A stretch of 64,000 nucleotides of DNA. It comes from Alphaproteobacteria bacterium HGW-Alphaproteobacteria-14. GTDB lineage: Bacteria > Pseudomonadota > Alphaproteobacteria > Sphingomonadales > Sphingomonadaceae. A model generated the notes under the pieces. That model was not told where the DNA came from. It saw nothing but the letters and a program-made list of their open reading frames with translations, and did no database searches. How positions within the stretch are numbered: the first letter of the stretch is position 1; each line of letters begins with the position of its first letter. The translations under genes and the position numbers were made by a program. This document shows positions 1 through 64,000 of this stretch, piece after piece. Where the stretch lies: contig PHEL01000004.1 of NCBI GenBank assembly GCA_002842925.1, positions 1 to 64,000 of the forward strand. Direction: 5' to 3'.

Positions 1-1015
1 GCGCGCGATGTGGTGCAGAAACTGCTCGATATCCTGCGCGAAGAACACGTCATCGGCAACCGCACCGGGATCAGCACCGCGATTGGCGATCTTGATCGGC
101 AGCTCGACGAACGCAAGCTTGAGCTGGAGCAGGCCGAACAGCGCCGCCTGGCGTTTGAGGCGCAATATCCCGATCTGATCGGCGGTTCTGAGACGCTGTC
201 GGGCAAGGTTCAGCAGGCGCGCGCTGAATTGCGCGATGTTGATGCCAATCTGGCCGCTGCACAAAGCGCGCTGGCGGCAATTTCCAGCCAGCTGGCCACC
301 ACCCCGCGCACCTTGGCGGGAGGCCGCGATGCCACCGGCCCGCGCGCGGCGTTGATGCAGGCGCAAACGCAACTGGCAGAACTGCGCGCGCGCGGACTGA
401 CCGACAAGCACCCCGATGTGATTTCCACAACGCGGCAGGTGGCGATCCTGACGCAGCAAGCCGCCGCTGCTGGCGATGATGCAGGCGGCACCCCCAACCC
501 GGCGCATTCATCACTGATCGCGATCCGCAGTGAACGGCAGGCGGGGGTTGAGGCCTTGCAGGCCCGCCGCGCCGCGTTGCAGAGCAATTTTGCCGCATTG
601 ATGGCAAGTCAGGCGAGCGAGCCGACCGTAGCTGCCGAAGCCAACCGCATCAGCCGCGATTACGACGTGCTGAGCCAGAATTACGAAAAGCTGCTGCAAG
701 ACCGCGAGGCGCTGCGGACGCGCGGGCAGGTTGAGGACAAGGCCAGCCAGTTCCGCTTCGATGTGATCCAGCGGCGCGGGCGCGGCTGCGGCCTATGGGT
801 TGAGCCAGGTGAAATCGAGCTTTGCCACCGCGCAAAAGCTGGAGCGGGCGTTTGACCTTCCCGTGATCGGTTCGATTTCGCTGACGGTATCCGATGCTGC
901 GCGGGTGATCGAACAGAAGCGGCTGAAGCAATTTGCCGGGGCCTGCACCGGGCTGGTGGCGATGTTCGTGGTGCTTGTCGCCATCGAGATCATCGCTGTT
1001 GGAACGATTGCGTGA
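1..1015 (+). pseudogene. XrtA-system polysaccharide chain-length determinant (Wzc/GumC-like, TIGR03007-like), 5' truncated by window, apparently frameshifted at about 769-773
   Basis: Frame 1 encodes the coiled-coil region up to ...KASQFRFDVI (to 768). The C-terminal part, GAGAAAAYGLSQVKSSFATAQKLERAFDLPVIGSIS...TM, continues in another frame (773-1015). Confidence 0.75.
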
Positions 1016-1031
1016 GGGTGGGGGCAATTAG

Positions 1032-2015
1032 ATGACCGAACAGAGCAAGATCAACCGCGAAGGCGCAACGCCTGCGTCATTGTTTGAACGGGCCGATGCC
1101 GCGTTCGGGCTGGGCCCCGTGCGCCTGCCACAGGTGCCGCCGGTTCCCGAACCACAACGCCGCGCGCCCGCGCCGCAATCGCAGCCGCCGCAGCAAAATG
1201 CTGCGCCAGTCGCTGCATCTGCACCTCAGCCGCAATCCGCCGCGCCTGCTCCCGCTCCCGCTCCCGCTGCGCCGCGCGCTGTGGCGTTTGGCGGCCCGGT
1301 GGCATCGATCGATCGCGATCACTTGCGCGAAGAAGGCCTGATCGTGCCCGAAGACCCGGTGACAGGCCTGTTGGAGGAGTTCCGGATCGTCAAACGCGAT
1401 CTGCTCGCCGATGCGCGTGCGGGCGATACCCCGCTGGCGCGCCGGATACTGGTGTGTTCGCCGCATCAGGGGGAGGGCAAGACCTATTGCGCCACCAATC
1501 TTGCGATTGCGCTGGCGGCTGAACGCGGGCTGGAAGTGCTGCTGGTCGATGCCGATGTGGTCAAGCCATCAGTGGCGAAGCGGCTGGGAATCGAAGCCGA
1601 ACGCGGCCTGATGGACGCGCTTTCCGATCCGTCAATCCTGCCCGAAAAGCTGGTGATTGCGACTGATATTGACGGCCTGTTCGTGCTGCCTGCGGGCACT
1701 GCGACATCGCTTGATTCCGAATATCTCGCCAGCGCGCGCACCGGCGAAGTGCTCGACCGGCTGACGCAGGGCGCGCCGGGCCGGATCGTGATTTTCGATA
1801 CGCCGCCCGCGCTCGCCGCGTCGGCCGCCGCCGAACTTGCCGCTCATGTCGGGCAGGCGCTGCTGGTGGTGCGCGCGGATGAAACCAGCCGCGCAGCGCT
1901 GGAAGATGCGCAGCAATTGCTGTCGGCCTGCGGTGATATCAAATTGCTGCTTAATGCCGCGCGCTACAGCCCCTCGGGTCGGAGCTTTGGCTCTTACGGG
2001 GCCAAGGGGAAATGA
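1032..2015 (+). CDS. XrtA-associated tyrosine autokinase (CpsD/CapB-like P-loop ATPase)
   Basis: Walker A-like CSPHQGEGKTYCATNLAIALA, LLVDADVVKP, IVIFDTPPALA; position in XrtA EPS locus. Confidence 0.85.
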   Translation: MTEQSKINREGATPASLFERADAAFGLGPVRLPQVPPVPEPQRRAPAPQSQPPQQNAAPVAASAPQPQSAAPAPAPAPAAPRAVAFGGPVASIDRDHLREEGLIVPEDPVTGLLEEFRIVKRDLLADARAGDTPLARRILVCSPHQGEGKTYCATNLAIALAAERGLEVLLVDADVVKPSVAKRLGIEAERGLMDALSDPSILPEKLVIATDIDGLFVLPAGTATSLDSEYLASARTGEVLDRLTQGAPGRIVIFDTPPALAASAAAELAAHVGQALLVVRADETSRAALEDAQQLLSACGDIKLLLNAARYSPSGRSFGSYGAKGK

Positions 2016-3658
2016 TGATGTGTGGGGGCTCGTTCTGGTCCGCAATGATAGCTGCTGCGGCAGCCGTGGCGGGTGCCTGCCCGGCAGTCGCCCAGGATCC
2101 GGGGCAGGGCGAGGACAGTGCGGGCACGCGCCGTGCGGCAGTGGTGCAGCCCTATATCGAAGTTTCGCAGATTATCTCGGCTGAATTGACGCCGGGTGAT
2201 GATGTGTTGACCTATACCCAGGTCGCCGCCGGGGTCGATATCAATGTGCAGGGCCGCAACAGCGGCGCTGCAGTATCGCTGCGGTATGAGCGCAACATTT
2301 CCTACGGCGGTGACAGCGTCGATTCTGATACGATCAGCGGGGTCGCGCGCGGCACGCTGGCATTGGTTCCTAACGCGCTGAGCTTCGAGGCGGGCGGGTT
2401 GGCCGCGCGCACGCGATTTGATGGCGGCGGCGGCACGACCAATAACCCGCTGCCGGGTGAGGATGCCGAAAGCCGGTTCTACAGCATCTATGCCGGGCCA
2501 AGCCTCAACACCCGCGTCGGCGATGTCGATCTGCAGGGTGTGGCCAGGGTTGGCTATAACCGCTTTGAACTCGATTCGGCGCTGGCCAATCAGCAGGGCG
2601 ATGTGGTCGACGTGTTCGACGATAGCGTGACCTATCTTGGGCAATTGCGCGCCGGGGTGCGCCCTGATGTTTTGCTGCCGGTTGGAGTGGCGGTTACCGC
2701 CGGCGGGTTCCAGGAGGATATCTCCAACCTTGATCAGCGCGTCCGCGATCTGTTTGTGCGCGGCGATATTACCTTGCCGATCAGCCCGACCTTTGCCGTG
2801 GTTGCTGGCGCGGGATATGAAGATGTCGAGATTTCCAGCCGCGATGCGCTGCGTGATATCAATGGCGCGCCGGTGATTGGCGCGGATGGCCGGTTTGTCA
2901 CTGATAAATCCGCACCCCGCCGGATTGCCTATGATGTCGATGGCCTGCTGTGGGACGTGGGCGTGATGTGGCGACCCAGTTCGCGCACCAATTTGCAGGC
3001 ATCAGTCGGGCGCCGATATGATTCCACCACCTATTACGGCACCTTCACCTATGTCCCCAACCAGCGTAGCGCCTTTGCAGTGTCGGCCTATGACGGGGTG
3101 AGCGGGATTGGCGGCACGCTGAATAATGCACTGGCCGGGCTGTCGAGCGATTTTGAGGCGATCCGCAATCCCGTAACCGGCGATTTCGGCGGGCTGGTGA
3201 GCGGCACCGAAGGGCAGGCGAGCATCGGCGGGCTGGGTTCGGCGCGTTCGGCGGCGTTCCGCGGACGCGGGGTGCGCGCGTCCTATCAACGCCAGATCGG
3301 CCGCACCACGGCGGCGCTGGGGGTTGGTTATGACCGGCGCACATTCATCGCTGCGGCGGGCACCGTGCTGGCACCGGCTGATGGCCTGACCGATGAAAGC
3401 TATTACCTGATCGGCGGCCTGACCCGCCAGCTTGGCGAGAACGCCAACATTTCCACCAATGCCTATGTCAACTGGTTCGATTCTGCCGGGGCCAATCGCG
3501 ATGTCACCGCGATGGGCGCCTCGCTGGCTTACAACCGCTCGATCACCCGGCGGCTTACTGGCCGTGCGGCGATTGCGGTCGATTATTTCGACAGCGATTT
3601 CACCGCCGAAGATTTCGCCTTTGCCACCGCGCTGGTCGGTCTGCGTTACAATTTCTGA
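2012..3658 (+). CDS. Outer-membrane beta-barrel protein of the XrtA/EPS locus
   Basis: Signal-like N-terminus, amphipathic beta-strand pattern, terminal ...FATALVGLRYNF; overlaps kinase stop. Confidence 0.7.
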   Translation: MMMCGGSFWSAMIAAAAAVAGACPAVAQDPGQGEDSAGTRRAAVVQPYIEVSQIISAELTPGDDVLTYTQVAAGVDINVQGRNSGAAVSLRYERNISYGGDSVDSDTISGVARGTLALVPNALSFEAGGLAARTRFDGGGGTTNNPLPGEDAESRFYSIYAGPSLNTRVGDVDLQGVARVGYNRFELDSALANQQGDVVDVFDDSVTYLGQLRAGVRPDVLLPVGVAVTAGGFQEDISNLDQRVRDLFVRGDITLPISPTFAVVAGAGYEDVEISSRDALRDINGAPVIGADGRFVTDKSAPRRIAYDVDGLLWDVGVMWRPSSRTNLQASVGRRYDSTTYYGTFTYVPNQRSAFAVSAYDGVSGIGGTLNNALAGLSSDFEAIRNPVTGDFGGLVSGTEGQASIGGLGSARSAAFRGRGVRASYQRQIGRTTAALGVGYDRRTFIAAAGTVLAPADGLTDESYYLIGGLTRQLGENANISTNAYVNWFDSAGANRDVTAMGASLAYNRSITRRLTGRAAIAVDYFDSDFTAEDFAFATALVGLRYNF

Positions 3659-3676
3659 CGAGGGAGCAACAACCTC

Positions 3677-4846
3677 ATGTACGAGCAATATTACGGTTTC
3701 AGCGGACGGCCTTTTCAGCTGACCCCCGACCCGCAGTTCTATTTCGAAAGCACCAGTCACAAGAAGGCGATGAGCTATCTTGGCTATGGCCTGTCGCAGG
3801 GTGAAGGCTTCATCGTCATCACCGGCGAGGTTGGCGCGGGCAAATCGACGCTGGTGGCGCATCTGATGGAACGGATCGATCCAGCCGCGCTTACCGTGGC
3901 GCAGGTTGTCACCAGCGCGCTTGATGCAGACGAAGTGGTGCACGTGGTCGCGCAGGCGTTCGGGCTGGCGGTTGAAGGGCAGGACAAGGCCAGCGCATTG
4001 GGCGCGATCGAACGGTTCCTGCAGGACGAAGCCCGCGCCGGGCGGCGATGTCTGCTGGTGGTCGATGAATGCCAGAACCTTGATCTGAGCGCGCTTGAAG
4101 AACTGCGGATGCTGTCCAACTTCCAGCTCGGTTCGCACCCGCTGCTGCAAAGCCTGCTGCTGGGCCAGCCGGAATTCCGCCGCACGGTTGCGCACCATCC
4201 CGATCTGGAGCAGCTGCGCCAGCGGATCATCGCTTCGCATCACCTCGCACCGCTTGATGCGGACGAGGTTGAAGATTACGTGCGTCACCGGCTGACCCAT
4301 GTCGGCTGGAGCGAACGTCCCGGCTTTGCAGAAGGCCTGATCGACGCGCTTTATCGCCGCACGGATGGCATTCCGCGTCGGGTCAATCAGGCGATGAACC
4401 GCCTGCTGCTGCTCGGCGCGATCGAGGAACGCGGCGAATTGACGCCGGCGATGCTGGATGACGTGATGGCGGAAATGGCTGCGGATCAGACCCGCGGCGC
4501 GCAGGGCAACGGGAACGATCTGAAGGCAGCCCCGGCTGCGGCTACTGCGCCTGACTGCCCCGATAGCCTGCCCGCCACCGAAGTCGCCGCGCTGCTTGCC
4601 GCCCGTGATGCGCGCACCACCGAACTTGAGGCCGCAATCAGCGAATTGCAGGCCGCCGGGACGGGTCAGCGCGATGCGGCGGGCGATCCGCTCTCGCCCG
4701 AAGACGCACGCATCGCCGAAGCCCAACTTGCAGAAGCGCTCGAACGGATCGAGGCGCGGCTGGAAGAGCAGGAACAATCCTTCCGCCACGTGCTGACCAT
4801 GCTGATCGAATGGCTTGAGGAAGACCCGTCGCGCGAGGCGGCGTGA
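3677..4846 (+). CDS. XrtA/PEP-CTERM system-associated ATPase (ExeA-like AAA, TIGR03015-like)
   Basis: MYEQYYGFSGRPFQLTPDPQFYFES, GEVGAGKSTLV, LLVVDECQNL; C-terminal coiled coil. Confidence 0.88.
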   Translation: MYEQYYGFSGRPFQLTPDPQFYFESTSHKKAMSYLGYGLSQGEGFIVITGEVGAGKSTLVAHLMERIDPAALTVAQVVTSALDADEVVHVVAQAFGLAVEGQDKASALGAIERFLQDEARAGRRCLLVVDECQNLDLSALEELRMLSNFQLGSHPLLQSLLLGQPEFRRTVAHHPDLEQLRQRIIASHHLAPLDADEVEDYVRHRLTHVGWSERPGFAEGLIDALYRRTDGIPRRVNQAMNRLLLLGAIEERGELTPAMLDDVMAEMAADQTRGAQGNGNDLKAAPAAATAPDCPDSLPATEVAALLAARDARTTELEAAISELQAAGTGQRDAAGDPLSPEDARIAEAQLAEALERIEARLEEQEQSFRHVLTMLIEWLEEDPSREAA

Positions 4847-4849
4847 ACC

Positions 4850-5794
4850 ATGAACGCACCGTTTCACCCTTTGCACGAGTCTGAGGCGCAGACCCCGGAT
4901 ATACCGTCAATCATCAATGGCTTGTCGGTTGATGTTGAAGACTGGTTTCAGGTCGGCGCGTTCGAAAACGTGATCGCGCGCGGCGAGTGGGAAAGCATCC
5001 GCACGCGGGTGGAGGACAATGTCTATCGGGTAATCGACCTGCTTGCCGAGGCTGATGTCAGGGCGACCTTCTTCACGCTTGGCTGGGTGGCGCAGCGGCA
5101 TCCGAACATGATCCGCCGGATTGCCGATGCCGGGCACGAAGTCGCCAGTCACGGCTATGATCATGCGCGGGTGTTCACCTTTGATCGCCCCACCTTTGCC
5201 GAGGATATCCGCAAGGCGCGTGAAATCATCGAGGATTGCGCCGGCGTGGCAGTGACAGGGTATCGCGCGCCGAGTTTTTCGATCGACCACCGCACTCCCT
5301 GGGCGTTCGCTGAATTGGCCGCGCAGGGCTATGCCTATTCCAGCAGCGTCGCCCCGGTGGCGCATGATCACTATGGCTGGCCCGAAGCCCCGCGCTTTGC
5401 GTTCCGCCCGCTGCCTTGGTCATCGCTGGTCGAACTGCCGGTGACCACCGCACTGCTGGGCGGCAGGCGGGTGGCGGCGGGCGGCGGCGGGTTTTTCCGG
5501 GTGCTGCCCTATGCCTTTTCGCGCTGGGCAATCCGGCAGGTCAACCGTGAGGAGGGGCGCCCGGCGGTGTTCTATTTCCACCCGTGGGAAGTCGATCCCG
5601 ATCAGCCGCGTATGCCGCACGCGCCGATGCGATCGCGCCTGCGGCACTATACCGGGCTCAGCCGGATGGCGGGCAAGCTGCGTGAGCTGGTGAACGAGTT
5701 TAAATGGGGGCGGATGGACATGATTGCCCACCGCGAAGCCGCTCGCGCCGAGCACTTGGCACCGCTTGATCCGCCTGCGGATTACGCCGCGTGA
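4850..5794 (+). CDS. XrtA-system polysaccharide deacetylase (DUF3473-type)
   Basis: INGLSVDVEDWFQVGAFE, RATFFTLGWVAQRHP, HEVASHGYDH, VFYFHPWEVDPDQPR. Confidence 0.9.
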   Translation: MNAPFHPLHESEAQTPDIPSIINGLSVDVEDWFQVGAFENVIARGEWESIRTRVEDNVYRVIDLLAEADVRATFFTLGWVAQRHPNMIRRIADAGHEVASHGYDHARVFTFDRPTFAEDIRKAREIIEDCAGVAVTGYRAPSFSIDHRTPWAFAELAAQGYAYSSSVAPVAHDHYGWPEAPRFAFRPLPWSSLVELPVTTALLGGRRVAAGGGGFFRVLPYAFSRWAIRQVNREEGRPAVFYFHPWEVDPDQPRMPHAPMRSRLRHYTGLSRMAGKLRELVNEFKWGRMDMIAHREAARAEHLAPLDPPADYAA

Positions 5795-6852
5795 ACGCGC
5801 CGGTGAATGCCGCGCCAAGCCTGCGCATGGCCAATTTGGGCGACGCAAAGGACTTGCGCCGGATTGAGGGTTTCGTCACCGAGGCGCGCGCCAGCCTGTT
5901 CCACCGTCCTGCATGGCTCAACGCGGTCGCGGCGGGGACAGGACAGCGCGCGACGGGCATTGTCATCGAACGGATGGGCATCATTACGGGCTGGCTACCG
6001 CTGACCGAAGTGCGTTCGCCGCTGTTCGGCAAGGCGCTGGTATCGAGCGGCTTCGGCGTCGGCGGCGGGATTTGCGCTGGCAGCGATGATGCGGCGCGTG
6101 CACTGGGTGAGGCGGCGGCGTGCTATGCGCGGCGCGCGGGCTTTGCGGCAATCGAACTGCGCGGCGGGCCGATCCCCGAAGGCTGGGATCAGTGGAGTGA
6201 CAAGCATAGCGGATTTGAACGCGGGCTGGCTGACAACGACGAGGCCGAACTTACTGCCATCCCGCGCAAGGCCCGCGCCGAAGTGCGCAAGGGGCTGGGC
6301 TTTGGCCACCGTATCACCATCGGGCGCGGTGCGGCTGATCTGGCGGCGCATTACGCCTGTTACAGCGCAAGCGTTCGCAATCTTGGCACCCCGGTATTCC
6401 CGCGCGCGCTGTTTGCTGCGATGCTGGCAGCCTTTCCGGACAGCAGCGACATTCTTACCGTGTGGGACGGCGATACCCCGCTCGCCAGCGTGCTCAGTTT
6501 CTACCACGATGGTGCGGTGATGCCGTTCTGGGGTGGGGGCAGCCACGCCGCGCGGCCCGCGCGTGCGAATGAGCTGATGTATTACGAACTGATGCTCCAC
6601 GCGCGGCGGCAGGGCATGGCGCGGTTCGATTTCGGACGATCGAAAACCGGAAGCGGGCCGTATGCGTTCAAGAAGAACTGGGGCTTTGCACCGCAGCCGT
6701 TGACCTATGGCGCGTGGACCGCTCCCGGCGCGGCGGCGCGCAATATCGACCCCACCGACGCCAGCTACAGCCGCAAGATCGAATTGTGGAAGAAACTGCC
6801 ACTTCCCATCGCCAATACATTAGGGCCGTGGATTGCGCGCGGGCTTGCGTAA
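5791..6852 (+). CDS. FemAB family XrtA/PEP-CTERM-associated protein
   Basis: GNAT-like C-terminus MARFDFGRSKTGSGPYAFKKNWGFAPQPL; operon position. Confidence 0.85.
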   Translation: MNAPVNAAPSLRMANLGDAKDLRRIEGFVTEARASLFHRPAWLNAVAAGTGQRATGIVIERMGIITGWLPLTEVRSPLFGKALVSSGFGVGGGICAGSDDAARALGEAAACYARRAGFAAIELRGGPIPEGWDQWSDKHSGFERGLADNDEAELTAIPRKARAEVRKGLGFGHRITIGRGAADLAAHYACYSASVRNLGTPVFPRALFAAMLAAFPDSSDILTVWDGDTPLASVLSFYHDGAVMPFWGGGSHAARPARANELMYYELMLHARRQGMARFDFGRSKTGSGPYAFKKNWGFAPQPLTYGAWTAPGAAARNIDPTDASYSRKIELWKKLPLPIANTLGPWIARGLA

Positions 6853-8072
6853 TGGGGGAAATCCTGTTCCTCGCCCACCGCGTGCCGTTCCCGCCTGATC
6901 GCGGCGACCGCATCCGTTCGCACCACTTGCTGAAGGCGCTGGCACGGATTGGCCCGGTGCACGTCGGCTGCTTTGCTGATGGAGACAGGGCGGGGGAAGC
7001 GGCGCTCGCGCAAGTTGCCGCGTCGCACTGTATCGCGGCGCGAACCAAGCCGTTGGCGCTCGCCGGAATTGAGGCAGTGCTGGCGGGCAAGCCGGTCAGC
7101 ATCACCGCGTTTCACAGTCGCAAGCTTGCGGCATGGGTGCGTGAGACAATCGCCGCACGGCCCATCACCGCCATCGTCGTGTTCTCTGGCCAGATGGGGC
7201 AATATGTCCCGGCAGATTTTGCGGGCCGGGTGGTGATCGACCTGTGCGATGTCGATAGCGCAAAGTTTGCCAGCTACGCCGACGCGGGCGAACGGGTATG
7301 GCTCAATGCGCGTGAGGCGCGGCTGTTGGCACAAGAGGAGGCGCGGCTCGGCCAGCGCGCCGATGCGACCTTGCTGATTTCCACAGCGGAAGCTGCGCTC
7401 TATCGCAGCCGTCTGGCCGATCCGGCGCGGGTTAATGTGCAGGTGATCGGCAACGGGATCGACGCTGGGTTTTTCGATCCCGCTGGCACCGCGCCGCACC
7501 CGATCATCGCCAGCCTGCCGGGGCCGCATTTCGCCTTTACCGGACAGATGGATTACCGCCCCAACGAACAGGCCGCGCTGTGGGTGATCGAGGCGTTGAT
7601 GCCGAAACTGCGCGCGCATTACCCCACCTCAATGTTTCATGTTGTCGGGCGCAATCCCACGGGCAGGTTGATGGCGCACCACGGCACCCCCGGTGTGCAG
7701 GTATGGGGCGAAGTGCCCGATGTGCGCCCGTTTTTAGCCGCCGCTGATATGGTGCTCGCACCGCTGCTGATCGCGCGCGGGGTTCAGAACAAGGTGCTCG
7801 AAGCGATGGCGATGGCGCGCGCCGTGGTGGTCACGCCTGACGCGGCAACTGGCATCGCCGCGCAGGACGGTGCGCAGTGGCTGGTCTGCCCGCCCGATCC
7901 CGAACAGATGTGCAAACGGATTGCTCCGCTGCTGGCCGATCCCGATGCGCGCGCGCAGATGGGCACAGCGGGGCGGCAATTTGTGCTCGATCAGCATGGC
8001 TGGGATGCAATGCTGGCACCGCTTGCGGGGCTTGTCGCCGTGGATGGGGAGGGCACGCGCCATGCCGCCTGA
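6852..8072 (+). CDS. XrtA/PEP-CTERM system glycosyltransferase (TIGR03087-like)
   Basis: MGEILFLAHRVPFPPDRGDRIRSHHLL; start overlaps the upstream stop (taATG). Confidence 0.88.
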   Translation: MGEILFLAHRVPFPPDRGDRIRSHHLLKALARIGPVHVGCFADGDRAGEAALAQVAASHCIAARTKPLALAGIEAVLAGKPVSITAFHSRKLAAWVRETIAARPITAIVVFSGQMGQYVPADFAGRVVIDLCDVDSAKFASYADAGERVWLNAREARLLAQEEARLGQRADATLLISTAEAALYRSRLADPARVNVQVIGNGIDAGFFDPAGTAPHPIIASLPGPHFAFTGQMDYRPNEQAALWVIEALMPKLRAHYPTSMFHVVGRNPTGRLMAHHGTPGVQVWGEVPDVRPFLAAADMVLAPLLIARGVQNKVLEAMAMARAVVVTPDAATGIAAQDGAQWLVCPPDPEQMCKRIAPLLADPDARAQMGTAGRQFVLDQHGWDAMLAPLAGLVAVDGEGTRHAA

Positions 8073-9072
8073 ACCTGCCACTTTGCCCGCATCTGCCGCC
8101 GCCGACCTTGATCGCATTGCGCCCGCGTGGCGCACGCCGTTGCTGACGCTGGCTGCGGCGTGGATAGCGCTGATCGCGGCTACCGCGCCGAGCTGGAGCG
8201 AGATGCTGCATCAGTGGTGGAATATTGATACCTATAACCACCTGCTGTTGGTGCCGTTGATCATTGGCTGGCTGGCGTTGTTGAAGGCGGGCGAACTGGC
8301 GCGGTTTGCCCCGCAGCCGTTCCTTCCCGGCCTCGCGCTGGTCGCCGCCGCGCTGGTGTTGTGGTGGGCGGGGCGCGCGGCAGACATCAACCTGATCGCC
8401 CATGCCGGGGCCGTCGGCGCAGTGCAGGCGGCGGTGCTGACCGTGCTGGGCCTGCGCGCTTCATTGTTGCTGGCACTGCCGCTGGCGATGGGAGGCTTTC
8501 TGGTGCCATTTGGCGATGAAATCATCCCGCCACTGCAATTCATCACCGCCGATATCACCGTCGCGCTCACCCGCTTGAGCGGGGTGCCCGCCAGCATCGA
8601 CGGGATCTATATCAACACCCCCGCCGGGCTGTTCATCGTGGCTGAGGCCTGTTCGGGGGTGAAGTTCCTGATCGCGATGGTGACACTGGGCGTGCTGGTT
8701 GCCTTCACCCGCTTTGCCAGTTGGCGGCGGCGCGCGGGGTTTCTGGCCGCCTGCATCATCGTGCCGATCATCGCCAACGGGGTGCGCGCATGGGCAACCG
8801 TCTATATCGCGCAATATATCGGGGCCGAAGCTGCGACCGGGTTTGATCACATCGTCTATGGCTGGATATTCTTCGCCGTCATCGTCGCCGCTTTGCTGGC
8901 GGGCGCGTGGCGGTTTTTTGAACGCGAGCCGGAGGACTATGGCTGGCGTGCGGATGATCTGACTGCCTGGCGCTGGCTGACCCGCGCCGAAGGCTTCAGC
9001 ATTGCGCCGCTCTCCGCCGCGTTGGTGATCGCAGGCATGGCCGCGATTGCTGCGCTGGCCACCATGCTCTAG
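8062..9072 (+). CDS. xrtA: Exosortase A (XrtA), short form without apparent EpsI domain
   Basis: Multi-TM protein with VAEACSGVKFLIAM (Cys active-site region) and IIVPIIANGVRAWATVYIAQ (Arg motif). Confidence 0.88.
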   Translation: MPPEPATLPASAAADLDRIAPAWRTPLLTLAAAWIALIAATAPSWSEMLHQWWNIDTYNHLLLVPLIIGWLALLKAGELARFAPQPFLPGLALVAAALVLWWAGRAADINLIAHAGAVGAVQAAVLTVLGLRASLLLALPLAMGGFLVPFGDEIIPPLQFITADITVALTRLSGVPASIDGIYINTPAGLFIVAEACSGVKFLIAMVTLGVLVAFTRFASWRRRAGFLAACIIVPIIANGVRAWATVYIAQYIGAEAATGFDHIVYGWIFFAVIVAALLAGAWRFFEREPEDYGWRADDLTAWRWLTRAEGFSIAPLSAALVIAGMAAIAALATML

Positions 9073-9083
9073 GCCCGCGCGCT

Positions 9084-10979
9084 ATGTGCGGAATTGCCGG
9101 GATCTTTCATGCCGAATCCCCCAAGCCGGTTGATCCGGCGCGGGTCGAACGGATGTGCGATGCGCTTGCCCATCGCGGGCCCGACGGGGCGGGAGTGTGG
9201 ACGGATCACGGCGTCGGGCTGGGCCATCGCCGCCTCTCGATCATCGATCTGGCCGGATCGCCGCAGCCGATGCATTCGTCAGACGCGCGCGCGGTGATCG
9301 TATTCAACGGCGAAATTTACAATTTCCGCGCGCTGCGCAGCGAGCTTGAGCAGGCCGGTTTCACCTTCCGAACCAATGGCGATACCGAGGTGATCCTCGC
9401 CGCGTGGCAGCGTTGGGGGCCGGATTGTCTGACGCGGCTCGACGGGATGTTCGCTTTCGCGCTGTATGATCTGGATAAACGCCAGCTATTCCTCGCGCGT
9501 GACCGTTTCGGGGTGAAGCCGCTGTTTCTGGCGCATCTGTCGGATGGCAGCATCGCCTTCGCCTCGGAACTGAAAGGCCTGCTCGCGCACCCGCTGCTGC
9601 GCCGCCGTGTCAGCCCGCAGGCGATTGAGGCCTATATGACCTGGGGCTATGTCCCCGATAGCCATTCGATCCTGGCGGGCGTGGAGAAACTGCCTGCGGG
9701 GCATTTCCTGCTGCTGCAACAGGGCCACGCGCCGGGGGTGCCGCGGCGCTGGTGGGACATTGATTTTACCAAGCGTGAGCGCGGGAGCGAGGCGGATCTT
9801 TCCGCGCAACTCGTCCACCTGCTGCGTGAAGGCGTGCGCTCGCGCATGGTGGCCGATGTGCCATTGGGCGCGTTCCTTTCGGGCGGGGTGGACTCCTCTG
9901 GTGTGGTGGCGTTGATGAGCGAGGCAAGCGCCGCCCCGGTGCAGACCTGTTCGATCGGCTTTGATGTCGCCGCCTATGATGAAACCAGCTACGCCCGCCG
10001 CGTCGCCGCGCGGTTCGGTGCAGATCATCAGGAACGGATCGTCGCCACCGATGATTTTGGTGCGATTGATACGCTCGCCGCGATGTTTGACGAACCCTTC
10101 GCCGATGCCTCGGCGCTGCCGACATGGCGGGTGTGCCAATTGGCGCGTGAGCGGGTGACGGTGGCGCTGTCGGGTGATGGCGCGGATGAGGCCTTTGCCG
10201 GATACCGGCGGCAGGTGTTCCATCATCACGAGGAACGCGCGCGCGGCGTGCTGCCCGCTGCTTTGCGCGCGCCGTTGTTCGGCACGCTCGGGCGCGCATG
10301 GCCCAAGGCCGATTGGGCACCGCGTCCGCTGCGCGCCAAGGCGACGCTGTTGGCGCTCGCTGAAGGCGGTGAGGCTGGCTATGCGCGCGGGCTTTCGGTG
10401 ACGACGCCTGAAGTGCGCGCAGGCCTCTATTCCGATGCCTTCACCGCCAGCCTCGGCGGGTTTTGCGGTGAGGACGAGGTGATCGCCTTGATGCGCAGTG
10501 CGCCGGGCCGCTCAGGCCTCGACCGCGCGCAATATGCCGATCTCACCTTCTGGTTGCCCGGCGATATTCTCACCAAGGTTGATCGCACCAGCATGGCGGT
10601 AAGCCTTGAGGCGCGCGAGCCGCTGCTCGATCACCGTCTGGTCGAGTTCGCCGCGCGCCTGCCCGAAGCGATGCGGGTCAAGCGCAGCACCGGCAAATAC
10701 CTGCTCAAGAAGTCGCTGGAACGCTATCTGCCGCAGGACATTCTCTACCGGCCCAAGCAGGGGTTTGTGACCCCGATTGCCGAATGGCTGCGCGGCCCGC
10801 TGGCAGGCGCGGCGCGGGGGATCGCGTCGGGCAGTCTGGCGCAGTCCGGGTTCTTCGACCCGAAGGCAATTGCTGCACTGGCCGAAGCGCATATCGCAGG
10901 GCGCGCCGATCATTCGCGCAGCCTGTGGCAATTGCTGATGCTGGAGAAGTCGCTTACCCGGCTTGGGGTCAGCGCCTAG
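9084..10979 (+). CDS. XrtA-associated amidotransferase / asparagine synthase (glutamine-hydrolysing)
   Basis: MCGIAGIFHA N-terminal Ntn Cys, SGGVDSSGVVALM PP-loop, SGDGADEAFAGYRR. Confidence 0.92.
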   Translation: MCGIAGIFHAESPKPVDPARVERMCDALAHRGPDGAGVWTDHGVGLGHRRLSIIDLAGSPQPMHSSDARAVIVFNGEIYNFRALRSELEQAGFTFRTNGDTEVILAAWQRWGPDCLTRLDGMFAFALYDLDKRQLFLARDRFGVKPLFLAHLSDGSIAFASELKGLLAHPLLRRRVSPQAIEAYMTWGYVPDSHSILAGVEKLPAGHFLLLQQGHAPGVPRRWWDIDFTKRERGSEADLSAQLVHLLREGVRSRMVADVPLGAFLSGGVDSSGVVALMSEASAAPVQTCSIGFDVAAYDETSYARRVAARFGADHQERIVATDDFGAIDTLAAMFDEPFADASALPTWRVCQLARERVTVALSGDGADEAFAGYRRQVFHHHEERARGVLPAALRAPLFGTLGRAWPKADWAPRPLRAKATLLALAEGGEAGYARGLSVTTPEVRAGLYSDAFTASLGGFCGEDEVIALMRSAPGRSGLDRAQYADLTFWLPGDILTKVDRTSMAVSLEAREPLLDHRLVEFAARLPEAMRVKRSTGKYLLKKSLERYLPQDILYRPKQGFVTPIAEWLRGPLAGAARGIASGSLAQSGFFDPKAIAALAEAHIAGRADHSRSLWQLLMLEKSLTRLGVSA

Positions 10980-10980
10980 G

Positions 10981-11008
10981 CCCTGACCCTAACCCTAACC
11001 CTAACCCT
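10981..11008. repeat. Telomere-like hexamer tandem repeat (CCCTAA)n
   Basis: ccctgaccctaaccctaaccctaaccct; perfect part 10987-11008 = (CCCTAA)3CCCT. Confidence 0.95.
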
Positions 11009-12122
11009 CAGCCCCGTGGCCCATCGCCATATATTCATTGGACTGCATTTCGTTGAGCCGGCTCACCGTGCGCGCGAATTCAAACGCGCCGTCGCCTGCC
11101 TGATATAGATCTTCCGGCGCGGCGGCAGCGGTGGTGAACAGTTTCACCCGGTGTTCGTACAGCGCATCGATCAGCTTGGTGAAACGGATTGCCTCGTTGC
11201 GGTTTTCCGGCCCCATCTTGGGAATGCCGACGAGGATCACCGTGTGAAACGCCCGCGCAACCGCGAGATAATCCGCCGCCCCGCGATTTTCCCCGCACAT
11301 CTTCCTGAAGCTGAACACGCCCACGCCTTTGAGGCATTTAGGCACAAACAGGCTGCGCCCGCCGCCCAGTTCGAGTTCGCCGCTGGGCACATGGGCTGCG
11401 TCTTCCGGTTCAAAGTCGGTCAGGCGGAAAAACGCCTCGCGCACCTGCGCGGTCGCCGCATCGCCCATCGGCGCGTGCCAGGTTGCCAGCCCGCCGATTC
11501 GGTCGAGCCGGTAATCGGTCGGGCCGTTCAACGACAGCACGTCCATGCGGCTTTCCACCAGTTCGATGAAAGGCAGGAACAGTGATCGGTTCAGCCCGTC
11601 CTTGTAAAGATCATGCGGAGGGCGGTTGCTGGTGGTGACAACAACTGTGCCGCTTTCCATCAGCGCGGTAAAAAACCGGCCCATGATTGCAGCATCGGCG
11701 GTATTGTTCACTACCATCTCGTCGAACGCAAGGCAGCGGACTTCTTCGGCCATCCGCATTGCCACGGCAACAAGCGGGTCTTGCAGTTCGGCCTTGCGCG
11801 CTTCGGCAATCCGGCGGTCGACCTCCAACATGAATGAGTGGAAATGGTCGCGACGTTTGCGTTCAATGCCAAGCGTTTCGATGAACAGGTCCATCAGCAT
11901 CGATTTGCCGCGACCGACCCCTCCCCAAAGATAGACACCGCGCGGGTCAGGCGTGGCCTCGCGCGTCCCGGTCAGCCGTGCGAACAGGCTGTTTTTGAGC
12001 GGTGGCGCTTCAAGCTCCCGTTGGAGACGATCGAGCCGCTCTGCCGCCGCACGCTGATCGGGATCGGCGCGCAATTCGCTGTTGGCGATCAGCGCCTCGT
12101 AGCGCGCGAGCAACCCGGTCAC
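11001..12122 (-). CDS. zapE: Cell division protein ZapE / AFG1-like ATPase
   Basis: DPRGVYLWGGVGRGKSMLMDLF, RCLAFDEMVVNN, TSNRPPHDLYKDGLNR. Confidence 0.92.
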   Translation of the reverse strand: MTGLLARYEALIANSELRADPDQRAAAERLDRLQRELEAPPLKNSLFARLTGTREATPDPRGVYLWGGVGRGKSMLMDLFIETLGIERKRRDHFHSFMLEVDRRIAEARKAELQDPLVAVAMRMAEEVRCLAFDEMVVNNTADAAIMGRFFTALMESGTVVVTTSNRPPHDLYKDGLNRSLFLPFIELVESRMDVLSLNGPTDYRLDRIGGLATWHAPMGDAATAQVREAFFRLTDFEPEDAAHVPSGELELGGGRSLFVPKCLKGVGVFSFRKMCGENRGAADYLAVARAFHTVILVGIPKMGPENRNEAIRFTKLIDALYEHRVKLFTTAAAAPEDLYQAGDGAFEFARTVSRLNEMQSNEYMAMGHGAEG

Positions 12123-12592
12123 GCGCGCGGCTGCATCTTGCGCACGATGCCCGAAAAGCTGGCGATGATATCGCCGTCCTGCTCCACCATGCCGCGCACG
12201 AAAACCAGCTTGCCGGTTTCGCGCACGATCTCGGTCACGGCATCCAGCGGGCGTGCCGGATCGCCGCCGCCCACAAATTGGGTTGAAAGCTCCAGCGTAA
12301 CCGAAGGCCCGGCGTTTCCGCTGCCCAGCGTGTGCATGGTGGTGAACAGCGAGATGTCGATCAACGACAACGTCACCGCACCGTGGATGATGCCTTGCAG
12401 GTTCTCGTGGCGGCGTTGTGGGAACATCCGCAGCCGCGCGCGCGGCCCGCTTGGGCCATCAGGGTCGACGCGGGTGATGAGCTTGCCCATCACCGCGCCG
12501 TTGAACAGAGTCGGGTCTTTCAGGTTCCAGTTCCGCCAGCCGGGGTTATCCGGGTCTGGCCCGTGTTCGAACACGTCTTCTTTCAATGTCAC
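12119..12592 (-). CDS. PaaI-family hotdog thioesterase
   Basis: HENLQGIIHGAVTLSLIDISLF, FVGGGDPARPLDAVTEIVRETGKLVFVRG. Confidence 0.75.
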   Translation of the reverse strand: MTLKEDVFEHGPDPDNPGWRNWNLKDPTLFNGAVMGKLITRVDPDGPSGPRARLRMFPQRRHENLQGIIHGAVTLSLIDISLFTTMHTLGSGNAGPSVTLELSTQFVGGGDPARPLDAVTEIVRETGKLVFVRGMVEQDGDIIASFSGIVRKMQPRA

Positions 12593-12596
12593 CGGT

Positions 12597-13391
12597 TCAG
12601 ATCGCCCGCTCAGCCATCATCTTCTTGGTTTCAGCAATCGCCTTGGCCGGACTGAGACCTTTGGGGCAGACATTGGCGCAGTTCATGATGGTGTGGCAGC
12701 GATAGAGGCGGAACGGATCCTCCAGATCATCGAGCCGTTCGCCGGTCATTTCGTCGCGGCTATCCGCCAGCCAGCGGTAAGCCTGGAGCAGGATCGCCGG
12801 GCCAAGGAACTTGTCGCTATTCCACCAGTAACTTGGGCACGCGGTCGAACAACAGGCGCACAAAATGCATTCATACAACCCATCAAGCTGTTCGCGCTGT
12901 TCGGGCGATTGCAGCCGTTCTTTGCCCGAAGGTGTCGGCGTAACAGTCTGCAACCACGGACGGATCGAGGCATATTGCGCGTAGAAATGGGTGAAGTCCG
13001 GCACAAGATCCTTGATTACGTCCATGCTGGGTAGCGGGGTGATGCGAATCTCGCCCTTCAGATCGTCGATCGCGGTGGTGCAGGCGAGACCGTTCTTGCC
13101 GTTCATGTTCATCGAACACGAACCGCAGATGCCTTCGCGGCATGACCGGCGGAAGGTCAGTGTTGGGTCGATCTCGTTCTTGATCTTGAACAGCGCGTCG
13201 AGCACCATCGGCCCGCATTCGTCGAGGTCGATTTCAAACTTGTCATAACGCGGGTTCTGGCCGCTGTCGGGATCGTAGCGATAGACCTTGAACGATTTCA
13301 CCCGCCCTTTCCCATTGGTGCCTGATGCCTTGTGCACCTTGCCAGCGGGGCTGATTTTTGAATTCTTGGGGAGAGTGAAGGTCGCCATCAT
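12597..13391 (-). CDS. sdhB: Succinate dehydrogenase iron-sulfur subunit
   Basis: [63 protein letters not shown]. Confidence 0.97.
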
Positions 13392-13515
13392 GTGATCCCG
13401 TTGTGATTTGCCCCCTATCTAACGTTTCATCACAGGCTGGCAAGCGGGCCGTGCCTCCCTTGTGTTGCAGGTTTTCGAACGGGGGTTGATTGGGGCGCGG
13501 CGATGCGCGCTCGCT

Positions 13516-13635
13516 CTAATTGATCTCGCGCGTTATCAGCATCGCCGCGGCCGGAACCAGCAACGCAGCTGCCGCCATGCCCCATATCAGCCGATGGAGT
13601 CGGAATACGGGGCTGGGCGATGGTATTGTGGACAT
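13516..13635 (-). CDS. Small putative membrane protein (39 aa)
   Basis: Own translation MSTIPSPSPVFRLHRLIWGMAAAALLVPAAAMLITREIN; one hydrophobic segment; upstream of sdhB; not in supplied ORF track. Confidence 0.4.
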   Translation of the reverse strand: MSTIPSPSPVFRLHRLIWGMAAAALLVPAAAMLITREIN

Positions 13636-13742
13636 CGCCGCAGGTTAGCGCCTTTCCAGCTTGCCCACAGCGTAAATCGGTATTTCCCAGTCTGCCATCC
13701 CCGCGTTAGGGTGGCCTTTGCGCTGCCGAGGAAGGGATAACC

Positions 13743-14375
13743 ATGGGCCTCAAGAATTGGTACGAAGCGACGATCATGCCAAAGCTGATCACCTGCGCCT
13801 GTAGTCAGGGCCAGGTGATGAAGCGCCGCGCGGTGGTGGTGCCTTTGGCGCGCGGGGACGTGTTTGAACTGGGCTGCGGGGGCGGGATCAATCACGAATT
13901 CTATGACCCGTCCGCTATCACTTCATATGCCGGGATCGACCCGCACGAAGGCCTGCTCGACAGCACCCGCGCGGCGGCTCAGGCCAAAGGTTGGGTGGCT
14001 GATCTACGCGCAGCCAAAGGCGAGGCGATCCCGTTTGCAGATAGCAGTTTCGATTGCGTGGTGTGCACCTTCACGCTGTGTTCGGTGGATGATCCGGCGC
14101 AGGTTACGCGCGAGTTGCGGCGGATTTTGCGGCCCGGCGGGCAGGCGCTGTTCCTTGAACATGGTCGCGCGCCTGATGCTGGCGTGCGCCGCTGGCAGGA
14201 ACGCATTGAACCTGTGTGGAAACAACTGGCCGGAGGATGCCACCTGACCCGTCCGATCGCGAGCGCCTTGCAGGACGCAGGTTTTGCGGTGGAAACGCTG
14301 GGCGAGGGCTATACCCCGAAATCGCCGCGCTTTGCCGGGTGGATGGAGTGGGGGATCGCGCGCAAGCCGGCGTGA
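13743..14375 (+). CDS. Class I SAM-dependent methyltransferase
   Basis: VFELGCGGGINHEFYD, FDCVVCTFTLCSVDDPAQVTRELRRILRPGGQALFLEHGR. Confidence 0.85.
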   Translation: MGLKNWYEATIMPKLITCACSQGQVMKRRAVVVPLARGDVFELGCGGGINHEFYDPSAITSYAGIDPHEGLLDSTRAAAQAKGWVADLRAAKGEAIPFADSSFDCVVCTFTLCSVDDPAQVTRELRRILRPGGQALFLEHGRAPDAGVRRWQERIEPVWKQLAGGCHLTRPIASALQDAGFAVETLGEGYTPKSPRFAGWMEWGIARKPA

Positions 14376-14433
14376 AAGGGGCGAGAGAAGTCACCCTCTC
14401 CCGCCCGCTTTCTTTCAACTTGGTACAATCAGC

Positions 14434-17172
14434 TTATTCGCCAAAAGTGCGTTGCCACCAGCCCCGGCGCGTTGTGCCGTCGGCATTGGCAGTGTCAGCA
14501 GCTTGACCGGTTGAAGCGGCTGCATCAGGCGCGGGCTGCAATACTTCTGTCACCTCTGCCGGAGCAGCCTCTGCGACCTTCGCCTTGCGCGGGGCGCGTT
14601 TGCGCTTGGGCTTTTCAGCAGGCGCTTCAACGGCTTCCTCAACCGCAATGGCGGGCTCCGGCGCGGCTGCGACTTCGGGTGCAGCTTCTGCTTCCGCCTC
14701 AGCCGCAGCTTCTGCCGCCAGCATTGCCTTGGTCTTGCGCGGGGCGCGTTTGCGCTTGGGCTTTTCGGCAGGCGCTTCCTCAGTTGTCGGTGCGGCTTCG
14801 GCTTCGGCTTCGACGGACTCGGTTTCAGCCTCGACAGCGGTCAAACCGTCATCGTCGTCTTCGGTTCCCGCCGTTTGCGCTTCGCCATCAGCGCTTTCGC
14901 CTTCGCCGCCTTCATCCGAGCGACGCTTGCGACCGCGACCACCCCGACGCCGGCGCTTTTTCGGACGACCCTCTGCATCAGCGGCACCATCATCACCGGA
15001 TTCGCCCGCAGGCGCATCGCTGAGATCATCGGTATCGTCGCCATTGTCGGCGCTTTCTTCGGCCTCGTCGGTATCGCCTTCGACACCGTCTTCGCGGTCA
15101 CCGCGACTGCGATTGCGGCCCCCGCGCCGACGACGGCGCTTCTTGCGGCGCGCGGCGTCATCTTCGCTCTCACCTGCTTCACCGCTTTCCCCGCTGCCGC
15201 GACGCTGGCGACGCTGGGGCGCTTCACGCTCTTCCTCGTCCTCCTCGAAATCGTCCTCGGGGAGATCCTCTTCTTCATCCTCATCGATGATCGGTTCAAA
15301 TCTGGGCGCCTGTGACGGGCGCGGACCTGCGCTCGACACGCTCATCTTGGCGCCTTCATCCTCGCCTTCGGGCACGACTTCGACCGTCACGCCAAAGCGT
15401 TGTTCGATCTCGACCAGATCGCCACGCTTTTCATTGAGCAGGTAGATCGCCGCTTCGGTGCTGGCGGCAAGCCGGATCAACGTGCCTTTGCCCTTGGCGG
15501 CCTCGTCTTCGATCAGGCGTAGCGCCGAAAGCCCGGCCGATGAGGCGGTGCGCACCAGGCCAGTGCCATCGCAATGCGGGCAGGAACGTGTGGTCGCTTC
15601 GAGCACGCCTGTGCGTAGCCGCTGACGGCTCATTTCCATCAGGCCAAAGCTGGAAATGCGGCCCACCTGAATGCGCGCGCGGTCGTTTTTCAACGCGTCC
15701 TTCATCGCCTTTTCGACTTTGCGGACGTTGTTGGAGTAATCCATGTCGATGAAGTCGATCACGACCAGACCAGCCATGTCGCGCAGGCGCAGTTGGCGGG
15801 CGATTTCCTTCGCCGCTTCAAGGTTGGTGTGAAGCGCAGTCGCTTCGATCCCGTGTTCCTTGGTCGAGCGGCCCGAGTTGATGTCGATCGACACCAGCGC
15901 TTCGGTCGGGTTGATGATCAGATAGCCGCCCGATTTGAGCTGTACCATTGGATCATACATCGCGCGCAACTGGTCTTCGGCACCATAACGCTGGAACAGT
16001 GGCACGGGATCGGAATAGGCCTTCACCCGGCGCGCATGGCTGGGCATCAGCATCTTCATGAATGCCTTGGCCGATTTATAGCCATCCTCGCCTTCGACCA
16101 CGACTTCTTCGATGTCGCGGTTGTAGATGTCGCGGATCGCGCGCTTGATCAGGTCGCTGTCCGAATGGATCAGCACAGGCGCGACCGAGGCCAGCGTCTT
16201 TTCGCGGATTTCGTCCCACACGCGGGCGAGGTAATCGAAATCGCGTTTGATTTCCGGCTTGGTGCGGCTCATCCCGGCAGTGCGCACGATCAGACCCATG
16301 CTGCGCGGCAGCTTCAAGTCGGAGACCATGTCCTTCAAGCGCTTGCGATCGCTGGTGGAGCTGATCTTTCGGCTGATCCCGCCGCCGCTTGTGGAGTTGG
16401 GCATGAGCACGGTGTAACGCCCGGCAAGGCTGAGGTAACTGGTCAGTGCCGCGCCCTTGTTGCCGCGTTCTTCCTTGACCACCTGCACCAGCAACACCTG
16501 ACGGCGCTGGATCACGTCCTGGATCTTGTAACGGCGGCGCAGTTCCTGACGCTTGGCGCGGACTTCGTCGACCTGTTTGGCGCGGCTGCGGCCGCTACCT
16601 TTGTCGCCGCCCTTTTCGCCCCGGCCACCCTGACGGCGGCGCCCGCGACGGCCGCGGCCCCGATCCTGATCACCACCTTCGGCGGTTTCATTGTCGCCGG
16701 TTTCTTCGTCGCTGATTTCGTCGTCAGAACCGTCATCATCGGACGCGCCGTCTTCAAAGGTGGCGACGTCATCCTTGTCAGAGGTGTCGACTTCCTCGAC
16801 CCCGTTTTCGGCCATGTCTTCGGCCAGCGCTCCGCCGCTGTCGTCTTCGGCGTCGTATTCGTCGCCGGGCGAGATGCCTTCGTCTTCTTCCTCAGCGCGC
16901 AGGCGCTCTTCTTCTTCGGCGGCTTCGGCATCTTCGGCCAGCAGCGCGTCACGATCCGCCTTGGGGATCTGATAATAATCGGGGTGGATTTCGCTGAAGG
17001 CAAGGAAACCGTGGCGATTGCCGCCAAAATCGACAAACGCCGCCTGAAGCGATGGTTCGACCCGGGTTACCTTGGCGAGATAGATATTGCCTTTGATCTG
17101 CTTGTGTTCAGCAGATTCGGCCACCCGGGTTTCTTCCGGGTGGCGCGCATCGATAAGCATGCGCGTTGACAT
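14434..17172 (-). CDS. rne: Ribonuclease E/G (RNase E) with long low-complexity regions
   Basis: MSTRMLIDARHPEETRVAE...GNIYLAKVTRVEPSLQAAFVDFG, IDINSGRSTKEHGIEATALHTNLEAAKEIARQLRLRDMAGLVVIDFIDM, CPHCDGTG; ATG at 17172 preferred over 17247. Confidence 0.95.
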   Translation of the reverse strand: MSTRMLIDARHPEETRVAESAEHKQIKGNIYLAKVTRVEPSLQAAFVDFGGNRHGFLAFSEIHPDYYQIPKADRDALLAEDAEAAEEEERLRAEEEDEGISPGDEYDAEDDSGGALAEDMAENGVEEVDTSDKDDVATFEDGASDDDGSDDEISDEETGDNETAEGGDQDRGRGRRGRRRQGGRGEKGGDKGSGRSRAKQVDEVRAKRQELRRRYKIQDVIQRRQVLLVQVVKEERGNKGAALTSYLSLAGRYTVLMPNSTSGGGISRKISSTSDRKRLKDMVSDLKLPRSMGLIVRTAGMSRTKPEIKRDFDYLARVWDEIREKTLASVAPVLIHSDSDLIKRAIRDIYNRDIEEVVVEGEDGYKSAKAFMKMLMPSHARRVKAYSDPVPLFQRYGAEDQLRAMYDPMVQLKSGGYLIINPTEALVSIDINSGRSTKEHGIEATALHTNLEAAKEIARQLRLRDMAGLVVIDFIDMDYSNNVRKVEKAMKDALKNDRARIQVGRISSFGLMEMSRQRLRTGVLEATTRSCPHCDGTGLVRTASSAGLSALRLIEDEAAKGKGTLIRLAASTEAAIYLLNEKRGDLVEIEQRFGVTVEVVPEGEDEGAKMSVSSAGPRPSQAPRFEPIIDEDEEEDLPEDDFEEDEEEREAPQRRQRRGSGESGEAGESEDDAARRKKRRRRRGGRNRSRGDREDGVEGDTDEAEESADNGDDTDDLSDAPAGESGDDGAADAEGRPKKRRRRGGRGRKRRSDEGGEGESADGEAQTAGTEDDDDGLTAVEAETESVEAEAEAAPTTEEAPAEKPKRKRAPRKTKAMLAAEAAAEAEAEAAPEVAAAPEPAIAVEEAVEAPAEKPKRKRAPRKAKVAEAAPAEVTEVLQPAPDAAASTGQAADTANADGTTRRGWWQRTFGE

Positions 17173-17624
17173 TGAATATTCTCCAAGCGCCCGGCCTTGC
17201 CCGCAATGGGGCATCAAGGGGGCGCGCATTGTTTGGTGAACCGGCACGGTTTAAGACCACGCCGGGGTTGGTAGCCGCGCCTGATCCGCCACGGGATAGG
17301 CCAATAGCGAAGGGCGCGAAGTTCGTGTCTGCTGCAACGTAACTGCGGCGTGGTGGTAAACCTTGGGCCGCGCTTTGGTCCATCGCACCGCAAGCGAGCG
17401 AAACGCGCGCTGTGCTGGTGGGTGGGGAAAAGCGTTTCGTCACTGCATCAACCTGTTGTGGACCGGGAGCCGGAGTAGAAAGGGCGTCCGGTAGTCAGAG
17501 AGCGAAGCGGTCAGAGCACCAAGGCACCATGTTGCAACCTCTCTGATCGCAGCGCTAGCACTGTGGGGCAAACCCCGCAACTCTATTGCGTTTCGCAGTC
17601 GCAAGAACGTAAGCCGCTTTCGAT

Positions 17625-18533
17625 ATGAACTATCGCACCATGTTGCTGATCGTGCTGCTGGCACCCGTTCTGCTGTTGGGCGGTGCGGCGGCATTGGGGG
17701 TGATGATCCCGGTGCCGCAGTGGGGGCGCGATTATGTGCTGCGGTTTGTGGTGGATGACGCGCGCGCGCCGCTTGAACTGCCTGATATCGCCGGCCCTGA
17801 TGACCCCCTTCGCCCGCTGGTGGTGATTGATGCCGGTCATGGTGGGCGTGATCCCGGTGCTATCGGCACTGATGCTGAAGGGCGCAAGGTCAATGAAAAG
17901 GACATCACGCTCGCGATTGCGCTGGCGCTGCGCGATGAATTGCTGCGCGCGGGCGGCATCCGCGTGGCCATGACCCGCGGTGATGATCGCATCGTTCCGC
18001 TAGGCTACCGGCCCGAGATCGCCCGGCTGCTCGAAGCCGATCTGTTCATTTCGATCCACGCCGATTCCGCCGGAGAGCGTGCCGATGTAGGGGGGGCGAG
18101 CATCTACACCTTGTCCGATGACGCGTCGAGCGAGGCCGCGGCGCGGTTTGCTGCGCGAGAGAACGACGCCGACCGGTTGAACGGCATTGCGATTAACGGC
18201 CAAAGCGCGGCGGTGAGCGCGATTCTGGTCGAACTGTCGCAGCAGCGCACACAGGAAGACGCGATCGAATTTGTCGGACTGGTGCTGCGCGAAGGCGGGG
18301 ACAAGCTCGCGTTCAACCCACAGCCGCGCAGAGCCGCTGCGCTCGCCGTGCTGCGCGCGCCCGATGTGCCTTCGGTGTTGTTTGAAAGCGGGTTTGTGTC
18401 CAATCGTGATGACAGGACGCGACTGACCACGCAGGAAGGCCGCGCGCAATATGCCAGCGTGCTGGCACGCGCGGTGCAGGTCTATTTCGCCCGCCGCGCC
18501 GATACCTCGGCGACTACCGGGGGCGGGGAATAG
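17625..18533 (+). CDS. N-acetylmuramoyl-L-alanine amidase
   Basis: LVVIDAGHGGRDPGAIG, DLFISIHADSA, PSVLFESGFVSNRDDRTRL. Confidence 0.92.
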   Translation: MNYRTMLLIVLLAPVLLLGGAAALGVMIPVPQWGRDYVLRFVVDDARAPLELPDIAGPDDPLRPLVVIDAGHGGRDPGAIGTDAEGRKVNEKDITLAIALALRDELLRAGGIRVAMTRGDDRIVPLGYRPEIARLLEADLFISIHADSAGERADVGGASIYTLSDDASSEAAARFAARENDADRLNGIAINGQSAAVSAILVELSQQRTQEDAIEFVGLVLREGGDKLAFNPQPRRAAALAVLRAPDVPSVLFESGFVSNRDDRTRLTTQEGRAQYASVLARAVQVYFARRADTSATTGGGE

Positions 18534-18587
18534 CGGGCTAAATCGACTAGCTTTTGCGCCCGCGCGCGTGCTAGTTGCCGGGCGTTT

Positions 18588-21116
18588 ATGACCGATCACG
18601 CTCCCGCATCCGCGCCGCAATCCCATTGGGCTTACCTCCGCTACCGCGTGAACCGCGATATCGGCGGCGCGGCAGCGTGGTTTGGCGAAAAATGGCGCCA
18701 AAGCCTGCTGTTCAAACTCGCCGCGGCAGCGGTTGGTGCGTTTCTGGTGATCTGGATTGCGGTGTTCGTCTGGCTCGCCAGCGATCTGCCGGAGGCTGAC
18801 GCGCTGCTGACCTATGAAACCCCGTTGCCTTCGGTGGTGCGCGGGGTGGATGGTGAGATCGTCCATTCCTACGCCCGCGAACGCCGGGTGCAGTTGCAAT
18901 ATGCCGATTTTCCCGAACAATTGATCGAGGCCTATCTCGCGGCTGAGGATAAGACCTTCTTCACTCACGGCGGGGTCGATATTTTCGGCACATTGAATGC
19001 GGTGTTTGATTATGCCAGCAAGATGGGATCGGGCGAACGCGCGGTGGGCGGGTCGACGATCACCCAGCAGGTCGCCAAGAACCTGCTGCTGGGCGATGAA
19101 TATTCAGTCACGCGCAAGCTCAAGGAAATGATCCTTGCCGGGCGCATCGAACAGGTGCTGACCAAGCAGGAAATCCTTGAGCTTTACCTCAATGAAATCC
19201 CGCTCGGGCGACGGTCTTTCGGGGTGCAGGCGGCATCGCGCGCCTATTTCGACCGCGATGTGGACGAGCTGGAACTGCACCAGATGGCGTTTCTGGCAAT
19301 CCTGCCCAAGGCGCCCGAACGCTATGGCCGCAAGGGTCAGGAACAGGCCGCACTGGATCGCCGCAATTTCGTTCTGAGTCAGATGGAAGCTAATGGCTTC
19401 ATCACTGCGGCGCAGCGTCGCGCGGCAGCGGGTAAGCCTTTGGGCCTTGTCACCCAGCGCCGCGAACGCAGCGTGGATGCAGGTTATTTCCTTGAAGAAG
19501 TGCGCAGGGAACTGATCGAACGGTTTGGCGAGACAGCGGAGGACGGCGGCAACAGCGTCTATGCCGGCGGCCTGTGGGTGCGCACCTCGCTCGATCCCGA
19601 AATCCAGCTCGCCGCGCGCGATGCGTTGCGCGAAGGGCTGCTGCGCTATCAGGGCGGGCGCGCCTGGAGCGGGCCGATTGCCACGATTAACGTTGGAGAG
19701 GGCAATTGGGCAGGCCAGCTTGCCAGTTCGCCGCTGGGGATCAATTTTCGTGACTGGCGCATTGGCGTCGTCACCAGCCGCAGCGGATCATCGGCGCGGA
19801 TCGGCTTTGCTGATGGCTCTGAGGCACCGCTCACCGGCCTGCCCAATGCGCTCAAAGCAGGTGACGTGATCGCCGCCAGCCCAGCGGGTAATGGCTGGCA
19901 GGTGCGCACCATTCCCGAAGCGCAAGGCGCGCTGGTGGTGCAAGGCGCGCAATCAGGCCGTTTGGTGGCGATGCAGGGCGGGTTCGATTACCGCTTGTCT
20001 GATTTCAACCGCGCGACGCAGGCGATGCGGCAGCCGGGCTCGACGATCAAGCCGTTCGTCTATGCCGCCGGGCTGGATAACGGAATGACCCCTTCAACCC
20101 AGGTCGATAACACACGGTTCTGCTATTATCAGGGCGCAAACTTGGGCGAGAAGTGCATTCGCGGCGGACGCGGCAGCGGCGGACAGCACCCGATGCGATA
20201 CGGGCTTGAACAGTCGCAGAATATCATGACCGTGCAGATCGGCATGGCTGCGGGAATGCCTAATGTTGTCGAGGAGATCGCAAAGCTCGGGATTGGCAAG
20301 TTCCCGGCCTATCCCTCCACCGCGCTGGGTGCAGGCGAAACGACGTTGGTGAAGATGGTCAGCGCTTACAGCGCGCTTGCCAATCACGGACGGCTGAATG
20401 CGCCGACGGTGATTGATTATGTGCAGGATCGCCGTGGCAAAGTGCTGTTGCGCGCCGATACCCGTAATTGCACTGGATGCAGCATGGCCGAATGGGATGG
20501 CAAGCCAATGCCGCGCATCGGCATCAAGGGCCAACAGGCGATGGATGCGCGCACCGCGTTTCAGGTGATGCACATGCTGCGCGGCGCGGTCAGCCGGGGC
20601 ACCGCGACGGTGCTTAATCCGCTCAATCTGCCGCTGTTTGGCAAGACCGGCACCACCACCGGGCCGAAGGATGTGTGGTTCATCGGCGGCACGCAGCAAT
20701 ATGTGGCGGGCGCCTATGTCGGCTTTGACCAGCCGCGCAATATGGGCGGATATGCCTATGGCGGCACGATCGCCGCTCCGATCATCAAAAGCCTGATCGA
20801 AAAAACCCGTAAGAAGTGGTCTGACCTTCCACCGGTTGCGCCGCAAGGTGTGCGGATGGTTCGGGTGGACCGCCGCTCGGGCAAGCAGGTGTTTGATGGC
20901 TGGCCGACCGACGACCCACGATCAGCCATCATCTGGGAAGCGTTCAAACCCGATACGGAGCCAGAGCGTTTCACCCGGCAGGACGAGATCGCGGCCCGGC
21001 GCAACGAGATCCTTCAACTAATCCGCGCTGGCCGGGAAAATGCCGAAAGCATAGTGATCGATGCGCCCGATGAACGGCCAGCCAATTTCGTCGAGGAGCA
21101 GGGCGGGATTTACTGA
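18588..21116 (+). CDS. mrcA: Penicillin-binding protein 1A (transglycosylase/transpeptidase)
   Basis: AAEDKTFFTHGGVD, GGSTITQQVAKNLLL, RQPGSTIKPFVYAAGLDNGMTP, LFGKTGTTTGPKDVWFIG. Confidence 0.95.
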   Translation: MTDHAPASAPQSHWAYLRYRVNRDIGGAAAWFGEKWRQSLLFKLAAAAVGAFLVIWIAVFVWLASDLPEADALLTYETPLPSVVRGVDGEIVHSYARERRVQLQYADFPEQLIEAYLAAEDKTFFTHGGVDIFGTLNAVFDYASKMGSGERAVGGSTITQQVAKNLLLGDEYSVTRKLKEMILAGRIEQVLTKQEILELYLNEIPLGRRSFGVQAASRAYFDRDVDELELHQMAFLAILPKAPERYGRKGQEQAALDRRNFVLSQMEANGFITAAQRRAAAGKPLGLVTQRRERSVDAGYFLEEVRRELIERFGETAEDGGNSVYAGGLWVRTSLDPEIQLAARDALREGLLRYQGGRAWSGPIATINVGEGNWAGQLASSPLGINFRDWRIGVVTSRSGSSARIGFADGSEAPLTGLPNALKAGDVIAASPAGNGWQVRTIPEAQGALVVQGAQSGRLVAMQGGFDYRLSDFNRATQAMRQPGSTIKPFVYAAGLDNGMTPSTQVDNTRFCYYQGANLGEKCIRGGRGSGGQHPMRYGLEQSQNIMTVQIGMAAGMPNVVEEIAKLGIGKFPAYPSTALGAGETTLVKMVSAYSALANHGRLNAPTVIDYVQDRRGKVLLRADTRNCTGCSMAEWDGKPMPRIGIKGQQAMDARTAFQVMHMLRGAVSRGTATVLNPLNLPLFGKTGTTTGPKDVWFIGGTQQYVAGAYVGFDQPRNMGGYAYGGTIAAPIIKSLIEKTRKKWSDLPPVAPQGVRMVRVDRRSGKQVFDGWPTDDPRSAIIWEAFKPDTEPERFTRQDEIAARRNEILQLIRAGRENAESIVIDAPDERPANFVEEQGGIY

Positions 21117-21238
21117 CCGGCCAGTGCCCCCGGTGCGCTAATGAACATGGGAGCGCGCGTTGCCTGACGCCGAGTGCTTTACAATCGCGCCGCCAGCGTT
21201 AAGCGGGGCCGTCTTTTTGCGTGACCAAAGGATCAACC

Positions 21239-22366
21239 ATGCGGGCCGAGGCCCAAGCCTTTATCAACCGGATCGAAGCGGCGCTGTCATTGGTGCGCCT
21301 GTCGCTTGACTGGGAACGTGCGCTGCGGCGGCTCGATGAACTCAACGCGCGGGTGCAAGACCCTGCGCTGTGGGACAATCCCAAGCAGGCGCAGGCGATC
21401 AGCCGCGAACAAAAGACGCTCGAAAATGCGGTGAACACTGTCAACGAAATCGCCGCCGAAATGGCCGATGCGATCGAGTTCGTCGAAATGGGAGAGGCCG
21501 AGGGCGAGGACAGCATCGTTGACGATGGCCTGAAAACGCTCGAACGTCTCGCCGACCGCGCCGATGCGGACAAGGTGCAGGCTCTGCTTTCGGGTGAGGC
21601 GGACGCCAACGATACCTACATCGAAATTCACGCAGGCGCGGGCGGCACTGAAAGCCAGGACTGGGCCGAAATGCTGTTTCGGATGTATGGCCGCTGGGCC
21701 GAACGCCGCGGGTTCAAGGTCGAAACGGTCGAATATCAGGCGGGCGATCAGGCCGGGATCAAATCGGCCACGCTGCTGATCATGGGCGAAAACGCCTATG
21801 GCTATGCCAAGACCGAAAGCGGCGTCCACCGGCTGGTGCGCATCAGCCCCTATGATAGCAGCGCGCGCCGGCACACCTCGTTCAGTTCGGTGTGGGTCTA
21901 TCCCGTGATCGACGACTCGTTTGAAATCGAGGTCAATCCGGCTGACCTCAAGATCGATACCTATCGTGCATCGGGTTCGGGTGGGCAGCACGTTAACACC
22001 ACCGATTCTGCGGTGCGCTTTACCCACATCCCGACCGGGATCGTGGTTGCGTGCCAGAATGATCGCAGCCAGCACAAGAACCGCGAAACCGCGATGAATA
22101 TGCTGAAGGCACGGTTGTTCGAACGCGAAATGGCGATGCGCGAAGCGGTTGCCAGCGGTGAATATCAGGACAAGAGCGAAATCGGCTGGGGCCACCAGAT
22201 CCGGTCATACGTGTTGCAGCCGTATCAGATGGTCAAAGACCTGCGCACCGGGGTCGTTTCCACCGCCCCCGGCGACGTGCTTGACGGCGCGATCGACCCG
22301 TTTATTTCCGCCGCGCTGGCTCAGCGGGTGACGGGTGAAAAGGTCGAGATCGAGGATGTGGAGTAA
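21239..22366 (+). CDS. prfB: Peptide chain release factor 2
   Basis: HAGAGGTESQDWAEMLFRMY, RASGSGGQHVNTTDSAVRFTHIPTGIVV; single continuous frame. Confidence 0.96.
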   Translation: MRAEAQAFINRIEAALSLVRLSLDWERALRRLDELNARVQDPALWDNPKQAQAISREQKTLENAVNTVNEIAAEMADAIEFVEMGEAEGEDSIVDDGLKTLERLADRADADKVQALLSGEADANDTYIEIHAGAGGTESQDWAEMLFRMYGRWAERRGFKVETVEYQAGDQAGIKSATLLIMGENAYGYAKTESGVHRLVRISPYDSSARRHTSFSSVWVYPVIDDSFEIEVNPADLKIDTYRASGSGGQHVNTTDSAVRFTHIPTGIVVACQNDRSQHKNRETAMNMLKARLFEREMAMREAVASGEYQDKSEIGWGHQIRSYVLQPYQMVKDLRTGVVSTAPGDVLDGAIDPFISAALAQRVTGEKVEIEDVE

Positions 22367-23100
22367 TGATTGCGATGCGGCGCGCGCTGGCGACGACAGT
22401 AGTGGCGGCGGCCATGCTGTTGCTGTCGGCCTGCGACCAGATCATGCCCGTTGCAGCGGATCGACCGGACAGCGCGGCCCAATTTCCCAAACCGGATCGC
22501 CCGGTTGCCAAGGTTATTTCCAACCAGTTTTCCAACGAAGACGCCCGCGATGAACGCAACGAGGCGCAGGTGGTTATGGACCTCGCCAATATCCGCGCGG
22601 GGATGACTGTGGCTGATATTGGCGCGGGCGAAGGGTATTACACCGTGCGTCTGGCCGAGCGCGTTGGCACTGACGGGCGCGTGCTTGCGCAGGACATCAG
22701 CCGAGACGCGCTCGAACGGCTGGGCCGCCGGGTTGAGCGCGAGCGGCTTGAAAATATCTCGATAAAGCTGGGCGAATCCGCTGATCCGCAGCTGCCGCCG
22801 GACAGTTTCGACCGAATTTTCATGGTTCACATGTATCACGAAGTGACCGAGCCTTACGCCTTTCTGTGGCACATGTGGCCCGCACTGAATGCCGGTGGGC
22901 AGATCATCCTTGTGGAAAGCAATAGCCCGATCGGCACGCACGGACTGCCGCACCGGTTGCTGTTCTGCGAATTTGAGGCGATCGGCTATGAGCTGGTAGA
23001 ATATGTCGAGCGGCCAGACATCAAAGGATATTTTGCGCGGTTCGAACGCGGTAAAGCCCGCACCAGGCCAGAGGCGATCCGCGCCTGCAACGCGGGCTAG
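22366..23100 (+). CDS. SAM-dependent methyltransferase with lipoprotein-like N-terminus
   Basis: LLLSACDQ lipobox-like; MTVADIGAGEGYYTVRLAERVG, FDRIFMVHMYHEVTEPYAFLWHM. Confidence 0.8.
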   Translation: MIAMRRALATTVVAAAMLLLSACDQIMPVAADRPDSAAQFPKPDRPVAKVISNQFSNEDARDERNEAQVVMDLANIRAGMTVADIGAGEGYYTVRLAERVGTDGRVLAQDISRDALERLGRRVERERLENISIKLGESADPQLPPDSFDRIFMVHMYHEVTEPYAFLWHMWPALNAGGQIILVESNSPIGTHGLPHRLLFCEFEAIGYELVEYVERPDIKGYFARFERGKARTRPEAIRACNAG

Positions 23101-23144
23101 CAAAAGCGCCGTCTCAAGCGTTGCGGCGCGCGTATCGGATCACT

Positions 23145-24599
23145 ATGTCACATTTTAGGAATGCGCGTCAGGGACGGCGCGAAGGGGAGTTTTCATTGTT
23201 CAAGGGATTGAGCCCGATCGTCTATGGCGGGCGCGAAGTGTGGCCTCTTATCGAAGGCGGCAAAGGCGTATCGGCAACTAACCATGCCAGTTCGGGCGCG
23301 TGGGCGGCGGCGGGCGGTATCGGCACGGTCAGCGCTGTCAACGCCGATAGCTATGACGTGGACGGCAACCCGATACCGCAGGTCTATCCTCAGGCGACTC
23401 GCAAGGAACGATTCGAACAACTGGTTCGATACGGCATTGACGGCGCGACCGAACAGGTGCGGCGCGCGCACGAGATTTCCGGCGGCAGGGGCGCGATCAA
23501 CATCAACGTGTTGTGGGAAATGGGCGGGGCGCAGGCCGTGCTCGAAGGGGTGCTGGAAAACTGCAAGGGGCTGATTACCGGCGTCACCTGCGGTGCGGGA
23601 ATGCCTTACAAACTGGCCGAGATTGCGGCCCGTTACAATGTTCACTACCTGCCGATCATCAGTTCCGCGCGCGCGTTTCGTGCCTTGTGGAAGCGCAGCT
23701 ATTCCAGGGTGCCGGAGCTGATGGCGGCGGTGGTCTATGAAGATCCGTGGCTGGCAGGTGGCCACAACGGCCTGTCCAATGCCGAAGACCCGCTGGTTCC
23801 CGAAGATCCCTACCCCCGCGTCAAGGCGCTGCGCGAAACCATGCGCGCCGAAGGGGTGTCGGAAGAAACCGCTATCGTCATGGCCGGCGGGGTGTGGTTC
23901 CTGCGCGAATGGAATGACTGGATCGACAACCCCGAACTGGGCAAGATCGCGTTCCAGTTCGGCACCCGGCCTCTGCTGACGCAAGAAAGCCCGATCCCGC
24001 AGGTATGGAAGGAAATGCTGCGCACGGTCGAACCGGGCGATGTGCTGTTGCACAAATTCTCGCCCACGGGCTTCTATTCCAGCGCGGTAAAGACGCCATT
24101 CCTCTATGACCTGATTCATCGCTCGGAACGCCAGATCCCGATCTTCAAACGCGACGAGGAGGAAGGCGCCGTTCCCCTGTCCGACCATGGCAAGGCGAAA
24201 TATTTCTGGGTCCACCCAGGCGATCAGCGCAAGGCACTGGCGTGGATGGCAGAAGGATTCACAGAAGCCCTCAAGACGCCGGACAATACGGTGGTGTTCG
24301 TAACCCCCGAAAGCGCCGAGCAGATCCGTGGCGACCAGCAGGGCTGCATGGGCTGCCTCAGCCACTGCGGCTTTTCGAGCTGGAAAGACCACGACGACCA
24401 CACCACCGGACGCCTCGCCGATCCGCGCAGCTTCTGCATCCAGAAAACCTTGCAAGACATCGCTCACGGAGGCGATCCGGACAACAACCTCGCCTTTGCC
24501 GGCCACGCGGCATATCGTTTCAAGAACGATCCGTTCTACTCCAACGGCTACACGCCGAGCGTGGGCGAGTTGGTCGAGCGGATTTTGACGGGGGATTGA
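23145..24599 (+). CDS. Nitronate monooxygenase / 2-nitropropane dioxygenase-like flavoprotein
   Basis: GLITGVTCGAGMPYKLAEIAARYN, IVMAGGVWFLREWND, C-terminal QGCMGCLSHCGFSSW. Confidence 0.8.
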   Translation: MSHFRNARQGRREGEFSLFKGLSPIVYGGREVWPLIEGGKGVSATNHASSGAWAAAGGIGTVSAVNADSYDVDGNPIPQVYPQATRKERFEQLVRYGIDGATEQVRRAHEISGGRGAININVLWEMGGAQAVLEGVLENCKGLITGVTCGAGMPYKLAEIAARYNVHYLPIISSARAFRALWKRSYSRVPELMAAVVYEDPWLAGGHNGLSNAEDPLVPEDPYPRVKALRETMRAEGVSEETAIVMAGGVWFLREWNDWIDNPELGKIAFQFGTRPLLTQESPIPQVWKEMLRTVEPGDVLLHKFSPTGFYSSAVKTPFLYDLIHRSERQIPIFKRDEEEGAVPLSDHGKAKYFWVHPGDQRKALAWMAEGFTEALKTPDNTVVFVTPESAEQIRGDQQGCMGCLSHCGFSSWKDHDDHTTGRLADPRSFCIQKTLQDIAHGGDPDNNLAFAGHAAYRFKNDPFYSNGYTPSVGELVERILTGD

Positions 24600-24970
24600 T
24601 GGGCGTGGCGGCGGAACCGCTCTGTGAAACGGAGATTGCCCGTCGCCTTCCTGTCTGGTCCGCGCTGTCAGAACTGTTCCTCGATCAGGAACTAGAGCCC
24701 AGTGATTATCGCCGCATTGCCGAGGTCATCGTCCGGAGCGGCTATTCCCCGGCGCAGGCTGAGGCCATGCTGCGATGTGAGGTTGCACCGGCCTTTGTGG
24801 TGAACCTGTGGAGCGTTGCCGGCGAATGGGAGGCTTGGCCCGAAAAATACGTCCGCGAGCGGGTGCTGGAAAAGCGCGGGTCAACATTTACGAGGGTCGC
24901 CACCCGACTGTTCAACAATGACTTGCTGTCACGCGAGTGGGCAAAGGTGGCCGCCCACATCAATACCTGA
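24599..24970 (+). CDS. DUF7079-like conserved protein
   Basis: LPVWSALSELFLDQELEPSDYRRIAEVI...RCEVAPAFVVNLWSVAGEWEAW. Confidence 0.55.
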   Translation: MGVAAEPLCETEIARRLPVWSALSELFLDQELEPSDYRRIAEVIVRSGYSPAQAEAMLRCEVAPAFVVNLWSVAGEWEAWPEKYVRERVLEKRGSTFTRVATRLFNNDLLSREWAKVAAHINT

Positions 24971-24976
24971 TCCTCA

Positions 24977-25978
24977 TCAGATCAGCGCCGTCAACACCTG
25001 ATCTGGCGGGCGGTGCCCGTCGGCCCAGATGCGGATATTGGCGATCACCTTGTGGCCCGAATCCTCGCGGCCTTCGGCGGTGGCGCTGCCGATGTGGGGG
25101 AGGGTCATCACGTTGGGGTGCGCGATGAGGCGCGGATCGACGTTGGGCTCGTCCGGATAGACGTCCAATCCAGCGCCCGCCAGATGGCCTGATTGCAGTG
25201 CCGCGATCAACGCCTCCTGATCGATCAATTCGCCGCGCGCGGTGTTGATGATGCTGCTGCCCGGCTTCATCAGCGCGATCCGCCGCGCGTTCACCAGCCC
25301 GCGCGTGTCGTCGGTCAACGGGCAGTGCAGGGTGAGGATATCTGCTTCGGCCATCAACGCATCGACATCGGCCACGTAACGCGCAGCCAGAATCCGCTCT
25401 AATGCTTCGGGCAGCGGCTTGCGGTTGGTATAGGCGATCTCCAGCCCGAAGGCGCGGGCGCGGTGGGCGACCGCCTGGCCGATGCGGCCCATGCCGACGA
25501 TGCCGAGAACCTTCCCCGCCAGCTTGCGCCCCAACAGGCCCGATGGTGCCCAACCCGTCCACTTTCCGCTGCGCACCAGACCTGTGCCTTCGCGAATGCG
25601 TCGCGGGACGCCGATGATCCCGGCCATGGCGATATCGGCGGTATCATCAGTGAACACCCCCGGTGTATTGGTCACCAGTATGCGGCGCGCAGCAGCGGCG
25701 GCCAGATCGATATGTTCCGTCCCCGCGCCGAAATTGGCGATCAGGCCCAGCCGTTCTCCCGCGTCTGCGATCAGATCGGCGTCGATCCGGTCGGTCACAG
25801 TCGGCACCAGCACATCGCAATCGCGCATCGCGGCGGCAAGCTGTTCGCGGGTGAGCGGCACATCCGCCTCGTTCAGCACCACGTCGAACAATTCGCGCAT
25901 CCGCGCCTCGACTGCGGGCATCAGGTGGCGGGTGACGATCACGCGCGGGCGTTCGATCGGGGTGCGGGTTTCTGGCAT
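24977..25978 (-). CDS. D-2-hydroxyacid dehydrogenase (glyoxylate/hydroxypyruvate reductase-like)
   Basis: LGIVGMGRIGQAVAHRARAFGLEIAYTNR, LHCPLTDDTRGLVNARRIALMKPGSSIINTARGELID. Confidence 0.9.
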   Translation of the reverse strand: MPETRTPIERPRVIVTRHLMPAVEARMRELFDVVLNEADVPLTREQLAAAMRDCDVLVPTVTDRIDADLIADAGERLGLIANFGAGTEHIDLAAAAARRILVTNTPGVFTDDTADIAMAGIIGVPRRIREGTGLVRSGKWTGWAPSGLLGRKLAGKVLGIVGMGRIGQAVAHRARAFGLEIAYTNRKPLPEALERILAARYVADVDALMAEADILTLHCPLTDDTRGLVNARRIALMKPGSSIINTARGELIDQEALIAALQSGHLAGAGLDVYPDEPNVDPRLIAHPNVMTLPHIGSATAEGREDSGHKVIANIRIWADGHRPPDQVLTALI

Positions 25979-26022
25979 GGTTATCGGCTAATACCGCAGG
26001 GGCCACGCGGTCAAGCAGCGAT

Positions 26023-26058
26023 CCGGTGTGCAGGCCGGTGTGCAGGCCGGTGTGCAGG
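26023..26058. repeat. 12-bp tandem repeat, 3 perfect copies (ccggtgtgcagg)
   Basis: Direct reading: ccggtgtgcagg ccggtgtgcagg ccggtgtgcagg. Confidence 0.95.
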
Positions 26059-26109
26059 TTGAAAGCCGTGCTTGAATGAATCGCGCAACAGCGGCTATCG
26101 ACCCAATCC

Positions 26110-26607
26110 ATGTGGAGATTGCGTAATCTTGTCGTGTTCGTGCTTGCCCTTGCGGCGGCGCTTACCGTGTGTGCCGCGCCGTTGCGGGCGCAGGATCGGG
26201 CGCTGCCATATTGGGCGTCGCTGCGTTATGACGAAGTGCGGATGCGCGTCGGGCCGAGCGAGGAGTACCCGATAGAGTGGGTGTACAAGCGCAAGGGGCT
26301 GCCGGTGAAGGTCGTGCGGGTGCGCGAAGGCTGGCGTCTGGTCGAAGACCCCGACGGCGCGCGCGGCTGGATTGCGCGCAGTCAGCTTGACCCTGCGCGC
26401 GGGGTGATGGTGGTGGGGGCCGGGCTGGCTGATGTGCGGACCGAGCCTTCAGCCACGTCGGCGCTCAACTGGCGGGCGCAGCCTGGCGTAGTTGCTGGCC
26501 TGCTGCGCTGCCGCGAAAGCTGGTGCGAGGTTGATATCGCCGGACGCAAGGGCTGGGCGCTGCGCGAGCGGTTGTGGGGCGCAGAGGATTTGCCGGGCGA
26601 CGAATAG
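26110..26607 (+). CDS. Secreted SH3-like domain protein
   Basis: Signal peptide; YWASLRYDEVRMRVGPSEEYPIEWVYKRKGLPVKVVRVREGWRLVEDPDGARGWI. Confidence 0.85.
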   Translation: MWRLRNLVVFVLALAAALTVCAAPLRAQDRALPYWASLRYDEVRMRVGPSEEYPIEWVYKRKGLPVKVVRVREGWRLVEDPDGARGWIARSQLDPARGVMVVGAGLADVRTEPSATSALNWRAQPGVVAGLLRCRESWCEVDIAGRKGWALRERLWGAEDLPGDE

Positions 26608-26643
26608 GCCGGGCGACCCGCCAGGGCCGCCCGGCGTTTCGCT

Positions 26644-27840
26644 TCAGATCAGCTCCACCGCGACTGCCGTCGCTTCTCCGCCGCCGATGCACAAAGACGC
26701 GACGCCGCGCGTCTTGCCCTGTGCCTTCAATGCGCCGAGCAGGGTGACAATGATCCGCGCGCCGCTCGCGCCGATAGGGTGCCCCAAGGCGGTGCCGCCG
26801 CCATTGACGTTGATCTTGTCGTGCGGGATGCCAAGATCGCGCATCGCGAACATCGCGACGCAGGCGAAGGCTTCATTGACTTCGAACAGGTCGACATCAT
26901 CCACGCTCCACCCCGCACGGTCGAGCACCTTTTGGATCGCGGGGATCGGCGCGGTGGTGAAGTCTGCCGGAGCCTGCGCGTGGGCGGCAGTGGCGACGAT
27001 CCGTGCGACCGGAGTGTAGCCCTTGTCAGCGGCCACGCTCGCGCGGGTCAGCACCAATGCGGCGGCACCGTCCGAAATCGAACTGGAGGTTGCCGCAGTG
27101 ATCGTCCCGTCCTTGGCGAAGGCGGGGCGCAGTTGTGGTATTTTGTCGGGGCGGCCCTTGCCGGGGGCTTCGTCGCGCTCAACCACCACATCACCTGCGC
27201 GGGTCGAAACGGTCACCGGCACCACTTCGCCCGTAAACGCCCCGCTGGCAATCGCTCGGTTGGCACGGGCGAGCGATTCGATGGTGTAGGCATCCATCTC
27301 CTCGCGCGTCATCTGATAGGCATTGGCGGTGTCCTGCGCAAAAGTGCCCATTGCGCGGCCCGGTTCATAGGCATCTTCCAGCCCATCAAGGAACATGTGG
27401 TCATAGGCTGTGTCATGTCCCAACCGGGCGCCTGAGCGGTGCTTCTTCAGCAGGAAGGGCGCGTTGGTCATGCTCTCCATCCCGCCGGCAACCACCACAT
27501 CGACGGTGCCGCTGGCGAGCGCTTCTGCGCCCATGATCACGGTCTGCATTCCGCTGCCGCACACCTTGTTGACGGTGGTGGCCTGAACCGAAAGCGGCAG
27601 GCCCGCCTTGATCGCGGCCTGACGCGCCGGGGCCTGGCCAAGCCCGGCGGGCAGCACGCAGCCAATGTAGGCGCGGTCGATGTCCTCACCCGCCACTCCA
27701 GCCCGCTCAACCGCCGCCTTGACCGCCACCGCACCAAGATCGGTTGCGGCAACATCGGCCAGCGCGCCTTGCATCGCGCCCATCGGGGTGCGGGCGTAAG
27801 ACAGGATCACGATCGGGTCGGCGGCGGAAAACTGGGTCAT
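26644..27840 (-). CDS. Acetyl-CoA C-acetyltransferase (thiolase)
   Basis: VNKVCGSGMQTVIMGAEALASG, NVNGGGTALGHPIGASGARIIVTLL, GVASLCIGGGEATAVAVE. Confidence 0.95.
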   Translation of the reverse strand: MTQFSAADPIVILSYARTPMGAMQGALADVAATDLGAVAVKAAVERAGVAGEDIDRAYIGCVLPAGLGQAPARQAAIKAGLPLSVQATTVNKVCGSGMQTVIMGAEALASGTVDVVVAGGMESMTNAPFLLKKHRSGARLGHDTAYDHMFLDGLEDAYEPGRAMGTFAQDTANAYQMTREEMDAYTIESLARANRAIASGAFTGEVVPVTVSTRAGDVVVERDEAPGKGRPDKIPQLRPAFAKDGTITAATSSSISDGAAALVLTRASVAADKGYTPVARIVATAAHAQAPADFTTAPIPAIQKVLDRAGWSVDDVDLFEVNEAFACVAMFAMRDLGIPHDKINVNGGGTALGHPIGASGARIIVTLLGALKAQGKTRGVASLCIGGGEATAVAVELI

Positions 27841-27885
27841 GGCAAAGTCCTTGCGTCACGTTGGGGGGTGTGACCTGATGTAATG

Positions 27886-27896
27886 CTGCGTTGCAG
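27886..27896. promoter_or_regulatory. Candidate PhaR-type operator CTGC-N3-GCAG upstream of thiolase
   Basis: aatgCTGCgttGCAGtatt, 46 bp upstream of the thiolase start; resembles the reported CTGC-N3-GCAG PhaR consensus. Confidence 0.45.
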
Positions 27897-28001
27897 TATT
27901 GGCAATCATAGACGCTTGGCTGCAATCGCCTTGTCAGCGGGCAGGCTTTGCGCGAAGATGCGTCGCAAATGAAAACGCATCACTGCGAATGGGAGAATGA
28001 C

Positions 28002-29432
28002 ATGGCCGATGATCGCCGCGAAACCCTCGAAGCCCTGCTGACGCGCCAACGCGCCGCCTTCACCGCTTCGCGCCCGGAACCGGTGTCGCAGAGGAAAGAT
28101 CGCATCCGGCGCGCGATTGCTCTGGTCAAGGATCACGGGGATGAATTCGCCAAGGCGATGAGCGCGGATTTCGGCAACCGTTCCTACGCGCAATCGATGC
28201 TGACCGATGTTGCGGCGACTGTGGCTGCGGGCAATGATGCGCTGAAACACATGGACAAGTGGGCTAAGCCCGACAAGCGCAAGGTGCAGTTCCCGCTCGG
28301 CCTGCTGGGCGCGCGGGCCGAGGTGCGGTATGAACCCAAGGGCGTGATCGGTATCCTGTCCCCCTGGAATTTCCCGCTCCAGCTCGCCTTTGGCCCGTTG
28401 ATGCAGGTGTTTGCAGCAGGCAATCGGGCGATGATCAAACCGTCCGAATTTACCGAACGCACCAGTGATCTGATGGCGCAGTTGACGGCGGAATATTTCG
28501 CGCCCGAAGAAGTCGCTGTTGTTACCGGAGGGCCGGAAGTCGCCGCTGCGTTTGCCTCGCTGCCGTTCGATCATCTGGTGTTCACCGGATCGACCGCAAC
28601 AGGCCGCCGGGTGATGCAGGCTGCCGCCGCCAATCTGGTGCCGGTAACGCTGGAACTGGGCGGCAAATCGCCGGTGATCATGGGTCGCAGCGCCGATTTC
28701 GCACGGGCTGGGGAGCGGATCGCGATTGGCAAGATGCTCAACGCCGGGCAAATCTGTCTCGCGCCCGATTACATGATCGTGCCCGAAGACAAGCAGGACG
28801 AAGCGGTGGCGGGCGTCGTCGGCGCGGCGAGCGCGATGTATCCGCGCCTGCTCGACAATGATGACTACGCCTCGATCGTGTCCGACCGCCATTTCGAGCG
28901 GCTTCAAGGCCTGGTCGAAGACGCGCGCGGCAAGGGCGCCGAGGTGATCGAGGTCAATCCGGCTGGCGAGGATTTCACCAACGCCAACCAGCGCAAGATG
29001 CCGCTCACGATCCTCAAGAACGTCACCGAAGATATGGCGGCGATGCAGGAGGAAATCTTTGGCCCGGTTCTGCCGGTGATGACCTACAAGGCACTCGATC
29101 AGGCGGTGGATTACGTCAACGACCATGATCGCCCGCTTGGCCTGTATTATTTCGGTGAGGACAAGCGCGAACAGGAACGCGTGCTGACTCGCACGATTTC
29201 AGGCGGGGTGACGACCAATGACGTGATTTTCCACGTTTCGATGGAAGATTTGCCGTTCGGCGGGGTCGGCCCATCGGGGATGGGCAGCTACCATGCGGTC
29301 GAAGGCTTCCGCGAATTCAGCCACGCCCGCGCGGTTTATCACCAGCCCAAGATCGACATCGCCAAGCTTGCCGGATTGAAGCCACCTTATGGCAAGGCGA
29401 CCGACAAGGCGGCGGCGAACATGATGAAGTAA
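28002..29432 (+). CDS. Coniferyl-aldehyde-dehydrogenase-like aldehyde dehydrogenase
   Basis: GVIGILSPWNFPLQLAFGPLMQVFAAGN, VTLELGGKSPVIMGRS, NAGQICLAPDYMIVP, EEIFGPVLPVMTY. Confidence 0.92.
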   Translation: MADDRRETLEALLTRQRAAFTASRPEPVSQRKDRIRRAIALVKDHGDEFAKAMSADFGNRSYAQSMLTDVAATVAAGNDALKHMDKWAKPDKRKVQFPLGLLGARAEVRYEPKGVIGILSPWNFPLQLAFGPLMQVFAAGNRAMIKPSEFTERTSDLMAQLTAEYFAPEEVAVVTGGPEVAAAFASLPFDHLVFTGSTATGRRVMQAAAANLVPVTLELGGKSPVIMGRSADFARAGERIAIGKMLNAGQICLAPDYMIVPEDKQDEAVAGVVGAASAMYPRLLDNDDYASIVSDRHFERLQGLVEDARGKGAEVIEVNPAGEDFTNANQRKMPLTILKNVTEDMAAMQEEIFGPVLPVMTYKALDQAVDYVNDHDRPLGLYYFGEDKREQERVLTRTISGGVTTNDVIFHVSMEDLPFGGVGPSGMGSYHAVEGFREFSHARAVYHQPKIDIAKLAGLKPPYGKATDKAAANMMK

Positions 29433-29558
29433 GCCAGTGACGCAACAGATGTTCGATTTCACACAGCACTAATAGGGGATTTTGTCGGAGTCACAGGCTT
29501 GCGCCTGCCGTTCGACGGGCTTAGGGCGGCCATCGGAATTAACAGCTTGGACAACGCC

Positions 29559-29933
29559 GTGGTCGATCTCAGCCAGTATCTTCCGATACTGTTATTCGTG
29601 CTCGTTGCATTCGGGCTGTCGCTGCTGTTCGTGGTGGCGCCAATGGCGGTGTCGCGGCTGACCGGCACGCACAACCCGGATGCCGAAAAACTCAGCGAAT
29701 ACGAATGTGGATTTCCCGCGTTTGAGGACGCGCGAAGCCAGTTCGATGTGCGGTTCTACCTCGTGGCGATCAGCTTTATTGTGTTCGACCTCGAAGCTGC
29801 GTTCTTGTTCCCGTGGGCGGTCAGCCTGGGCGAAACGGGCTGGGTTGGCTGGGGCGGCATGATGGTGTTTCTGTTCATCCTTGCGGTCGGGCTTGCCTAT
29901 GAATGGAAGAAAGGGGCGTTGGACTGGGAATGA
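29559..29933 (+). CDS. nuoA: NADH-quinone oxidoreductase subunit A
   Basis: [21 protein letters not shown]...[43 protein letters not shown] start at 29559 preferred. Confidence 0.93.
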
Positions 29934-30520
29934 ATACCATCGTTTCTCCCCAGGGATCTTTGGCCCAAGGGCTGCCCGACATTTCCGCGCTCACCACCGC
30001 CAGCGGCGGCGAAGTGCGTCAGCCCGATGCGTCCTATTTCACCGCTTTGCAGACCGAGGTGAATGACAAGGGCTTCCTTGTTACCTCGACCGAGGATCTG
30101 TTCCAGTGGGCGCGCACCGGTTCGCTGTGGTGGATGACCTTCGGCCTCGCGTGCTGCGCGGTCGAGATGATCCACGTCAACATGCCGCGCTACGACATGG
30201 AACGGTTTGGCGCCGCACCGCGCGCCTCCCCGCGCCAGTCGGACGTGATGATCGTGGCGGGAACGCTGTGCAACAAGATGGCCCCGGCGCTGCGCAAGGT
30301 TTACGATCAGATGTCCGATCCCAAATATGTGATCAGCATGGGCAGCTGCGCCAATGGCGGCGGCTATTACCATTACAGCTATTCGGTGGTGCGCGGCTGC
30401 GACCGCATCGTGCCGGTCGACATCTACGTCCCCGGCTGCCCGCCGACCGCCGAGGCGCTGCTTTACGGCGTCATGCAGTTGCAGCGCAAAATCCGCCGCG
30501 TCGGCACGATTGAGAGGTAA
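29930..30520 (+). CDS. nuoB: NADH-quinone oxidoreductase subunit B
   Basis: [83 protein letters not shown]. Confidence 0.97.
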
Positions 30521-30525
30521 GGGCG

Positions 30526-31188
30526 ATGGCCGTTCTCCATTCCGCCCCGAAATTCGTCTCCAACGAAGGCGTGATCGACGCGATCAGCAAAAGCATCAGC
30601 GTGTGGCTGATCGATGCGCAGGAAACGCATGGCGAGATTATTTTTCGCGTCCAGCGAGGCGCCATTGAACAGGTGCTGCGCAGCTTGCGCGATGATCACC
30701 AGTATCAGCAGTTGATGGAAATCGCCGGGGTTGATTACCCTGACCGCGCAGAGCGGTTCGAGGTGGTCTATATGCTCCTGAGCCTGACCAAAAATCACCG
30801 CGTGATGGTGAAATGTTCGGCCTCCGAGGACACCCCCGTGCCGACTGTCACTACGCTGTGGCCCAACGCAGGCTGGCTGGAACGCGAAGTGTTTGACATG
30901 TTCGGCGTTACCTTTGCGGGCAACCCTGACCTGCGCCGCATCCTCACCGATTACGGTTTTGAAGGCCACCCGTTCCGCAAGGATTTCCCGCTGACCGGCT
31001 ATACCGAACTGCGTTATTCCGAAGAGGAAAAGCGCGTGGTGTATGAACCGGTCGAACTGGCGCAGGAAATGCGTGAGTTCGACTTCCTCTCCCCGTGGGA
31101 AGGCGCCGATTACGCGCTCCCGGGCGACGAAAAGGCCGATGAGAAAGCCCCCGCCGCGCCACCTGCCGCCGGGGAGGCCAAGAAATGA
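30526..31188 (+). CDS. nuoC: NADH-quinone oxidoreductase subunit C
   Basis: [67 protein letters not shown]. Confidence 0.97.
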
Positions 31189-32396
31189 CGATGCAACGCG
31201 AAGAATCGCCCACCACCGATGGCGCGGTCATCAACAATTACACGATCAATTTCGGCCCCCAGCACCCGGCTGCGCACGGCGTGCTGCGGATGGTGATGGA
31301 ACTGGACGGCGAAGTGATCGAACGGATCGACCCGCATGTCGGCCTGCTCCACCGTGGCACCGAAAAGCTGATCGAGCACAAGACCTACCTGCAAGCGCTG
31401 CCCTATTTTGACCGGCTCGATTACGTTTCGCCGCTGTGTCAGGAACATTCCTATGTGCTGGCGATTGAAAAGCTGCTCAATCTCGAAGTGCCGATCCGGG
31501 CGCAATATCTGCGCGTGCTGTTTGCTGAATTGACGCGCATTTCCAACCATATGCTCAACATGGGTGCGCACATCCTTGATGTTGGCGCGTTCACGCCGAA
31601 CCTGTGGATCATGGATCTGCGCGAAGATTGCATGAACTTTTTTGAACGCGCCAGCGGCGCGCGGATGCACTCTGCGTGGTTCCGCCCCGGCGGCGTCCAT
31701 CAGGACGTGCCCGAAAAACTGCTGGTGGATATCGGCGACTGGCTCGACAACCGTTTCTTCCAGCTGTTCGAAGACGCGATGAGCCTCGTGATCGACAACC
31801 GCATCTTCAAACAGCGCAATGTCGATATTGCGGTGGTTGGCCGCGATGATGCGATTGCGTGGGGCTTTTCCGGACCGATGATCCGCGCGGCGGGCATCCC
31901 GTGGGATCTGCGCAAGAGCCAGCCCTATGACGTCTATGACCGGATGGAATTCGACATTCCTGTCGGCACCAATTCGGACTGCTATGACCGCTTCATGGTG
32001 CGCGTGAAGGAAGTTTACGAAAGCGCAAAGATCATCCGCCAGTGCCTGCGCGACATGCCGACAGGGCCGATAGCCAGCAGCGACAGCAAGGTTTCGCCGC
32101 CGAAGCGGGCTGAGATGAAGCAGTCGATGGAGAGCTTGATCCACCACTTCAAGCTTTACACCGAAGGCTTCCACGTGCCCGCGGGTGAGGTTTACGTCGC
32201 CACCGAAAGCCCCAAGGGCGAATTCGGCGTTTATCTCGTCAGCGACGGCACCAACAAGCCCTACCGCTGCAAGATCCGCCCCACGGCGTTCTCGCACCTT
32301 CAGGCGATGGATTTCATGTGCAAAGGCCACATGCTGCCCGACGCGACCGCCATTCTGGGCGCGATCGACGTGGTGTTCGGGGAGTGTGATCGGTGA
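31185..32396 (+). CDS. nuoD: NADH-quinone oxidoreductase subunit D
   Basis: [48 protein letters not shown]-terminal [20 protein letters not shown]. Confidence 0.98.
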
Positions 32397-32608
32397 AGGC
32401 TGTCCGAGTTACTCTTACGGCACTTGGTATCATGGCCGCCATCGCTATCGCCAAGGTTGCCCAGTATGCGTCAGTTGATGCCTTCGGTGATCGTCTTGGG
32501 TTCAACTGGGCCTCGTTCATGGGCGTTGCTCCAGTGATCGCGATTTATTGGTTCGCGGCAGCGAAGCGGCCGGACCTTTTCAAGTTTAAGGGCAAACAGC
32601 GTGGCTGA
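32393..32608 (+). CDS. Small membrane protein (71 aa) between nuoD and nuoE
   Basis: [71 protein letters not shown]; overlaps nuoD stop and nuoE start. Confidence 0.7.
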
Positions 32609-33269
32609 CCGTACCCCCGCACCCGACACCCCCGAACTGCGCGCCCGCTGGGGTGCGTTCGCTTGGACGCCGGAGAACCGCAAAACCGCAGACTGGCACA
32701 TCGCCAAGTATCCCGAAGGGCGTCAGCGCTCGGCGGTGATGCCGCTGCTTGACCTTGCCCAGCGGCAGGTCGGGGCGGAGACCGATACGCAAGGGTGGCT
32801 GCCGCTGCCGGTGATCGAGTATGTCGCGAAGTTTCTCGACATGCCGGTGATCCGCGTGCTCGAAGTCGCCAGCTTCTACTTCATGTATAACTTGAGGCCC
32901 GTCGGCAAATTCCACGTGCAAGTGTGCGGCACCACCCCGTGCATGTTGCGCGGCAGCGACGATATTATCGCCGCCTGCAAGAAGCGCGGGATGGCCAAGG
33001 GCGAAGTTTCGGCGGACGGGTTGTGGACCCTCACCGAAGTCGAATGCATGGGCAATTGCGCCACCGCTCCGATGGTCCAGATCAACGACGACAATTACGA
33101 AGACCTGACCCCAGAGCGCCTCGACGCGGTGCTCGACGCGCTGGCACGCGGCGAGACGCCCAAGGCCGGCACGCAGGAGCCGGGGCGGCGCACCTCCGAG
33201 CCTGCTGGTGGGCCGACCACGTTGCAGGACATGGTCAACGCCAATCACGATTATCGGAGTGAATGGTGA
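32601..33269 (+). CDS. nuoE: NADH-quinone oxidoreductase subunit E
   Basis: VRVLEVASFYFMYNLRPVGKFHVQVCGTTPCMLRGSDDI, EVECMGNCATAPMVQINDDNYEDLTPE. Confidence 0.96.
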   Translation: MADRTPAPDTPELRARWGAFAWTPENRKTADWHIAKYPEGRQRSAVMPLLDLAQRQVGAETDTQGWLPLPVIEYVAKFLDMPVIRVLEVASFYFMYNLRPVGKFHVQVCGTTPCMLRGSDDIIAACKKRGMAKGEVSADGLWTLTEVECMGNCATAPMVQINDDNYEDLTPERLDAVLDALARGETPKAGTQEPGRRTSEPAGGPTTLQDMVNANHDYRSEW

Positions 33270-33283
33270 TGAAGCGCGCCATA

Positions 33284-33411
33284 ATCCTCCCTGGCACGGG
33301 GAGGGGGACCACCGCAGGTGGTGGAGGGGACTCGCCGCAAGGGCAGGTATTCCCCGCCAATCCCCTCCGTCAGCCGCTGCGCGTCTGCCACCTCCCCGGT
33401 GCGGGGAGGAT
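33284..33411. repeat. Palindromic intergenic repeat (MITE/REP-like) within nuo operon
   Basis: ATCCTCCCTGGCACGGGGAGGGGGACCACCGCAGGTGGTGGAGGGG...TCCCCTCCGTCAGCCGCTGCGCGTCTGCCACCTCCCCGGTGCGGGGAGGAT; imperfect terminal inverted repeats. Confidence 0.85.
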
Positions 33412-33417
33412 CGTAAG

Positions 33418-33561
33418 ATGACCGAAGCCGTCTCGATTATCGGCGCGCTTATCCTCGCCTTCATCGCCTACAAGGTGCTGATGGGTCTGGTGCGCGTTGG
33501 GGTGATTATCCTGATCCTCGCGGTGCTCGCCGGGCTGTGGCAGCAAGGGGCGATCGGGTGA
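33418..33561 (+). CDS. Very small membrane protein (47 aa)
   Basis: [49 protein letters not shown]-like GGGGAGGA upstream; stop overlaps next GTG start. Confidence 0.55.
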
Positions 33562-33734
33562 ATTCGCTGACGCTCGCGTTGGCCGCGCTTGGCCTGACAG
33601 GTTTTGCGCTGGGCGCGGTGTTGAGCGCGACCGGCAGGATGGAAATGGGTGTGATGCTGATGGGATCGGGCCTGATGTTTCAGGTGATTTCGCTGGTGCG
33701 GCTGAAACGCGCCAAAACACAAGGGAAGCAGTGA
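33558..33734 (+). CDS. Small membrane protein (58 aa, GTG start)
   Basis: [58 protein letters not shown]; coupled to nuoF start. Confidence 0.55.
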
Positions 33735-35023
33735 TGCTGGCTGATAAGGACCGCATCTTCACAAATGTTTACGGGTTCCAGGATTGGGGACTGAAAGCAG
33801 CGCAGGCGCGCGGCGATTGGGACGACACCAAGGCGCTGCTCGTACGCGGGCCGGATGCGATCATCGACGAGATGAAGGCGAGCGGTCTGCGCGGACGCGG
33901 CGGGGCGGGCTTCCCGACCGGCCTCAAGTGGTCGTTCATGCCCAAGGAATCGCGTGACGGCCGCCCGAGCTTCCTTGTCATCAATGCCGACGAATCCGAG
34001 CCGGGTTCGTGCAAGGACCGCGAGATCCTGCGCCACGATCCGCACAAGCTGATCGAAGGCGCGCTGGTTGCCGGTTTCGCGATGCGCGCGCGGGCGGCTT
34101 ATATTTATGTGCGCGGCGAATATATCCGCGAGGCCGAAACGCTGCAGAAGGCCATTGACGAGGCCTATGCGGCGGGCCTGATCGGCAAGAACGCGTGCAA
34201 ATCGGGCTATGATTTCGACGTATTCATGCACCGCGGCGCGGGCGCATATATCTGCGGCGAAGAAACCGCGATGATCGAGAGCCTTGAAGGCAAGAAGGGC
34301 CAGCCGCGGTTGAAGCCCCCCTTCCCGGCGGGTGCGGGCCTCTATGGCTGCCCGACGACGGTGAACAACGTCGAGAGCATCGCGGTCGCGCCGACGATCC
34401 TGCGGCGCGGGGCTGCATGGTTCTCCTCCTTCGGGCGCGAGAACAACAAGGGCACCAAGCTGTTCCAGATCTCGGGCCACGTGGAAAAGCCCTGCGTGGT
34501 CGAAGAATCGATGAGCATCCCCTTCGAGGAGCTGATCGAGAAGCACTGCGGCGGCATCCGCGGCGGGTGGGACAACCTGCTGGCCGTGATCCCGGGCGGT
34601 TCCTCCGTTCCGCTGGTTCCGGCCGCGCAGATCCGCAACGCGCCGATGGATTTCGACGGGCTGAAGGAACTCGGCAGCGGCCTCGGCACGGCGGCGGTGA
34701 TCGTGATGGACAAGTCCACCGACATCGTCCGCGCGATCAGCCGCCTCAGCTATTTCTACAAGCACGAAAGCTGCGGCCAGTGCACTCCCTGCCGCGAAGG
34801 CACGGGCTGGATGTGGCGCATGATGGAGCGCCTGCGCACTGGCGACGCGGCGATCGAGGAAATCGATATGCTGCACGAAGTCACCAAGCAGGTCGAAGGC
34901 CACACCATCTGCGCGCTGGGCGATGCGGCGGCGTGGCCGATTCAAGGCCTTATCCGCCACTTCCGGCCTGAGTTGGAGCGGCGGATTGCAGAAAACAGCG
35001 CAATGCGGGAGGCGGCGGAATGA
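33734..35023 (+). CDS. nuoF: NADH-quinone oxidoreductase subunit F
   Basis: [80 protein letters not shown]. Confidence 0.98.
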
Positions 35024-35652
35024 TCCGGCAGGTTTCAGTCCTTGCCACCGCGTTGGCAATGGCAGGCGCGGCGCCCGCGCTGGCACAGCAAGGCCCGGCG
35101 GCTGACCCGGCTGCACGGCAGGCGCTTGATGCCTATGGACGCTGCGTTGCCGAGCGCAAGCCGCAGGAAAGCCAGCGCGTTCTGGCGCAGGATTTTCGTT
35201 CCTCGGCCTATCGCACCGGACTGCGGATGCTGTCGGATGACGCCGAGCGCAACTGCGCCAAGGCAGCCGTCGGGCAGAAGGGCGCGATGCGCAGCAGCAA
35301 TCTGCTGTTTGCCGGGGCGGTGGCCGAAAACCTGATCGAACAGGGCGTTGAGCCGGTCAATGTCCGCCTTGCCATGGCAGTAAACGCCAAGGCTGATACC
35401 TTTGGCCCCACCGATGCGTTGGCGCAGTGTCTTGCCCGTTCGCTTCCCGATCAGGTCGCCGCGCTGTTTGCCGCCGGTCCGGCGAGCGAGGAAGAGCTTG
35501 CCGCTTCCGCGCCGCTCTTTTCCGCCATCGCGCCTTGTTCGCAGGCGGCCGGGATCGAAAACCGCATAGAAATGTCACTGCCCGCGATGCGCGCAATGCT
35601 GGCAACCGCAGCATTGCGCCTCATCTCCAAATCAGAGAATCCCGATGCCTAA
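35020..35652 (+). CDS. Secreted protein of unknown function between nuoF and nuoG (210 aa)
   Basis: N-terminal signal peptide [23 protein letters not shown]; overlaps nuoF and nuoG ends. Confidence 0.75.
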
Positions 35653-37660
35653 GGTCACCGTAGACGGTCAGGAAATCGAAGTCCCGGCGGGCGCGACTGT
35701 GTTGCAGGCGTGCGAGCTGGCGGGCAAGGAAATCCCGCGCTTCTGCTATCACGAGCGCCTGAGTATTGCGGGCAATTGCCGCATGTGTCTGGTCGAAGTG
35801 AAGCCCGGGCCGCCCAAGCCGCAGGCAAGCTGCGCGCTGCCCGCTGCCGAGGGTCAGGAAATCCGCACCGACAGCCCGATGGTCAAGAAGGCCCGCGAGG
35901 GGGTGATGGAGTTTCTGCTCATCAATCACCCGCTCGATTGCCCGATCTGCGATCAGGGCGGCGAGTGCGATTTGCAGGATCAGGCGGTCGCCTATGGGCG
36001 CGGCGGCTCGCGCACGCGCGAAAACAAGCGTGCCGTGACCGAGAAATACATGGGCCCGCTGATCAAGACGATCATGACCCGCTGCATCCACTGCACCCGC
36101 TGCGTGCGGTTCTCGGAAGAGATCGCGGGCGTGGACGAGATCGGCGCGATCGGTCGCGGCGAGGACATGCAGATCACCACCTATCTCGAACAGGCGGCGG
36201 CGCACGAGCTTTCGGCCAATGTGATCGACCTGTGCCCGGTCGGCGCGCTGACGAGCCGACCCTATGCTTTCGAAGCGCGGCCGTGGGAGCTGAAAAAGAC
36301 GCTCAGCATCGACGTGTCGGACGCGGTGGGCGCCAACATCACGCTCCATTCAAAGGGCCGCGAGGTCATGCGCGCGCTGCCGCGCATCAATGACGACGTC
36401 AACGAGGAGTGGCTGTCGGACAAGGGCCGCTATCAGGTTGATGGGTTGACCAGGCGGCGGCTTGACCGCGTGTGGGTGCGCCGTGACGGCAAGCTGCAAC
36501 CGGCGGACTGGAACGAAGCTTTTGGCATGATCGCGGGCGCATTGCAGGATGACAAGTCCAGCATCGCGGCAGTCGCGGGCGATCTGCTCGATGCCGAGAC
36601 GATGTTTGCGGCCAAGTCATTGGTCAACGCTTGCGGTTCGCACCTGACCGAAGCGCGGCAGACCGGGATGACCTATGATGTGTCGAACCTTGCGGCGGTG
36701 AACTTCAATTCGACATTTGCAGGGATTGAAACCGCGGACGCGATCCTGATCGTGGGCAGCCATGTGCGCTGGGAAGCCGCGCTGCTCAATGTCCGGCTGC
36801 GCAAGGCGGTGAAGGCGGGGGCGAAGGTCTATATCGTTGGCCCTGAATGGGAAACGACCTTCCCGGCAACCTTCCTCGGCAGCGATCTGAAACTGCTTAA
36901 CCGCGTGCCCAAGGAACTGGGTGACGTCATGAAGTCGGCCAAGCGCCCGGCGGTCATCCTTGGTGCGGCGGCGCTCGCCAAGGGAGCGCTTGGCGCAGCT
37001 CTCAAGCTTGTCGACAAGTTCGGTTTGGTGCGCGACGATTGGAACGGCTTCAACGTGCTGCACATTTCGGCGGCGCGGATGGCTTCGCTGATGCTTGATT
37101 TCACTGTACCGGGCGGCATGGGCGATATCGTAAAGGCCGCGCCCAAGGTGCTGCTCAGCCTCGGCGCGGACGAGATGGATTACGGAGCGTTCGCCAGCAG
37201 CCTCAAGGTCTACATCGGCCACCACGGCGACAAGGGCGCGCATCACGCCGACATCATCCTTCCGGGCGCATCTTATGCAGAGAAGGACGGGACTTACGTC
37301 AACACGGAAGGCCGGGTGCAGTTTGCCGAAAAGGCTGTGTTCGCCCCCGATGATGCGCGTGAGGATTGGACGATTTTGCGGGCGCTTGCCGATGCGCTGG
37401 GCGTCACAGTCGGCTACGACAGCTTTGCCGAGCTTCAGGCGAAGATGATTGCCGCCGTGCCTGCTCTTGGCGAAGAAGGCCTCGCTGATTACGGCACGCT
37501 TCCGAAGGCCGATGCGAGCGCCAAGGCGGACGGCGAAATCACCGGCTACCCGATCAAGGACTTCTACCTCACCAACTCCATCGCCCGCGCCAGTGGGGTG
37601 ATGCAGCGCTGTTCGGATGAATTGCTCCACGGATCTGTCGTCAAGGAGGCTGCGGAGTGA
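35645..37660 (+). CDS. nuoG: NADH-quinone oxidoreductase subunit G
   Basis: [59 protein letters not shown]. Confidence 0.98.
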
Positions 37661-38703
37661 CCGCTTTTTTCCAATCCCTCGGCCTTAGCTACGAATGGGC
37701 CTGGACCGCCGCGACGTTCGCCGGGATCATCGTGATTTCGCTGCTGGTGATGTTCGCGGTCGCGATGGTGATCTATGTTGATCGCAAGGTGCTGGGCGCG
37801 ATCATGATGCGGCGTGGGCCGAATGTGGTCGGGCCGTTCGGCTTGCTGCAGAGCTTCGCGGATGGTCTGAAAGTCTTCCTTCAGGAAACCATCATCCCGT
37901 CGGCCGCGAACAAGGGCATCTTCCTGCTTGCGCCGATTATCACCTTTACCGTCGCGCTGGCAGCGTGGGCGGTGATCCCGTTCGATGCGGGCGTGGTGCT
38001 GGCGGATATCAATGTCGGCCTGCTGTATATCCTCGCGATCTCCTCAATGGGGGTTTACGGCGTGGTGATGGCGGGGTGGGCGTCGAACTCCAAATACCCG
38101 TTCTTCTCGGCAATGCGCGCATCGGCGCAGATGATCTCCTATGAAGTCTCGATCGGCTTCGTGCTGGTCTGCGTGGTGCTGTTTGCGGGCACCTTCAACC
38201 TCTCCGGCATCGTCAATGAACAGCGCGGCTTCGGCCTCGGCTTCATCAACGCCTACGTCGTGCACCCGCTGCTCTTCCCGATGTGGGTGGTGTTCTTCAT
38301 CTCCTCGCTCGCAGAAACCGCGCGCGCGCCATTCGACCTGACCGAGGCCGAGAGCGAGCTCGTCGCGGGCTACCAGACCGAATATTCCTCGATGAGCTTC
38401 GCGCTGTTCTGGCTCGGCGAGTATGCGAACATCCTGTTGATGTGCTCGCTCAACACGCTGCTGTTCTGGGGCGGATGGCTGCCGCCGCTTGACTGGGCGC
38501 CGCTGTATTATGTGCCGGGGATCATCTGGTTCCTGCTGAAGACCTTCGTGTTCTTCTTCATGTTCAGCTGGATCTGGGCGACCGTGCCGCGTTACCGCTA
38601 CGATCAACTGATGCGGCTGGGCTGGAAGGTGTTTCTGCCGATGAGCCTGCTGTTTGTCGCCGCCACTTCCGGTTACCTCATGGCCATTGGGCATTTTGCA
38701 TGA
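37657..38703 (+). CDS. nuoH: NADH-quinone oxidoreductase subunit H
   Basis: [58 protein letters not shown]. Confidence 0.98.
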
Positions 38704-39188
38704 CCACCGTCTCCCACCTCATCAAGAGCTTCACCCTCTGGGAGTTCCTCAAGGCGCACGCCTTGACGCTGAAGTATTTCTTCAAGCCCAAGGTGACGAT
38801 CAATTACCCCTTCGAGAAGGCTCCGCTTTCGCCCCGTTTCCGGGGTGAACATGCGCTGCGGCGCTATCCGAACGGCGAGGAACGCTGCATCGCGTGCAAG
38901 TTGTGCGAGGCCGTGTGCCCTGCGCAGGCTATCACCATCGACAGCGAACCGCGCGAGGACGGCAGCCGCCGCACTACCCGCTATGACATCGACATGACGA
39001 AATGCATCTATTGCGGCTTCTGTCAGGAAGCCTGCCCGGTTGATGCTATCGTTGAAGGGCCGAACTTCGAATACGCCACCGAAACCCGCGAGGAGTTGTT
39101 GTATGACAAGGCCAAACTGCTCGCAAATGGTGACAAGTGGGAACGGGCCATCGCGGCCAACCTTGAAGCCGACGCACCCTACCGCTAG
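38700..39188 (+). CDS. nuoI: NADH-quinone oxidoreductase subunit I
   Basis: [41 protein letters not shown]. Confidence 0.98.
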
Positions 39189-39220
39189 GGCGCGCCGCAG
39201 AGGAAATGGGGTCTATCAAT

Positions 39221-39320
39221 TTCGTCATCCCGGCACCAATGAATTCGGGGCCGGGATCTAGCTTGGACTAAGGGATCACATTGCCGCTTTCTGGACCCTG
39301 GCCTTTGCCCAGGGTGACGG
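39221..39320. repeat. Second palindromic intergenic repeat (CGTCATCCCGGC...AGGGTGACGG type) between nuoI and nuoJ
   Basis: Imperfect inverted ends CGTCATCCCGG / CCAGGGTGACG with internal GGGATC/CTGGACCCTGG motifs. Confidence 0.7.
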
Positions 39321-39337
39321 ACCGGCGGAGACACGAC

Positions 39338-39961
39338 ATGATACAGACCATCGCCTTCTATTTCTTCGCGACCATCGTGGTTGGCGCCGCTGTGATGACG
39401 ATCATGGCGAAGAACCCCGTGCATTCGGTGCTGTGGCTGATCCTGACCTTCTTCAATGCCGCCGGGTTGATGGTGATGGTGGGGGCAGAGTTTATCGCGA
39501 TGCTGCTGGTGATCGTTTACGTTGGTGCGGTCGCGGTTTTGTTCCTGTTTGTTGTGATGATGCTCGACATTGATTTTGCCGCGATGCGCGCAGGCTTTAT
39601 CCGCAATGTTCCGTTGGGGCTGGCGATTGCAGCGGTGCTGCTGGCTGAATTGCTGCTGGCGGTGGGCGCATATAATGCGGGCGGAATAGTGCTCGGTGCG
39701 CCTGATGGCAGCGCGATGCAGGCGGCTGATGTCAGCAACATCGAGGCGCTCGGCGCGCTGCTTTACGGTCGATATATCCTGTTGTTCGAAATCGCCGGGA
39801 TCATTCTGCTGGTGGCGATGATCGGTGCGATTGTGCTGACCCTCCAGCCGTCGAAGCCCGGAGCGCGCGCGCGGCAGGACGTGGGCAAGCAAATCCGCCG
39901 CCGCCCCGAAGATGCAACCGTCATGAAGAACCCGGAGATCGGGCAAGGGGTTGAACTATGA
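39338..39961 (+). CDS. nuoJ: NADH-quinone oxidoreductase subunit J
   Basis: [76 protein letters not shown]. Confidence 0.96.
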
Positions 39962-40278
39962 TTAGTGCAGGTGGGATTGGTATCGAACATTATCTTACCG
40001 TGGGCGCGATTTTGTTCGTGCTTGGGGTGTTGGGGATTTTTCTCAACCGCAAGAATGTGATCGTGATCCTGATGGCGATCGAGCTGATCCTGCTCGCCGT
40101 CAACATCAACCTGGTCGCCTTCAGCGCTTTCATGAATGATCTGGTGGGGCAGGTTTTCGCGATGCTGGTGCTGACCGTCGCAGCGGCCGAAGCCGCGATT
40201 GGCCTTGCGATCCTGGTGATCTATTTCCGTGGACGCGGTTCAATTGCGGTTGATGATATCAACCGGATGAAGGGGTAA
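39958..40278 (+). CDS. nuoK: NADH-quinone oxidoreductase subunit K
   Basis: [48 protein letters not shown]. Confidence 0.97.
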
Positions 40279-40285
40279 GCGACCA

Positions 40286-42280
40286 GTGCAGACCCAGATT
40301 CTCCTCATCGTGTTTGCGCCCTTGCTCGCGGCCGTGGTTGCCGGGCTGGGCAACCGCATGATCGGCAATGTCGCGGCCAAGTCGATCACCACCGGCGCGC
40401 TGATCCTGTCGGCGGTCTTGAGCTGGCCGATCTTCCTTGGCTTTATTGCCGGGACTGAAACCGCCGAAGTGGTGCAGGTTTTGAAGTGGGTCGAAAGCGG
40501 CTCGCTCTCCTTCGACTGGGCATTGCGGGTCGATGCGCTGACTGCGGTCATGCTGGTCGTGATCAATACGGTTTCGGCGATCGTGCATATCTATTCGTGG
40601 GGGTATATGGAGGAAGACCCGGATCAGCCGCGGTTCTTCGCCTATCTTTCGCTGTTCACCTTTGCGATGCTGATGCTGGTGACTGCCGATAATCTTGTCC
40701 AGATGTTCTTTGGCTGGGAAGGGGTGGGACTGGCGTCCTACCTTCTGATCGGGTTCTGGTTCAAAAAGCCGAGCGCCGGTGCTGCCGCGATCAAGGCGTT
40801 TGTAGTCAACCGGGTGGGCGATCTGGGATTCATGCTCGGCATCTTCGGCACCTATCTGGTGTTCCAGACCACTTCGATCCCCGACATTCTGGCTGAGGCG
40901 CCCGCGATGAGCGGGTCGACCATCACCTTTGTCGGGATGCGCCTCTATACGATGGACATCCTGTGCATCCTCCTGTTCATCGGCGCGATGGGTAAGTCCG
41001 CGCAGTTGGGCCTGCACACCTGGCTGCCCGATGCGATGGAGGGGCCGACGCCGGTCTCCGCACTGATCCACGCAGCGACAATGGTGACGGCGGGTGTGTT
41101 CATGGTCTGCCGCCTGTCACCAATGTTCGAAACCGCGCCGACCGCGCTGATGGTCGTCACGGTGATCGGCGCTGCCACCTGCTTCTTTGCGGCAACCATC
41201 GGCACGACGCAGTGGGATATCAAGCGGGTTATCGCCTATTCGACCTGTTCGCAGCTGGGTTATATGTTCTTTGCTGCGGGCGTGGGCGCTTACGGGGTGG
41301 CGATGCTCCACCTGTTCACCCACGCGTTCTTCAAGGCGCTGCTGTTCCTTGGCGCGGGTAGTGTGATCCACGCGATGCATCACGAACAGGACATGCGCTA
41401 TTACGGCGGGCTAAGGAAACGCATTCCATTCACCTTCTACGCGATGCTGGCGGGCACCTTGGCGATCACCGGGCTGGGGGTTTATCACCTTGGCGTCGGC
41501 TTTGCCGGGTTCTGGTCAAAAGACGCTGTGCTTGAAGTCGCCTTTGCGCGCGGCACGCAGATTTCGGTGATGTCGTTCTGGCTGGGTGTTGGCGCTGCGT
41601 TGCTGACCAGCTTTTACAGTTGGCGGCTGATGTTCCTGACCTTCTGGGGCAAACCGCGCTGGATCGAGAGTGAGCATATCCAGCATTCTGTCCACAAGAC
41701 GCCGGAACAGGCGGGTGAGGATACCACCGGGGGTTATCACCCGCATGAAAGCCCGGTGTCGATGCTGTTCCCGCTGGGCGTGCTGACATTGGGCGCGGTT
41801 GCGGCGGGACAGGTTTTCGCACCCAGCTTCCTTGATAACGCGGCGTTCTGGGCTGGGTCGATCTTCTACAACGAGCCCTTGATACACGCCATGCACGCGG
41901 TGCCATACTGGGTGAAATATTCGGCTCTGGTCGTGATGCTGCTCGGCTTTGCGGGCGCGTATCTCGCCTATATTGCCAAGCCTGATATCCCGGCCAAGTT
42001 CGTCGCGACTTTCGGCGGCTTGCACAACTTCGTCTACCGCAAGTGGTATTTTGACGAGTTGTATGATCGGATTTTTGTGAAACCCGCTTTCTGGCTTGGT
42101 CGCCAGTTCTGGAAATTGGGCGACATCGGCACCATCGACCGCTTTGGCCCCAACGGCATCGCCTGGGTGGTTGATCGCAGCGCGGTTGCCGCCAGGTCGA
42201 TCCAGACGGGCTACCTCTACACCTATGCGTTGATCATGCTGCTCGGGCTGGTCGCCGCTATCACTTACGTTCTGCTTTAG
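40286..42280 (+). CDS. nuoL: NADH-quinone oxidoreductase subunit L
   Basis: [58 protein letters not shown]. Confidence 0.98.
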
Positions 42281-42294
42281 GAGCTCGCTTCGTC

Positions 42295-43860
42295 ATGGAA
42301 GGCTTTCCCATCCTGTCGTTGATGATGCTCGTGCCGCTGGCGGGAGCACTGGTGTGTCTGGTTGCGGGCGCTGCGACCGCGCGGTGGATTGCACTGGGGA
42401 CGACGCTCGTCACCTTTGTTCTCGGCGTGTTGCTGTGGTCGAATTTCCAGACCGGGGGTGCGCAATGGCAGTTCACCGAGCGGGCTGAGCTGTTTGCGGG
42501 CTTTTCATGGGCTTTGGGGATCGACGGCATTGCCCTGATGCTGATCATGCTCAGCGTGTTCCTGATGCCGATCTGCATTCTGGCGAGCTGGGATGCGATC
42601 CAAAAACGCGTCGGTGAATACATGGCGGCCTTCCTGTTGATGGAAGTGCTGATGATCGGCACCTTCTCGGCGCAGGATCTGTTCCTGTTCTACATCTTCT
42701 TCGAGGCAGGCCTGATCCCGATGTATCTGATCATCGGGGTTTGGGGCGGGGACAACCGCATTTACGCCAGTTACAAGTTCTTCCTCTACACCCTGCTCGG
42801 ATCGGTGTTGATGCTGATCGCGATGTTCTGGATGGTAGCCGAGGCGGGCACCTCCGACATCCCGACCCTGATGCAATATGATTTCCCGCCGGGCGCGCAG
42901 ACGTGGCTGTGGCTGGCGTTTTTTGCCAGCTTTGCGGTCAAGGTGCCGATGTGGCCTTTCCATACATGGCTGCCCGACGCGCACGTGCAGGCCCCCACCG
43001 CAGGTTCGGTGATATTGGCGGGCGTGCTGCTGAAGCTTGGCACCTATGGCTTTGTCCGGTTCAGCCTGCCGATGTTCCCCGAAGCCTCGGCGCAATTTGC
43101 GTGGTTGGTGTTCGCGCTGTCGATGATTGCGGTGGTCTATACTTCGCTCGTCGCGCTGGTGCAGTCAGACATGAAGAAGCTGATCGCCTATTCCTCGGTC
43201 GCGCACATGGCGATTGTGACCGTGGGCCTGTTCGCGTTCAACGTGCAGGGGCTGGAAGGCGCGATGATCGTGATGCTGTCGCACGGGCTTGTATCGGCTG
43301 CGCTGTTCCTGTGTGTGGGTGTGATCTACGACCGGCTGCACACGCGTGAGATTGCGCGTTACGGCGGGCTGGCGATCAATATGCCTTATTATGCGCTGTT
43401 CTTCCTGCTGTTCACGATGGCGAGCATCGGCCTGCCCGGAACCAGCGGGTTTGTGGGAGAGTTCCTCGCCTTGGCGGGCATTTATCAGGCGTCCAGCCTT
43501 GTGGCGCTGGTGGCGACCACCGGGATCATTCTGGGCGCGGCCTATATGCTTTATCTCTATCGCCGGGTCGCGTTTGGCGGGCAGGTGAACGAAGACGCTG
43601 CGGCGATGCGTGACATCTCGGTGCGCGAATGGGCGTTTTTGGCCCCGATTGCCGCTTCTGTGCTGTGGATGGGGGTTTACCCTGAAAGTTTCCTTGCGCC
43701 GATGCGCGCTGACATTGCCGTGCTCGATGCGCGGCTTGCGGCAGCGGCTCCGGCCAGCGATTCCGCTTTGACCGCCGGTGCTCCCCGCGCCGAGGCCGCC
43801 AATGCGCTTTCGCATGAAAACGGCGCCAATCATTCGAGCGCCGAGGAGGGCGCGCACTGA
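42295..43860 (+). CDS. nuoM: NADH-quinone oxidoreductase subunit M
   Basis: [57 protein letters not shown]. Confidence 0.98.
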
Positions 43861-45338
43861 TGGATTTCGCTCACTCCTTCGCGCTGATCGCGCCAGAATT
43901 GCTTCTGTCCGTTGCGGGCCTCGCGCTGTTGCTGGTTGGGGCCTGGGGTGGTGACAAGTCCGCAAGGCTTGTCGCCATTGCCGCCGCAGCCGCCTTGTTC
44001 GGTGCGGGTTTCATGCTGGTGCCTGGCCTGCATTTCGGGGTCGACGGACCGGCCACGCTGGCGTTTGGCGGGCTGATCAAGGTTGATAGCTTCGCGCTGT
44101 TTGCCAAGGCGCTGATCTATCTCGCTGCGATTGGCGCGCTGATGGTGGCACCGGCGTTCTTCAACAGTGAGGCAGCAGGCACAGAGCGCGGGATGCGCGC
44201 CGAATATCCGGTGCTGGTGCTGTTCGCCGCCGTCGGCATGGGCATCATGGTTTCGGCCAATGATTTCATGACGCTCTACCTTGGGCTCGAACTTAACAGC
44301 CTGTCGGCCTATGTGCTGGCGGCGATCCTGCGGCGCGATACGCGTTCAGGGGAGGCGGGGCTTAAATACTTCGTGCTCGGCGCGCTGGCATCGGGCATTC
44401 TACTTTATGGCATGAGCCTGCTTTACGGATTCACCGGCGGCACCGCGTTCACTGCCGTGCGCGCTGGATTGACCGGCGAATTGGGCACCGGCGCGCTGTT
44501 CGGGGTGATCTTCGTGCTCTCCGGCCTCGCGTTCAAGATCAGCGCCGTGCCGTTCCACATGTGGACACCCGACGTTTACGAAGGCGCGCCGACCCCCGTT
44601 ACCGCGTTCTTCGCCACCGCGCCCAAGGTTGCTGCCGTGGCGCTCACTGCGCGGGTGGTGTTCGAAGTGTTCGGCGCGCAAGTCGATGCGTGGCAGCAGA
44701 TCGTGATGTTCACCGCGCTCGCCTCGATCATTTTCGGCGCGCTTGGGGCGATCGGGCAGGAGAATTTGAAGCGCCTGTTGGCCTATTCGTCGATCAACAA
44801 TGTCGGGTTCATCCTGCTGGGCCTCGCGGTCGCGAACGAGGCTGGCGTGAGCGCGATGCTGGTCTACCTGTTCATCTATGTCGCGATGAGCCTTGGCAGC
44901 TTTGTCGCGTTGCTGATGCTGCGCGATGAGAACGGCGCATTGTTTGAAACCTTCGCCGATATTCGCGGGCTGTCGGTCACGCGACCGTTGATCGCTTGGG
45001 CGCTGCTGGTGTTCATGTTCAGCCTGGCCGGCATTCCACCGCTGCTCGGTTTCTACAGCAAATTCGTGGTGTTTCAGGCGACGATCGAAGCTGGGCTGGT
45101 CGCGTTCGGCGCCATTGCCATCGCCGCCAGCGTGATCGGCGCGTTTTACTACATCAAGTTCGTCAAGGTGATGTTCTTCGACGAACCGGTAGACGTCGTC
45201 ACCGGCAAAAGCGGCGCGGCGCATTGGGTGCTGCTGGGCCTGACAGCTGCAATCGTTTCGCCGTTGGGTTATCTCCTCACCCCGTCGCTGACCGATCTGG
45301 CTGACAAGGCAGCCGCCTCGCTGTTCCTCGCGGTTTGA
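43860..45338 (+). CDS. nuoN: NADH-quinone oxidoreductase subunit N
   Basis: LYLGLELNSLSAYVLAAILRRDTRSGEAGLKYFVLGALASGILLYG, PFHMWTPDVYEGAPTPVTAFFATAPK. Confidence 0.98.
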   Translation: MDFAHSFALIAPELLLSVAGLALLLVGAWGGDKSARLVAIAAAAALFGAGFMLVPGLHFGVDGPATLAFGGLIKVDSFALFAKALIYLAAIGALMVAPAFFNSEAAGTERGMRAEYPVLVLFAAVGMGIMVSANDFMTLYLGLELNSLSAYVLAAILRRDTRSGEAGLKYFVLGALASGILLYGMSLLYGFTGGTAFTAVRAGLTGELGTGALFGVIFVLSGLAFKISAVPFHMWTPDVYEGAPTPVTAFFATAPKVAAVALTARVVFEVFGAQVDAWQQIVMFTALASIIFGALGAIGQENLKRLLAYSSINNVGFILLGLAVANEAGVSAMLVYLFIYVAMSLGSFVALLMLRDENGALFETFADIRGLSVTRPLIAWALLVFMFSLAGIPPLLGFYSKFVVFQATIEAGLVAFGAIAIAASVIGAFYYIKFVKVMFFDEPVDVVTGKSGAAHWVLLGLTAAIVSPLGYLLTPSLTDLADKAAASLFLAV

Positions 45339-46060
45339 CGGTTTCGCCTGACATTCGACTGGTCGAACAAACCGGTTCGACCAACGCTGATTGTGCTGCC
45401 GCGATCTGTGCAGGTGCAGGTTGGAGCGAAGGACAATGGCTGGTTGCACGCCGCCAAACTTCTGGACGCGGGCGTCAGGGGCGCGAGTGGTTCGACGGCG
45501 CGGGCAATTTCATGGGATCATGCGTGGTCAGGGTGGGAGAAAGCGATCCCCCGCCAGCCTCGCTCAGTTTCGTTGCAGCGCTGGCGGTGCGTGATGCTGT
45601 TGTGGAGGCGTTGGGCGATGGCACTGCTCTCGCGCTCAAATGGCCCAATGACGTGCTGCTGCATGGCGGAAAGCTGTCGGGCATCCTGCTGGAAATGGTG
45701 CGCGGGCAGATTGTTGTCGGGATCGGGGTGAACCTTGCGAGCGCGCCGCAATTGCTGGATCGCAAGACAGCAGCCCTTGCAGATGTGATTGCGGTACCGG
45801 TTCTGGAGGATTTCGCCGCCAACCTCGCGCATCACTTTGCGCGCCGCCTTGCCGATTGGCGCGCGCAGGGGCTGGGCAGGACGCTTGAACATTTTCTTGC
45901 AGCCTCGATCCATGCGCAAGGATCGCCGCTGACCGTCCACGATACCGACGGCTCGCAGCTATCCGGCAGCTTCGCCGGACTCGATGAAAGCGACGGTGCG
46001 TTGCGGCTGCGCTTGGCGGATGGCAGCGAACGTGTCATTCGCGCCGGGGATATCGCCTGA
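45335..46060 (+). CDS. birA: Biotin--[acetyl-CoA-carboxylase] ligase (no N-terminal HTH)
   Basis: QTGSTNADC, ARRQTSGRGRQGREWFDGAGNFMGS, LKWPNDVLLHGGKLSGILLEM. Confidence 0.93.
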   Translation: MTVSPDIRLVEQTGSTNADCAAAICAGAGWSEGQWLVARRQTSGRGRQGREWFDGAGNFMGSCVVRVGESDPPPASLSFVAALAVRDAVVEALGDGTALALKWPNDVLLHGGKLSGILLEMVRGQIVVGIGVNLASAPQLLDRKTAALADVIAVPVLEDFAANLAHHFARRLADWRAQGLGRTLEHFLAASIHAQGSPLTVHDTDGSQLSGSFAGLDESDGALRLRLADGSERVIRAGDIA

Positions 46061-46080
46061 AATGAGGGTTGGATTAAGGA

Positions 46081-46884
46081 GTGCGTCAGATGTTGCTTGC
46101 CGCTGATGTCGGGAACACCAATGTCGTTTTTGCCCTGTTCGCCTCCGATGTGGACGGCGCGCTCACGATCCGCGCGCGCTGGCGGATCGCAACCGATCCG
46201 CGCCGCACAGGCGACGAATACGCGGTCTGGCTCCTGCAACTCCTCGCTATCGAAGGCGTCGAACGCAGTGCCATAACCCAGATTATTGTCGCCTCGGTCG
46301 TGCCGCGCGCAGACCATAACCTCACTGTGCTGTGCCAGAAATATTTCGGCATCACCCCGATGTTTGCGGGGCAAGGAAAGGCTGCGTGGCAGTTCGAGAT
46401 CGATGTTGATCAGCCCTCATCGCTTGGGGCCGACCGCGCGCTCAACATTCTGGCCGCGCATCACAAGTATGGAGGGGATCTGATTGTGGTCGATTTCGGC
46501 ACCGCGACAAAGTTCGAAGCGGTTGATTTCACCGGCGCTTACAAGGGCGGATCGATAGCACCGGGGATCAACCTGTCGCTCGATGCACTGGTCGGAAAAA
46601 CCGCCAAACTGCCGCGCATCGCCATTCGTACGCCTGGCAATCGCAGCGTGATCGGCCGCAACACCGAAGACCAGATGCTGATCGGGGTATTCTGGGGCTA
46701 TGTTGCGATGATGGAAGGCATGGTCGCGCGGATGAAAGCCGAAATTGGCCGCCCCGCAAAGGTTGTAGCCACCGGCGGGCTCGCCATATTGTTCGATGAC
46801 GCCACCGAAATTTTTGACCACGTTGATGCCGATCTGACGCTGGACGGCCTGGCCATCCTTGCACGTCAGGCCGAAACCGCCTGA
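46081..46884 (+). CDS. coaX: Type III pantothenate kinase
   Basis: [68 protein letters not shown]. Confidence 0.95.
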
Positions 46885-46922
46885 ACCTATCTAATCCCCC
46901 TCCTGACAGAACCGGATACACC

Positions 46923-48578
46923 TTGAAGAAAGATTTTACCCCCGAAGACGAATTGCTGTTTCTTGCACTGGGCGGATCCGGAGAAATTGGCATGAACGTC
47001 AATCTCTATGGCTGCCAGGGCAAATGGATCATGGTTGATCTGGGTATGACCTTTTCGGGTAATGAATATCCCGGCGTCGAACTGGTGTTTGCTGACCTTG
47101 ATTTCATTGAGGAACGCCGCAAGGATCTGCTCGCCATCGTGCTGACCCACGCCCATGAAGATCACATCGGCGCGGTCCCCTATTTCGCTGGCGAATTGGG
47201 CGTGCCGCTTTATGCCACGCCGTTCACCGCCGATCTGGTGGCGCGCAAGCTGGAAGAAGCCGGGCTGCTGGGCAAGGTCGAACTCAACATTATCGAGGAT
47301 GATCACGGCGAGATCGACATTGGCCCTTTCAAAATAACCTATCTGCCGCTGGCCCACTCGATTGCCGAAGGCAACGCGCTGCTGATCGACACGCCGCATG
47401 GGCGCATTTTCCACACCGGCGACTGGAAGCTCGACGAAGAACCGATCATTGGCGAACCGACCACCGAAGAAGAACTGCGCGCTATCGGTGACGAAGGCGT
47501 GCTGGCGCTGGTTTGCGATTCGACCAATGTGTTTAATCCCGAACCTTCCGGCTCCGAAGGCGCGGTGCACCGCGGGTTGATGGAGGAGGTTGCCCGGCAC
47601 AAGGGAAAGCGCGTTGTCGTCACCACCTTTGCCAGCAACGTCGCGCGGCTGCACACCTTGGGCGAGGTTGCGCGCGAAACGGGACGGCAAATCTGCGTCG
47701 CAGGCCGCTCGCTCGACCGGATTATCGAAGTCGCGCAGGATAATGGCTATCTTGAAGATTTCCCCACGCCGGTCAGTTTCGACACCGCAATGGGGCTGCC
47801 GCGCGGTGAAGTGCTGATCATCGCCACTGGCGGGCAGGGCGAACCTCGCGCTGCGCTGGGCCGGATGGCGGACAGCAATCACCCGATTGAACTGGCCGCG
47901 GGCGATGTGGTGCTGTTTTCCTCGCGCCAGATCCCCGGCAATGAAATCCCGATCGCCAAGATCCAAAACCAGCTCGCCGCTCGCGGGATCGTGACTGTGA
48001 GCGACCGTCAGGCGTTCATCCATGTCTCGGGCCATCCGGGGCGGCCAGAGCTTGAGGCGCTGTATGATTGGCTGCGGCCCGAAGTGTTGGTGCCCGTTCA
48101 CGGCGAAATCCGCCATATGACTGAGCAGGCACGGGTCGGCAAAAGTGCTGGGATCCCGTCGCAGGTGGTGCAGAAGAACGGTGACATCGTGCGCCTGGCC
48201 CCCGGCAAGCCGGGCAAGCTGGCCGAAGTGCGTGCGGGGCGTCTGGTGCTTGATGGCGACATCATCGCCCCAGCCAATGGCGATGCAATCACCATGCGCC
48301 GCCGGATCGCTCAAGATGGTGTGCTGGTGGTGGTGCTGGCGCGCGGACAAGCCCCATTGGTTGAGGCGATTGGCCTGCCGCTGGAGGAAGACCTGCCAGA
48401 TTTTCTTGAAGAGGCCGCTAGCGACGTGCTTGCTGCGATCAACCGGCTCAAGGGCAAGGACGCGCGCGATTCAACCGTGATTCATGAAGCCGCCCGGCTC
48501 GCCGCCCGCCGTGCAGCGCAGCGTTGGTCGGGTAAGAAACCGCAGGTGCGCGTGGTCATGCCGGGGGCACCCGCCTGA
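46923..48578 (+). CDS. rnj: Ribonuclease J
   Basis: LGGSGEIGMNVNLYG, LTHAHEDHIGAVPYF, HTGDWKLDEEP, FLALGG...VHVSGHPGRPELEALYDWLRPEVLVPVHGE-like C-terminus. Confidence 0.95.
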   Translation: MKKDFTPEDELLFLALGGSGEIGMNVNLYGCQGKWIMVDLGMTFSGNEYPGVELVFADLDFIEERRKDLLAIVLTHAHEDHIGAVPYFAGELGVPLYATPFTADLVARKLEEAGLLGKVELNIIEDDHGEIDIGPFKITYLPLAHSIAEGNALLIDTPHGRIFHTGDWKLDEEPIIGEPTTEEELRAIGDEGVLALVCDSTNVFNPEPSGSEGAVHRGLMEEVARHKGKRVVVTTFASNVARLHTLGEVARETGRQICVAGRSLDRIIEVAQDNGYLEDFPTPVSFDTAMGLPRGEVLIIATGGQGEPRAALGRMADSNHPIELAAGDVVLFSSRQIPGNEIPIAKIQNQLAARGIVTVSDRQAFIHVSGHPGRPELEALYDWLRPEVLVPVHGEIRHMTEQARVGKSAGIPSQVVQKNGDIVRLAPGKPGKLAEVRAGRLVLDGDIIAPANGDAITMRRRIAQDGVLVVVLARGQAPLVEAIGLPLEEDLPDFLEEAASDVLAAINRLKGKDARDSTVIHEAARLAARRAAQRWSGKKPQVRVVMPGAPA

Positions 48579-48862
48579 TGCAGATCACTTCGATTTCGGC
48601 TATCTATTTCCTGTTCTGGGTGATGAGCGCGTTCGTGATGTTGCCGTTCGGTGTGCGCACCGCCGATGAATCCGGGGAGGCAAAGGTGCCGGGCCAGGCG
48701 GACAGCGCCCCCGTCAATTTCCGCCCTGGCAGGGTGGCGCTGCGGGCAACGATCATCGCGGCGGTGTTTACCGGGCTGTTCGTCGCCAATTACCAATATG
48801 GCTGGGTCACTGTTACCGATATCGACATTCTGCCCAAGCCGCCGGGCGCGGTAGCGCGCTAA
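48578..48862 (+). CDS. DUF1467-family small membrane protein
   Basis: MQITSISAIYFLFWVMSAFVMLPFGVRTADESGEAKVPGQADSAPVNFRPGRVALRATIIAAV. Confidence 0.75.
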   Translation: MQITSISAIYFLFWVMSAFVMLPFGVRTADESGEAKVPGQADSAPVNFRPGRVALRATIIAAVFTGLFVANYQYGWVTVTDIDILPKPPGAVAR

Positions 48863-51249
48863 CTGCGCAGGCGCTGGATCGCCTGTGCCAGCGCGACATA
48901 GAGCTTGCCCATTTCCGAACCCAGCACCGTTAGGCTCAGCGCGTGGCCATCGCGGGTCGACAGGATCGAGCGCAGCATTGCCTCGAAATCGTGAATGTAG
49001 CGGCTGACATTGGCCTTGAACGCATCGTCTGCGTTGTAGAGCGATTCAATCTCGCGCGCGGTGCCATTGTCGATCAACCGCACAGCGCGGCGCGTAAAGA
49101 TGCCGCGGTCGCCCTTCAGGTAGGCGTCCCATGCGGTGTCAGCCACTTCGGTGGACAGCGCGGTGCTGATATCGATGGCGGCCGAATTGAGGCTGTCGGT
49201 GATCAGCGCCATGCGCCGCGCGAAGTCATTATTGATCTGTTCTTCGGCCAGTTCGCGCGCTCGCGTTACGCGGTGTTCGAGATTGCCGGTAAGCTCGTTC
49301 ACCCGAACAAGCTGATCGCGCAGTTGAACTGTCACTTCACGCCCCACGCCAGAGGCATGGGCCGCCGCTTGTTCCAACTTGCCGATCATCGCGGCCGCTT
49401 CGTTACGCAGCGCGCGTTCGAGCACCTCGACCGCTTCGCCGCCAATGCTCTGGGCGAGCGCAGCAGTCTTTTCACGCGCACCGGAATCCAGTGTAGCAAA
49501 GGCCTGTGCAATCGCTGCCTCCAGCGTGCCGAGCGCATCGCGCAATCGTTCTTGCGTATCAGCGGCTAGCGTTCCGCTTTCCTCCGCCAGTCGCGCAAAC
49601 CCGCCGCGCAACCCCTGTAGGCGGGCGAGCGCGTCGTCTGACTGTTCGACGAGGCGTGATCGGAACCCGGCAATCGCTTCATCGGCAGCGTCGATTTCGC
49701 TACGGGTCTGCAGCAGATAGCCTGACAGATCGTTGCCTTGCTCGCTTGAACGAAGCATCAACTGGTTGACCGTGTCAGCACGTGCTTCAACCTCTGAAAG
49801 CGCTTCGCCGGCTCCGGTGATCGACTGGGTCAGATCTTCGCGGGTGGTGCGCGCGCCCGACTGGATGATTTCCAGCAGGCGAATGCCGCTTTCTGTGAGT
49901 TGCGCCAGTTGTGTCTCGGTTGCTGCAAGCGCAGCGCGTTTGTCGGCCAAATGTTCCCCGAGCGTGCCAAGACCTGTCGTAAGGTTGGCGCGTGCAGTTT
50001 CGCCGTGCTCGTCAATTTGGCGTATCATCTGCCCCAACTGGTCGAGGCGTTCTGCCACTGTTTCGCCATGGGCCAGCAGCTTTTCGGTATCGGCAATCTG
50101 CGCTTCACGCCGCAGAGCCAGGGCATCATCAAGTTCACTAAGTCGCTGTGACAGCAACTCGCTTGCTTGCGCTTCGTGGGTTTCGAATGCGGCCTGGCGC
50201 TGTTCAATCTGTTCGGCAAGTGCGCGACTGCGTTCACTCAGCTGACTGTCGAAAGTCTCAATCTCGGACGTGGTCTGCCGCGCCCGTTCGCCGAGCGCGG
50301 CAAGCGCAGTGGCTTCCAGCGCGTCGAGCCGGGCACGGTAGGCTTCGGCATCGGTCTGCAAGGCGACAAATCGCTGGGTGACGAGCGCTTCGATCCGGGT
50401 TAGCTGGTCTTCGAACCCGGTGAGGGTTTCGCCCACCCGTTCACCCAGACTGCGCACCTGCGTTTCGCTGGCGGCACCAAAGGTGTTGAGCCGGTCGAAA
50501 CCGGTCACCAGCCGTTCAAGCTGATCCTGCGCGTTGCGCCCTGCGCCGCCGATCTGGTTGGCGACGTCGCGCGCGGAATTGGCGATAACCGGAAGGTCAT
50601 CGCGCAGCCGGTTCATGTTGCCGAGCGCGGTTTCGCTGGCGCTGCCAATCGCCTCGACCTGCGCGCCGTTGGTGGTGATCAACCCCTGCAATTCGGCGGC
50701 ATGGGTGGAAATCCGCTCCGCCGCTATCCGGCCCAGCGATTCCAGATCGCGCGATTGCGCGCTCAGAAACTCCCGCGCGAGGCTGAGTTCTCGGTTGACC
50801 ACCTTGAGGCGGGCTTCAAGCGCCGTGCTTTCCCGGCTCAATAACACGGCGCTGGCGGCAAAGCGGGCGGCCTCTGCGCGCGATGATCGCATGGCGAGCA
50901 GCCAGGCGATCCCGACCAGACCAACCGGCACCGACCATTGAACGCCCCACGTGACCCACTGGGTAGGCGCCGGATTGCCAAGAATTTCATTCCAATGCGC
51001 CCAGCCAAAAACCCCGGTCCAGGCCGCGACTGTAATGATAGCGAATGCCGGAGCCAGCCAGCCGAAACGGGATGTGGTCAGGACAGGTGTATCGTCCTCC
51101 CGCTCCTCCATCCAGCTTTCCGATAGCTGCAACTCCGCCGTTTCTGGCGATGCCACGTTATCAGCGACATTGTTCGGTGAAACCGGCTCCGCAGCGCCGT
51201 TTTCCCCGCTCTTACGCCCCAAGGTGCGCATCTGGTGCCGTCCTGCCAT
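48859..51249 (-). CDS. Large inner-membrane coiled-coil protein (about 796 aa, two N-terminal TM segments, long helical C-terminal region)
   Basis: Start MAGRHQMRTLGRK at 51249; TM segments FGWLAPAFAIITVAAWTGVFGW and WSVPVGLVGIAWLLAM followed by about 600 aa of coiled-coil-like heptads. Confidence 0.75.
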   Translation of the reverse strand: MAGRHQMRTLGRKSGENGAAEPVSPNNVADNVASPETAELQLSESWMEEREDDTPVLTTSRFGWLAPAFAIITVAAWTGVFGWAHWNEILGNPAPTQWVTWGVQWSVPVGLVGIAWLLAMRSSRAEAARFAASAVLLSRESTALEARLKVVNRELSLAREFLSAQSRDLESLGRIAAERISTHAAELQGLITTNGAQVEAIGSASETALGNMNRLRDDLPVIANSARDVANQIGGAGRNAQDQLERLVTGFDRLNTFGAASETQVRSLGERVGETLTGFEDQLTRIEALVTQRFVALQTDAEAYRARLDALEATALAALGERARQTTSEIETFDSQLSERSRALAEQIEQRQAAFETHEAQASELLSQRLSELDDALALRREAQIADTEKLLAHGETVAERLDQLGQMIRQIDEHGETARANLTTGLGTLGEHLADKRAALAATETQLAQLTESGIRLLEIIQSGARTTREDLTQSITGAGEALSEVEARADTVNQLMLRSSEQGNDLSGYLLQTRSEIDAADEAIAGFRSRLVEQSDDALARLQGLRGGFARLAEESGTLAADTQERLRDALGTLEAAIAQAFATLDSGAREKTAALAQSIGGEAVEVLERALRNEAAAMIGKLEQAAAHASGVGREVTVQLRDQLVRVNELTGNLEHRVTRARELAEEQINNDFARRMALITDSLNSAAIDISTALSTEVADTAWDAYLKGDRGIFTRRAVRLIDNGTAREIESLYNADDAFKANVSRYIHDFEAMLRSILSTRDGHALSLTVLGSEMGKLYVALAQAIQRLRS

Positions 51250-51318
51250 ATGACTATCATAACACAGTCGGACTCGTGATAAACCCCGCTTTAACCCAAT
51301 TTGCCTTATGATCGTATC

Positions 51319-51630
51319 ATGGCGTTTGATAATGGAGCCCTTGATGCGACCCTTGCGGCGGCAGCCGGCGATGATGCCGTGCTGCTGCACGAATTGCGCG
51401 CGGCGTTTCTGGAAAGCGCGGCTCGCCAGCTTGACCTGCTCAAACGCGCGCGCTGCGATGGCAACTGGCACGTTGCGGCAATGCGGCTGAAGGGGTTGGC
51501 GGCAAGTTTTCATGCCGATGATTTGTTGCAGGCAGCTGAAATCACGCTGCAAGCGGCACCGGGTGAGCCGTTGGCGATCCGCGAAATCGAAGCGGTGCTC
51601 GCACGTTTCTCACGCACCACACGCCGCTGA
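51319..51630 (+). CDS. Hpt-domain-like protein lacking the canonical phospho-acceptor His
   Basis: ALLHELRAAFLESAARQLDLLKRARCDGNWHVAAMRLKGLAASFHADDLLQAAE: the HxLKG motif reads MRLKG. Confidence 0.65.
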   Translation: MAFDNGALDATLAAAAGDDAVLLHELRAAFLESAARQLDLLKRARCDGNWHVAAMRLKGLAASFHADDLLQAAEITLQAAPGEPLAIREIEAVLARFSRTTRR

Positions 51631-51700
51631 TCCCATGATGGTGCTTGAACGATTGCGCTGAACCCGCCAATCCCTCAACCTTTCCGTCACTGTATCGGAG

Positions 51701-52906
51701 ATGTGCGGGATGCGCACCGGCCTGATTGCTGCTGTCACACGCACCGCGACCGGCGAATTGCGCGCTGAATTGCCTGTGGCCGGGCGTGCGGTGCTGGCCT
51801 GGCAGGTGGCGTTGATGCGCGATCTGGGGGCAGAGCGGATTTTGTGCCTGTGCGAGGATGTGAGCGGTGAAGTTTTGCGGCTGCAACACGAGGTTGAAGC
51901 AGGCGGCGGCGCGTTTCATGCGTTGAAAGGCTTTGCCGCGCTTCCGGCGCTGGTTCGGGCCGAGGATGATCTTATCATATTGCGTGATGGGCTGGTGCCC
52001 GATCCGCTGCTGGCGCGCTCGCTGGTGGAGGCTGACCTCGGCCTGCGTCGGATGATCGCCTGCGTGCCTTCCGATCATCCGCTTGCAAGCAGCCACCCTT
52101 ACGACTTTGAGCGTGTCGATGCAGTGCACCATTGGGCTGGACTGTTGGTGATGCGCGGCGCGCCCGTGCAACACTTGGCTGATTTTCCTGCGGATGCCGA
52201 TGCGGTTTCGGTGCTTTTGCGGCTCGCCCTGCAATCCGGAACGCCATGCCATGGCTTGACTGCAAATGCGCTGACGGATGAGGCGTGGTTACTGGCCGAC
52301 AGCGCCGATGCGATCACGCGGCACGAACAGGCCATGATTGCAAAGGCCGCGCCTGAACCGGATTGGCGCGCGCCGCTGGCGACACTGGCGGCGGTGCTGG
52401 TGCGAAATCTTGCGCCGCGCGGGCTGAATCGGGCACCAATGCTTGGCGCTGCCCTAGCATTCGCCTTGCTGATTGGCGGAGCGGTGGCGGCGGCGTTGGG
52501 GGCGGCAGCGGGCGGCCTTGCGCTTGCAACTCTTGGCAATTTTGCAGCGCGGCTTTCGGGCGGCTTTGCGACGCTACGTCAGCATCTGCAGCACCATAAC
52601 ACCGCTGGGCGGCCTGGTGCGATTGCGGGGATTGTGGCGGATGTTCTGACCGCAGTTGCGATGTGGTTTGCACTGTCCCCTTGGCCGGAATGGACTCCGC
52701 TGGCGGTGTGTGGGCCGATAGCCATCGGGCTGGCGCGACTCGCTTCGAAAGCAAGCAATACCGCGCTGGCGGCGGTGGCATCCGACAGGGCGAGCCAGTT
52801 GCTGTTGCTGTCCCTGGCGGCGGCTTTCGATGTGCTGCCCGAGGCGGCCGCAATCATGGCATTGGCACTGCTTGCAGCTTTGCTACTGCGCAAAGCCGAC
52901 AATTGA
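51701..52906 (+). CDS. Nucleotidyltransferase-like domain fused to a multi-TM domain (degenerate CDP-alcohol phosphotransferase-like), unknown function
   Basis: N-terminal TGLIAAVTRTATGELRAELPVAGRAVLAWQVALMRDLGAERILCLCED; C-terminal hydrophobic segments. Confidence 0.55.
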   Translation: MCGMRTGLIAAVTRTATGELRAELPVAGRAVLAWQVALMRDLGAERILCLCEDVSGEVLRLQHEVEAGGGAFHALKGFAALPALVRAEDDLIILRDGLVPDPLLARSLVEADLGLRRMIACVPSDHPLASSHPYDFERVDAVHHWAGLLVMRGAPVQHLADFPADADAVSVLLRLALQSGTPCHGLTANALTDEAWLLADSADAITRHEQAMIAKAAPEPDWRAPLATLAAVLVRNLAPRGLNRAPMLGAALAFALLIGGAVAAALGAAAGGLALATLGNFAARLSGGFATLRQHLQHHNTAGRPGAIAGIVADVLTAVAMWFALSPWPEWTPLAVCGPIAIGLARLASKASNTALAAVASDRASQLLLLSLAAAFDVLPEAAAIMALALLAALLLRKADN

Positions 52907-52925
52907 ACTAACGCGGCCTTAACTA

Positions 52926-52944
52926 TGCAGGTGTTACGCCTGCA
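52926..52944. promoter_or_regulatory. Strong hairpin immediately upstream of DUF2336 start codon
   Basis: TGCAGGTG-TTA-CGCCTGCA, 8-bp stem with one G-T wobble, 3-nt loop; ATG at 52948. Confidence 0.45.
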
Positions 52945-52947
52945 AGG

Positions 52948-53898
52948 ATGGGCGAAGAAACGATGGACCTTGCCGCCGACCAAGCTGTCGAGGCGATCCT
53001 GCGGGATGAACTCGCGCGCGAAGACCGCGCGGCGGCTGCGGTCGTCCCGGTGCTGCGCCATTTGCTCGCCAGTGATGCCCATGCGCTGGTGAGCGACGCT
53101 ATTCTTGCGCGGGTGCGCGGCATGGTGGTGGATTGCGCCGCGCAATTGCTGGCAGCCATGGCCGGACGTGATCCCGCCGCCCGTTCGCCCGCGCTGGCCG
53201 ATCCGGCGAGGATCGATTTCTGGGCCGAGCGATTGATGCGCGACGAGCCGCTGCTCAGCTTCTGCCATGCGCTTGCCAATGAGGGCCTGCTTGCGGAAAA
53301 GTTCCAGCTGCGCCGCGCCATCGACCCGGTGCTTAGCTCGCTATTGCAGGAACTGATCGCGTCTGATGACCCCGCGATTGCCAGTCTGGCGATGAGCGCG
53401 CTTGCCGCGCAATCGCGCTTTATCCAGAGCCAGCGCCGAATGGAGTTGCCCTTGGGCGAACTTCCGGCCGAGCTTTTCCATGCGGTGATCGCGATTGGCC
53501 TGCGCCATGCGGCCGATGACACGGCGCGCGCTGCGCTCGAACGGGTGCCACTACGCTATGATGAGGCCGCCAGCCGGCTTGGGCTGCTCGCGCATCTGGT
53601 CGCGGCGATGCGGCGGGGGACGGTGGCGGCAATGGCGATTGACCACGCCGGGCTTGCCCTCTTCGCGACCGCACTGGCAACGCAAACGCGCCAGCCGCGA
53701 GAATCGGTGGTGCTGGCCTGTCACGCAGGGCAGGGCGCTCGGCTTGCCCTGGCGTTGCGATCGGCCGGGCTTTCCTTGCCTGAGATAGAGCGGCAATATC
53801 TGCTGGTTGAGCCTGCCGCCCGAATGCCGCGCGCGATTGCCACGCTATTGCCAGAACACGCTGCGACCATGCTGTCGGCAAGCAGAGCGGCATCATGA
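52948..53898 (+). CDS. DUF2336-family protein
   Basis: Alpha-helical protein, DPARIDFWAERLMRDEPLLSFCHALANEGLLAEKFQLR; ORF overlaps downstream kinase start. Confidence 0.65.
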   Translation: MGEETMDLAADQAVEAILRDELAREDRAAAAVVPVLRHLLASDAHALVSDAILARVRGMVVDCAAQLLAAMAGRDPAARSPALADPARIDFWAERLMRDEPLLSFCHALANEGLLAEKFQLRRAIDPVLSSLLQELIASDDPAIASLAMSALAAQSRFIQSQRRMELPLGELPAELFHAVIAIGLRHAADDTARAALERVPLRYDEAASRLGLLAHLVAAMRRGTVAAMAIDHAGLALFATALATQTRQPRESVVLACHAGQGARLALALRSAGLSLPEIERQYLLVEPAARMPRAIATLLPEHAATMLSASRAAS

Positions 53899-55304
53899 AC
53901 ACCATTGATCGACACGACAATCTGCAGGGCACCTGCGGGCTCACCGATGCGCACGACCGCCTGTTGAGCGCCGATGAACAGCTGACTGAATTGCAGGAAC
54001 GCTGCGGAGGCGATCTGCCGGGGACGCTGGCAATCCCCGAATTGCTGGAACTGGTGCGGCAATCGCGCCGTATGGGGCTGCGCATTGCACGCAGTTTCAA
54101 CGCCTTTGATGGCGATGCTATGATCTCCGGGTTTGCGCGAATTCACCCGTTGACCGAAGCTGATGGCGGCGGGTGCGAGGTGCTGATCGACAATTGGCAG
54201 CGCAGTGCACTGGCTCCGCCGAGCAACAGTGAGTTTGCCGAAAAACTTGATGCGATTGATCGTGCCACTGCGGAAGTGACCGCGCGGCTTGATGCAGGCC
54301 AGCGCGTGCAGGTGCTGAGCACAATTGCACCGGATGCGGCGGACTTGCAGGCAGCGGCGACAGCGCAGCCCGGGAGTGTTTGGAGCGACCTGGTCAATCT
54401 CAGCACGGTCAGCCATCATCAGCCGTTGCACTGGCGCTTGCTCGATGGCGCAAATTGCTGCTTTGACGGATCGCAGCGGCATTGGCGTATCCGGCTAATC
54501 CCGCTGGGGCCCGATGCCCATAACCCTGATGGATTTGAACTGCTGCTTATCGCGGATGAGCCGTTGATCACCATTCCGTCGGACGAAGAAGATCACGCAG
54601 ACCGTGACGATAGCGCGCCGACCCGGTTGATCGGCACCGCGCTCACTCCGGTGCTGCGTCAACCCATTGCCCGGATCATCGCCAATGCCGAAACGATCCG
54701 CGCGCGCCTCGCCGGGCCACTGCGCGAGGAATATAGCGAATATGCCGGAACCATCGCCAGCGCCGGTCAGCATCTCGCCGCGATGCTCGATGATCTGGCC
54801 GATCTTGAGGTGGTGGAAACGCCGGGCTTTGCCACCGCGCGAGAGCCGGTCGATCTGGCCGACGCGGCGTCGCGCGCTGCGGGCATCCTCGGCGTGCGTG
54901 CGCAAAACCGCGACATTGTGATAGAATTGGCCGGAACGCGCGGCGAGGCGGTAGCGACTGCCGAATTCCGCCGAGTGCTGCAAATCCTCATCAATCTGAT
55001 CGGCAATGCGATTGCCTATTCGCCGGTGGGTAGCGCTGTGCGGATCACCGCCGGGCCTGCGGGCGAGGGGCGTGTCGGTGTTGCCGTGGCGGACGAAGGC
55101 CCCGGTGTTACGCCTGATCAGGCGGAGCGCATTTTCGACAAGTTCGAACGGCTTGGCCGCGACAGCGATGGCGGCAAGGACAAGGGATCAGGCCTCGGCC
55201 TGTTCATCTCGCGCCGCCTTGCCGAGGCGATGGACGGCAGCCTGTCGGTCGAAAGCGCCGAAGGGGGCGGAGCACTGTTCAGGCTTGAACTGCCTGCGCA
55301 ATAG
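53895..55304 (+). CDS. Histidine-kinase-family protein with intact HATPase domain but Pro in place of H-box His
   Basis: HisKA-like ALTPVLRQPIARIIANAETIRARLAGPLREEYSEYAGTIASAGQHLAAMLDDLADL; N-box LINLIGNAIAYS; DEGPGV; GSGLGLFISRRLAEAMDG. Confidence 0.85.
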   Translation: MNTIDRHDNLQGTCGLTDAHDRLLSADEQLTELQERCGGDLPGTLAIPELLELVRQSRRMGLRIARSFNAFDGDAMISGFARIHPLTEADGGGCEVLIDNWQRSALAPPSNSEFAEKLDAIDRATAEVTARLDAGQRVQVLSTIAPDAADLQAAATAQPGSVWSDLVNLSTVSHHQPLHWRLLDGANCCFDGSQRHWRIRLIPLGPDAHNPDGFELLLIADEPLITIPSDEEDHADRDDSAPTRLIGTALTPVLRQPIARIIANAETIRARLAGPLREEYSEYAGTIASAGQHLAAMLDDLADLEVVETPGFATAREPVDLADAASRAAGILGVRAQNRDIVIELAGTRGEAVATAEFRRVLQILINLIGNAIAYSPVGSAVRITAGPAGEGRVGVAVADEGPGVTPDQAERIFDKFERLGRDSDGGKDKGSGLGLFISRRLAEAMDGSLSVESAEGGGALFRLELPAQ

Positions 55305-55329
55305 CCCGCCCCTTTAAGATGGTCGGATT

Positions 55330-56634
55330 TTAACGCTGATCGAGCGGGATGTAATCGCGCTGGGTCGGCCCGGTGTAAAGTTGACGCGGGCGACCGATTT
55401 TCTGGCCGGGATCGCTAATCATTTCGTTCCATTGCGCCACCCAGCCAACAGTGCGGGCAAGCGCGAACAACGCTGTAAACATCGTTGTCGGGAACCCGAT
55501 CGCCGAAAGGATGATGCCCGAATAGAAATCGACGTTCGGGAACAGCTTCTTTTCTATGAAATAGGGATCATTGAGCGCCAGTTCTTCCAGCCGCAGCGCG
55601 GTTTCGAATAGCGGGTCGGTGACCTTCAACGCATCGAACACTTCACGCACGGTCTTCTGCATCACCGTCGCGCGGGGATCATAATTTTTATACACGCGGT
55701 GGCCAAAGCCCATCAGGCGGAAGGGATCGTTCTTGTCCTTGGCGCGCTCGATATAATGCGGGATCTTGTCGGGCGTGCCGATTTCCTTGAGCATATTGAG
55801 CGCGGCTTCGTTGGCACCGCCATGTGCCGGGCCCCACAGGCAGGCGATGCCAGCCGCGATGCAGGCAAACGGGTTTGCGCCCGATGAACCGGCAAGCCGC
55901 ACGGTCGATGTCGAGGCGTTCTGTTCATGGTCGGCGTGGAGGATGAAAATCCGATCCATCGCGCGTTCCACCGCAGGGATTACCTCGTATTCCTCAGCCG
56001 GCACGCCAAAGGTCATGCGCAGAAAGTTTCCGGTGTAAGACAGCTTGTTATCCGGGTACACGAAAGGCTGACCGACCGAATATTTATACGCCATCGCCGC
56101 GATTGTCGGCATCTTGGCGATCAGCCGGTGCGAACTGATAGTGCGGTGTTCGGGATCGGAAATATCGGTGCTGTCATGGTAGAACGCCGACAGCGCACCA
56201 ACCACGCCGCACATGATTGCCATCGGATGCGCATCGCGGCGGAACCCGCGATAAAACGTCATCAGCTGTTCATGCAGCATGGTGTGGCGGGTGATGGTGT
56301 AGGTGAAATCGTCGAGGGCTTCCTTGCTCGGCAATTCGCCATTGAGCATCAGGTAGCTCACTTCCATGAAACTGGAATCCTCGGCCAGTTGGCCGATCGG
56401 ATAACCGCGGTGCAGCAGCACGCCTTCGTCACCATCGATAAAGGTCAGCGCGCTTTCACAGCTGGCGGTTGAGGTGAAGCCTGGGTCAAAAGTGAATGCG
56501 CCGGTTTGCGCATACAGCTTGCGGATGTCGATCACGTCCGGGCCGGTGCTGCCTTCGAGCACATTATATTCGAGCGATTTTCCGCCCAGCTCGAGTTTCG
56601 CCAGCTTGTCTGCCACGATCAGTCTCCTGTTCAA
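55330..56634 (-). CDS. gltA: Citrate synthase
   Basis: [83 protein letters not shown]. Confidence 0.98.
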
Positions 56635-56657
56635 ATTTCTTGCTCTTGCCGTCGCTC

Positions 56658-57992
56658 TTACGCAGCCTGTGCGTCAAGCCGGGCCAGAGCCTCATCACGT
56701 CCCAAAAGGACCAGCACATCGAAAATACCGGGTGAAGTGGTCGTCCCGGTCAGCGCCGCGCGCATTGGCTGCGCCAGCTTGCCAAGGCCCAATTCCTGTT
56801 CCTCAGCCAGCGCGGCGGCCTTTTCGGTGATTTCCAGCGGGCGGGTGGCGAACAGGAAGCCCGCACCTTCAACGAGTTCGCCAAGATTCTTCGCACGCAC
56901 TTTGAGCACTGGCATGGCGCGGGTCAGCAGGGCTTCGTCGGCATTTTCGCCAATCCGTGCAGCCACCAGCGCCGCCAGCCGCGCATCATCGGCCTCGCGC
57001 AGGTAATGACCGTTAAGGTTTTCGAGTTTCTTGAGATCAAATCGCGACGGACTTTTGCCTACCCCGTCAAGATCGAACAGCGCAACCGCTTCATCCCGCG
57101 TGATTTCTTCGCGGTCGCCGTGACCCCAGCCCAGCCGCAGCAGGTAGTTGAACAGCCCTTCTGGCAGGATTCCGAATTCATCACGATAGGCCTCTACGCC
57201 CAATGCCCCGTGGCGCTTTGACAATTTCGCACCGTCCGATCCGTGGATCAGCGGGATATGGGCATAGACCGGATCGGGCCAATTGCCCTCGATCGCGTTC
57301 ATCGCCCGAATGATCGGCAGTTGGCGGAAGGCGTTGTTGAAATGGTCATCGCCGCGGATCACATGGGTCACACCCATGTCATGATCATCGACAGGGGCGG
57401 CAAGCATGTAGGTGGGCGTGCCGTCCGCGCGCAGGATGATGTAATCATCGATTTCGGCATTGTTGACCGCAACGCGGCCTTGCACGCGATCATTAATGGT
57501 GGTTTCGCCTTCGACCGGGGCCTTGATCCGGATCGTAAACGGCGCACCTTCGGGCGCCTCTGCCGGATCGCGGTCGCGCCAGCGCCCGTCGTAGCGCAGC
57601 GGTTTTTTCTGGGCGCGCTGTTCCTCGCGCATGGATTCCAGTTCTTCCGGGGTGGCAAAGCACTTGTAGGCATAACCTGCTTCGAGCAGCTTCCACGCGA
57701 TTTCGGCATGGCGTTCAGCCTGATCAGACTGAAATATCGGCGGCGCATCGTAATCGAGGCCGAGCCATCCCAGCCCTTCGATAATCGCGTCGATTGCGTC
57801 CTGGGTTGACCGCTTGCGATCAGTGTCCTCGATCCGCAGCAGCGTGCGCCCACCGTGATGGCGGGCGTAAAGCCAGTTGAACAGCGCGGTGCGCGCGCCG
57901 CCAATATGCAGGTAGCCGGTGGGCGAAGGTGCGAAACGGGTAACCACCTCAGCTGCGGTGGCTTTGCCGCCAATGCTGCTTTCGCTTGCCAT
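56658..57992 (-). CDS. gltX: Glutamyl-tRNA synthetase
   Basis: [57 protein letters not shown]. Confidence 0.97.
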
Positions 57993-58055
57993 GAGCTATC
58001 AATTCCTGTTCACTTTGAGCGGTTTGGCGATAGGGGCCGGTCAGAGGACAAGCCG

Positions 58056-60344
58056 ATGCGCGATGTGCCGATCATTCCTATGGGAGACGATCCAGGCGGC
58101 AGCAATGCCGCTGGCGGAGCAATGCCGCGCCCTTGGCAAACCACAGGACGAATGTCCAGCGTCTGGGGCCGGCACAGCGGAGCGATTGGATCGCGTCTGG
58201 CCGATGCCGTCGAGGCGTTTCTTGCCCGCGCCGGGTTTGACCGCGCGCCGTGGCTGGCGGTTATTTTCGCAGGAGGGATCGGCACGTGGTTCGCGCTCCC
58301 CGAAATGTGGCAATGGTGTGTGGCCATCGCCATAGGAGCCGCAGCAGCGTTGGCGGCGTTTGCACTATGGCCGCTGGGCAGCGCCGCTGACGAGCATCGT
58401 GCACACCTACGGCTTGCGGTTGTAACTGGTGGTTTGGTGTTCGCCTTCGGGGTCACAGTAATCTGGGCGCGATCGGAAATGGTCGGCGCCGAACCAATTG
58501 CCCGGCCTGTGGTGGAGCGATTGCATGGCCATGTGCTCAAACGCGAGGACCAACCTGCCGATGGACGATTGCGATTGACGCTGGCGGTGCGCGATTTCGA
58601 ATCGGACGCTGCGCGCAAGGTCAGGATCAATGTACCGCTTGTCGTTTTTGGTGACGGCGGTGTGCCGTCCGGTCTGGCCGAAGGCGCCGTTGTGCGGCTG
58701 CGTGCGCGATTGATGCCGCCTGCCAGCCCGATGCTCCCCGGTAGCTATGATTTTGCCCGCGCGGCGTGGTTCAAGGGGTTGTCGGCGACGGGGACGATGG
58801 TCGGCCCGCTCGAAATCATTAGCCCAGCGCCAGAAGTAGGCGGGATTGCCAGTGTTCAACGCTGGCTTGCTGCACACGTCCGCGCGCGGGTGGATGGATC
58901 GGCGGGCGCGATTGCGGCGGCCTTTGCCAGCGGCGACCGTGGCAGCATCACCGAGGCCGACGAGGCAGCGATGCGCGATTCGGGACTTACCCACTTGCTG
59001 TCGATCAGCGGATTGCACGTGAGCGCGGTGATTGCAGCGGCGTATTTCGCGGCACTGCGGTTGTTGGCGCTATGGCCTGCACTGGTGCTCAGGGTGCGAC
59101 TACCGGTGGTGGCTGCGGCGGCGGGTGCGATTGCCGGGGTCGGATATACGCTGCTTACAGGGGCAGAGGTGCCGACGGTGCGCAGCTGCGTGGCGGCACT
59201 GCTGGTGCTGGGCGCGCTGGCGTTGGGGCGCGAGGCATTGTCGCTCAGGATGGTGGCGGTGGCAGGCGGGTTTGTGCTGCTGCTGTGGCCGGAAAGCGCC
59301 ATCGGGCCGAGCTTTCAGATGAGCTTTTCCGCGGTGATCGCGATCATAGCGCTTTCCACCAGTGGGCCGGCGCGGGCGTTCCTGGCCACACGCGAGGAGC
59401 CCTGGCTGGCGCGGATCGGGCGGCGGGTGGTGATGTTGTTTGCGACCGGGGTGGTCATCGAACTGGCGCTGATGCCGATCGTGCTGTTTCACTTCCATCG
59501 CGCAGGTTTTTATGGCGCGGTGGCGAACATTTTCGCTATCCCGCTGGTAACATTCATCTCGATGCCCCTGATCGCGATCGGGTTGTTGCTCGATCTGGTG
59601 GGGTTGGGCGCGCCATGCTGGTGGTTGGTGCAACACTCGCTCGATCTGTTGCTCTGGATCGCCCATTTCACTGCCGATCAACCGGGAGCGGTCAAGCTGA
59701 TGCCGCAGCTTGGCGGAGTGACGACGGGCCTGTTTGTGATCGGTGGCCTATGGCTGGCACTGTGGACGGGACGGGCGCGGCTTTTGGGATTTGGGCCGGT
59801 GGCGGCGGCGAGCATGCTTGCTGCGGCCAGTCCGATACCCGATTTGCTGGTGGCGGGCGATGGGCAGCAGGTTGGTATTACCATGACCAACCCCGACGGG
59901 GAGCACCGCTTGCTGTCCTTGCGCGATAGCCGTTCGTCTTTCGCTCGCGATAATCTGATGCAGCTTTCCGGCGTGAAGGCTGAGCCTGTGCCGCTGGCCG
60001 AGTGGCGGCAGGCGCGCTGTTCCTCGGCGTTCTGCACGGTGACGATCAACAGGGGTGGACGAGACTGGGTTATCCTGCTGGGGCGGGGGCGGACGCAGGT
60101 GGAGGAGCGCGCCTTGGCGGCCGCCTGCGCCGAGGTCGATATCGTCATTGCCGAACGGTTCTTGCCACGATCCTGTCGCCCGCGCTGGCTCAAGGCGGAT
60201 CGTCGGATGCTGGAGCGCAGCGGTGGGCTTTCGATCTACCTTGCCGAAGAACGCATCATCAGTGTGGGCGAAGGCCAGGGGCAGCACGGTTGGTGGAAAG
60301 GGGCGACGGATCGGCGTCGCAAGGAAGGGCCAAGCCGACCCTAA
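58056..60344 (+). CDS. comEC: ComEC/Rec2-family competence membrane protein
   Basis: DSGLTHLLSISGLHVSAVIAAAYFAALRLL, LTGAEVPTVRSCVAALLVLGALALGREALSLRMVAVAGGFVLLLWPESAIGPSFQMSFSAV. Confidence 0.9.
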   Translation: MRDVPIIPMGDDPGGSNAAGGAMPRPWQTTGRMSSVWGRHSGAIGSRLADAVEAFLARAGFDRAPWLAVIFAGGIGTWFALPEMWQWCVAIAIGAAAALAAFALWPLGSAADEHRAHLRLAVVTGGLVFAFGVTVIWARSEMVGAEPIARPVVERLHGHVLKREDQPADGRLRLTLAVRDFESDAARKVRINVPLVVFGDGGVPSGLAEGAVVRLRARLMPPASPMLPGSYDFARAAWFKGLSATGTMVGPLEIISPAPEVGGIASVQRWLAAHVRARVDGSAGAIAAAFASGDRGSITEADEAAMRDSGLTHLLSISGLHVSAVIAAAYFAALRLLALWPALVLRVRLPVVAAAAGAIAGVGYTLLTGAEVPTVRSCVAALLVLGALALGREALSLRMVAVAGGFVLLLWPESAIGPSFQMSFSAVIAIIALSTSGPARAFLATREEPWLARIGRRVVMLFATGVVIELALMPIVLFHFHRAGFYGAVANIFAIPLVTFISMPLIAIGLLLDLVGLGAPCWWLVQHSLDLLLWIAHFTADQPGAVKLMPQLGGVTTGLFVIGGLWLALWTGRARLLGFGPVAAASMLAAASPIPDLLVAGDGQQVGITMTNPDGEHRLLSLRDSRSSFARDNLMQLSGVKAEPVPLAEWRQARCSSAFCTVTINRGGRDWVILLGRGRTQVEERALAAACAEVDIVIAERFLPRSCRPRWLKADRRMLERSGGLSIYLAEERIISVGEGQGQHGWWKGATDRRRKEGPSRP

Positions 60345-60464
60345 GCCAGCCCAAGGAGGGGTCTAGAGCGGTCTAAATCACCCCTGGCTGCCCCAAAGCG
60401 TGAAACATTATGTGTTTAACTTTTCCAGTCAGCGCGGCTCACGAATCCCGCACCGCTTTACCAA

Positions 60465-61148
60465 TCAGTGATAGCGCCGCAGCAGACCCGCGAGCTTGCC
60501 CTGCACCTCAACCTCGTCCGCATGGTAGAACTGCGGATCATAGGCCGCGTTGGCCGGATCGAGCCGCACCTTGCCACCTTCCTTGCGCAGATATTTGAGC
60601 GTCGCTTCTTCGCCGCGCACCAGCGCCACCACGATTTCGCCATCGCGCGCGGTGTTGGTGCGCCGCACCAGCGCAAAGTCGCCATCGAAAATCCCGGCTT
60701 CGACCATCGAATCGCCCGATACTTCGAGCGCGTAATGTTCACCCGGGCCGAGCAGTGCGGCGGGCACGGGCAGGGTGCTGTGGCCTTCGAATGCTTCGAT
60801 CGGCGCCCCGGCCGCAATCCGCCCGTGGAGTGGCAGTTGAATCACGTCATTTGCCGCCTCGGGCGCGGCGCGACCTGCCGCCGCCGGAGCCAGCGACACC
60901 ACGTTGCCCCCGAGCGCGCGCGCCGGAGTGGCATCTTCGGGCTGACGGATCACTTCGAGCGCGCGCGCGCGGTTGGGGAGGCGGCGCAGGAACCCGCGTT
61001 CTTCGAGAGCGGAAATCAAACGGTGCACGCCCGACTTGCTTTTCAAGTCTAGCGCTTCCTTCATTTCCTCGAAACTCGGTGAGATCCCGGTTTCCTCCAG
61101 CCGTTGCTGGATAAAGCGGATCAGTTCGTGCTGTTTGGCGGTCAGCAT
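60465..61148 (-). CDS. lexA: LexA repressor
   Basis: [84 protein letters not shown]. Confidence 0.98.
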
Positions 61149-61269
61149 TGATCAAAACTCCCTTGGTCGCATTCTCGCCCCGCCGTTGCGGCGGGTCATG
61201 CCCATCCCATGTGTGCGCCAAGAGACACCAATTGGTGCGTTGACTGCACGTCCCGCCCATCAATAAGGT

Positions 61270-61284
61270 GAACGAATAAGGAAC
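61270..61284 (-). promoter_or_regulatory. Alphaproteobacterial SOS box (LexA operator) GTTC-N7-GTTC
   Basis: Plus strand GAACGAATAAGGAAC = minus strand GTTCCTTATTCGTTC; upstream on minus strand TTGACT-N17-TAATTG resembles -35/-10. Confidence 0.8.
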
Positions 61285-61365
61285 AATTAGGCAACCATAA
61301 GAACAGAGTCAAGCGCGTCGAACGCCAGATCCGTGCAATTCAGCCATTTTGGAGGTGATGCGCAA

Positions 61366-61839
61366 TCAGACCGCGGCCTTCCATTCGCCCGATTTGCCGC
61401 CGGTCTTTTCGATCAGGTGCACTTCACCGATTACCATGCCTTTATCAATCGCCTTGGCCATGTCGTAGATCGTCAGCAGCGCGATGCTGACAGCAACCAT
61501 CGCTTCCATCTCCACGCCCGTGCGTCCGGTGAGCGCGGCGGTAGCGGTGGCGCAAATGGCGTCTGCTTCGTAGTGGAAATCAACCGTCACCGCCTCCAGA
61601 CCGAGCGGGTGGCACAGCGGGATCAGATCGCCGGTGCGTTTGGCCGCCATGATCCCGGCGATGCGCGCGGCGGACAGCACATCGCCTTTCGGCGCGTTGC
61701 CCGCGCGGATTGCGGCGAGCGCGTTTGCCGACATGGTAATGCGCCCTGATGCGACGGCGCGGCGACGCGTTTCCGCCTTGCCGCCAACATCGACCATCCG
61801 CGCCGCGCCGTGTTCGTCGATATGGGTGAGGCCGTTCAT
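61366..61839 (-). CDS. moaC: Cyclic pyranopterin monophosphate synthase
   Basis: [81 protein letters not shown]. Confidence 0.97.
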
Positions 61840-62636
61840 GCGGGCGATTGTGCGCCGATCAGCGCGGCAGTGGCAAGCGCAATATCATCAGCCCGCATAA
61901 GGCTTTCGCCCACCAGAAACGTGCGCACGCCGCAGCGTTCGAGCCGCTGGAGATCGGCACGGGTGTTGATCCCGCTTTCACCCACCAGCAACGTGCCTTC
62001 AGGCGCTAACGGGGCGAGGCGTTCGGTTGTCGCAAGGCTGGTGGTGAAGGTTTTGAGGTCACGGTTATTGACCCCGATCAGGCGCGATTTCAGCACGCGC
62101 ACGGCGCGTTCCATCTCGGCCTCGTCATGCACTTCAACCAGCACGTCCATGCCGTTATCGGCGGCGGCTGCCTCGATTTCGGCCATCGTGATGTCATCAA
62201 GCGCGGCGACGATGATCAGGATCGCATCGGCGCCAATCGCGCGCGCCTCAAGGCATTGCCACGGATCGACCATGAAATCCTTGCGCAGCACCGGCAGCGT
62301 GCAGGCGGCGCGGGCCTGCATCAGGTAATCCTCGTGCCCCTGAAAATAGGGCGCATCGGTCAGCACCGAAAGGCAGGTCGCACCGCCTGCCTGATAAGCA
62401 GCGGCGTGGTCGGCAGGGCGGAAATCAGCGCGGATCAGGCCTTTGGAGGGGCTGGCTTTCTTGATTTCCGCAATCAGTGCGAAACCGGTTTCGGCGCGGG
62501 CGCGCAGTGCGGCTTCGAACCCGCGCGGCGCAGTCTGGATGCGGGCGGCGGCGGTGAGCTGCGCCTCGCTGATCGCCAGCTTGCGTGCAGCGACCACTTC
62601 GCGTTTGGCGGCGCAGATTTCTTCGAGCTTGTTCAT
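61836..62636 (-). CDS. trpC: Indole-3-glycerol-phosphate synthase
   Basis: [57 protein letters not shown]. Confidence 0.97.
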
Positions 62637-62640
62637 CGCC

Positions 62641-63633
62641 TCACTTCGCCAGTTCAATCCATTGTGCGAGCAGCGCCTTGGCCCGACCCGAATCCAGCGC
62701 CTCGGCAGCCATCGTGGCACGTCCCTGCCAGCTTTCACCGCGTTGCGCGACTTGCAAGGCGCCTGCGGCGTTGAACAGCACTGCATCGCGATAGGGGCCA
62801 GGGGCGCCCATCAGCAGCGCCTGCAATGCGGCGGCGTTGTGGCGCGCATCATCGCCGCGAATTGCCTCGATGGGCGCGTGGGGGAGGCCTGCCGCGCTTG
62901 CGTCAACCCGCTCCATCGTGAAGGCGTTGCCGGTCACCACCGCGACCTCGTTCCCGCCCGCAAGGCTGAGTTCGTCGAGCCCCTCATCGCCCGACACGAT
63001 CAGCGATTGCCCGGTGCCAAGTCGTGCCAATGCTCCGGCATAAATCGGGACATAGGCGGGCCGTGCGATCCCGATCAGCTGGCTTTTGACCTTGGCCGGG
63101 TTCGACAGCGGGCCCATCAGGTTGAATATCGTGCGCTGGCCGATTTTCTGCCGGATGGGCTGGATCCGCGCCATCGCCGGGTGGTGGTTCTTTGCGAACA
63201 GAAAGCAGATGCCGATCGCGGCGAGGGTTTTTTGCGCCGAGCGTCCGGCGGCGTCCATGTCGAGGCCGAGCGCTTCCAATGTGTCCGCCGCGCCAGCCTT
63301 TGACGATGCCGCGCGGTTGCCGTGCTTGGCGACCGGCACCCCGCAGGCGGCCACCACCAGGCTGACGGCGGTTGATACGTTCAGGGTGTGGTGCCCATCG
63401 CCACCGGTGCCGCACACGTCGATGGCGTTATCAGGCGCGGCAATCGGGATCAGCCTTGCCCGCAGAGCCCGCGCGGCTCCGGCGATTTCGTCTGCCGTCT
63501 CACCGCGCGCTGACAGAGCGATAAGGAATGCCTCGATCTCGGCTTCGGACGGAGCGCCATCGAGCAGGGTGCCGAACGCGGACTCGGCCTCGGCCTCGCT
63601 CAGCGGCGCGGCAACATCGGGCAGCACGCTCAT
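62641..63633 (-). CDS. trpD: Anthranilate phosphoribosyltransferase
   Basis: [52 protein letters not shown]. Confidence 0.97.
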
Positions 63634-64000
63634 GCGCGCAGCCTTTCGGGCATTTGCGGGGTCAGACCGCACAGCGCCGCGAAATTGGCGAGCAGCGCGT
63701 GGCCGTGCTGCGTCGCGATGCTTTCGGGGTGGAACTGCACCGAATGGATCGGCAGTTCTGCATGGCGAAACCCCATCACCGAGGGGTGATCGGCGCCCGG
63801 CGTATCGGCATGGGCATTGGCGATCAGCGCGGGCGGAACATCGACCACCTCAAGGCTGTGATAGCGCGTGGCGATGAAGGGCGAGGGCAGGCCCGCGAAC
63901 AGCCCGCTGCCGTCATGCGTCACCGGTGAGGTCTTGCCATGCATCAACCCGCCGCGCTGCACCCGCCCGCCGAAATGCTGGCCAATCGCCTGATGGCCCA
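63630..64000 (-). CDS. trpG: Anthranilate synthase component II (glutamine amidotransferase), partial at window edge
   Basis: GHQAIGQHFGGRVQRGGLMHGKTSPVTHDGSGLFAGLPSPFIATRYHSLEV, ELPIHSVQFHPESIATQHGH. Confidence 0.95.
   Translation of the reverse strand, partial: GHQAIGQHFGGRVQRGGLMHGKTSPVTHDGSGLFAGLPSPFIATRYHSLEVVDVPPALIANAHADTPGADHPSVMGFRHAELPIHSVQFHPESIATQHGHALLANFAALCGLTPQMPERLRA

Follow-up and report, generated by a model that had tools for sequence, protein, structure and literature searches.

A candidate polar or septal scaffold locus of Sphingomonadaceae combining a coiled-coil membrane protein with phosphotransfer proteins that have lost their histidines

TipN, the new-pole marker of Caulobacter, and GPR, the growth-pole protein of Rhizobiales, have been called only analogous (PMC13170164). 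GPR and RgsE carry apolipoprotein-like repeats together with a membrane anchor, and the C terminus of GPR is essential (PMC8262873, PMC7327166). DivL is a pseudokinase acting on CckA, and the greater part of the Caulobacter polarity module is reported to be missing from sphingomonads (PMC8116508). In Sphingomonadales CckA-ChpT-CtrA is reportedly kept and DivJ-PleC-DivK degenerate or lost, DivK being absent or atypical (PMC2877005). A title cited in PMC12700997 connects SpbR with pole development in Caulobacter, and DUF2336 is not mentioned in the literature searched. We found PopZ in 61/61 genomes searched, including the genome to which the present locus belongs.

The locus lies in a window of 64,000 nucleotides, the whole stretch of DNA analysed here, from an assembly of 2.75 Mb in 233 contigs whose gene content is consistent with Sphingomonadaceae. 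Translation of the window confirmed the set of five genes between housekeeping blocks that a first-pass annotation had pointed out, as all five open reading frames are intact at 48859-55304 (Table 1). The genes for the Hpt-like, NTase-membrane, DUF2336-like and kinase-like proteins form an operon divergent from the gene of the coiled-coil protein (CC), in which the DUF2336-like and kinase-like frames share 4 bases (53895-53898). On one side the locus is flanked by nuoN-birA-coaX-rnj-DUF1467 and on the other by gltA-gltX.

Table 1. Positions of the genes and sequence elements of the locus within the window
Feature	Positions	Strand	Remarks
CC	48859..51249	-	796-aa inner-membrane coiled-coil protein; start codon kept among relatives
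CC C-terminal helical domain	48862..49266	-	occurs across Alphaproteobacteria
CtrA-like box TAAA-N7-TTAA	51280..51294	.	divergent promoter; one mismatch to TTAA-N7-TTAA
Pseudo-Hpt, 103 aa	51319..51630	+	Met55 replaces the phospho-acceptor His
NTase + multi-helix membrane domain	51701..52906	+	IPCT-DIPPS fold (nucleotidyltransferase + CDP-alcohol phosphotransferase); catalytic signatures lost
DUF2336-like protein (remote relative)	52948..53898	+	
PdhS/DivJ-type pseudo-histidine kinase	53895..55304	+	Pro252 replaces His; N, G1 and G2 boxes for ATP binding retained

With the DUF2336-like protein as query, 112/251 genomes of the family were matched, and 80 loci of relatives were fetched by this match, so that the presence of the DUF2336-like gene in them is by construction and no evidence. 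The kinase gene was found in all 80, CC and the NTase protein in nearly all, and the Hpt gene in 68, with the same order and orientation in nearly all loci; CC itself was present in 88/89 family genomes searched. The scattering among relatives that had been named beforehand as the result speaking against a module did not occur. In L088 and L112 the five genes also stay together without either housekeeping flank, away from rnj and gltA. In some genera the module is split, as in G305, with CC and Hpt beside rnj (L127) and NTase, DUF2336-like and kinase genes beside gltA (L090), or the Hpt is missing, which indicates that the partners are not strictly interdependent. All five genes have dN/dS of 0.08-0.28, the NTase protein being the fastest-evolving (mean column identity 33%). 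The locus could also be a slowly decaying relic that no longer has a function, which would fit the loss of catalytic residues in several of the proteins and the loss of Hpt or NTase in some genera, but we give this reading almost no credence, as the frames are intact, purifying selection is strong across the family and a new conserved motif, PVLRQPIARIIANAETI, occupies the former H-box of the kinase.

Several further loci of CC were of different composition. In four of them (L116, L118, L119, L120) CC is kept and no Hpt, NTase, DUF2336-like gene or pseudokinase was detectable alongside. In three others (L115, L121, L124) different genes come after CC and the pseudo-Hpt, including one for a repeat-type protein, with an Lrp-like regulator in two of the three and a different kinase that retains its His. 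The suspicion that this His-containing kinase is fused in L124 to a DUF2336-like domain was not supported.

CC has hydrophobic segments at residues 62-80 and 102-120, and two N-terminal transmembrane segments followed by a long coiled coil, as first described for the window protein, were found in 78/79 relatives' loci as well. The coiled coil matched the apolipoprotein-like family PF01442 in 20/39 relatives. The conserved C-terminal domain (about the last 135 aa) occurs across Alphaproteobacteria: a model of CC had matches in 68/236 good genomes of the class, in most cases to this domain, and the matched proteins are about 500-2,700 aa long. In the family containing the genus Caulobacter, recognised through G682, which lies above the Caulobacter DivJ cut-off, the domain is mostly on proteins of 830-1,200 aa with two N-terminal transmembrane segments (E to 1e-16), and their genus, length and architecture mark them as putative TipN proteins. 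The domain is also carried by GPR-length proteins of 1,900-2,000 aa (L226, L142). A conserved-stretch search with the C-terminal alignment (A7) matched Parvibaculum and other alphaproteobacteria and no Caulobacter. The comparison with TipN, which had been offered for topology only, is now backed by homology of the C-terminal domain. The structure model of this domain has a pLDDT of 86, and a fold search with it (48862-49299) gave no significant solved fold. The best match was the helical bundle of MIC60 (E 0.34, not significant); the layout of CC is likewise transmembrane segment, coiled coil and C-terminal helical domain.

Both phosphotransfer proteins had been described as His-less, and this holds throughout the core family. 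In the kinase the His position is Pro252 (P in 35, A in 2, S in 1 and R in 1 of the 39 aligned sequences), the His is missing in 81/81 loci and the H-box of the core family reads PVLRQPIARIIANAETI. The residues of the ATP site, in contrast, are invariant in 39/39 (Asn367, Asn371, Asp400, Gly402, Gly431, Gly433, Gly435). The core of the kinase is nearest to PdhS/DivJ, and the protein matches the DivL structure 4q20 at 1e-27; no transmembrane segment was found in it. Its closest kinases from other families, from one genome within the family (G117) and from one genome of the Caulobacter family read SHELRTP, with the His kept, and no other kinase matched at 1e-25 in the window's genome or in G018. 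In the Hpt-like protein the position is Met55 and in the 32 aligned sequences M, Q, L, G, A or E, never His; the His is missing in 69/69 loci and in 11 further loci of the family. Its Hpt-like label is upheld by weak PF01627 matches in 10/32 relatives together with syntenic homologues that contain the His. The universal absence of the histidines, the invariant ATP site and the dN/dS values together mean that His loss in this locus is ancestral and selected, and not decay.

Phosphate could in principle pass through other residues and signalling could still be catalytic. Such a cryptic phosphorelay would make use of the intact ATP site, and candidate acceptors are His65 of the Hpt (27/32) and His293, Tyr280 and Tyr283 of the kinase (39/39). 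However, His65 is ten residues beyond the usual site and is N, Q, M, G or S in 5/32, His293 belongs to the 'AGQHL' stretch, which is also present in true PdhS kinases next to their actual His, and the neighbouring receiver is gone, and we therefore regard this explanation as improbable.

The NTase-membrane protein was modelled with a pLDDT of 93.9, and the model has the two-domain fold of Archaeoglobus IPCT-DIPPS (4MND, E 5e-9, TM 0.58), its best structural match, in agreement with the NTase-transmembrane fusion read from the sequence. This match would suit an operon of envelope or lipid synthesis, in which the protein would be catalytically active on CDP-alcohols under regulation by the other products. 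Yet the DxxDGxxAR signature was found in 0/78 relatives and GxG[ST]R in just 2/78, and given the missing signatures the protein is probably no enzyme of the IPCT-DIPPS kind; as it is also the fastest-evolving of the five, a lipid-synthesis operon seems to us improbable. The support for the DUF2336 label is remote: PF10098 was matched by 4/40 relatives (best 9e-14), whereas the window protein has no Pfam match and a PF10098 search of its own genome found nothing. None of the window-type proteins match the SpbR model NF052659.

The CtrA consensus is TTAA-N7-TTAA, and a near-consensus CtrA-type box is conserved in the divergent promoter. With at most one mismatch it was found in 53/69 loci against 1.6 expected from shuffling, although the loci are not phylogenetically independent, and it is nearly always 38-42 bases upstream of the Hpt start. 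The half-sites are conserved and the spacer is variable. As controls, the regions upstream of gltA, rnj, gltX and coaX had such a box in 0-2 of 77-78, and GANTC was at chance level in the divergent promoter (26 loci against 23 expected). From its sequence, the shared promoter is predicted to be bound and controlled by CtrA. The box, the closeness of the kinase to PdhS/DivJ and DivL, and the known action of the DivL pseudokinase on CckA (PMC8116508) would all fit a DivL-like module that reads a DivK-like receiver or tunes CckA, CC only positioning it and the main output being CtrA activity and not cell shape. Of the alternatives to a scaffold we find this one the least improbable, but still unlikely, as DivK is reportedly absent or atypical in the order (PMC2877005).

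The ancestral state can be seen in other families. In those of the same order CC is divergent from a His-containing Hpt (L131, L132, L134-L137), and outside the order the same arrangement is seen in L144-L146 and L149. In three of the latter loci (L144, L145, L149) an unrelated membrane-protein gene is between the two. The His-containing Hpt is often accompanied by a protein of about 100 aa, a single-domain response regulator with FGPDRRR at its end, and a second Hpt carrying IAHDMKGQGGTFG; this cluster of other alphaproteobacteria is undescribed. The conserved cluster was seen beside TipN/GPR-type genes in L134 (11185-13014), L132, L135, L140, L141 and L117. According to per-family counts compiled from the CC and regulator search lists, the regulator is present in 56/62 genomes of other families and in 1/89 within the family. 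The sole exception (G117) has also kept the Hpt His and has an additional gene similar to the second Hpt. In the CC tree (FastTree) all His-less loci form one clade, and G117 is outside it. Together these distributions and the tree indicate that the loss of the regulator and the loss of the Hpt His coincided, probably once. A DUF2336 gene adjoins CC in two outgroup loci (L138, L140), the protein of L140 matching the NCBIfam SpbR model, and the link between the two genes thus predates the family.

We give about an even chance to the reading that the locus encodes a CtrA-linked polar or septal scaffold module in which phosphotransfer has been replaced by binding and ATP-gated allostery. The five genes would make up a single scaffold for the cell pole or division site, with CC, anchored in the membrane, as its TipN/GPR-type coiled-coil organiser. 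The ancestral CC would have been beside a phosphorelay with active residues (His-containing Hpt, single-domain response regulator and second Hpt), and along the branch leading to the core Sphingomonadaceae both the regulator and the Hpt His would have been lost. The retained pseudo-Hpt now travels with the His-less PdhS-type kinase of intact ATP site, a probably dead membrane protein of the IPCT-DIPPS type and the DUF2336-like protein. Most likely the kinase would change conformation under ATP gating and so dock two adaptors, the pseudo-Hpt and the DUF2336-like protein, onto membrane-bound CC, and CtrA, acting on the shared promoter, would determine the timing. Complex formation and ATP gating among the five products, as well as the scaffold or allosteric function and the polar or septal location, are predictions from sequence. 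More tentative, and clearly short of even, is our view that an ancient alphaproteobacterial phosphorelay around a TipN/GPR-type polar scaffold became in Sphingomonadaceae a signalling complex consisting of nothing but disabled enzymes (pseudokinase, pseudo-Hpt and pseudo-IPCT-DIPPS), with binding and ATP-dependent allostery as its mode of action. Evolution may thus have turned a phosphate-passing pathway into a purely structural one.

The module is a candidate polarity hub for sphingomonads, and G117 and the other families, set against the core Sphingomonadaceae, provide a natural before-and-after series that bears on how a phosphorelay loses phosphate transfer and yet is retained. The kinase shares with the PdhS family (DivJ/PleC) the DHp signature 'GPL..Y..YA..I..AGQHL' and an intact HATPase, and like DivL it is His-less, but its acceptor position is Pro and not His or Tyr. 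The pseudo-Hpt has the sequence family and KG motif of the Hpt domain (PF01627) and is syntenic with His-containing Hpt proteins, whereas its acceptor His is replaced in all core members. The NTase-membrane protein has the fold of IPCT-DIPPS (PDB 4MND) and is missing both catalytic signatures. With DUF2336/SpbR (PF10098, NF052659), genes of which adjoin CC in the two outgroup loci, the window protein has a putative remote similarity through PF10098 and matches neither model. CC resembles GPR/RgsE (PMC8262873, PMC7327166) in its two transmembrane segments and apolipoprotein-like coiled coil, a likeness drawn from GPR-length proteins and descriptions, but is less than half as long. With TipN it has in common two N-terminal transmembrane segments and a long coiled coil, and its C-terminal domain is homologous to that of the TipN-like protein in genomes of the genus Caulobacter; in contrast to TipN, its locus carries a pseudo-relay operon and its marking of the pole is putative. 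Through this common C-terminal domain, TipN-like and GPR-length proteins, only analogous in the earlier account (PMC13170164), become linked.
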